Origin: Desulfobacteraceae bacterium | Lineage (GTDB): Bacteria; Desulfobacterota; Desulfobulbia; Desulfobulbales; Desulfobulbaceae | Direction of reading: 5' to 3' | Assembly: GCA_011372855.1 (NCBI GenBank) | Contig: DSAE01000062.1 | Location: 1 to 38,102 of the forward strand | DNA: 38,102 bases | Made by a program: the position numbers and the translations under genes | In this document: one piece after another, positions 1-38,102 of the stretch | Layout of the letters: each line of letters starts with the position of its first letter | Position numbering within the stretch: the stretch's first letter is position 1 | The notes under the pieces: model-generated | Told to the model about the DNA's origin: nothing | The model's database searches: none | What the model saw: the letters and a program-made list of their open reading frames with translations, nothing else

Positions 1-1548
1 GGCATTGTCCTCATGGAGAATGCCGGACGGGGCACGGTTGACTGCATGGTCCGGGAATTCGGGCCGGCGGCGGGCAAGCTTGCCCCCGTGTTCGTAGGGC
101 CGGGCAACAACGGCGGCGACGGATTGGTGATCGCCCGGCGCCTGCATGAACTGGGAGGCCTGCCCTTCATCGTCTACCTCGTTGAACCGGCAGCACTCAA
201 GGGTGATGCCGCGGTCAACCGGGAGATCGTCAGGCGGCTCGATCTGCCCCACCGGATCGTCGCGGCCGAGAAAGACCTGAATGATGCCGCCGCGGAAATT
301 CTCCGGCTCAACACCTTCCATCCTGTTCTCTCCCTGGTCGACGCCCTGTTCGGTACCGGTTTGCAGCGGCCGCTGGCCGGCCGGTTCCTGTCGGCCGTCA
401 ACCTGATCAACAGGCTCCGCGGCGAAATGAACTGCCCCGTCACCGCGGTGGATATCCCCTCCGGGCTCGACACCGATACCGGCATGCCCCTCGGCGGCTG
501 CGTCAGAGCCGATGTAACCGTTACCTACGGTCTTGCCAAACCGGGCCATTTCATGCATGGCGGCGGACCGGCGGGCCGGCTCCACGTGGTCGACATCGGC
601 ATTCCCCGGCAGGCGGTGGATCAGGCCGGTCTCGCCGGTGAAACCCTGGATCCGTCAATTCTCAAGCGCCTCAGCAGCAGGAGAACGGCAAGCCACAAGG
701 GAAACTACGGGCACCTGCTGGTCCTGGCCGGCTCGACCGGCAAGACCGGCGCGGCCATTCTCTCCGCACTCGGCGCCCTGCGGATCGGCGCCGGCCTGGT
801 CACTCTCTGCGTGCCCGCCGACCTCAACACTGTTTTCGAGTCAAGCCTGTTCGAGGCCATGACCGTTCCTCTGCCCAACTCGGTTTCCTGCCTCTCCTTT
901 GGCGATCTGGACCTGGTCCGGGACCTGCTGCAGGGAAAAAACGCGGTGGTCGTGGGGCCCGGGCTCGGCACCGCACCGCAGACGCGGCAACTTGTGCAGC
1001 GGCTGTACCGCGAGGTGGAACTGCCGATGGTCGTAGATGCCGATGCCCTCAATGCCCTTGCCCTTGATCCGGGTTCACTGACCAGCCCGGCCGCCGAAAG
1101 GCTGCTTACCCCTCATCCCGGCGAGATGGCCAGGCTGACGGGAAAAAAGGCCGGGGAAATACAGCAGAACAGAGTTGCGGCAACGATCGGGTTCAGCGCG
1201 GCGGTCAACGGCGCGGCGGGAAGAATCACCCTGATCCTCAAGGGAGCGGGAACCCTGATCTGCGACCCGGACCGGTCATGGGCCGTCAACACCTCGGGCA
1301 ACCCCGGCATGGCCGCGGGAGGCATGGGAGATGTCCTGTCCGGCCTGCTCGGCGGACTGCTGGCCCAGGGATATCCACCGGCAATCGCGGCCCGCCTGGG
1401 TGTGTACCTGCACGGTCTGGCGGCGGACCGGCTGGCAGAAAAAGCCCCGTATGGTTATACGGCATCCGAAGTGGCCGGCATCCTTCCTGAAATGATCGGG
1501 ACGACACCGGATGATTCACTACAATCCAGCATGAGGAGCGACCCATGA
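1..1548 (+). CDS. nnrD: Bifunctional NAD(P)H-hydrate epimerase / ADP-dependent NAD(P)H-hydrate dehydratase, 5' truncated by window edge
   Basis: Frame open to window start (GIVLMENAGR); epimerase motifs VGPGNNGGDGLV and DIPSGLD; C-terminal kinase-like domain HKGNYGHLLVLAGSTGKTGA and NPGMAAGGMGDVLSG. Confidence 0.95.
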   Translation, partial: GIVLMENAGRGTVDCMVREFGPAAGKLAPVFVGPGNNGGDGLVIARRLHELGGLPFIVYLVEPAALKGDAAVNREIVRRLDLPHRIVAAEKDLNDAAAEILRLNTFHPVLSLVDALFGTGLQRPLAGRFLSAVNLINRLRGEMNCPVTAVDIPSGLDTDTGMPLGGCVRADVTVTYGLAKPGHFMHGGGPAGRLHVVDIGIPRQAVDQAGLAGETLDPSILKRLSSRRTASHKGNYGHLLVLAGSTGKTGAAILSALGALRIGAGLVTLCVPADLNTVFESSLFEAMTVPLPNSVSCLSFGDLDLVRDLLQGKNAVVVGPGLGTAPQTRQLVQRLYREVELPMVVDADALNALALDPGSLTSPAAERLLTPHPGEMARLTGKKAGEIQQNRVAATIGFSAAVNGAAGRITLILKGAGTLICDPDRSWAVNTSGNPGMAAGGMGDVLSGLLGGLLAQGYPPAIAARLGVYLHGLAADRLAEKAPYGYTASEVAGILPEMIGTTPDDSLQSSMRSDP

Positions 1549-2000
1549 CCACAGCCCAGGATATCATGACCCGTGAAGTAATCACCGTCAACGAAAACCT
1601 GTCCGTCCGCGAGCTGGCCAGAATATTTGCCGACAACAGGATAAGCGGCGCGCCGGTTGTCGATGATCAGGGCAATCTTGTCGGGGTGGTGACGGAAAGC
1701 GACCTGATCGATCAGGCCAAGAAAGTGCACATCCCGACGGTCATGGCGTTTTTTGACTCGTTTGTTTTTCTCGAGAACCCGGACCGGCTGGAGAAAGACC
1801 TCAAGAAAATGGCGGCGTCCACGGTCGGCGACGTCTGTTCCAGGGAGGTGGTGACCGTTGAAAACGAGGCGCCCCTGGAAGAAATTGCCACCATCATGGC
1901 GGAGAAGAACCGGCACACCCTGCCGGTCATGGAAAAAGGCCGGATGGTCGGAGTGATCGGCAAGTCGGATATCATCCGCACCCTGGCTCAGAATGAATAG
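1545..2000 (+). CDS. CBS-domain pair protein
   Basis: Two CBS repeats (MTREVITVNENLSVRELARIF...ISGAPVVDDQGNLVGVVTESDL; CSREVVTVENEAPLEEIATIM...HTLPVMEKGRMVGVIGKSDI); ATGA overlap with nnrD. Confidence 0.93.
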   Translation: MTTAQDIMTREVITVNENLSVRELARIFADNRISGAPVVDDQGNLVGVVTESDLIDQAKKVHIPTVMAFFDSFVFLENPDRLEKDLKKMAASTVGDVCSREVVTVENEAPLEEIATIMAEKNRHTLPVMEKGRMVGVIGKSDIIRTLAQNE

Positions 2001-2004
2001 CTTT

Positions 2005-2019
2005 GCCCCTCTTTGGGGC
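2005..2019. terminator. Short hairpin GCCCC-TCTTT-GGGGC between convergent genes
   Basis: Perfect 5-bp inverted repeat directly after the CBS stop codon and before the convergent small ORF stop; no U-tract. Confidence 0.35.
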
Positions 2020-2023
2020 GGGT

Positions 2024-2233
2024 TCACTCCATGAGATGAACCCGTTCACAATCGGGGCAGACCCAGGTCGGGCCGTTGCTGATGCCCCACTTGTTCTCGG
2101 CGAAGCACTGCGGACAGATCTGAAATCCGCAGGGGCAACTCCAGCAGAACGGCAGCAGGCGTTGACAGCAGTGGCAGCGATGCTCCCTGCCCTTTCTGCT
2201 CCGATATCCCCTGGGCCTTCCGGAACCGGCCAT
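2024..2233 (-). CDS. Small Cys-rich putative zinc-binding protein (~69 aa)
   Basis: ATG at 2233 starts just after the cutA stop; CHCCQRLLPFCWSCPCGFQICPQCFAENKWGISNGPTWVCPDCERVHLME has eight or more paired Cys; the upstream extension in the ORF track is low-quality out-of-frame cutA sequence. Confidence 0.7.
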   Translation of the reverse strand: MAGSGRPRGYRSRKGREHRCHCCQRLLPFCWSCPCGFQICPQCFAENKWGISNGPTWVCPDCERVHLME

Positions 2234-2237
2234 GGAG

Positions 2238-2576
2238 CTATCCCTGCCGGGGCGAACGAAGTTCGCTGCCGAGCCAGCCTTCATAGGCCTTGCCGCAGCG
2301 CAGCGCCTCGGTGGCGATGATCTCCGGCACCTCATAGGGGTGGACAGCGGTAACGGCTTCTTCAAGGGTGTCCAGGAGATCGCTCCTGCTTTTCATGACG
2401 CAGAGGAATTCCGCCGCGGTTTCAACTTTGCCCTGCCAATGATACATGCTGGCGCACTGACTGATCTGTACGCAGGCGGCCAGTCGCCGCTCCAGAACCG
2501 TTGCGGCGATCCTTTCCGCCGCCTCCTGACTGTCAACCGTTGTCACAACCTGGACATATCGGGTCATGGGGTCCAC
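2238..2576 (-). CDS. cutA: Divalent cation tolerance protein CutA
   Basis: VVTTVDSQEAAERIAATVLERRLAACVQI...YHWQGKVETAAEFLCVMKSR...HPYEVPEIIA typical CutA. Confidence 0.95.
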   Translation of the reverse strand: MDPMTRYVQVVTTVDSQEAAERIAATVLERRLAACVQISQCASMYHWQGKVETAAEFLCVMKSRSDLLDTLEEAVTAVHPYEVPEIIATEALRCGKAYEGWLGSELRSPRQG

Positions 2577-2669
2577 CTTTTCTTTTCCATCTCTGTGGAA
2601 TTTTTCTCAATTATGGAATAGTATCCAATTGATGAAAACAAATCAATGGAATCAGAAACAGGGTGGGCC

Positions 2670-3470
2670 ATGCTCCTGGCTGTCGATGTCGGCAATTCCC
2701 ATACGGTGAGCGGCGTCTTTTCCGGCGACAAGCTGGTTGCCGAGTGGCGGCTGCAATCAGACCGGGACAGAACGGGCGACGAACTCGCCATCCGCTATCA
2801 TACCTTGCTTGAGATGCAACATATCCGACCGGAGGAAATCACCGGTTTCATCGTCTCAAGCGTCGTCCCCACTCTCGAAACGGCATGGATGTCCTATGCC
2901 GGCCGATACCTGGCCGGGCAACTCACCCGCGGACCGCTTTCCGTCGACCACACCACCAGGACCGATATTACCATTGCCGCCGAAAACCCGGCGGAGGTCG
3001 GCGCCGACCGCATTGTCAATTCGGTGGCGGCCTGGCACCGCTTCAGGTCTCCAGTGATCGTCATCGACTTCGGGACCGCCATAACCTTCGACTGTATCAA
3101 CGGCAGCAGGGAATATCTCGGCGGCGCCATTGTTCCCGGGCTGGGCATTTCCCTGGACGCCCTGGCGGCCAGGACGGCAAAACTGCCACGAGTGGACATA
3201 GATAAACCGTCCCGCTCCGTGATCGGCAGGACATCGGTGGATGCGATCCGCTCCGGCCTGCTGGTCGGCTTCGGCGGCCTGGTCGACCGTTTGGTTGACC
3301 GGTTGTCCGCCGAACTGGCCGCAGGGAATGCTCCGGTCAACATCATCGGCACCGGCGGCATGGCACACCTTATCGCCCCCTACAGCGACCATCTGGGAAT
3401 TCTCGATCCCCATCTGACCCTCAGGGGTCTGCAGATCATTTACGCCTTGAACTCCGGCCATGCAGGATAA
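2670..3470 (+). CDS. coaX: Type III pantothenate kinase
   Basis: MLLAVDVGNSHTVSGVF, GADRIVNSVAAW, VIDFGTAITFDCI, GGAIVPGL; start at internal ATG 2670 preferred over 2646 because CoaX normally begins at this motif. Confidence 0.93.
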   Translation: MLLAVDVGNSHTVSGVFSGDKLVAEWRLQSDRDRTGDELAIRYHTLLEMQHIRPEEITGFIVSSVVPTLETAWMSYAGRYLAGQLTRGPLSVDHTTRTDITIAAENPAEVGADRIVNSVAAWHRFRSPVIVIDFGTAITFDCINGSREYLGGAIVPGLGISLDALAARTAKLPRVDIDKPSRSVIGRTSVDAIRSGLLVGFGGLVDRLVDRLSAELAAGNAPVNIIGTGGMAHLIAPYSDHLGILDPHLTLRGLQIIYALNSGHAG

Positions 3471-4401
3471 GAGGCCTGTCATCCCCGCCCGTCTGATAAA
3501 AGGTGGGTGCATCGGCCTTTTTTCCCCGGCCGGGCCGGTCCGCGATCAGGAAAAAGTCCATGCCGGGGTCCGCCTGCTCCACGAACTTGGATTCAGGACC
3601 AAACAGCTCAACCTTTCCGCCCCGGCGCAGGACTACCTTGCCGCTGACGACCGGACGAGGATCGATGAGTTCCATGCCCTGTGGGCCGACGATGAAACCG
3701 ACGCCCTCATGGCTGTGCGGGGCGGCTACGGCTGTCTGAGAATACTGAAGGATATCCGTCTTGATCTTGTCCGCCATCGGCCGAAAATTCTGATCGGTTT
3801 CAGTGACGTGACGGCGCTGCTCAACCTGGTCAGCGAACAGGGGGGCCTGGTTGCCGTGCACGGTCCGGTCGTATCCTCTCTCGCCGACACCGATCCCGCC
3901 TCGATCCAGGCTCTGGCCGCCCTTCTTTCCGGGGGACTGCCGGAATACAACCCCCGAGGCCGGATCGAGATTTTACGAGGGGGCAAGGCAAGCGGCATCC
4001 TGAAGGGCGGCAACCTGACGACCCTGATTCATCTCATCGGCACCCCCTGGGAATTATCCCTTGCCAATGCCCTGCTGGTGCTTGAAGACACCGGAGAGCA
4101 GATGTACAGACTCGACAGAATGCTCACCCAGTTATATCACGGCGGCAAACTCGACAACCTGGCGGGAATTATCCTGGGGACATTTGACCATGGCCTTGAT
4201 GCAGTGGAAAACCTTCGTATCGAGGAACGGATCTGGCGTCGAGTCCTGGAAATAACCGCTGAATTCGGCTATCCTGTCTGGGGTAATTTTCCGGTGGGGC
4301 ACCGTAATCCCAATTACCCTCTCCTCATCGGGGCGTCAGCAACCATGGACAGCGCCTCCGGCAGGCTGCTTCTCCACGATATACTTAGACAAAAATCATG
4401 A
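3460..4401 (+). CDS. LD-carboxypeptidase (peptidase S66 family)
   Basis: GCIGLFSPAGPV, MAVRGGYGCLRIL, GFSDVTALLN, VHGPVVSSL, LEDTGEQMYRLDRML, GHRNPNYPLLIGA. Confidence 0.93.
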   Translation: MQDKRPVIPARLIKGGCIGLFSPAGPVRDQEKVHAGVRLLHELGFRTKQLNLSAPAQDYLAADDRTRIDEFHALWADDETDALMAVRGGYGCLRILKDIRLDLVRHRPKILIGFSDVTALLNLVSEQGGLVAVHGPVVSSLADTDPASIQALAALLSGGLPEYNPRGRIEILRGGKASGILKGGNLTTLIHLIGTPWELSLANALLVLEDTGEQMYRLDRMLTQLYHGGKLDNLAGIILGTFDHGLDAVENLRIEERIWRRVLEITAEFGYPVWGNFPVGHRNPNYPLLIGASATMDSASGRLLLHDILRQKS

Positions 4402-4421
4402 AATCAATAAAATAACATACA

Positions 4422-5075
4422 ATGTTCAAGCGATACCTTTACACGTTCCTGGGCATTGTCTCCCTGCTGGGAGTCTATTGGCTTGCCCTGCTGCCCGTCC
4501 TTGCCGTCAGAACAGGCCTGGAAGCCAAACAGTATGTCATTGCCCTGATCATCTGGGGGGTTCTGGCAGCCGTTTTTCTTGTTCCGGGCCTGGCCGCCAT
4601 CCTCAAAAGTGTCTGGTTTTTCCGGGGGAGCGGAGAACCGGTGGTCCTGGACCTGCTGCACTCGGTCCTGATGAAGGTGAACGATATCGATGCTCCGGTC
4701 ACGGTCCGCAGGCAGGGGAAAAAGCTGGTCTGCACCTGGCGCTGCCATGAACCGCACTGGTGCGAAAGACTGGAAAAAAGCGGGATGCGGCGGCTCTACG
4801 AACTGTGGCTGCGATTTGATAACTCAACGAAAACAGTTATCATGACCGACAGGTACAGGTCAATCAACTGGGATCTGAGCCCTGTTTCGGTCAAAACGGG
4901 CTGGCTCTCCTGGAGCAGGCCGTTCTTCAAGGTTCAGACCGGCGACCAGTGGGGCATGGAAAATTACGAGGATGGTGTTCCGGAAGAGTACACCTTCAGT
5001 CCCAACGAGATCAAATCCCCGGTCATGAATACAATTCTCAAAAACGGCTGGAACGTCAGATTCAGTCTTTTTTAG
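4422..5075 (+). CDS. Hypothetical protein with two N-terminal transmembrane segments
   Basis: 217 aa ORF; hydrophobic segments FLGIVSLLGVYWLALLPVLAV and YVIALIIWGVLAAVFLVPGLAAIL; no family recognised. Confidence 0.75.
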   Translation: MFKRYLYTFLGIVSLLGVYWLALLPVLAVRTGLEAKQYVIALIIWGVLAAVFLVPGLAAILKSVWFFRGSGEPVVLDLLHSVLMKVNDIDAPVTVRRQGKKLVCTWRCHEPHWCERLEKSGMRRLYELWLRFDNSTKTVIMTDRYRSINWDLSPVSVKTGWLSWSRPFFKVQTGDQWGMENYEDGVPEEYTFSPNEIKSPVMNTILKNGWNVRFSLF

Positions 5076-5207
5076 CTCCATCACCGGCTCCGCCGGAACA
5101 TGGGCCGCAACCACGCCTCTTTTCTGCTGCAGGCCGGACTTGCTTTTTTTTGAAAAAAATATTTTTCTTCCCGGCTCCCCGTTATACAATACAAACAGAG
5201 GAGCGCC

Positions 5208-6218
5208 GTGAACGAGACAATCATATCCAAGGAAGAAGTCAAGGCCCTGTTGGCCCACCGGGTCGGCATTGATGGTGTGCCCGAGAAATTCAAGGTGATT
5301 ACCGACACCAGCGATTTCTTTCAGGTGGAATATGATGACGTGCTGGTCCTCGACAACAGGTTGTACTGGGTCAAACGGTACGAAAAGGAAGGGCGGTTCG
5401 GCCTCGACGATGAACCCAAGTTCTGGGTGCGGCGGGCCGTTGACCTTGAAGACGGATCGACCAAGATCATCAAGCTGGTCTTTCACGAACAGTTTGACAC
5501 CAAAATCGCCGGCGTGCCGGTCAAATGCTTCCGCAGTCCCCGCAAGGAAGCACGCATTCTCGACCTGGTCGCCGATCACCCGAATTTCATGCACGGACGC
5601 TGGGTCATCGACAGTGCCGGCAACAATGTCCGGATCCTCGAATTCATCCAGGGTCCCAGGCTTGATGATATCATACAGAAACACGCAGGCACCCACGAGG
5701 AATATTTCTCCAATCAATTTCCCGCCGTATTTGACACCTTTATCGAAATGGCCCGGGCAATAAAGTTTCTGCATGACCACGGCGAAAAACACGGGGACAT
5801 CCGCCGCGATCATATCCTCTTTGACCGGGAGCGAAAGATATACCGCTGGATCGATTTTGATTACAACTACCTGCACGGCGAATCGATGTGGAGCTTCGAC
5901 CTGCTGGGGCTGGGCAACATCCTGATTTTTCTGACCGGGCGGGGTGACGTGCTGGTGCCGGACCTCTATTACAATCAACGCTCCCTCTATGATTCGCTCT
6001 GGGGTGAGGATCTCAACATCTCCTACAAAAACCGGGTCGCCAACCTCAAAAAAATTTTTCCCTATATTCCGGATTCGTTGAATCTCATACTGCTCCATTT
6101 TTCCTTCGGGGCACGATTATTTTACGATGACATCGATCAGATGCTCAATGACCTGGCCGGGGCCAGGGCCGATCTGGCATCGATGGCGGGGAGTGAACCA
6201 TGTCCAGTCAAACCGTGA
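5208..6218 (+). CDS. Protein kinase-like (atypical Ser/Thr kinase fold) protein
   Basis: GTG start with GAGGAG SD; catalytic-loop-like HGDIRRDHILFD followed by WIDFDYNY (DFD in place of DFG); regulatory tail unknown. Confidence 0.75.
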   Translation: MNETIISKEEVKALLAHRVGIDGVPEKFKVITDTSDFFQVEYDDVLVLDNRLYWVKRYEKEGRFGLDDEPKFWVRRAVDLEDGSTKIIKLVFHEQFDTKIAGVPVKCFRSPRKEARILDLVADHPNFMHGRWVIDSAGNNVRILEFIQGPRLDDIIQKHAGTHEEYFSNQFPAVFDTFIEMARAIKFLHDHGEKHGDIRRDHILFDRERKIYRWIDFDYNYLHGESMWSFDLLGLGNILIFLTGRGDVLVPDLYYNQRSLYDSLWGEDLNISYKNRVANLKKIFPYIPDSLNLILLHFSFGARLFYDDIDQMLNDLAGARADLASMAGSEPCPVKP

Positions 6219-6682
6219 ACGCAGAAACGAAAGGTGACCGGCATATCCTGATTGCCGTCGACGGCTCGGAAAATTCAAAGAGGGCCGTCATCTATGTGAC
6301 CGAGTTTTTCGGGCGCTACAGGGACGTTTTCATCACTTTGCTGACCATTGTCCCTGAACCGTCCGAAGATTATTTTGCCACCGACCGGGAACGCGAGCAG
6401 TGGCTGGAAAACAAGCAACAGGAGATGAATCTCTTCCTGGCCGCGTATAAGGATATTCTCATCGGCGGCGGCTTCAGGGAAGAACAGATCGACGTCCGGC
6501 TTGTCATCCGGGAGTGCACGTCCATCGGCGAGGCAATCCTCGAAGAGCAGGAAAAACTGGGCTGCAGCATGGTCGTTGTCGGCCGCCGGGGAATTTCCCA
6601 CAACGAGGAGTTCATTTTCGGCTCGACCTCCATTAAGATCCTCCACCAGGCGAAGAACTGCGCGGTCATGGTTATTGAATAG
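6200..6682 (+). CDS. Universal stress protein (UspA family)
   Basis: HILIAVDGSENSKRAVIYV and C-terminal MVVVGRRGISHNEEFIFGSTSIKILHQAKNCAVMVIE; overlaps the kinase-like gene by 19 nt. Confidence 0.93.
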   Translation: MSSQTVNAETKGDRHILIAVDGSENSKRAVIYVTEFFGRYRDVFITLLTIVPEPSEDYFATDREREQWLENKQQEMNLFLAAYKDILIGGGFREEQIDVRLVIRECTSIGEAILEEQEKLGCSMVVVGRRGISHNEEFIFGSTSIKILHQAKNCAVMVIE

Positions 6683-6796
6683 AAAATCGACGCCATCCCC
6701 CTTTTCCCTGTCGCCTCTCCACGGATGACGCCGGGCACAACCGCGGGCAAAAAACCGGAAAACGATGCCGGCAGACAGTGGAACTGATATTTTTTC

Positions 6797-6825
6797 TTGT
6801 CAATAACGACACATAACCATACTAT
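6797..6825 (+). promoter_or_regulatory. Putative sigma70 promoter of TPR-MshEN gene
   Basis: TTGTCA (6797-6802), 17-nt spacer, TACTAT (6820-6825) upstream of a ~165-nt leader. Confidence 0.5.
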
Positions 6826-6956
6826 AAACTTGACCGTCGGGAACGATTGACTGTTGAGTCGTTGTTCTTTTTCCCGGAAATTTTCTGCCCCGCAAAAATG
6901 CTCCGCCGACGGATCGGCATGGTAACCGGCGCAGTACCGTTACGCTCTTTCCCGGC

Positions 6957-6990
6957 TCCTGCTTTTTGCAGGACCATGATTTTCAGCAGG
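6957..6990 (+). promoter_or_regulatory. Leader hairpin TCCTGC-TTTTT-GCAGGA with alternative anti-SD pairing
   Basis: Perfect IR 6957-6962/6968-6973; CCTGCT (6958-6963) is also complementary to AGCAGG (6985-6990), just upstream of the ATG at 6998. Confidence 0.45.
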
Positions 6991-6997
6991 TGGTTCC

Positions 6998-8430
6998 ATG
7001 GATGAAGAAGCTGTTCATTACAACCGAAACGGTCTTCTCCTGTTCCATGCGGAAAAACTTGACGAGGCCATTGAGTTTTTCTCCAAAGCAATAGAGATCG
7101 ATCCCTCTTATCCGGATCCGTACCAGAACCGGGGAGAAATTCTGATTCTGCAGGGCCGCCTCGTCGAAGGCAACGCCGACCTCCACAAAGCCAAAATGCT
7201 CCGCTCCGGCCTCCTGAAGAAACGGAACAGGACCGCCAGTCCGGTTTCCAAGTATGATCTCCGGGAAATCGCAAGCATCTACGATTCGGCTTTTAATGAC
7301 GAAACGGATGTTAGAGAAAACGATACGGTTGCCTTTGACAGTGATTTCTATGATTCGGTTTTCTCCGATGACGCCATCGAGACCGAGGAGCTGCGGGAAG
7401 GACTGGCCGGCGAAACCAGCGGCGCCGTGGGGACCCCGGCGGTCATCGAATACCTTGGCGGCGGCCGGGAAGAGGTAACCAGGCTTCTCCTCTTCGATCC
7501 CACCCCCGATGAGATAACGGTCATTGAAGAACACCCCGGCAACGGCCGGCGCGTCATTCCGATGCACGAAATCAGCTGTCTTCGGCTGGCAAGGATGCCC
7601 GACGATTGTGTTGTGCCGCCCCCCTCGTCCTGCCGGGTCGAGATCATCGAAACCTGGGACGGCAACATTTTCCATGAATATATCCCGCCCGAACCGTTCC
7701 TGAAAAGCGGACTGCTCGGCCTGTCCACGAAAGAAAACACCCGGCTCGGCTATTCATTCTTCCCCTCCGACAGCATCAAACTGCGGTATCAGGACCGGTA
7801 TCTGGGCGACATTCTCCTGGAGAAGAGATTCGTCACCGACGAAATCCTCAATAAGGCGATAGAAGAACAGCAGATGATGCGGGACATGCGGCTTGGGAAA
7901 ATCCTGACCAGGCAGGCCAATATTCTCTCCTCCACCATTGAATCGGCGATCCGCAAGGCGAAGGATGAAGGAAAGACAGGTCTCCGCACCGGAGAAATCC
8001 TGCTCGACGCCGGTCTGGTGAATGAAAACCAGGTGCTCGAAGCCCTTGAACTGCTGGAAAGAATGAAAAGCATGAAGCTCGGTGAATTCCTGGTAGAGAA
8101 AGGCATACTCAATGAAAGGGAACTGTTCATATCGCTGGCGGAAAAATTCAGGATTCCCTTCATTGAGCTTCGCCAATACAAGGTTTCCGGGAAGTTCTTG
8201 CCATTCTTCCCCGCGAGACGGTCCGGAAACATATGGTCATGCCCATCGGTCTGCAGGATGGCGCGCTGGTGCTGGCAACCGGCGACCCTGACGTTTCCTT
8301 GATCAGGGAGGAGATTGTCCGCCGGTCACCGGTCAAGAATGTCCGGTTTGTGCTTGCCCAGCCCACCCACCTCAAAAATGTGATCAATGTCCTGTTTTCA
8401 CCAAAGGACGGGCATTTCAGGCCGAAGTAA
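6998..8430 (+). CDS. TPR + MshEN/GspE N-terminal-like domain protein, interrupted by an apparent -1 frameshift near 8189
   Basis: 6998-8188 encodes TPR (YNRNGLLLFHAEKLDEAIEFFSKAIEIDPSYPDPYQNRGEILI) and MshEN-like repeats (LGDILLEKRFVTDEILNKAIEEQ; LGEFLVEKGILNERELFISLAEKFRIPFIELRQYKV); the other frame continues EVLAILPRETVRKHMVMPIGLQDGALVLATGDP...VRFVLAQPTHLKNVINVLF to 8430. Confidence 0.8.
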
Positions 8431-8444
8431 GGGCAAAGACCTCG

Positions 8445-9047
8445 TCAGTCCCCGCTCCCGGCCGATTCCCCCCCGATACGGGGAACAATCCACCGGACGG
8501 CGTCCAGCAGGTTTTCAGCGACAAATTCCGGCTGTATCTCCTGATTCGGCCCGATATAGGCGTACTCCCCCCTGCCGTATCCCGTCAGGACCAGCACGGG
8601 TGTGCATCCGGCCCTGACGGCGCATTCGATGTCCGACCACCTGTCCCCGACCAGAAATGAGCGGGAAAGATCGAGTTCCAGATCGGCAGCGGCCCGTTCA
8701 AGCAGGCCCGTCCTTGGCTTGCGGCAGTCGCAATCCTGCCGGTATTGTATTTTCCTGGCTTCCGGATGATGGGGACAGACATAGATCCCGTCGAGAAAGG
8801 CGCCGGCCTCGGCCAGCAGGGCGTTCATCTTCCCATGCACTTCCTCGAGCAGCTCTACGGGAAAATACCCCCGGGCAAGGCCGGACTGGTTGCTGACAAC
8901 AACCACCGGGATGGCATGACGGTTAAGGAGCCTGACCGCTTCGGCGACCCCGGGGAGGAGATGAAAACGGCTGATATGGTTGACATACCCCATCTGTTCG
9001 TTGACGGTACCGTCGCGATCGAGAAAAACTGCAGGCCGATGCATCAT
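8445..9047 (-). CDS. gmhB: D-glycero-beta-D-manno-heptose 1,7-bisphosphate 7-phosphatase
   Basis: HAD motif FLDRDGTVNEQMGYV, VSNQSGLARGYF, CPHHPEA...CDCRKPRTGLLERAA, FLVGDRWSDIECA. Confidence 0.95.
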   Translation of the reverse strand: MMHRPAVFLDRDGTVNEQMGYVNHISRFHLLPGVAEAVRLLNRHAIPVVVVSNQSGLARGYFPVELLEEVHGKMNALLAEAGAFLDGIYVCPHHPEARKIQYRQDCDCRKPRTGLLERAAADLELDLSRSFLVGDRWSDIECAVRAGCTPVLVLTGYGRGEYAYIGPNQEIQPEFVAENLLDAVRWIVPRIGGESAGSGD

Positions 9048-10111
9048 GACGCGGCGCCTGGTCCCGGGGCGAGGCAGGCATGGACAGTCTGGAAGACCTC
9101 CTCAACAGAGATATTTTCCATGCACTGGAAATGCTTCCGGGGGCAATGGGTTTCGAGACAGGGGCTGCATTCAAGCTCTGTGCGCACGATGGCGGCGCGG
9201 CTGGCATGCGGACCGGTGGTGACAGGATTGGTAGAACCGAAGACCGCGACCGTGGGGGTGTTCAACGCCGCGGCAATGTGCATCAGACCGGAATCGTTGG
9301 TGACAAAAACACTGCACAGGGCGATCAGCCCCATGGCCTGGGCAAGGGTGGTCCTGCCCGTCAGATCAATCACGTTCCGGTCGCCGCCCGGTACTCTCTG
9401 GATGCGGTGCGCAGCCTCCCGATCGGCCTCGGTGCCGAAAACAACGACCATGATATCAGGAAAACGGAGCAGTTCCCCGGCCAGCCCGGCGTACTTTTCC
9501 GCCGGCCATCTCTTTGCCGGGCCGTACGCGGCGCCGGGATTGATGCCGACGATCTTTTTGCCCGGGCCGGCGGCGGCATCCCGGAGATAGTCCCGGGCCC
9601 ATCGGCTTGCCTCCGGGGGAACGGCCAGCTCCAGTTCATCAGTGCCGGGCGCGAGACCGAGTCCCCGCAGCATTTCCAGATAATAATACACCTGGTGCAC
9701 GTCCTTGATACCGGCCGTTCTTTTCACCCCATGGGTCAGGAGCAGGCTCCTCGCATCGGTTGTGTACCCGGCTCTGACGGGAATCCGGGCAAGAAACGTC
9801 AGGAAGGCCGCTTCAAATGCGTTCTGCAGCAGAATGGCCGCGTCGAACTGCTGCCGCCGCAATTCCGCCGCCAGGATGAATTTCCCCTTTAATCCTTTGT
9901 GGCGGCCATTTCGTTCATAGGGCATGATCCGGTTGACGTGCGGGCTGGCCCGAAAGACATCCGCCACCCACGGCAGGGCCAGAAGGGTAATGTCGGCGGC
10001 GGGAAAATTCTGCCTGATGGTCCGGACCGCGGGCGTGGTCATTATCGCGTCGCCGATCCAGTTGGTGGAACGGAGCAGGATCTTTCCGATGGTTTCAGGC
10101 AGGGCCCCCAT
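9044..10111 (-). CDS. waaF: Lipopolysaccharide heptosyltransferase II
   Basis: LLRSTNWIGDAIMTTPAVRTIRQNFP; GINPGAAYGPAKRWPAEKYAGLA; LTGRTTLAQAMGLI; VTNDSGLMHIAAALNTPTVAVFGSTNPVTTGP. Confidence 0.95.
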   Translation of the reverse strand: MGALPETIGKILLRSTNWIGDAIMTTPAVRTIRQNFPAADITLLALPWVADVFRASPHVNRIMPYERNGRHKGLKGKFILAAELRRQQFDAAILLQNAFEAAFLTFLARIPVRAGYTTDARSLLLTHGVKRTAGIKDVHQVYYYLEMLRGLGLAPGTDELELAVPPEASRWARDYLRDAAAGPGKKIVGINPGAAYGPAKRWPAEKYAGLAGELLRFPDIMVVVFGTEADREAAHRIQRVPGGDRNVIDLTGRTTLAQAMGLIALCSVFVTNDSGLMHIAAALNTPTVAVFGSTNPVTTGPHASRAAIVRTELECSPCLETHCPRKHFQCMENISVEEVFQTVHACLAPGPGAAS

Positions 10112-10119
10112 GAAACGGT

Positions 10120-11871
10120 TTACCCGACGTGCTGTTCCAGCAGTTCAGCCAGTCCCCGCCGGGCGAACTCGATATCCGGATCCATGGACAGGGCAACCCG
10201 GTAATTGTGCATTGCCTCGTCCCGGCGTCCCAGGTGCTGGAGATTGATGGCCAGGTTGGCATAGTCTATGGCGGAAACCGGGTTCAGTTCGACCGCCCGG
10301 CGGAAATGCTCCGCCGCCGTTGCAAAACGGCGCCCCTTGAAGTGACAGACGCCGAGCATGTTGTGGATGTCGGGTCGTTCGTCGTCGTGGCTCCGGCCTG
10401 TTTCCAGCGCTTCTATGGCCTCGTCGAATCGTGCCATGTCACGGAGGCAGCATCCCTTGTAGGCGTACAGATACGGCAAGTCCTCTTCCTCCGGATCCAG
10501 GTCAAGGGCCCTGTCAAAATGTGCCAGGGCCTCGGCGGCGTTCCCCAGGTCATACAGATTCTTGCCGCGGTAGAATTCGAGGTAATAGGCGTCGGGCAGC
10601 AGGCTCTGCAAGTCGGAGAGCTTTGTCTCCAGGTCCGCCGGCTCAAGCAGTTCGGCGGCCAGTTTCGCGGCGAAGAGGGCGGCGTCTCCTCCCGCGGCCC
10701 GTTCCCTGAAATGGGCGCCCGGCACTATGGTGTAGAACGTGGGGATCCCCAGTTCCGGGTGCATGGTGTCCACCACCAGGACGTCGAGGCCGATCCGCTC
10801 CAGGGAGGCAAGGCAGTTTTTCACCTCCCGGTACAGGTCCGCGTCACTGACGTTGGCCATTTCATCGAGTCCTATCATTTTGTCCGGCCGGACCACGTAG
10901 TCAACTTCATCGAGGGTCAACGGTTTCGGCAGACCGCTGGCAACGTAGTTGGCCTCGGTATGGAAATCGCCGGCCAGCTGGGCGACCTCGGTGAGGGCCC
11001 TGATAAGGGCCTTGGCCGGATCCGGGGTCGTGCCGGCGGTATAGACGATTTCGCTTTTTTCCGGGAAAGTCGCCGGGTCCCAGCACAGGGCACCCACCGT
11101 CGGGATGCCTGTGTCCAGGGAAAAATCATTCAAATGGACTTCGATGCCGCAGCGGGTGAATTTTTCGAGGAGCTGACGGGCAACGGGGTCCTGCACCGAG
11201 GCCGGATCGATCCCGGGGGTCCGGATTCTGTTCCTTGTGATCAGGGCGCAGACGTGGCGTTCGACGATCTCGCATATCCCCTGCAGAATGCTCTCTTCCG
11301 CTGTATTGCCGGCCGAGGGGCCGTTGAATTCATTGATGGCAAAAAACCAGCTGAAGGGAACCAGGACCTCTTCCTCCCTCGTCAGGTTGGTCGCCCAGGT
11401 CCAGCGCATGGGCAGCCCCTGCAGCAGCCGGGCCAGCATTTCCCGGCTGCGGGTCGCGTCGTGAACCGAGGCCAGCAGAAATTCCAGGTCCAGGACCGGA
11501 TAACCCAGGGCCTGCATCCGGTCGTAGTCGCCGATGACAAAGTTGTCCCGGTTCTTGATAAAGCTGAAAAAACTGAACCGTTCGCCCAGTTCCATGCAGG
11601 CGCTCGCCCTTGACTGAACGGGAGTGGAACCCTTGCCCATCTGCTTTTTGTTGCCTATGGTCTCCAGGGCGTCTTTTCCGCACATGCTGAAATAAACGGG
11701 AATGTCAAGCCGGCCGGTATCAATGCGCCGCACTTCCTTGAGAATATCCAGGTTGATCTCCTGCAGCCGCCGCATGAACCTGTCGATGGTCTCCTGCGGC
11801 GTGCACGCCTTGTCCTGATCATAGGTGTACTGCTTCCGACAGTCGGAAAGCCTGATCTTCTTCTTTTCCAT
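10120..11871 (-). CDS. YcaO-domain protein with C-terminal TPR repeats
   Basis: KKQMGKGSTPVQSRASACMELGERFSFF, AGNTAEESILQGICEIVERHV, ALIRALTEVAQLAGDF typical YcaO ATP-binding segments; C-terminal TPRs (YRGKNLYDLGNAAEALAHFDRALDLDPEEEDLPYLYAYKGCCLRDMARFDEAIEAL...). Confidence 0.9.
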   Translation of the reverse strand: MEKKKIRLSDCRKQYTYDQDKACTPQETIDRFMRRLQEINLDILKEVRRIDTGRLDIPVYFSMCGKDALETIGNKKQMGKGSTPVQSRASACMELGERFSFFSFIKNRDNFVIGDYDRMQALGYPVLDLEFLLASVHDATRSREMLARLLQGLPMRWTWATNLTREEEVLVPFSWFFAINEFNGPSAGNTAEESILQGICEIVERHVCALITRNRIRTPGIDPASVQDPVARQLLEKFTRCGIEVHLNDFSLDTGIPTVGALCWDPATFPEKSEIVYTAGTTPDPAKALIRALTEVAQLAGDFHTEANYVASGLPKPLTLDEVDYVVRPDKMIGLDEMANVSDADLYREVKNCLASLERIGLDVLVVDTMHPELGIPTFYTIVPGAHFRERAAGGDAALFAAKLAAELLEPADLETKLSDLQSLLPDAYYLEFYRGKNLYDLGNAAEALAHFDRALDLDPEEEDLPYLYAYKGCCLRDMARFDEAIEALETGRSHDDERPDIHNMLGVCHFKGRRFATAAEHFRRAVELNPVSAIDYANLAINLQHLGRRDEAMHNYRVALSMDPDIEFARRGLAELLEQHVG

Positions 11872-11895
11872 GTAACACGCTCCGGGCAAAATCAA

Positions 11896-12390
11896 TCAAT
11901 TCTCAACCGGAATGGATGCGGCCGCACAGGCCGTTTTCAAGTCGTCCATCCGTTCCAGCCACCGCCTGCCGCGCGGAGTGACAACCACCTTTCTTGCCTG
12001 TTCACCGGCTCCGTCCATCCTGATATCAAGATGTTCGGCCGGAACCAGGCCGCCGAGCCTGTCCGGCCACTCCACAACAGTCAAACCATCTGCCACAATG
12101 TAGTCCATCAGGCCGGATTCTTCAACATCATCTTCCCCCCGCAGACGATAACAGTCAATATGGTACAGGGGCATCCGGCCCTGGTATTCAAGCATCAGGC
12201 TGAACGAAGGGCTGGTGACGTAGTGTTCCGCGGGAACATCGAGACCTGCGGCAATGGATCGGGCCAGCGTCGTCTTGCCGGCCCCCAGAGACCCGCTCAA
12301 AAGAATGACATCCCCCCGCTGGGCGATACGGCCCAATATCCGGCCGAACTCACCGATCTGCCGCAGGGATTGCAGCACCAGCCTCATCAT
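11896..12390 (-). CDS. tsaE: tRNA threonylcarbamoyladenosine biosynthesis ATPase TsaE
   Basis: LLSGSLGAGKTTLARSIAAGL, VTSPSFSLMLEYQGRMPLYHIDCYRL, VVEWPDRL. Confidence 0.95.
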   Translation of the reverse strand: MMRLVLQSLRQIGEFGRILGRIAQRGDVILLSGSLGAGKTTLARSIAAGLDVPAEHYVTSPSFSLMLEYQGRMPLYHIDCYRLRGEDDVEESGLMDYIVADGLTVVEWPDRLGGLVPAEHLDIRMDGAGEQARKVVVTPRGRRWLERMDDLKTACAAASIPVEN

Positions 12391-12403
12391 GGACGCAGCC
12401 GGT

Positions 12404-14215
12404 TCATCGGCCGGACGCCGCCGTACCGTCCCACCAGGTCATCGGCAGCTGGTCCGGGGAATAATAGTGGGGCAGGACCTCCGGCTGCCGCAGACGGGAG
12501 CTGTACGCCAGCCGCCAGCCGGCCATGTACCAGTTGGGAACGACATAGTGGCCGTACCAGAGGACCCGGTCAAGTGCGCGGCAGGCTGCGGTGAGCTCAT
12601 CCTGGGTTTCGGCGTAGATAATCTCGTCCACCAGCCTGTCGACCACGGGGTCCTTGATGCCCGCCAGGTTGCGTGACCCCGGTCGGTCGGCGGCGGAGGA
12701 ATGCCAGTAGTCCCGCTGCTCATTGCCGGGCGACTGCGACTGGCTGAAGACGTTGACCACCATATCGAAATCGAAATTCTTGATCCTGTCCGTGAACAGG
12801 GCCGCGTCAATGGTCCTGTAGCTGGCCTGAATGCCGAGTTTTTCCAGGTTTTTGACATACGGCGCCATTACTCTCTCGAAAGATGGACTGATCAGCAGGA
12901 TTTCAAAGGAAAAGGGATCTCCCTGCCGGTTGCGGAGCATCGAGCCGCTGACTTCCCATTCGGCCCGGGCAAGCAGTTCTTTCGCTTCCCGCAGATTCGC
13001 CCGGAGGCTGGAGGGCGGATCCGTTGTCGGCGGGCTTAACGGGGTGGTGAACACCTCCGGGGGAAGCTGATCCCGGAAAGGCTCGAGCAATTGCAGTTCC
13101 CGGCCCTCCGGAAGCCCGCTGGCGGCCAGGGTGGAATTGCTGAAATAACTGTCGCTTCGTGTGTACTGGCCAAAGAACAGGGTCGTGTTGATCCACTCGA
13201 AATCAAGGGCCAGACCAAGGGCCTTGCGCACCAGCCGGTCCTGGAACAGAGACTTCCGGGTGTTGAAGACAAAGCCCTGCATCCCGGCGTTGTTTCTGTG
13301 GGGGTACAGTTTTTTGACCAGGCTGCCGCTCGCAAAGTGCCTGCCGACAAGATCCCGTTCCCACTGCTTGGCGATGTTGACGGCCATGAAATCGAACTCG
13401 CCCGCCTTGAACGCCTCGACGCTGACAATCTGGTCCTTGAAGTACTTGACGGTGATCCGGTCAAAATTGAACATCCCTTTTCTGACCGGGTGATCCACGG
13501 CCCAGTAGTCGGGATTGCGCCGGTAGGTTATGGACTTGCCGGGATTGACATCGGCGACGATGTACGGACCGGAACCGACGGGCGGTTTCATGGCCGCTTC
13601 GCTCCCGGTTGCGTCAAACGGGTGCTGCGCATAATATGTCATGGAAAGAACCGGCAGCTGCGAGGCGATCATGTGCAGCTCCCTGTTGGTTCGCTGGAAG
13701 TGAAATCGAATCCGGTGCGGGTCCAGGATTTCGGCGTCCTTGATGTCCTGCAGGTAAATCTGGTAAAAGGGATGCGCCTGGTCACTTTTCAAGGTTCGCA
13801 GGGAAAATGCCACGTCTTCCACCGTCACCCGACTGCCGTCGGAAAACCGGGCCCGTTCGTCAATGGTGTAGGTGACCGACATTTTATCCTCGGCCAGTTC
13901 AATGTCCTTGGCAATCAGGCCGTATTCCGCGAACGGCTCGTCCAGGCTGGGCACGGCCAGGGTCTCAAAAACGAGGGAATCAAGACCGTAGGGAGCGCTC
14001 CCCTTCAAGGTAAAGGGATTCATCTTGTCGAAGCCGCCCAGATCATGCAGGGTCAGGCTCCCTCCCTTCGGGGCGGCGGGATTGACATAGGCAAAATGGT
14101 CGAATCCCCGGGAATAGTTGACCTTCCCGTCAATGCTGATGCCGTGCGCCGCGAACAGATGACCGGGACAGCAAAGGAAGGAAACCAGCAGAAGCAGAAA
14201 AATTTGAGCCATCAT
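12404..14215 (-). CDS. Extracellular solute-binding protein family 5 (peptide/YejA-like)
   Basis: Signal peptide; YVNPAAPKGGSLTL..FDKMNPFTLKG; YTIDERARFSDGSRVTVEDVAFSL; GSGPYIVADVNPGKSITYRRNPDYWA; 603 aa. Confidence 0.93.
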   Translation of the reverse strand: MMAQIFLLLLVSFLCCPGHLFAAHGISIDGKVNYSRGFDHFAYVNPAAPKGGSLTLHDLGGFDKMNPFTLKGSAPYGLDSLVFETLAVPSLDEPFAEYGLIAKDIELAEDKMSVTYTIDERARFSDGSRVTVEDVAFSLRTLKSDQAHPFYQIYLQDIKDAEILDPHRIRFHFQRTNRELHMIASQLPVLSMTYYAQHPFDATGSEAAMKPPVGSGPYIVADVNPGKSITYRRNPDYWAVDHPVRKGMFNFDRITVKYFKDQIVSVEAFKAGEFDFMAVNIAKQWERDLVGRHFASGSLVKKLYPHRNNAGMQGFVFNTRKSLFQDRLVRKALGLALDFEWINTTLFFGQYTRSDSYFSNSTLAASGLPEGRELQLLEPFRDQLPPEVFTTPLSPPTTDPPSSLRANLREAKELLARAEWEVSGSMLRNRQGDPFSFEILLISPSFERVMAPYVKNLEKLGIQASYRTIDAALFTDRIKNFDFDMVVNVFSQSQSPGNEQRDYWHSSAADRPGSRNLAGIKDPVVDRLVDEIIYAETQDELTAACRALDRVLWYGHYVVPNWYMAGWRLAYSSRLRQPEVLPHYYSPDQLPMTWWDGTAASGR

Positions 14216-14428
14216 CAGTGAAAGAAAAGTTGATACGGGGGTTTACAAGATACAGGATAAGCAAAATAGTATCTATAATCTATAAATCCCGGTTCGACAA
14301 CCATTTGCGCCCCCGGCGGGACCATGAATCGATTGACTGATCAGGCGGGGCCGGGTAAACTGGGCAGTACGTCAGCCACGCTTTTGTGTAAAGCGATCAC
14401 ATAATTGAGCCTGAGGGAACTATAAAAC

Positions 14429-15715
14429 ATGGGAAAGACCATTGCCGAAAAAATATTCGCCGGCCACCTGCGGGACACTCCGACGCCGGAGAACATGGTC
14501 CTCGACATAGACGTGGTCATGTGCCACGAAATCACCACCCCGGTCGCGATTATGGACCTGGTGGACAAGGGCATGGACAGGGTCTTCGATCCGGCCAGGA
14601 TCAAGGCGGTCATCGATCACGTAACCCCCTCCAAGGACGCCAAGACCGCGACCCAGGCCAAAATCCTCCGTGACTGGGCCAGGCGCCATGCCATCAGTGA
14701 TTTTTTCGATATCGGCCGCAACGGGGTCTGCCACGCCCTCTTTCCGGAGAAGGGTTTTATCAGGCCGGGCAACACCGTCATCATGGGTGATTCGCACACC
14801 TGCACCCACGGCGCCTTCGGCGCCTTCGCCGCCGGAGTGGGAACCACCGACCTCGAAGTGGGCATCCTCAAGGGCGTATGCGCCTTCCGGACCCCCCGGT
14901 CCATGAAAATAGAGGTGACCGGTACGGTTCCCGAAGGGGTGTTTGCCAAGGACATCATCCTGCATATCATCAAGCTGCTGACGGTCAACGGCGCCACCGA
15001 CCTGATTATGGAATTCCGGGGCCCGGTTGTGGACGCCATGGACATGGCCTCCCGCATGACCCTGTGCAACATGGCCGTCGAGGCCGGGGCAACGAGCGGC
15101 ATCTGTCTGCCGGACCGCGTCACCGCCGAATACCTGTGGCCCTTCATCCGGGATGACTATGCCGACATTGACGAGGCGGTGCATGATTTCCGCAAGTGGC
15201 ATTCCGACGCCGACGCGGTCTATGCGCAAACCCTTGCCGTTGACGTGAGCGGCCTGCAGCCCCAGGTGACCTTCGGCTTCAAGCCCGACCAGGTCAAGAA
15301 CATCAATGAGCTGGCCGGCACCCGCGTCGACCAGGTCTATATCGGCTCGTGCACCAACGGCCGCATCGAGGACCTCCGTGCCGCGGCCTCCATTCTCAAG
15401 GGGCGCACCATTGCCGGGACCGTCCGCGGCATCCTGACCCCGGCCACTCCGGCGGTATACTCCCAGGCCCTGGACGAGGGGCTGATCAAGATATTCATGG
15501 ACAGCGGTTTCTGCGTCCTCAACCCCACCTGCGGCGCCTGCCTGGGCATGAGCAGCGGGGTGCTCGCCGAAGGCGAAACCTGCGCCTCGACCACCAACCG
15601 GAACTTCAACGGCCGGATGGGCAAGGGCGGGATGGTCCACCTGATGAGCCCCCTCAGCGCCGCGGCGGCGGCGATTACCGGCGAGATAACCGACCCGCGG
15701 CGGTTTATGCCCTGA
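14429..15715 (+). CDS. leuC: 3-isopropylmalate dehydratase / homoaconitase-type large subunit
   Basis: GKTIAEKIFAGHL, GDSHTCTHGAFGAFAAGVGTTDLE, YIGSCTNGRIEDLRAAA, NPTCGACLGMSSGVLAEGETCASTTNRNFNGRMG. Confidence 0.93.
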   Translation: MGKTIAEKIFAGHLRDTPTPENMVLDIDVVMCHEITTPVAIMDLVDKGMDRVFDPARIKAVIDHVTPSKDAKTATQAKILRDWARRHAISDFFDIGRNGVCHALFPEKGFIRPGNTVIMGDSHTCTHGAFGAFAAGVGTTDLEVGILKGVCAFRTPRSMKIEVTGTVPEGVFAKDIILHIIKLLTVNGATDLIMEFRGPVVDAMDMASRMTLCNMAVEAGATSGICLPDRVTAEYLWPFIRDDYADIDEAVHDFRKWHSDADAVYAQTLAVDVSGLQPQVTFGFKPDQVKNINELAGTRVDQVYIGSCTNGRIEDLRAAASILKGRTIAGTVRGILTPATPAVYSQALDEGLIKIFMDSGFCVLNPTCGACLGMSSGVLAEGETCASTTNRNFNGRMGKGGMVHLMSPLSAAAAAITGEITDPRRFMP

Positions 15716-15757
15716 CGTATCGATCACCAGCTGCCCAGTTCCAGACAGGAGAAAACG

Positions 15758-16288
15758 ATGAAGAAATTCGGCGGACCCGCCTATTTCATAGACAGAAGCG
15801 ACATCAACACCGACGAGATCATCCCGGCGAAGTACCTGACCGAGATATCCAAGCAGGCCCTCAAACCCCATCTGCTCGAAGACCTGCATCTGCCGGGGAC
15901 CGTTTTCGACCCCCGCTCCCCCGCCCTTGCCCGGGCCAATGTGCTGGTCACCCGCTCCAACTTCGGTTGCGGATCTTCAAGGGAGCACGCGGTCTGGGCC
16001 CTGGAGGTCAATGACGTCAATGTCGTGGTGGCCGAGAGTTTCGCCAGGATCTTCCGGCAGAACATGTTCAACTGCGGCATTCTCGCCGTGGAGCTGGACC
16101 CCGGAGACATCGACCGGCTTTTCAGTCTGCCGGAAGAGGTCACCATCGATGTCGATCTTGAGGAAGAGAAATTGACGGCCACAGGGGGTGGGGGCCGCTC
16201 CGTCACCTGCGCCTTTCACCTCAACCGGTTTGACAAAAAGCTGGTGGAGGCGGGGGGCTGGCTTGCCTATGCCGATCTGAACTATTAA
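15758..16288 (+). CDS. leuD: 3-isopropylmalate dehydratase-type small subunit
   Basis: DRSDINTDEIIPAKYLTEISKQAL, VLVTRSNFGCGSSREHAVWAL, VVAESFARIFRQNMFNCGILAVEL. Confidence 0.92.
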   Translation: MKKFGGPAYFIDRSDINTDEIIPAKYLTEISKQALKPHLLEDLHLPGTVFDPRSPALARANVLVTRSNFGCGSSREHAVWALEVNDVNVVVAESFARIFRQNMFNCGILAVELDPGDIDRLFSLPEEVTIDVDLEEEKLTATGGGGRSVTCAFHLNRFDKKLVEAGGWLAYADLNY

Positions 16289-16426
16289 GAACGGTGATAA
16301 TGTCGACAGAAAACCATGCCCCGAATCCCGGCGCCGGTCCCATCCCTACCATCGGGAACCCTTGATCCCTTGCCGCTGACGCTTTCCTGCTGCCCAGACG
16401 CCTTGCCGGCCGGACTGGAGGAAACC

Positions 16427-17362
16427 TTACAACCCGGCGTCGGCGAGTTTGCCGATGATGCCCTGCTGCTCCTCGGACAGTTCCTGGGGCACGTGGACCC
16501 CGATCTTGACGTACAGATCGCCCCTTTCCCCGATGGGCCCGCTGGGCAGCCCATGCCCCTTGACCCTGAGCCGGGCGTCCTGCTGCACCCCGGGGGGCAC
16601 CTTGATCTTGAACCGCTTGCCCTCCAGGGTGACAATTTCCACTTCGGTCCCAAGGCAGGCCATGCTGAACGGAATTTTCTTTTCTACGAGCAGATCATCG
16701 CCGTCGCGCTGGAATTCCGGGTGCGGATCGACAGTGATTTTGAGGTAGAGATCGCCCGGAGGGCCGCCCGAGGGTGAGGGCGCCCCCTTGCCGCTGAGGC
16801 GGAGCCTTTTCCCCGATTCGATCCCCTTGGGGATCTTGACCGAAACATTCTGCGGCGCGCCGTTATGGCGGAGGCTGATGGTCTTTTCGGCTCCATGCAG
16901 CACGTCTTCAAAGGATATGGACAACTGGTAGGTCAGGTCCTCCCCTTTCAGGGGCTGGGGACCGCAGCCGCCCTGGCAGCCGCCTTTGCCCGCGGCGTAG
17001 CCGAAGATGGAATTGAATTGATGGGGGCCGGAGGATGCCCTGAAACCGTTGGCGCCCCCGAACTGGGAGGTGTTGAAGAAGCCGAACTGTCTCAGGATGC
17101 TGTTGAGATCGAAGCCCCGGAAGATGTCCTCCTGGGAGAAGTGCTGATGGAAGCCGCTGGCGCCATAAGTATCGTACTGTTCCCGCTTGTGCTTGTCCGA
17201 CAGAACGGCGTAGGCTTCATTGACCTCCTTGAACTTTGCCTCGGCCTCCTTGTCGCCGTTGGTTTTGTCGGGATGGTATTTGAGGGCAAGCTTGCGGTAC
17301 GCTTTTTTGATTTCGTCCGGTGAGGCCTTCTTGTCAACGCCTAAAACTGTGTAGTAATCCAT
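16427..17362 (-). CDS. J-domain co-chaperone (CbpA/DnaJ type II-like)
   Basis: [37 protein letters not shown]; no CxxCxGxG zinc finger; C-terminal DnaJ domain with [22 protein letters not shown]. Confidence 0.94.
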
Positions 17363-17388
17363 GGCTGCCGCGGATTCGCAAAAATAGT

Positions 17389-17811
17389 TTAAAACGGAAC
17401 GTCATCCCCTGTTCCCGGCGGCGGTTCGGGGGGTAAATCCTGGTAGCCGCTGTTTGCGCCGTAGTTCTCGTTTGAGGAAGATGCTCCCCGCGGACTGAGC
17501 ATCTGCATGTCCCGGGCAACGATCTCCGTGGTGTAGCGGTCGTTGCCGTTCTGGTCCTGCCATTTTCTGGTCTGCAGTTTGCCTTCAATGTACACTTTCG
17601 ATCCCTTGGAAAGATACTCGGAGCATATCTCCGCCAGTCTCCGCCAGGCCACGATGTTGTGCCATTCCGTCTGCTCCTGCTGCTGTCCGTCCTGCCCCTT
17701 CCATCGTTCGGTGGTGGCGATGCGGAAATTGCACACAGGGGTCCCGCTCTGGGTGTAGCGGATTTCCGGATCAGCGCCGAGATTGCCGATTAAGATCACT
17801 TTATTAATCAT
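17389..17811 (-). CDS. ssb: Single-stranded DNA-binding protein
   Basis: [37 protein letters not shown]...[36 protein letters not shown]; acidic tail DDVPF. Confidence 0.97.
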
Positions 17812-17839
17812 TTTTTTCCTTTAATCCGATTGTTCGAGA

Positions 17840-17950
17840 TGAAGGCTTATGCTGGGCTATATTGTAATGACGATTTCAAAAAAAACCAGCCCGTATTACA
17901 ATTTTTATCGGCTTCGCACAAGCCCTTTACGGACGCCTGCACGGCGTCCA
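17840..17950. repeat. Intergenic hairpin cluster (REP-like candidate) between splB and ssb
   Basis: IR ATTGTAATgACG...CGTATTACAAT; GGCTTcgcacAAGCC; GGACGCC-TGCAC-GGCGTCC (17931-17949) in a gene-free interval. Confidence 0.4.
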
Positions 17951-18022
17951 TTCTCCCGCCTGTTCCGCCCCCTGATTCCTTCTCCTGGCGCGCTCACACC
18001 CGTTTCGCCTGGCCTGTACCGG

Positions 18023-19144
18023 TCACGGATTTCCGGACATCCCGGCCAGAGAGTTGTCGAGCATGGCCGGTAGTCCGCCTCTGTCGCCGGGGGCGAAACC
18101 GAAGACCTCCCGCCAGACCGCATCGCTTTCCATGCAGAAGTACAGGCAGGTCCGGTCGGAAACATACCGCTGCAGCTCCTTGACTATGAACGTGTACATT
18201 TCGACGCGCTGGGACCGGAAATAGCGGGACTTGCCGTCCAGGCCGGAAATGAATTCCTCGTAGAAAATGCGCGAACCCGGAAACCGCCCTGCCGCAATCG
18301 CCTTCAAACGGGGAATAAAGCGCAGGGCACCCAGGCTGATCCAGACAATCCGTTCTCCGGGGACGGTCCGGAACAGCTGCCGGATGGTGTGCCGGTATCC
18401 TTCTTTCCAGCCCTGGTGCCAGATGACGGGATCAAAGTGAAAAGCCAGCCGGTACCCCCATTCGGCGCAACGGGCGGCGGCGGCCATTCTCTGTTCGAGG
18501 CTCGCGGTCCGCAGCTCTTCCCGGGCGGCCACCCGCGGGCTGTTCAGCGACCAGGCAACTACGGTTTTGCCTCCGTGATCGACGTCCCTGAGATTGCCGA
18601 TGACGGCGCTCTTGGTCTTCAACTCCAGAACGACATTGTCGGTATGGCGGACGTATTCGATCAGGCGACGGCTGAGGCCGGTGAGATTGTCCAGGGCCAG
18701 GCTGTCGGTGAACTCGCCCGTGCCGATGCGGAAGAGGCGGGGGGAAGGCGTCCGCAGTTCCTGGTCAAGTTCGGCGAACAGGTCCTCGATATTGACAAAA
18801 AAACTGAGCCACGGGGTGTTCAGGTAGGCCTGCAGGATACAGTAGACGCAGTCCATGGGGCAGTTCATGCCGATATTGAGGACATGATAGCCGCAGCATT
18901 GATATTCGCTGGTACCCGGGCAGGGCTTGAAAAACCGGCCCCTGTTCCTGGTGAGGAGAAGGCTGCGCTTGCCCTCCTTCAGGCCGCCGGGAAACCACCC
19001 GTCGAACCCGGGGCAGCGATCATCATCAACCAGGGACACCGGCAGCCCGCTGCGCCGGACGATTTCCCTGGCATAGGGATGATCGCGACATTGCCGGGCA
19101 ACATACAGGGTGGTGATATGGGCGGCGGGATCGGAAGAGGCCAC
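18023..19144 (-). CDS. Spore photoproduct lyase-like radical SAM protein
   Basis: CX3CX2C cluster NCPMDCVYCILQAYLN; RIGTGEFTDSLALDNLTGLSRRLIEYV; ELKTKSAVIGNL; VVAWSLNSPRVAAREELRTASLEQRMAAAARCAEWGYRLAFHFDPVI. Confidence 0.88.
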   Translation of the reverse strand: MASSDPAAHITTLYVARQCRDHPYAREIVRRSGLPVSLVDDDRCPGFDGWFPGGLKEGKRSLLLTRNRGRFFKPCPGTSEYQCCGYHVLNIGMNCPMDCVYCILQAYLNTPWLSFFVNIEDLFAELDQELRTPSPRLFRIGTGEFTDSLALDNLTGLSRRLIEYVRHTDNVVLELKTKSAVIGNLRDVDHGGKTVVAWSLNSPRVAAREELRTASLEQRMAAAARCAEWGYRLAFHFDPVIWHQGWKEGYRHTIRQLFRTVPGERIVWISLGALRFIPRLKAIAAGRFPGSRIFYEEFISGLDGKSRYFRSQRVEMYTFIVKELQRYVSDRTCLYFCMESDAVWREVFGFAPGDRGGLPAMLDNSLAGMSGNP

Positions 19145-19183
19145 GTCTAAGCCGGTCAGGAAAGGTTGAAGGCGGCCATGATC

Positions 19184-19651
19184 TCAGTTGTGATAGCGCC
19201 GCCCCGATTTGATCATCCAGGCCCTGTACAGCTGTTCCATGAGGATCAGGCGGGTCATTTCGTGGGTAAAGGTCATCCGGGAGAGCGACAGGACCAGATC
19301 GGCCCGGCGGATAACATCCTGGTGCAGTCCCAGGTGGCCGCCGATCAGGAAATGGACGGATTTCACTCCCCTGTTCTCCCACTCCGTTATCTGCCCGGCC
19401 AGTTCCTCCGAATTCAACTGCCGGCCACCGGCATCCAGGGCAACGAGGCAGGAGACGTCCGCAAACCGCTCAAGAAGCTGCTCGGCTTCCCTTTGCCTGA
19501 ACAGGTTGTCCGGCAGCTGCCTGGATGCCTTGTCCCGCAGGACAACCATCTCCACCTGGACAAACCGGCCCAGCCGGCCGGCGAAATCGTTAATGCCCTC
19601 CTCCAGGTACCGCTGCGCTGTTTTGCCGAGGAAAGGAAAGACAAACCGCAT
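19184..19651 (-). CDS. rlmH: 23S rRNA (pseudouridine(1915)-N(3))-methyltransferase RlmH
   Basis: MRFVFPFLGKTAQRYLEEGINDFAGRL; LDAGGRQLNSEELAGQI; VHFLIGGHLGL; LSLSRMTFTHEMTRLILMEQLYRAWMI. Confidence 0.92.
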   Translation of the reverse strand: MRFVFPFLGKTAQRYLEEGINDFAGRLGRFVQVEMVVLRDKASRQLPDNLFRQREAEQLLERFADVSCLVALDAGGRQLNSEELAGQITEWENRGVKSVHFLIGGHLGLHQDVIRRADLVLSLSRMTFTHEMTRLILMEQLYRAWMIKSGRRYHN

Positions 19652-19655
19652 CTGC

Positions 19656-20084
19656 TCAGAACATCAGGGAGTCCGTCTCATCGAGCAGTTGCCGGAGCCG
19701 GATGCAGAATTCTTCATAGCTCAGTTCTGCGTTCAATCCGGGACAGGAGGACCGGATCGTTGCAAAATTGTTCCGGTCCCTGAGGATACTCGGGTGCAGG
19801 GGCCATTGACCGCATCGCCACGGCCGCCCTCCGTGCACGGTGCATCCCCTGTTTTCATCATAGAAGATGCAGTGTCCGGCCACGGTCTTCATCTGAACGA
19901 CACCGTTGGTCACCCGCCAGTATTTCTCCTGCACCTCTTCCCTGGACAGGCCGAGAAAGGCAACCATCCGCGCCTGGTCGTCTTCGTTCAGCGAAACCGT
20001 GGTCTCGCCCTGACAGCAGAAACCGCACCTCTTGCAGGAAAAGATTTCTTCCGGACGATTTGATCTGTTTTGAACGGATTGCAT
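19656..20084 (-). CDS. YkgJ-family cysteine cluster protein
   Basis: FSCKRCGFCCQGETTVSLNEDDQARMVAFLGLSREEV...GHCIFYDENRGCTVHGGRPWRCGQWPLHP; ATG at 20084 preferred, since the ORF-track start at 20213 is a TTG and the extension crosses a terminator. Confidence 0.85.
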   Translation of the reverse strand: MQSVQNRSNRPEEIFSCKRCGFCCQGETTVSLNEDDQARMVAFLGLSREEVQEKYWRVTNGVVQMKTVAGHCIFYDENRGCTVHGGRPWRCGQWPLHPSILRDRNNFATIRSSCPGLNAELSYEEFCIRLRQLLDETDSLMF

Positions 20085-20092
20085 GGGCAGAT

Positions 20093-20126
20093 AAAAAAAA
20101 CGTACCGACCGCGAGGTCAGGTACGT
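20093..20126 (-). terminator. Rho-independent terminator downstream of yqgE
   Basis: Minus strand ACGTACCTGACC-TCGC-GGTCGGTACGT-TTTTTTTT (11-bp stem, one bulge, 8-T tract). Confidence 0.8.
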
Positions 20127-20209
20127 CGGAATAATCATCTTTTCCGGCAGCGCGAACGACGCGCCTGAACCGAAACCCCAGTCGTTCTTAACCCGCTTTT
20201 CCCGTTTTA

Positions 20210-20815
20210 TCAAGCATTACCTATGACATCGCCGAATACGGCGATATCGATGCCGAAGCTGTGCGCGGCCAGTTTCCATTTCAATTCATCGGGGGTTTCG
20301 AAAAGAATGTCAAAGTTGCCGGGTACGGTCAGCCAGCTGTTGTCAACCAGTTCGCTTTCCAGCTGCCCCGGGCCCCAGCCCGCGTAGCCAAGCATGAACA
20401 GATATCTTCTGGGCCTCTTGCCGTGGGCGATATCGTAGAGCAGACGCGAATCACGGGACAGATATATTTCCGGGGTGACCTCAAGGGAGTTGGTGATGGA
20501 GTAATCAGCACTGAAGAGAATAAAGCCGGACTCCAGTTCAACCGGTCCGCCCAGGTAAACCGGGGGCAGTTCCCCCTCGGGCACCGGCATGTTCGCTCCT
20601 TCCAGAACGTCCCGCAGGGTGATGTTCCGGTTGGGATTATTGATGACCAGACCCATCGCCCCTTCCTCATTGTGGGCGCAGAGAAAGATCACCTGCTCCT
20701 GAAACCTCGGATCAGGCATTTGCGGTGTGGATATAAGAAAATTGCCGGTGAGACTTTCCATGTTCCTGCTCATATCTGCCATGCCGGTTGATCGCCTGTC
20801 TTCATTCATATACAT
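20210..20815 (-). CDS. YqgE/AlgH family protein
   Basis: LTGNFLISTPQMPDPRFQEQVIFLCAHNEEGAMGLVINNPN; VYLGGPVELESGFIL; FMLGYAGWGPGQLESELVDNSWL. Confidence 0.95.
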   Translation of the reverse strand: MYMNEDRRSTGMADMSRNMESLTGNFLISTPQMPDPRFQEQVIFLCAHNEEGAMGLVINNPNRNITLRDVLEGANMPVPEGELPPVYLGGPVELESGFILFSADYSITNSLEVTPEIYLSRDSRLLYDIAHGKRPRRYLFMLGYAGWGPGQLESELVDNSWLTVPGNFDILFETPDELKWKLAAHSFGIDIAVFGDVIGNA

Positions 20816-20925
20816 TGTAGCACCGGGGGATGGAGACAGTCAAGCAGGATTCGCGCCCGCTCCATGTCCCGGTCGGGGATCATACCCGGCAATCGCCGGG
20901 ATTCAGGACATAGAGGTAACCCGTT

Positions 20926-22035
20926 TCAGAGGGGCCGGCAATAGCCGTGGATCAGGATATCATCATTGAGACGGCGGGTTTCGATATGCCGGAAAAGCTC
21001 CCTGTCGTCCGGGCCCGGCAGGGTGAATCCGTCAACCAGGGAGGTGCCCCGGCCACCGATAAAAAACGGGGCGACAAAAAGGTATACCTCGTCGACCAGC
21101 CGGGCCCGGAGAAAGGAACCATGCAGGGCGGCTCCTCCCTCGACCAGGAGGGAAGTGATCCCCGCCTGCCCGAGATGGACAAGCATCTGATGGAGATCAA
21201 CCCGGCCGTCGTTGTCAAGCGGCAGGCGATGGACGGCAACGCCGGCCCGGGCAAGCCGGTCTTCCGCCGCCGCCGGCGCGTCCGGGCCGCAGAAGACCCA
21301 CGTCGGCGCACTGCTGCGCTGGGAGACCATTCTGGCTTCGGGCTGCAGGCGCAAATGGGTGTCGATGACGATCCGCAGCGGATCACGCTGCGCCTCTTCC
21401 GGCGGCAGACGCGTGGTCAGGGAGGGGTTGTCGATCAGGGCGGTGCCCACCCCGATGCAGATGGCATCAAGGGTATTGCGGAGCCGATGGGCGTAAAGCC
21501 TGGAATGCTCGCCGGTGATCCGCCCGCCCCGGCCCGGGAGATAGGAAATTTTTCCGTCAAGGCTCATGCCTGCCTTCATCACGACCCAGGGCAGGCCGGT
21601 CGTAACGTGCTTGTGAAACGGCAGGTTGATCTTCCGGCACTCCTCTTCCAGCACCCCGGTTTTCACCTCAAGACCGCATGATTCCAGGTAGGCGCTGCCT
21701 CCCCCTTCAACCCGGGGGTTGGGATCCGCCATGCCGACCACCACCCTTGCAATGCCGGCGTCAAGAATGGCGCGGGTGCATGGGGGGGTCCGGCCGAAGT
21801 GGTTGCACGGTTCCAGGGTCACGTACAGGGTGGCGCCGGCCGCTGATCCGCCGGCGTCCGCAATGGCATTCACCTCGGCATGGGGTTCTCCGGCCCGGTG
21901 GTGATATCCGCGGCCGAATATAATCCCGTCCCGTACGACAAGAGCGCCCACGCAGGGGTTCGGCGATGTTCTGCCCCGCCCTTTTCCGGCCTCGTCCAGG
22001 GCAAGGCGCATAAAGTCGACATCCCGGCGGTTCAT
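20926..22035 (-). CDS. ribD: Bifunctional riboflavin deaminase/reductase RibD
   Basis: FMRLALDEAGKGRGRTSPNPCVGALVV, HAEVNAI, YVTLEPCNHFGRTPPC; reductase domain VVMKAGMSLDGKISY, LLVEGGAALHGSFL. Confidence 0.96.
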   Translation of the reverse strand: MNRRDVDFMRLALDEAGKGRGRTSPNPCVGALVVRDGIIFGRGYHHRAGEPHAEVNAIADAGGSAAGATLYVTLEPCNHFGRTPPCTRAILDAGIARVVVGMADPNPRVEGGGSAYLESCGLEVKTGVLEEECRKINLPFHKHVTTGLPWVVMKAGMSLDGKISYLPGRGGRITGEHSRLYAHRLRNTLDAICIGVGTALIDNPSLTTRLPPEEAQRDPLRIVIDTHLRLQPEARMVSQRSSAPTWVFCGPDAPAAAEDRLARAGVAVHRLPLDNDGRVDLHQMLVHLGQAGITSLLVEGGAALHGSFLRARLVDEVYLFVAPFFIGGRGTSLVDGFTLPGPDDRELFRHIETRRLNDDILIHGYCRPL

Positions 22036-22212
22036 AATCTATGTCACTGAAGCAATGAAGTAATTCGAGGTCAGAAAACCAGGAATCGTTCCCCTCGACA
22101 AGGGGGAATGGAATTTTCCCGTTGCCGGTTGCCTGCCCTGCAACAGACCGCCTCTCTGGCGGAACCGGCAAAACAGGGTTGTACTGAACAAAAAAACCGA
22201 ATCGGGAAATTA

Positions 22213-22683
22213 TCAGGTGTGCGAGTTGTCCTTGTTTTCAAGAAACCCCTTGAGCTCGTCCATGAATTCATTCACATCCTTGAACTGGCGGTAGACGGAG
22301 GCAAAGCGGACATAAGCGACTTCATCAAGCTCGGGCAATGCTTCCATGACCCACTCTCCAACCCTGCTGGTGGGGACTTCCTTGCCGCCGAAATCCTGGA
22401 GCCTTCCTTCAATGGCATCAACAAACCGGTCGATGTCGGCCATGCTGACCGGTCTCTTTTCGCAGGCCTTTTCCAGGCCGGTGACGATCTTGCCCCTGTC
22501 CCATGCCTCCCGGCGGCCGTCCTTCTTGACCAGCATGGGGAGCATCACCTCAATGCGTTCATAGGTGGTAAACCGCTGGTCGCATTTGCCGCAGGCACGG
22601 CGTCGGCGGGTGATGGTCTTGTCCTTGTTCAGCCTGGAATCGATCACCTTGTTGTTGAGATGGCCGCAATAAGGGCACTTCAT
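22213..22683 (-). CDS. nrdR: Transcriptional repressor NrdR
   Basis: [59 protein letters not shown]-cone. Confidence 0.97.
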
Positions 22684-22704
22684 ACTTCCGCCTCCGGAAT
22701 CGGG

Positions 22705-23955
22705 TTATGATGCGCTCATCATATCGGGATAGAGCGGCAGCCGGGCGCACATCGCCTTCACTTCGCTCCTGACCTTGCGTATTTCTTCCGGTGCCCTGAA
22801 GTGTATGACCCGGTTGATCCAATCGCCGATCTGCTTCATCTCCTTCTCCTTCAGGCCCCGGGTCGTGACGGAGGGAGTACCGATACGGATGCCGCCGGTG
22901 ACGAAGCGGGACTGCTTGTCAAAGGGAATGGCATTTTTGTTGACGGTGAGTCCGGCCTGCTCCAGAAGCTCTTCAGCCTCTTTGCCGGTTATATCCTTGT
23001 TGTTCAGGTCGACCAGCAGCAAATGGTTGTCCGTACCCCCGGAAACGATCCGGAACCCGTATTTCCCCAGCTGATCAGACAGCATTGCCGCGTTGTTCAC
23101 AACCTGCTGCTGGTAAGTCCGGAACTCCTCCTGCATTGCTTCCTTGAAACCAACGGCCTTGGCGGCGATGACATGGACCAGGGGACCACCCTGGATGCCG
23201 GGGAATATTTTGGAATCGAGCATTTTCGCATATTTTTCCCTGGCCAGAATAAGTCCGCCGCGGGGGCCGCGCAGGGTCTTGTGGGTGGTTGAGGTGACAA
23301 AATCGGCATGGGGAATGGGCGAAGGATGCACGCCGGCCGCCACCAGGCCGGCAATATGGGCCATGTCGACCATGAGATAGGCGCCGATCTCATCGGCGAT
23401 GCGGCCGAACGCTTCAAAATCAATGAACCGCGGGTAGGCGCTGGCCCCGGCAACGATCATTTTCGGCTTGTTTTCGAACGCTATGCGGGCAACGCTTTCC
23501 ATATCGATCACTTCCGATGACCGATCGACGCCGTAGGAGATGAAATTGAAAAGCTGCCCGGAAAAATTCACCGCGCTGCCGTGGGTGAGATGGCCGCCGT
23601 GGGCAAGGTCCATGCCCAGGACCTTGTCGCCGGGTTTGAGGGTGGCGAAATAGACGGCCATGTTGGCCTGACTGCCGGAATGGGGCTGAACATTGGCATA
23701 TTCGGCGCCGAAAAGCTCGCAGGCCCTGTCGATGGCAAGGGTTTCCACTTCATCGGCATAATCGCAGCCGCCGTAGTACCGGCGATTGGGATAACCTTCG
23801 GCGTATTTATTGGTAAATATCGATCCCTGCGCTTCGAGCACGGCGGGCGAGGCGATATTTTCCGAGGCGATCAGTTCGAGCTGACTGGTCTGCCGTTCAA
23901 GTTCCAGCCCGATGAGTCTGAATATATCAGGATCCGTTTTTTCCAAGGGTGTCAT
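22705..23955 (-). CDS. glyA: Serine hydroxymethyltransferase
   Basis: [59 protein letters not shown]. Confidence 0.97.
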
Positions 23956-24019
23956 GCTGCTTCCTTAACATTGAGTGGGATGAACAACCGGCGGGATCGG
24001 CAGCCCGGCAGATGCGAAC

Positions 24020-24057
24020 AAAAAAACCGGTAATCCATTTATACAGGGCTACCGGTC
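24020..24057 (-). terminator. Rho-independent terminator after rpiB (end of FAS operon)
   Basis: Minus strand ACCGGTAGCC...GGATTACCGGT-TTTTTTT; located between rpiB stop and glyA start. Confidence 0.7.
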
Positions 24058-24093
24058 ACCGCGCAAGGATCGCGTGGTACTTGGCGGAAAAAT

Positions 24094-24519
24094 TCAACTC
24101 AGCTTGGCAAGACGTCGTTGATGCCTGCCGCCGGCAAATTCCGTGTCCACCCAAACCCTGACTACATCCAGGGCGATTTCGGGACCGACAACCCGGCCGC
24201 CGAGACACAGTATGTTGGCGTCGTTGTGCTCACGACTCATCCGTGCCGTGTAGGATTCATGGCAGAGGGCGGCCCGGATGTCACGATGCCGATTGGCCGC
24301 TATGGACATGCCGATCCCGGTACCGCAGACCAGAATGCCCCGTTCACAACTCCCGTTGCGGACAAGTTCGCATACCCTATCGGCAAAATCGGGATAATCG
24401 ACGGATTCGCCGGAATGGCAACCTGCGTCCCGCACCTCATGGCCCTGTTCCCGGAGATAACCGGCAATCAGCCGTTTCAGTTCCAATCCGCCGTGATCGC
24501 TGCCGACCGAGATGTTCAC
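24094..24519 (-). CDS. rpiB: Ribose 5-phosphate isomerase B
   Basis: ISVGSDHGGLELKRLIAGYLREQGHEVRDAG; GILVCGTGIGMSIAANRHRDIRAALCHE; AREHNDANILCLG-like segment. Confidence 0.95.
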   Translation of the reverse strand: MNISVGSDHGGLELKRLIAGYLREQGHEVRDAGCHSGESVDYPDFADRVCELVRNGSCERGILVCGTGIGMSIAANRHRDIRAALCHESYTARMSREHNDANILCLGGRVVGPEIALDVVRVWVDTEFAGGRHQRRLAKLS

Positions 24520-24539
24520 ACGCTCCTCCCCGCGGACAT

Positions 24540-25781
24540 TTACCCCGCGAACCGTTTCATGATGATGACGCCGTTTGTTCCTCCGAAGCCGAAGGAGTTC
24601 GACATGGCGGCGTTGATTCTTTTCTCCCGGGCCGTATTCGGCACATAGTCCAGATCGCAGTCAGGGTCGGGATTGTCCAGGTTTATCGTCGGCGGGATGA
24701 TGCCGTAGTACAGGGTCAGGGCGGTAAATGCCGCCTCTATCCCCCCGGCTCCGCCAAGCATGTGCCCGGTCATGGATTTTGTCGAGCTGACGCAGAGCCT
24801 GTGGGCGTGTTCTCCGAAGACGGATTTGATAGCCAGGGTCTCGCATTTATCATTGAGCGGCGTTGAGGTGCCGTGCGCGTTGATATAATCGATGTCCTCC
24901 GGGTTCATGCCCGCATCCAGCAGGGCCCTCTGCATGCACCTGGCGCCGCCCTCCCCGTTTTCCGGCGGGGCCGCGATGTGATACGCATCGCTGGACTGGC
25001 CGTAGCCGGCCATCTCTGCGTAAATGACCGCGCCGCGACTGAGGGCGTGCTCAAGCTCTTCAAGGACGACGATGCCGGCGCCTTCGGCAATGATAAATCC
25101 GTCACGGTCCCGGTCAAAGGGGCGTGAAGCCCTCCGGGGATCGTCATTCCGGGTCGACAGGGCCTTCATTGCCGCGAATCCCCCCACCGCGAGGGGGCAG
25201 ATAACCGACTCGGTCCCGCCGGTAATGGCCACATCACAATCCCCGTAGGCAACGCTTCTGAACGCCTCGCCGACCGCATGGGTGCCGGCGGCGCATGCCG
25301 TTGACAGGGCCAGGTTCGGCCCCTTGGCATTGAACCGCATGGAAATGTGTCCGGAAGGCATATTGGGAATAATGCGAGGAATCAGGAAGGGAGTAATGCG
25401 TTTGGGCCCTTTTTCCATGTACACCTGATGGTAGTGTTCGATGGTCGACAGCCCGCCCATGCCGCAGCCGGTGATAACGCCGACGCGGTCGGCCTCAGCC
25501 GGGGAAAAAGTCAAGCCGCTGTTGCCAACGGCCATTTCGGAAGCGGCGAGCGCATACTGCACAAACAGGTCCAGATTTTTGACCTGTTTGGCCTCGAAGT
25601 ATTTTTCCGGCTCAAAACCCTTGACTTCGGCGGCAATCCTGGCGGCCTGATCGGAGGCATCAAACCGTGTGATCAGGTCAATGCCCGAACGGCCGTTCAC
25701 CAGGCTGTCCCAGGTTGCCTCGGTGTCTGTCCCCAGCGGGGTCACCAGACCGATACCGGTAACGACTACCCTTCGTTTCAC
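24540..25781 (-). CDS. fabF: Beta-ketoacyl-ACP synthase II
   Basis: RVVVTGIGLVTPLGTDTEATWDSLVNGRSGI; STACAAGTHAVGEAF active-site Cys; NAHGTSTPLND; KSMTGHMLGGAGGIEA. Confidence 0.97.
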   Translation of the reverse strand: MKRRVVVTGIGLVTPLGTDTEATWDSLVNGRSGIDLITRFDASDQAARIAAEVKGFEPEKYFEAKQVKNLDLFVQYALAASEMAVGNSGLTFSPAEADRVGVITGCGMGGLSTIEHYHQVYMEKGPKRITPFLIPRIIPNMPSGHISMRFNAKGPNLALSTACAAGTHAVGEAFRSVAYGDCDVAITGGTESVICPLAVGGFAAMKALSTRNDDPRRASRPFDRDRDGFIIAEGAGIVVLEELEHALSRGAVIYAEMAGYGQSSDAYHIAAPPENGEGGARCMQRALLDAGMNPEDIDYINAHGTSTPLNDKCETLAIKSVFGEHAHRLCVSSTKSMTGHMLGGAGGIEAAFTALTLYYGIIPPTINLDNPDPDCDLDYVPNTAREKRINAAMSNSFGFGGTNGVIIMKRFAG

Positions 25782-25798
25782 AATGACGGACTCCGTTC

Positions 25799-26032
25799 TT
25801 AGCTCTGCAGTTTCTTGACAAAGTCAATGGCATCCTGCACCGTGGTGATCTTTTCGGCTTCCTCGTCAGGAATCTCCACGTCGAATTCCTCTTCCATGGC
25901 CATGATGAGCTCCACCAGGTCAAGGGAGTCGGCACCCAGATCGTCCACAAACGAAGTCCCGGGAACAACCTTGTCCTTGTCCACGCTCAGCTGCTCCACA
26001 ATGATGTCAATCATTTTGCTTTCAACCGCCAT
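25799..26032 (-). CDS. acpP: Acyl carrier protein
   Basis: [35 protein letters not shown] with DSL phosphopantetheine site. Confidence 0.98.
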
Positions 26033-26085
26033 TTTTTCTCTCCTCTGAAATTGTCTCTGTTGCTTGTTATTGTTTGTTGTTCAAC

Positions 26086-26123
26086 CCGGGAAGTGTTTTC
26101 CCGGTGGTCTTCATTTTCCCGGT
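26086..26123 (-). promoter_or_regulatory. acpP leader element: 10-bp direct repeat ACCGGGAAAA x2 plus complementary TTCCCGG
   Basis: Identical decamers at 26114-26123 and 26096-26105 (18-bp period); the proximal copy forms a perfect 7-bp hairpin CCGGGAA-AACAC-TTCCCGG (26086-26104). Confidence 0.4.
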
Positions 26124-26185
26124 ACATCATCAGTGCTCCGGACTGTCCGCGTCCTCTTCCGGCACGCGGCCCGGGCCTTCGCCGG

Positions 26186-26935
26186 TCAGCTCCCCATGTA
26201 CATGCCGCCGTTGACATGCAGGGTCTGACCGGTCATATAGCCGCTGTCCGGCGAAGCGAGAAAAGCGACGGCGGCGGCGACATCCTCCGGCTGTCCCAGT
26301 GTTCCCAGGGGGATTTGGGCCCGAATGGCTTCCCGGATGTCCTCGGGCAGGCTGCTGGTCATGTCGGTGACAATGTAGCCGGGCGCGACGCAGTTGACCG
26401 TAATGTTACGGCCGGCCAGTTCCCGGGCCATTGATCTGGTCATACCCACCAGTCCGGCCTTGGCCGCGGCATAGTTGACCTGTCCGGCGTTGCCGAGAAA
26501 GCCGATAACCGACGTCATGTTGATAATCCGGCCCCATCTTTTCTTCATCATCCCTTTCATGGCCGCCTTGCTGCAGGTAAACGCCCCCTTGAGGTTCGTG
26601 TCCAGGACCTGGTCCCAGTCCGTGGTCTTCATCCTGGCCATCAGGCCGTCCCGGGTGATACCGGCATTGTTGACCAGAATGTCCACCGCTTCATGGGCGG
26701 CGGCGACATCCTTCATCCCGCTCTCCACCGCTGCCGGATCGGCAACATCGAAAGGGGCGAGAAAGGCCGTTCCCCCTTCCTCACGAATACGGTTCAGGGT
26801 TTCTTCGGCGGCGCTGCTGTTGCGCACGTAATTGATGCCGACCACGGCCCCCATGCGGGCGAGCCGCAAACAGACCTGTTGTCCGATCCCCCTGCCGCCG
26901 CCGGTGACAAGGGCTGTCTTTCCCGTCAGTGTCAT
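26186..26935 (-). CDS. fabG: 3-oxoacyl-ACP reductase
   Basis: GKTALVTGGGRGIGQQVCLRLA; NNAGITRDGLMARM; NMTSVIGFLGNAGQVNYAAAKAGLVGMT; GYMTGQTLHVNGGMYM. Confidence 0.97.
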   Translation of the reverse strand: MTLTGKTALVTGGGRGIGQQVCLRLARMGAVVGINYVRNSSAAEETLNRIREEGGTAFLAPFDVADPAAVESGMKDVAAAHEAVDILVNNAGITRDGLMARMKTTDWDQVLDTNLKGAFTCSKAAMKGMMKKRWGRIINMTSVIGFLGNAGQVNYAAAKAGLVGMTRSMARELAGRNITVNCVAPGYIVTDMTSSLPEDIREAIRAQIPLGTLGQPEDVAAAVAFLASPDSGYMTGQTLHVNGGMYMGS

Positions 26936-28125
26936 TTTCCCCGATTCTCCCTGATTCGCCTGGTCAGCAGCGGCACGATCTCAAAAAGGTCGCCCACCAG
27001 GCTGTAGGTGGCGATATCGAAAATAGGGGCATTCTCGTCCTTGTTGATCGCGACGATGGTTTTTGCCGACTGCATGCCCACCGTATGTTGAATCGCCCCG
27101 GAAATGCCGCAGGCAATATAGAGCTTGGGGCAGACCGTCTTGCCGGTCTGGCCGACCTGGTGCGGATAGGAGATCCAGCCCGAATCGACCGCCGCCCGGG
27201 AGGCCGCGACGGCTCCGCCCAGTTCCTCGGCCAGCCCGCGGATCAGCTCGAACCCTTTTTCACTGGCAAGGCCGCGGCCGCCGGCGACGAGGATCTCAAC
27301 CTCCTGGATGTTGACGTTATCCTGCTCGCTCCGGACCGATTCAAGAACTTCGACCCGGGAGCGGTAGACCCGGTCGTCGAGTTCGACGAGGATCACCTCG
27401 CCGGTGCGGGCGGGATCCGGTTCCAGCGGCGCCATGACTTTCGGCCGGACCGTTGCCATCTGCGGCCTCGAATTGGGGCAGACTATGGTCGCCATGATAT
27501 TGCCGCCGAAGGCCGGCCGGGTCTGGAGCAGCATTCCGTCCTCGGAACGGATGGACAGCTGGGTGCAATCCGCGGTCAGCCCGGCATTGAGACCATTGGC
27601 CACCTGGGGGATGAAGGACCTGCCGATGGCGGTCGCGCCCGCCAGCACCACCTCGGGACGCCGGGCACGAATCAGCTCCTCGAGGACCCTGCCGTAGACG
27701 TCTTCACGGAAATACTCCAGCTCCGGATTGTCGACGACATAAACCAGGTCGGCCCCGGAAGCGATCAACAGGCCGGCGCCCTCCTCGACCCCGGATCCCA
27801 TCAGAACCGCGCTCAGCGGTACACCGCGCTGATCGGCAAGTGTGCGGCCGATTCCCAGCAGTTCAAAGGAAACCGGTGCGATTCCGCCATGGCGGAATTC
27901 GGCAACCACCCATATTCCCGACCATTCGCCAAGTTCGGCGCCGGTCTCCTTTGCAGCCCCCTCAATATTCAGTGCCCCGGGTTCGCACGTTTCAACGCAT
28001 GCCCCGCACAGGGTGCAGTTATCGTTCACCACCGCGCAGCCGTCTACTACCGAAATGGCGCCAAAGGCGCAGTTCTCTTCACAAACTCCGCAGCCTATGC
28101 ATTTTTCCTTGTCAACGATGAGCAT
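26932..28125 (-). CDS. etfA: Electron transfer flavoprotein alpha subunit with N-terminal 2x[4Fe-4S] ferredoxin domain
   Basis: Two CX2CX2CX3C motifs (CIGCGVCEENC; CTLCGACVETC); ETF-alpha C-terminus GRGLASEKGFELIRGLAEELGGAVAASRAAVDSGWISYPHQVGQTGKTVCPKLYIACGISGAIQHTVGM. Confidence 0.95.
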   Translation of the reverse strand: MLIVDKEKCIGCGVCEENCAFGAISVVDGCAVVNDNCTLCGACVETCEPGALNIEGAAKETGAELGEWSGIWVVAEFRHGGIAPVSFELLGIGRTLADQRGVPLSAVLMGSGVEEGAGLLIASGADLVYVVDNPELEYFREDVYGRVLEELIRARRPEVVLAGATAIGRSFIPQVANGLNAGLTADCTQLSIRSEDGMLLQTRPAFGGNIMATIVCPNSRPQMATVRPKVMAPLEPDPARTGEVILVELDDRVYRSRVEVLESVRSEQDNVNIQEVEILVAGGRGLASEKGFELIRGLAEELGGAVAASRAAVDSGWISYPHQVGQTGKTVCPKLYIACGISGAIQHTVGMQSAKTIVAINKDENAPIFDIATYSLVGDLFEIVPLLTRRIRENRGK

Positions 28126-28225
28126 GAAATGTTTCCTGAAAGGTCTCCCGATCGACTGGTGCGATCATCTTTTACTGCATCCGGGCCGGTGAGGCAGGAG
28201 CGGCGGCAAGGACTTCCCTTCGGGC

Positions 28226-29005
28226 CTACAGGTAGGCCTTCAGGCGCTCGACGAGCTGCCCGATCTGCTCCTCAACGGTCCCGGTAAATACCGTACGGTT
28301 CCCGCGCGGTGGAGGCGTAAACACACTGACGACCTGGGTCGGTGAACCGGCAAGGCCGATGCACTGCTTTTCCGCCCCGATATCTGCTGCGGTCAGCACC
28401 TTGATTTCTGCCTTTTTTGCTTTCATCTTGCCCCGCAGGGAGGGTACCCGGGGTTCATTGATATTCTTGACCACGGTCAGCAGGGCCGGCAGAGGCAGCC
28501 GGACAACATCGTAGCCGTCGTCCATCATACGCTCAACTATCATCTCCCCGTCGGCCAGGGATCTGATTTTCTGCACGCAGGTTACATACGGCCGATCAAG
28601 CTGACAGGCAAGTCCCGGACCGACCTGGGCGGTATCACCGTCGATGGCCTGCTTGCCGCATAAAACCAGGTCAAAATTACCGAGAGAGGAAACCGCCCTG
28701 GCCAGGGTATACGATGTTGCCCAGGTGTCGGCGCCGGCAAATGCCCTGTCGGAGATCAGCACCCCATCGTCGGCTCCGCAGGAAATGGCCTCCCTCAGAA
28801 CGGCTTCGGCCTGGGGCGGGCCCATGGAAATGGCGGTGACCGTTCCCCCCGCTTCCTCCTTGATGCGGACCGCCTCCTCCAGCGCATGCCGGTCGAACGG
28901 GTTCATGATGGATGACACCCCTTCCCGGGCCATGGTGTTGGTTTTTGGATCAAGCCGGACATCCTTGGTGTCGGGGACCTGTTTGATGCAAACTATGATG
29001 TTCAT
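28226..29005 (-). CDS. etfB: Electron transfer flavoprotein beta subunit
   Basis: MNIIVCIKQVPDTKDVRLDPKTNTMAREGV; DLVLCGKQAIDGDTAQVGPGLACQLDRP; LPALLTVVKNINEPRVPSLRGKMKAKK. Confidence 0.96.
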   Translation of the reverse strand: MNIIVCIKQVPDTKDVRLDPKTNTMAREGVSSIMNPFDRHALEEAVRIKEEAGGTVTAISMGPPQAEAVLREAISCGADDGVLISDRAFAGADTWATSYTLARAVSSLGNFDLVLCGKQAIDGDTAQVGPGLACQLDRPYVTCVQKIRSLADGEMIVERMMDDGYDVVRLPLPALLTVVKNINEPRVPSLRGKMKAKKAEIKVLTAADIGAEKQCIGLAGSPTQVVSVFTPPPRGNRTVFTGTVEEQIGQLVERLKAYL

Positions 29006-29029
29006 TCTCAGGGACTTCGTTTTCCGGAG

Positions 29030-30187
29030 TTAGATGGTGTATTCCCTGTTCAGTTCCTGGCCGACCACATTGCGCTGGATCTGGTTGGTTCCTTCATAGA
29101 TCTGCAGGATCTTGGCGTCGCGCATCATTTTTTCCACCGGATACTCTTTCATGTAGCCGTAGCCGCCGAGGACCTGGACCGCGTCCGTCGTCACCTTCAT
29201 GGCCATGTCGGTGGCAAAGACCTTGCACATCGATGAAGCCTTGCTCATGTTCCTGGGATTGTTGTCGATATGGCGGGAAGCCGCATAGACGAGGGCCCTG
29301 GCTGCTTCAAGTTGAATGGCCATGTCGGCCAGCATGTGCTGGACGGCCTGGAACGAAATGATCGGCTTGCCGAACTGTATCCGCTGCTTGGCATAGGTGA
29401 CCGCTTCGTCGAGGGCCGCCTGGGCCAGGCCGACGCCCAGGGAGGCAATTCCGGGCCGCGATACATCCAGGGTCTTCATGACCGTGATGAAGCCGGTTCC
29501 CTGTCGGCCCACCAGCCGATCTCCGGGAATGCGGCAGTCATTCATTATCAGTTCACGGGTGGCGGAGGCGCGAATCCCCATTTTATTTTCCTTTTTGCCG
29601 TAGGAAAAACCGGGATCACCGTCTTCAACAATAAAAATGGACGCCCCGCGGGCACCCTTGGATGGATCGGTGATGGCGATGATGGAGTAGATCTGCGATT
29701 CACCGCCGTTGGTGATCCACTGCTTGGTGCCGTTCAACACCCATTCATCGCCGTCCAGGACCGCCGTGGTCTGAACCCCGGAGGCGTCACTGCCGGCGTT
29801 GGCCTCGGTCAGGCCGAATGCCGCCCATTTTCTGCCCGCGGCGATGTCGGGCAGGTACTTTTCCTTCATCTGTTCACTGCCGGCGATGAGCACCGGAAAA
29901 ATACCCAGGGCGCTGGCCGCGTAACTGGTGGCGACGCCGACGCAGCCGCGGGCCAACTGCTCCAGGGCCAGCACTATCTCAAAACAGCCGCCGCCAAATC
30001 CGCCGTACTGCTCGGGTACGAATATACCAAACAGGTCGGCCCTGGCCATGTCCTGAAGAATATCGGTCGGGAACTCGTTCTTTTCGTCGAGTTCGGCCCG
30101 CCTGGGGACGATCTTTTCATCGGCGATCTCCCGGGCGGTGTCCACGATCATCTGTTGTTCTTCCGTTAACAAGTAATCCAAGGTCAT
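29030..30187 (-). CDS. Acyl-CoA dehydrogenase family flavoprotein
   Basis: AFGLTEANAGSDASGVQTTAVLDGDEWVLNGTKQWITNGG; YAKQRIQFGKPIISFQAVQHMLADMA; VLGGYGYMKEYPVEKMMRDAKILQIYEGTNQIQRNVV with the catalytic-Glu YEGT motif. Confidence 0.97.
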   Translation of the reverse strand: MTLDYLLTEEQQMIVDTAREIADEKIVPRRAELDEKNEFPTDILQDMARADLFGIFVPEQYGGFGGGCFEIVLALEQLARGCVGVATSYAASALGIFPVLIAGSEQMKEKYLPDIAAGRKWAAFGLTEANAGSDASGVQTTAVLDGDEWVLNGTKQWITNGGESQIYSIIAITDPSKGARGASIFIVEDGDPGFSYGKKENKMGIRASATRELIMNDCRIPGDRLVGRQGTGFITVMKTLDVSRPGIASLGVGLAQAALDEAVTYAKQRIQFGKPIISFQAVQHMLADMAIQLEAARALVYAASRHIDNNPRNMSKASSMCKVFATDMAMKVTTDAVQVLGGYGYMKEYPVEKMMRDAKILQIYEGTNQIQRNVVGQELNREYTI

Positions 30188-30193
30188 CTCCCC

Positions 30194-31171
30194 TTACCAT
30201 TGCATGAGCATTGATCCCCAGGTAAATCCGCCGCCGAAGGAACAGAACAGCAGCAGGTCCCCGCGCCGCAGTATTCCCTTTCTGTTCGCCTCGTCAAGGG
30301 AAATGGGAATACTTGCAGCAGACGTATTACCATATTTATCCACGTTAATATAGACCTTTTCCCGTGGTACGCCGAGACGTTCCATGAGCTTGTTCAAAAT
30401 GCGGATATTGGCCTGATGGGGTATCATCAGATTGATGTCGCTGATCGTGACCCCGTTTCTGTCAAGCAGTTCGACAACCGCCTCCTCCATGGCCTTTACT
30501 GCATACTTGAAGACATCCCGGCCGATCATCTGGATATAGCAGCCGTTATGATCATTCTGGACAAGATCGGGATTAAGGCTCGCCGGCCCGTGCATGTACA
30601 GCAGATTCCACAATCTGCCGTCGGAGCGGAGGTTGGAATCAACCACGCCGCGACTGCCCTCACGGGAGGACATCACGCAGGCGCCGGCCCCGTCGCCGAA
30701 CAGTATGCAGGTGTTACGATCCTGCCAGTTGACCCGGGCAGAGAGTGTTTCCGATCCGATCAGCAATATTTTCATGTCCGGCCGGCTGACCACATACTTG
30801 TCAGCCAGATCCAGGCCGTAAAGAAAACCGGTGCAGGCGGCATTGATGTCGTAGGCATGGGCATTATCGGCGCCGATCTCCGCCTGAACGAAACAGGCAC
30901 TGGAGGGCATCATCATGTGCGGGGTCATGGTGGCCACCACCAGGAGATCGATCTCTTCCGCATGCAGTCCGGCCATGTCCAGCGCCTTGCGCGCCGCTCC
31001 GGCGGCTATCCGGTAGTTTTCCTCTCCCCTGCCGGCTATGCGCCGTGTATGAATGCCTGTCCTGGTCGTTATCCATTCATCGGAAGTATTGACCATCTTT
31101 TCCAGGTCGAAATTCGTCAGCTGCCTTTGCGGAAGGTATGAGCCGGTTCCAAGTATAGAGGCATGTTTCAT
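30194..31171 (-). CDS. fabH: Beta-ketoacyl-ACP synthase III
   Basis: ILGTGSYLPQRQLTN; TSDEWITTRTGI; YDINAACTGFLYGLDLA active Cys; MIPHQANIRILNKL; YGNTSAASIPISLDEA. Confidence 0.97.
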   Translation of the reverse strand: MKHASILGTGSYLPQRQLTNFDLEKMVNTSDEWITTRTGIHTRRIAGRGEENYRIAAGAARKALDMAGLHAEEIDLLVVATMTPHMMMPSSACFVQAEIGADNAHAYDINAACTGFLYGLDLADKYVVSRPDMKILLIGSETLSARVNWQDRNTCILFGDGAGACVMSSREGSRGVVDSNLRSDGRLWNLLYMHGPASLNPDLVQNDHNGCYIQMIGRDVFKYAVKAMEEAVVELLDRNGVTISDINLMIPHQANIRILNKLMERLGVPREKVYINVDKYGNTSAASIPISLDEANRKGILRRGDLLLFCSFGGGFTWGSMLMQW

Positions 31172-31192
31172 TTTGTTTCTACCGGCAAAGGC

Positions 31193-32200
31193 TCAGACGG
31201 TCTGCTCTTCCAGAGCCTGGATGATGGACTCGTTGACTTTGTTGCGCACCATATTCGCGGCGATGACTATGGCGTTCTTGATGGCGACGGAATTGGACTT
31301 GCCGTGACTGACGATGCCGGCGCCGTTAATGCCCAGCAGAGGCGCGCCGCCATATTCGGCGTAATCAACCCTTTTGCGAAAATTGTTGAACGCATGGCGA
31401 ATGAGCAGATAACCGAGCTTGGCACGCAGGGACTTTTCGATTTCACTCCTGAGCATCTGCATGGCGGCCTCGGCGAGCCCTTCACTGACCTTGAGCGAGA
31501 CGTTGCCGACAAAGCCGTCACAGACGATCACGTCGACATTGCCCTGATAGACATCACGTCCTTCCACATTGCCGAAGAAATTCAACTTGCTTGCGCTCAG
31601 CAGCTCGTGGGCCTCCTTGACCAGCGTGTTGCCTTTGCCCGCCTCCTCGCCGATGCTGAGCAAGCCGACCCGCGGCCTGTCAAGCTTCAGAATCTTGCTG
31701 ATGCATGACGACGCCATGATGGCGAACTGGAGTAGATGCTGGGGCCGGCAATCCACATTGGCGCCCAGGTCCATGATCATGACGGGATTTTTCAGGGTCG
31801 GAAAAAGACTGGCGATGCCGGGCCGGGACACCCCCTTCAGCCGTCCCAGCTTCTTTATGGCGGAAGCCATGGTCGCCCCGGAGTTTCCAGCCGAGACAAC
31901 GGCGTCCGCCCTTTCCGCCTTTACCAGTTCGAAACCGACCATGATGGTCGAGTTTTTTTTCCTCCGGACCGCATCGACCGGAGTCTCATGCATGGTGATG
32001 GTTTCCGGCGCGTGTTCAATGTGCAGCCGTCGCGCAACATCATCGTTCATCCCCAGGGTGGCAAGCTGCTGGGAGAGGAAGTCCGAGGGCCCGAGCAGTA
32101 TGATCTCGAAGTCCTTGTTGCCGCGCAGAGCCGAAAGAGCGCCCTCGATGATCAGTTCGGGCCCGCAGTCGCCGCCCATGGCATCCAGAGCTATGCGCAC
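31193..32200 (-). CDS. plsX: Phosphate acyltransferase PlsX
   Basis: MRIALDAMGGDCGPELIIEGAL; GNSGATMASAIKKLGRLKGVSRPGIASLFP; EYGGAPLLGINGAGIVSHGKS. Confidence 0.97.
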   Translation of the reverse strand: MRIALDAMGGDCGPELIIEGALSALRGNKDFEIILLGPSDFLSQQLATLGMNDDVARRLHIEHAPETITMHETPVDAVRRKKNSTIMVGFELVKAERADAVVSAGNSGATMASAIKKLGRLKGVSRPGIASLFPTLKNPVMIMDLGANVDCRPQHLLQFAIMASSCISKILKLDRPRVGLLSIGEEAGKGNTLVKEAHELLSASKLNFFGNVEGRDVYQGNVDVIVCDGFVGNVSLKVSEGLAEAAMQMLRSEIEKSLRAKLGYLLIRHAFNNFRKRVDYAEYGGAPLLGINGAGIVSHGKSNSVAIKNAIVIAANMVRNKVNESIIQALEEQTV

Positions 32201-32208
32201 GTTGCGTC

Positions 32209-32397
32209 CTAACCGAGGTCTTCCTCGAGGTGGATGACGGCCCTGTTCTTATACGTGCCGCATCCGCCGCATAACCGATGGGGAAGCTTCGGTTCGCCGC
32301 ACTCGGGACAGGCAACGGTGTTGGGCGCTTTCAGGGCGTCATGGGCTCTCCGCTTCCTGGTTCGTGAATGTGAATGTCGTCTTTTGGGTAAAGCCAT
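32209..32397 (-). CDS. rpmF: 50S ribosomal protein L32
   Basis: MALPKRRHSHSRTRKRRAHDALKAPNTVACPECGEPKLPHRLCGGCGTYKNRAVI. Confidence 0.97.
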   Translation of the reverse strand: MALPKRRHSHSRTRKRRAHDALKAPNTVACPECGEPKLPHRLCGGCGTYKNRAVIHLEEDLG

Positions 32398-32471
32398 TTT
32401 TTTTCCTCCACCGCCGAAGCCCCTGGGACCCGGTCAGTTTTCTTGTTCTCAGGCCGGTCGCATCAGCCCGG

Positions 32472-33005
32472 TCAATTCTTGCGCTTCGCGGCAACCCTGG
32501 CCAGAACGGCAAACGGTGAATCGACTGCCTTTTCCTCGCAGCCGCACCGTCGTTCATTCAGATTGGCGCCGCAATATTTGCACAATCCAAGGCAGTTTTC
32601 GCCGCACAGCTGCTTGGCGGGCATGTTGAGCAGAACCTGCTGCCGCAGGATTTCCCCCAGATCCACCACCGGCTCTGCAACCTGGATCGTATCCAGCTCT
32701 CCTTTGCCGACTTCCAGGTCCTGCAGGCGCCAGTGCCGGGCCTGATCGGCCAGCTCGACAATCAATTGCAGATCGGAGTCGAAATCGTGTCGGTACTCGA
32801 TCAGGCACCGGTCGCATTCCAGGCGGATGCCCGCCTTGACGTTGCCCCGCAGATCTATTTTATTCTCGCTTCTTTTGACGAGAAAAATTCGAGCCGTCAC
32901 CGAATCCGCAGCGTCCCGCAGATGATCGGGGAACCAGGACGGTTCTGTGATTTCTAACTGGACTCCGTGCTCGGAAATTTCGGAGAACGGAATTTTTACT
33001 GTCAT
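32472..33005 (-). CDS. YceD/DUF177 family protein
   Basis: CDRCLIEYRHDFDSDL...CGENCLGLCKYCGANLNERRCGCE; start MTVKIPF at 33005 preferred because a TATAAT box overlaps the upstream ATG at 33026. Confidence 0.9.
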   Translation of the reverse strand: MTVKIPFSEISEHGVQLEITEPSWFPDHLRDAADSVTARIFLVKRSENKIDLRGNVKAGIRLECDRCLIEYRHDFDSDLQLIVELADQARHWRLQDLEVGKGELDTIQVAEPVVDLGEILRQQVLLNMPAKQLCGENCLGLCKYCGANLNERRCGCEEKAVDSPFAVLARVAAKRKN

Positions 33006-33024
33006 TTTGGCCGGGCCTGCGCAC

Positions 33025-33057
33025 ATTATAAAAAATTAAATTGTGGACTATACACAA
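33025..33057 (-). promoter_or_regulatory. Putative -10 box (TATAAT) and 17-bp inverted repeat operator candidate upstream of the FAS operon
   Basis: Minus-strand TATAAT at 33030-33025; TTGTG-N7-CACAA at 33041-33057. Confidence 0.4.
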
Positions 33058-33155
33058 AAATATTTTTCAAGGCTATGAGAAAATGCAAGAGACCGAAAAT
33101 CAGGCGGACTTTCCGGATCGCTCAGCAGGAAGCGGAGAAGCTGCCCGTGGGTTTC

Positions 33156-33180
33156 CTCGGCATGCTCCGGCATGCGGAGG
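33156..33180. terminator. Strong GC hairpin downstream of mlaC
   Basis: CCTC-g-GCATGC-TCCG-GCATGC-g-GAGG; no T-tract. Confidence 0.4.
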
Positions 33181-33184
33181 ACGA

Positions 33185-33871
33185 TCAGGATGTGCCTTGA
33201 TCCACGGATAAATCGGTGGGACAGGGTTTGCCAATGCTTTTTTGCAGTTCCTGGATTTTTTCCTCCATCCGCTTGAGAAGGGATGGATAGCCGTCCTTGC
33301 GAATGATCTCCCTGAACTGCTCCATATAGTTGCGAACCAGGCTCACCCCTTCGACAATGATGTCGTAAACCAGCCACTGCCCGTCTTTGAGAAGCATGAT
33401 ATAGGAAACGGGGATGACAACATTCTTGTCGATGATATCCGTTTCCACCTGCGCCCTGTCGTTTTTCACCCGCTGATCCCTGAAGGCGACCTTCTGATCG
33501 GTGTAGTCCTCGATTTTGCCTATATAGACATGTTCAAGAAGCGTAGTAAACAGCCCGACAAAATAATCCTGCTCGTCGCCGGAAAGACTGCGCCACTGCG
33601 GGCCAAGGACCCGTCTGGACATTTCGTTGAAATCAAATCGTTCCTGGGCGAGCTCCATCACTTTTTCCCGGCGCTTGATACATGCCTCTTCTCCCTTGAA
33701 TTCGGGATCGGTGAGGATTTCGACAACCTTGTCGACGTACGGTCGCAGCTGCTCAGTCGGGTCGGGCACCTTGGCGGCATGAACGGCACCGGACCCTCCC
33801 GGCAACCAGAGGAGGAAGAAAAAAATGAATGAGAACAGAATATTACCCGGATGAAACATAACAAACCTCAT
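33185..33871 (-). CDS. mlaC: MlaC-type periplasmic phospholipid-binding protein (toluene tolerance Ttg2D family)
   Basis: Signal peptide; RFDFNEMSRRVLGPQWRSLSGDEQDYFVGLFTTLLEHVYIGKIEDYTDQKV; WLVYDIIVEGVSLVRNYMEQFREIIRKDGYPSLLKRMEEK. Confidence 0.94.
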   Translation of the reverse strand: MRFVMFHPGNILFSFIFFFLLWLPGGSGAVHAAKVPDPTEQLRPYVDKVVEILTDPEFKGEEACIKRREKVMELAQERFDFNEMSRRVLGPQWRSLSGDEQDYFVGLFTTLLEHVYIGKIEDYTDQKVAFRDQRVKNDRAQVETDIIDKNVVIPVSYIMLLKDGQWLVYDIIVEGVSLVRNYMEQFREIIRKDGYPSLLKRMEEKIQELQKSIGKPCPTDLSVDQGTS

Positions 33872-33968
33872 GTAGTGATGAAAGTATGGAGCAACTCTGC
33901 CAGGCTGTCAGGGCCGGCGGAAGCATACTGTTCAGGCGGCTGTCCCAAGCGGCGCCGGGCCGGAAGAA

Positions 33969-34748
33969 TTATTCAGCATTGTCAGGCACGGATCGGGACT
34001 GTCCCCTGACCTTGCTCCGGTATTGAAAATACGCATTCCGGAACGAGACATACGGATCAAAAAGAACGGACTTCAGTTCCTCGTACTCCCCAAGGTGCAT
34101 GGACAGCTTGTTGGTTTCCTTGCCGGCGTAGACAGTCCCCATATAATAATAATTATCTGTCCAGGCATAATAGGGCTCGCCAAAACCTTCGCCTACCACC
34201 GCGGTGAAATCACGGATGGTTGAGGAACCGTAAAAGGGCACAACCAGATAGGCACCGTCTCCCACACCCCAGACCGCGAGGGTCTCGCCCAGGGTAGCCT
34301 CGACGGGCGGGACGTCGAACACTCGCGTCGCCGCATCGCCCAGACCGTAGATACCAAGGGTGGAGTTGATCAGAAACCGGGTCAGGACCTCGCCGGAATC
34401 GCCGAACCTACCCTGGAGAAGCGCATTCAGGAAACGGACCGGTTCCTCCAGGTTCCTGAAAAAGTTAAAAATGCATTCTCGGAGATCCAGCGGAACAGCG
34501 GCGGCGTACACCGATGCCACCGGCTCCATGACATGGATGTACATCTTGTCATTGAAGCGGAAAATCACTCTGTTCAACGGTTCCAGGGGGTCACCCGCCT
34601 CCCGGGAAACGTCATCATAGTCGTAAAAATCGTCGCTGAGAAAATCGATTTCCGCAGCATTGGCTGCCGCCGGGGAGAACCGCGGTACGATTCCCGTGAC
34701 CGCAATTGCCGATGCCAGAAGGATGAATGAGAGGGTTCGACGTGCCAT
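33969..34748 (-). CDS. mlaA: MlaA/VacJ family protein
   Basis: DPLEPLNRVIFRFNDKMYIHVMEPVASVYAAAVP; FLNALLQGRFGDSGEVLTRFLINSTLGIYGLGDAA; LAVWGVGDGAYLVVPFYGSSTIRDF. Confidence 0.95.
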   Translation of the reverse strand: MARRTLSFILLASAIAVTGIVPRFSPAAANAAEIDFLSDDFYDYDDVSREAGDPLEPLNRVIFRFNDKMYIHVMEPVASVYAAAVPLDLRECIFNFFRNLEEPVRFLNALLQGRFGDSGEVLTRFLINSTLGIYGLGDAATRVFDVPPVEATLGETLAVWGVGDGAYLVVPFYGSSTIRDFTAVVGEGFGEPYYAWTDNYYYMGTVYAGKETNKLSMHLGEYEELKSVLFDPYVSFRNAYFQYRSKVRGQSRSVPDNAE

Positions 34749-34768
34749 GGTCCGTTGAGAGATGATTT

Positions 34769-35218
34769 TTATTGAACCTGCCCGAAGGCGAACTTGGAAA
34801 TGAGCGACTCCAGATCGACCACCGATTCGGTGTCCGTCATGGTTTCTCCGGCCGCAAAAACCTGTTCATCGCCGCCGAGGGTGATCTGGATATACTTGTC
34901 GCCGATAATCCCCTTGGATTTCACCGACGCGATGGAATCGAGAGGTACCTGGACACCCCGGTCAATCTGCATGGTCACCATGGCGTAGGCGTCCTCGTTC
35001 AGGGTCAGATTCTTGACCGTTCCCACCTTGACTCCGGCAATCTGGATATCGGCTCCCTCCTTTAATCCGGAGATGTTGCCGAATTCAGCCTGGAGCACAT
35101 ACATTCTCCCCCCGGTCAGCCATGGAACTTCCCCCAGTTGCAGGGCAAGCCAGCCCAGGGCGATAAAGCCGATGACCAGAAAAATGCCAACCACAGCGTC
35201 CGTTATATTGCTTTTCAT
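34769..35218 (-). CDS. mlaD: MlaD family (MCE-domain) protein
   Basis: N-terminal TM; MCE domain YVLQAEFGNISGLKEGADIQIAGVKVGTVKNLTL...KSKGIIGDKYIQITLGG. Confidence 0.95.
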   Translation of the reverse strand: MKSNITDAVVGIFLVIGFIALGWLALQLGEVPWLTGGRMYVLQAEFGNISGLKEGADIQIAGVKVGTVKNLTLNEDAYAMVTMQIDRGVQVPLDSIASVKSKGIIGDKYIQITLGGDEQVFAAGETMTDTESVVDLESLISKFAFGQVQ

Positions 35219-35221
35219 CTC

Positions 35222-36028
35222 TTAACCCTGTTTCAGCGATTTGGTTACACCGCCCAATACCTGCTCAGTGAACTCTCTGATATACGGTTTGGTGGAATTG
35301 TGAATTTCAGCCGGGCTTGAAAATACGTCGACTTCGCCTTTATTCAACAGCACGATCCGGTCGGCAAGGTCGAAAACCCTGGGGATGTCATGGCTGACAA
35401 TGACCGCCGTATATCCTATCCGACTCTGGGTGCGGGAAAAAAGATTATAGATTTCGCCCGTCATGACCGGATCGAGTCCCGTTGTCGGCTCGTCGAAAAG
35501 GACGATTTCCGGATCAAGCTGCAGAGCCCTGGCCAGTCCCACCCGTTTTTTCATGCCGCCGCTCAGCTGGGCCGGAAACTTGTTTTCATGTCCGACCAGT
35601 TCCAACTGCTCAAGGGTCTGCATGACCCGATCCTCAATTTCAGGGCCACTGAGACGAAGCCGTTCCCTGAGCGGCATGGCCACATTCTCGAATACCGTCA
35701 GTGAGTCGAACAGAGCCGATCCTTGAAACAGTACGCCAAATTTTGTCCGCAGCCTTCTCAGCTTCTCGCCCCGAAGCCGGGTGACATCCAGGCCGTCAAC
35801 CATGATGCTGCCGCTGTCCGGCTGCATGAGGCCCAGGACGAGCTTCAGGGTTACGCTTTTGCCCTGGCCGCTGCCCCCCGCGATCACCGTCGTCATGCCG
35901 CGGGGAACGGAAAAATTCACTTTGTTGAGGACATAATTCCGCCCCTTCAGCCCTGAAAAGGACTTGGTTACATCGATGAACCGGATTACCGGATCGATCG
36001 CTGCTGTTGTTTCCGGCTGGGTGTTCAT
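35222..36028 (-). CDS. mlaF: ABC transporter ATP-binding protein MlaF
   Basis: Walker A AGGSGQGKSVTLKL; LSGGMKKRVGLARAL; VLFDEPTTGLDPV. Confidence 0.96.
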   Translation of the reverse strand: MNTQPETTAAIDPVIRFIDVTKSFSGLKGRNYVLNKVNFSVPRGMTTVIAGGSGQGKSVTLKLVLGLMQPDSGSIMVDGLDVTRLRGEKLRRLRTKFGVLFQGSALFDSLTVFENVAMPLRERLRLSGPEIEDRVMQTLEQLELVGHENKFPAQLSGGMKKRVGLARALQLDPEIVLFDEPTTGLDPVMTGEIYNLFSRTQSRIGYTAVIVSHDIPRVFDLADRIVLLNKGEVDVFSSPAEIHNSTKPYIREFTEQVLGGVTKSLKQG

Positions 36029-36852
36029 AACAGTATGGCGGTCAGCAGGTAATCAAATACCAACACGGAAATCGACGAGATGACGACAGCCTGGGTGGTC
36101 ACCTTGCTGACGCTTTCCGCCCCGAATCCGGCCCCCCGTATCGACTGGACGAAATACCCCCTGCCGGTGCAGACCCAGGCGACCAGGAGGGCAAAGACAA
36201 ACGACTTGGTGACGCCGAGGTTGATGTCGTGATTGGTTACGCTCTGCTCCATGCCGCTGAAGAATGAACCCGAATTGACGCCCATGAGCTTGACGCCGGC
36301 CAGGTAACCCCCGAAAATACCGACAACGTCAAACATTGCGGTGAGCAGAGGGACGGAAATGAGGGTGGCGACAAACTTGGGCGAGATAAGATAGCGGAAC
36401 GGATCGATGGCCATGCATTCCAGGGCGTCTATCTGTTCGGAAATCCTCATGATGCCGATTTCGGCGCACATTGCCGAACCCGCCCGGCCGGTCACCATGA
36501 GTGCCGTCAACACCGGACCCAGCTCCATTATCAGGGTCAGGGAAACAGCCGATCCCAGCATGCCCTCGGCGCCGAATTTGTTCAGGGAATAGTACCCCTG
36601 CAGACCGAGGACCATGCCGGAGGAGAGAGCGGTGAAAAAAATGACCGCCACCGACCCGGCGCCGATGAAATGAAGCTGTTTCAGCAGTTCGCGGAACCGG
36701 AACGGCCGCTTGAAAATGCCGATGAGCGAATAAAACAGAAATACGCCCATCCGGCCGAGGTCAAGCAGCAGATACATGCCGTAATTGCCGACAAGGACGA
36801 AAGGTCTGGCATATTTCGGCACATCACCATAATACAGGTCGCGGTTTACCAT
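36025..36852 (-). CDS. mlaE: ABC transporter permease MlaE
   Basis: [53 protein letters not shown]-type MlaE signature; multiple TM. Confidence 0.96.
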   Translation of the reverse strand: [275 protein letters not shown]

Positions 36853-37069
36853 GCAATGTTCCTTTTCCCCCGATAGACGATTCCCAGCGAAAAAGAGAAA
36901 AACAGCCCGACGCCTTCAGCAGCGGTGGTTTACGGAATACCCTGCCGCCCTTCGTCACGCTGTTTTCCCGGGTCGATACATAGGGTACCGATCGCATAAA
37001 AAAAATTAATCTACCATAAAATCATCAGCAGCGCATATTTTTTCACCGTTTGGGACGGAAAACGAGATT

Positions 37070-38074
37070 TCACCGGGGTTCGGGAAAATGATCGTAGCCG
37101 GAAAATGAGATATCGACTTCAACGGAATGGTTCCTGCCCGGAAGAGTCCGCATCGCCCGGACTCCCTGTTTGTCGTCGATTCGTCCGATGCGGGCGACAG
37201 GCACTTCCAGCCGGGCGGCAAGATCAACGATGGCCGCGGAATGTTGACAGGCAGCGGTGAATACCAGTTCAAAATCCTCCCCGCCGGACAGGATCCACTG
37301 GTCCGGATCCTTGTCCAGCAACCCGGCGGCGGCCAGGAGCGGGTCCCTCCTCATCCCGGCCGGGTCGACCACCGCTCCGACCTTGCTGCGGGCGCAGATG
37401 TGGGCCAGGTCGGTGGCGAGGCCGTCGGAAAGATCCATCATGGCATGGATCAGCCTGTTCTCAGCCAGCCGCCGGCCGAGTTCAAGGCGGGGCTGCGGAT
37501 TCAGGTGCGCCTCCACCAGGCCGGCAAAGGACGGGTCATCGGTCCGTCCCAGGCGGCAGAGTTCGAGCCCGGCCGCGGCCCGTCCCGGATGTCCGCTGAC
37601 CCAGATTGAATCACCGGCCTTCGCGCCGCTGCGCAATACCACTTGCCGGGTTGGCGTTTCGCCGATGACCGCAACGGTGACCACCATACCGGCGGGACTG
37701 CGGACCGTATCGCCCCCGGCAAGGATGCAGCCGTACTCGCGGCAGGCATCGGCCAGCCCCCGGGAAAACGAGGTCAGCCACCGGGCATCGAAGCCAGGCG
37801 GCATGCCTAAGGACAAGAAGAGGAAAAGCGGAGTACCGCCCATTGCCGCGATATCACTCACATTCACCGAAACGGCCTTGCGGCCGAGCTTGTCCGGCGG
37901 ATGCCAGTTCCGGTCGAAATGGACCGATTCGACCAGGGTGTCCATGGTCACCAGCCAGGATTGACGGCTGTTTTTCCTGATGACGGCGCAGTCGTCGCCG
38001 ATCCCCTGCAGGAGATCCGGGGCGGCGGCGGCCGTCATCGAACCCAGCAGTTCGATAATCCCGCGCTCGTTCAC
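37070..38074 (-). CDS. thiL: Thiamine-phosphate kinase
   Basis: GIGDDCAVI, TMDTLVESVHFDRNW, GRKAVSVNVSDIAAMGGTPLFLFLSLGMP, AGGDTV, MMDLSDGLATDL, SGGEDFELVFT; GTG start. Confidence 0.95.
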   Translation of the reverse strand: MNERGIIELLGSMTAAAAPDLLQGIGDDCAVIRKNSRQSWLVTMDTLVESVHFDRNWHPPDKLGRKAVSVNVSDIAAMGGTPLFLFLSLGMPPGFDARWLTSFSRGLADACREYGCILAGGDTVRSPAGMVVTVAVIGETPTRQVVLRSGAKAGDSIWVSGHPGRAAAGLELCRLGRTDDPSFAGLVEAHLNPQPRLELGRRLAENRLIHAMMDLSDGLATDLAHICARSKVGAVVDPAGMRRDPLLAAAGLLDKDPDQWILSGGEDFELVFTAACQHSAAIVDLAARLEVPVARIGRIDDKQGVRAMRTLPGRNHSVEVDISFSGYDHFPEPR

Positions 38075-38102
38075 CGGTTGCCGAACTCCTCGGGGTACAA
38101 CA
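38071..38102 (-). CDS. 3' end of an upstream gene (...LYPEEFGNR*)
   Basis: Minus-strand frame TTG TAC CCC GAG GAG TTC GGC AAC CGG TGA, with the TGA overlapping the thiL GTG start (GTGA); identity unknown. Confidence 0.4.
   Translation of the reverse strand, partial: LYPEEFGNR

Follow-up and report, generated by a model that had tools for sequence, protein, structure and literature searches.

Acyl-CoA dehydrogenase and bifurcating-type Etf genes in the fatty acid synthesis operon of Desulfobacterota: a candidate enoyl-ACP reductase

Organization of the fab operon

The window analyzed in this study is a stretch of 38,102 nucleotides from a Desulfobacteraceae bacterium (contig DSAE01000062.1). 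It carries the genes rpmF-plsX-fabH-acd-etfB-etfA-fabG-acpP-fabF-rpiB as a single tight cluster on the minus strand, with a cassette for an acyl-CoA dehydrogenase (ACAD) family protein and two Etf subunits located between fabH and fabG. The features are, in order of transcription:

32209..32397, minus strand: rpmF, ribosomal protein L32 (62-aa ORF, direct reading)
31193..32200, minus strand: plsX, phosphate acyltransferase (TIGR00182)
30194..31171, minus strand: fabH, beta-ketoacyl-ACP synthase III (TIGR00747 above cut-off)
29030..30187, minus strand: acd, candidate enoyl-thioester reductase of the acyl-CoA dehydrogenase family, 385 aa (Pfam Acyl-CoA_dh N/M/1)
28226..29005, minus strand: etfB, CarD-like Etf beta subunit, 259 aa, with the motif DRAFAGADTWATS
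26932..28125, minus strand: etfA, CarE-like Etf alpha subunit with an N-terminal two-cluster ferredoxin domain, 397 aa
26186..26935, minus strand: fabG, 3-oxoacyl-ACP reductase (TIGR01830 above cut-off)
25799..26032, minus strand: acpP, acyl carrier protein
24540..25781, minus strand: fabF, beta-ketoacyl-ACP synthase II (TIGR03150 above cut-off)
24094..24519, minus strand: rpiB, ribose-5-phosphate isomerase B, a kept operon neighbor (TIGR01120)

The acd gene follows fabH downstream after a gap of 6 nt, etfB and the ferredoxin-etfA gene are separated by 100 nt, and an ATGA overlap joins etfA and fabG. The co-oriented gene order, the strand and the tight joins described in an earlier note on this DNA were all confirmed by re-reading the sequence and by profile matches. 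The window order is found in nearly all retrieved Desulfobulbaceae-like loci (L002-L030, some of which end at contig edges) and in many other families. The cassette is thus genuine, and misassembly or chance is ruled out by the same order in dozens of independent genomes. The remark that the cassette occupies the usual place of fabD holds for the lineage of the window but not in general, since fabD sometimes adjoins a fab-operon acd and other genomes pair acd-etfBA with fabD side by side. In the genome of the window fabD is located on another contig (C46), beside lspA/ileS, which rules out that the gene is missing.

Family assignment of Acd and the Etf subunits

Acd has all three ACAD Pfam domains (N-terminal, middle and C-terminal) above cut-off and the catalytic glutamate (Glu365 in IYEGTNQIQR, a motif kept in the fab-operon Acds), which together place it in the ACAD fold family. 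The Acd model aligns with ACAD structures at a TM of about 0.9, the nearest solved structures being ACADs and Bcd. In the phylogeny that the earlier note had called for, the fab-embedded Acds group together in a single supported clade, separate from Bcd and the remaining acyl-CoA dehydrogenases, with Arg30, Gln156, His284, Met346 and Lys353 as clade-typical residues. CarC ranks only tenth by sequence and 49th by fold among the relatives of Acd, behind Bcd and other ACADs, and membership of Acd in CarC was rejected on this ranking. The acryloyl-CoA reductase families AcrCAB (NF042970-72) are the top NCBIfam match for Acd and EtfA and the second for EtfB, but none of the three proteins reaches the curated cut-off and this identity was rejected as well. 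When compared with the FabI, FabL, FabK and FabV families, Acd, EtfB and EtfA belong to none of them and give only ACAD, Etf and ferredoxin-type matches. A beta-oxidation ACAD would be expected as one of several and away from synthesis genes; this candidate was discarded because Acd is the sole ACAD of its genome and lies within the fab operon. It is also the sole ACAD in 29 of the 38 genomes checked, a sample weighted toward genomes with few ACAD candidates.

EtfA contains two CxxCxxCxxxC ferredoxin motifs, giving eight cluster cysteines as in CarDE-type Etf with an N-terminal ferredoxin domain, and the ferredoxin domain is present on EtfA in 111 of 126 cases. The five best PDB relatives of EtfB (CarD, which is the best, A. 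fermentans, LctB, C. difficile and 7koe) score 227-264 bits, whereas canonical EtfB reaches at most 117 bits. Likewise, the five best solved relatives of EtfA are of the bifurcating type, with CarE first and bit scores about double those of canonical Etfs. By sequence, EtfBA falls with the bifurcating EtfAB proteins rather than with canonical Etf, and such a CarDE-like Etf probably bifurcates electrons to ferredoxin. The likeness to CarCDE pointed out earlier therefore holds for the Etf subunits but not for Acd.

Distribution of Acd and of recognized enoyl reductases

A close Acd is encoded in 138 of 297 genomes of the phylum of the window, and at 113 of the 120 loci from Acd genomes whose surroundings were retrieved it lies within a fab operon, either with etfBA (68 loci) or alone (45 loci). 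Many of the surveyed genomes are MAGs. Fab-embedded Acds were also found in Nitrospirota, Margulisiibacteriota/Saganbacteria, Edwardsbacteria, UBP2 and Omnitrophota, while some close relatives (Nitrospirota, Bacillota, Lentisphaerae) are placed outside fab operons. The synteny survey suggested in the earlier note thus extends the arrangement to several phyla. Open-access literature searches for such an arrangement or function returned nothing relevant.

It is unlikely, in our view, that Acd-EtfBA acts on CoA esters while an unrecognized enzyme serves as the enoyl-ACP reductase. In that case, the cassette would supply or trim acyl-CoAs that enter synthesis as starters or by feed-in, such as butyryl-CoA or a branched acyl-CoA as primer of FabH, or fatty acids of exogenous origin. 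Acd is closely homologous to Bcd and other ACADs that use CoA esters, and acd directly follows fabH in the window, as this explanation would have it. However, in many genomes the neighbors of acd are plsX and fabD and fabH is not found there, which ties acd to the fab cycle rather than to FabH, and many genomes combine a single ACAD with no recognized enoyl-ACP reductase.

Typical FabI (E<1e-55) occurs in three of the 138 Acd genomes versus 50 of the 159 genomes without Acd (p=1.7e-12), and at the family level in 1/42 versus 19/53 (p=3e-5). Typical FabI and this Acd nearly exclude each other. Among the 138 Acd genomes, FabK above cut-off is found in none, FabV in one and a FabL-like gene in about ten (including G117, G171, G281, G145, G261 and family f19). 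In 74 Acd genomes, including the single-contig genomes G195, G038, G101, G214 and G269, FabI, FabL, FabV and FabK-like genes are all absent even at loose thresholds. FabZ was present in 28 of 28 tested genomes. Forty-eight further Acd-bearing genomes, mostly from other phyla, comprise 42 without a FabI match and one with FabK above cut-off. Absence calls are not exhaustive, since a recognized enoyl reductase is likewise lacking in 47 genomes without Acd. Reading the fabH surroundings of 20 genomes without FabI or Acd revealed no Acd in any of them; about half have the canonical plsX-fabH-fabD-fabG order, whole or partial, with acd missing. Weak FabI matches in relatives were read singly and sorted into FabL-like and divergent FabI-like by the Y-x6-K region.

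The genome search proposed in the earlier note, which had seen no fabD, fabZ or enoyl-ACP reductase in the window, located, besides fabD, a FabZ-like and a divergent FabI-like gene in a separate lipid cluster on contig C1, the latter recovered using the divergent FabI of a relative as query. Such divergent FabI-like or FabL-like genes might be the housekeeping enzymes in Desulfobulbales, leaving Acd-EtfBA an auxiliary or redox-balancing role, which we consider slightly less probable still than a role on CoA esters. The presence of the FabI-like gene in this genome and family, the FabL-like genes listed above and the FabI of Desulfotalea, located outside the main fab loci (2009 study, PMC2649909), are in line with this possibility. 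Yet the neighbors of the FabI-like gene are OleA-, OleC-, FabF- and phytoene-desaturase-like genes, so that it sits in an olefin/polyunsaturated-hydrocarbon cluster, and its product scores far below the NCBIfam FabI cut-offs. Related Acd genomes, for instance the single-contig G195, lack the gene and have no other recognized enoyl reductase.

Proposed function and comparison with known systems

Enoyl reduction is an essential and strongly exergonic step and the target of several antibacterials, but every textbook enzyme for it is apparently missing from a large part of Desulfobacterota. We consider it likely that housekeeping enoyl-ACP reduction is carried out by Acd, with NADH as electron source via the CarDE-like, probably bifurcating Etf, and that Acd thus stands in for FabI, FabK, FabL or FabV in type II fatty acid synthesis. 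The trans-2-enoyl-ACP produced by FabZ would enter the ACAD active site and be reduced by the FADH2 of Acd to acyl-ACP, a reversal of acyl-CoA dehydrogenation, with NADH electrons reaching Acd through the co-encoded EtfBA. As EtfBA belongs to the CarDE type and its EtfA carries a two-cluster ferredoxin domain, two NADH would probably be oxidized per enoyl reduction and two electrons passed to ferredoxin, so that bifurcation would save energy otherwise lost with FabI. Enoyl-ACP reduction by Acd is suggested by genome context and complementary distribution; ACP (rather than CoA) as carrier and NADH as electron donor are what we infer for this reaction. Operon context conserved across many families and several phyla, near-exclusion of FabI, absent enoyl reductases in many genomes and an Acd that is often the sole ACAD lend strong support to the earlier suggestion that the cassette encodes an Etf-dependent enoyl-thioester reductase serving lipid synthesis. 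Points against Acd as the housekeeping enzyme include the divergent FabI-like gene of this genome, the few Acd genomes with a FabL-like gene or typical FabI, the close relatives outside fab operons and the use of CoA esters by the nearest characterized ACAD relatives. The loci with Acd alone also have no adjacent Etf, which in these lineages would presumably be supplied from elsewhere.

The opposite direction, in which Acd dehydrogenates acyl-ACP to form unsaturated fatty acids anaerobically and Etf takes the electrons, has a precedent in Helicobacter FabX, a flavoenzyme of fatty acid synthesis that acts as an acyl-ACP dehydrogenase/isomerase (PMC8626469). We regard it as very improbable, since genomes without FabI/K/L/V would then have no enzyme for the reductase step, characterized CarDE-like Etfs pass NADH electrons to enoyl substrates, and the ACAD shows no sign of an isomerase function.

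In many anaerobes without the usual last enzyme of the fatty acid cycle, a fab-operon flavin enzyme from a family that usually degrades fats, often encoded with its electron-transfer partner, thus most likely runs in reverse and completes each round. If true, an ACAD-Etf complex fills the missing step and adds a structurally unrelated class of enoyl-ACP reductase; models of electron balance in sulfate reducers and related anaerobes would change, the interpretation of lipid hydrogen isotopes would be affected, and the automated label ‘acyl-CoA dehydrogenase, beta-oxidation’ would be wrong for these genes in many genomes. The broader claim, an undescribed ACAD-family class using bifurcating Etf electrons, through which lipid synthesis would regenerate reduced ferredoxin in much of Desulfobacterota, parts of Nitrospirota, Margulisiibacteriota and other anaerobic lineages, stands in our judgment at even chances.

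Among known systems, CarCDE of Acetobacterium woodii (PDB 6fah) has in common with the cassette the gene order acd, etfB, ferredoxin-etfA and the domain make-up. However, the window Acd is nearer to Bcd and other ACADs (395-399 bits) than to CarC (330 bits), and CarCDE serves caffeate respiration, whereas the cassette is part of a housekeeping fab operon with enoyl-ACP as expected substrate. The Bcd-EtfAB complexes (C. difficile 5ol2, A. fermentans 4l1f/4kpu, M. elsdenii) are about 48-52% identical to Acd in their Bcd, which has the same fold, and reduce an enoyl thioester with NADH electrons via a bifurcating Etf, as proposed for Acd-EtfBA, but Bcd uses crotonyl-CoA in butyrate fermentation and falls outside the fab Acd clade. 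Flavin enzymes acting on carrier-protein-bound acyl groups are known in FabX, the prolyl-carrier protein dehydrogenases (RedW, PigA, 4irn) and MbtN. FabX is NMO-type, unlike the ACAD-type Acd, and the carrier-linked ACADs (RedW, PigA, MbtN) oxidize special substrates of secondary metabolism, with Acd far below their family cut-offs. Finally, FabI, FabL, FabK and FabV catalyze the step proposed for Acd in type II fatty acid synthesis but have an unrelated fold: they are either short-chain dehydrogenases or NMO-type enzymes that depend on FMN. Acd, in contrast, is an FAD-type ACAD predicted to take its electrons from Etf.

An acyl-CoA dehydrogenase cassette within the fab operon

Contig C5, whose entire length is the window, stems from a 2.7-Mb draft genome that is 96% complete, and its closest named relatives, judged by the acyl-CoA dehydrogenase-family (ACAD) protein Acd, are the Desulfobulbaceae. 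The minus strand of the window carries the gene order rpmF-plsX-fabH-acd-etfB-etfA-fabG-acpP-fabF-rpiB. Each of the fab genes is supported by family models, and the ACAD and electron-transfer flavoprotein (Etf) domains by Pfam. Spacings amount to 6 nt between fabH and acd, 24 nt between acd and etfB and 100 nt between etfB and etfA, while etfA and fabG overlap in the sequence ATGA. EtfA starts at its N-terminus with two intact CxxCxxCxxxC motifs.

Almost every Desulfobulbaceae-like locus in the set L002-L030 shows the order plsX-fabH-acd-etfB-etfA-fabG-acpP-fabF-rpiB again; some of these loci end at a contig edge. Among the 297 genomes surveyed in the phylum (Desulfobacterota), 138 encode Acd at E<=1e-140. 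At least two fab genes lie near acd in 113 of the 120 loci fetched, and etfBA is also present in 68 of these 113 and absent in 45. Several of the remaining seven loci are interrupted by the contig end or by the bounds of the region fetched; in genome G180, acd-etfBA lacks neighbouring fab genes. Members of other phyla show the order fabH-acd-etfB-etfA-fabD-fabG (Thermodesulfovibrionia, L046; Margulisiibacteriota, L058) or encode acd a short distance from fabF or fabD (Edwardsbacteria, UBP2, Omnitrophota). The fab Acds retain the catalytic Glu motif, and 111 of 126 EtfA proteins carry the ferredoxin domain. The acd-etfB-etfA cassette that the earlier note had read inside the fab operon is thus confirmed by gene order, family models and recurrence in relatives, and the synteny survey it proposed shows a recurrent arrangement both within the phylum and beyond it.

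Phylogeny of Acd and distribution of enoyl reductases

The proposed tree of Acd against butyryl-CoA dehydrogenase (Bcd) and other ACADs was built from 128 sequences. All fab Acds fall into one supported branch, along with some relatives outside fab operons, and this branch is separate from Bcd, the actinobacterial ACADs and the Desulfobacterota paralogues; deep placements are tentative because a quick method was used. Some Nitrospirota members of the clade (L031, L033, L034, L036, L040, L044) lie outside fab operons, and their genomes gave no FabI or FabK matches. In 29 of the 38 genomes checked for PF00441 proteins, the genome of the window being one of the 29, the fab-clade Acd stands alone; the choice of these 38 favoured genomes in which ACAD candidates are few. 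A role in beta-oxidation is hard to square with a lone ACAD encoded in a fab operon.

Of the 297 genomes, 53 encode a typical FabI, meaning one that matches the E. coli protein at E<1e-55; three of these genomes have Acd and 50 lack Acd (Fisher p=1.7e-12, uncorrected for ancestry). Counted by family, typical FabI is present in 1/42 Acd families versus 19/53 others (p=3e-5). FabK above the curated cut-off was found in four genomes, none with Acd, FabV in one genome, and FabL-like proteins in 14 genomes, ten of which have Acd. FabL-type homologues (L246-L251), 64-100% identical to the copy in genome G117, co-occur with the Acd cassette in some Desulfobulbales and in family f19. Searches for FabI, FabK, FabL and FabV, even with loose thresholds, returned nothing in 74 Acd genomes, single-contig genomes included, although gene absence should be read with caution in metagenome-assembled genomes, which lose genes. 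FabZ was found in each of the 28 genomes examined for it. For 48 additional Acd-bearing genomes, mostly from other phyla, the FabI search gave no match in 42, and one has FabK above the cut-off.

A recognised enoyl reductase was not found in 47 genomes without Acd either, and the searches therefore miss some enoyl reductases. The genomes of L258, L260, L263, L267 and L268 have the canonical order plsX-fabH-fabD-fabG with neither Acd nor typical FabI.

A divergent FabI-like gene in the same genome

The whole-genome check for FabI suggested in the earlier note had a divided outcome: typical FabI was not found in the draft genome, but a divergent FabI-like gene is present on another contig, C1, in the following cluster:

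Contig C1, approximately 32.2-42.7 kb (L290:3719-14151): genes for FabF-like, two phytoene-desaturase-like, FabG, FabZ-like, FabI-like, OleA-like and OleC-like proteins

This cluster resembles that of Desulfotalea and Kuenenia, which has been tied to polyunsaturated hydrocarbons (PMC2649909). The FabI-like protein scores well below the NCBIfam FabI cut-offs. Most of the Acd genomes searched for its gene, G195, G218 and G240 among them, lack it, and hence the protein cannot be the general housekeeping enzyme; within the family of the window a dual role is conceivable. The usual fabZ, seen in the 27 other genomes tested, was not found in the draft genome, where the FabZ-like gene of the C1 cluster is the only one; this probably reflects an assembly gap.

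Proposed reaction and comparison with known systems

Comparative genomics strongly supports the prediction that Acd is an enoyl reductase. In the proposed reaction, trans-2-enoyl-ACP produced by FabZ would be reduced by the FADH2 of Acd, which would in turn be re-reduced from NADH via EtfBA. If the Etf is bifurcating, two NADH would yield one acyl-ACP and two reduced ferredoxins; for the acd-only operons, Etf is assumed to come from elsewhere. The enoyl/acyl couple has a potential of about -10 mV and NADH of about -320 mV, a gap that leaves room for bifurcation, as in Bcd-Etf. The Bcd-Etf reaction is described in PMC5691135 and PMC11480532. The predicted ferredoxin link of the cassette is plausible. 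We found no description of a fab-operon Acd-Etf enoyl reductase in the open-access literature searched.

The best solved relatives of EtfA and EtfB are CarE (422 bits) and CarD (264 bits) of the caffeyl-CoA reductase-Etf complex (CarCDE) of Acetobacterium woodii, followed by other bifurcating-type Etfs, whereas canonical Etfs reach about half those bits or less. Acd is closest to ACADs of actinobacteria and to Bcd of clostridia, at 395-399 bits and ~48-52% identity, and CarC is more distant at 330 bits. The AlphaFold model of Acd (mean pLDDT 80) matches ACAD/Bcd structures with a TM of ~0.9. The likeness to CarCDE proposed in the earlier note therefore holds for the Etf pair, which is CarDE-like, but does not extend to the dehydrogenase, which is Bcd/ACAD-like and further from CarC.
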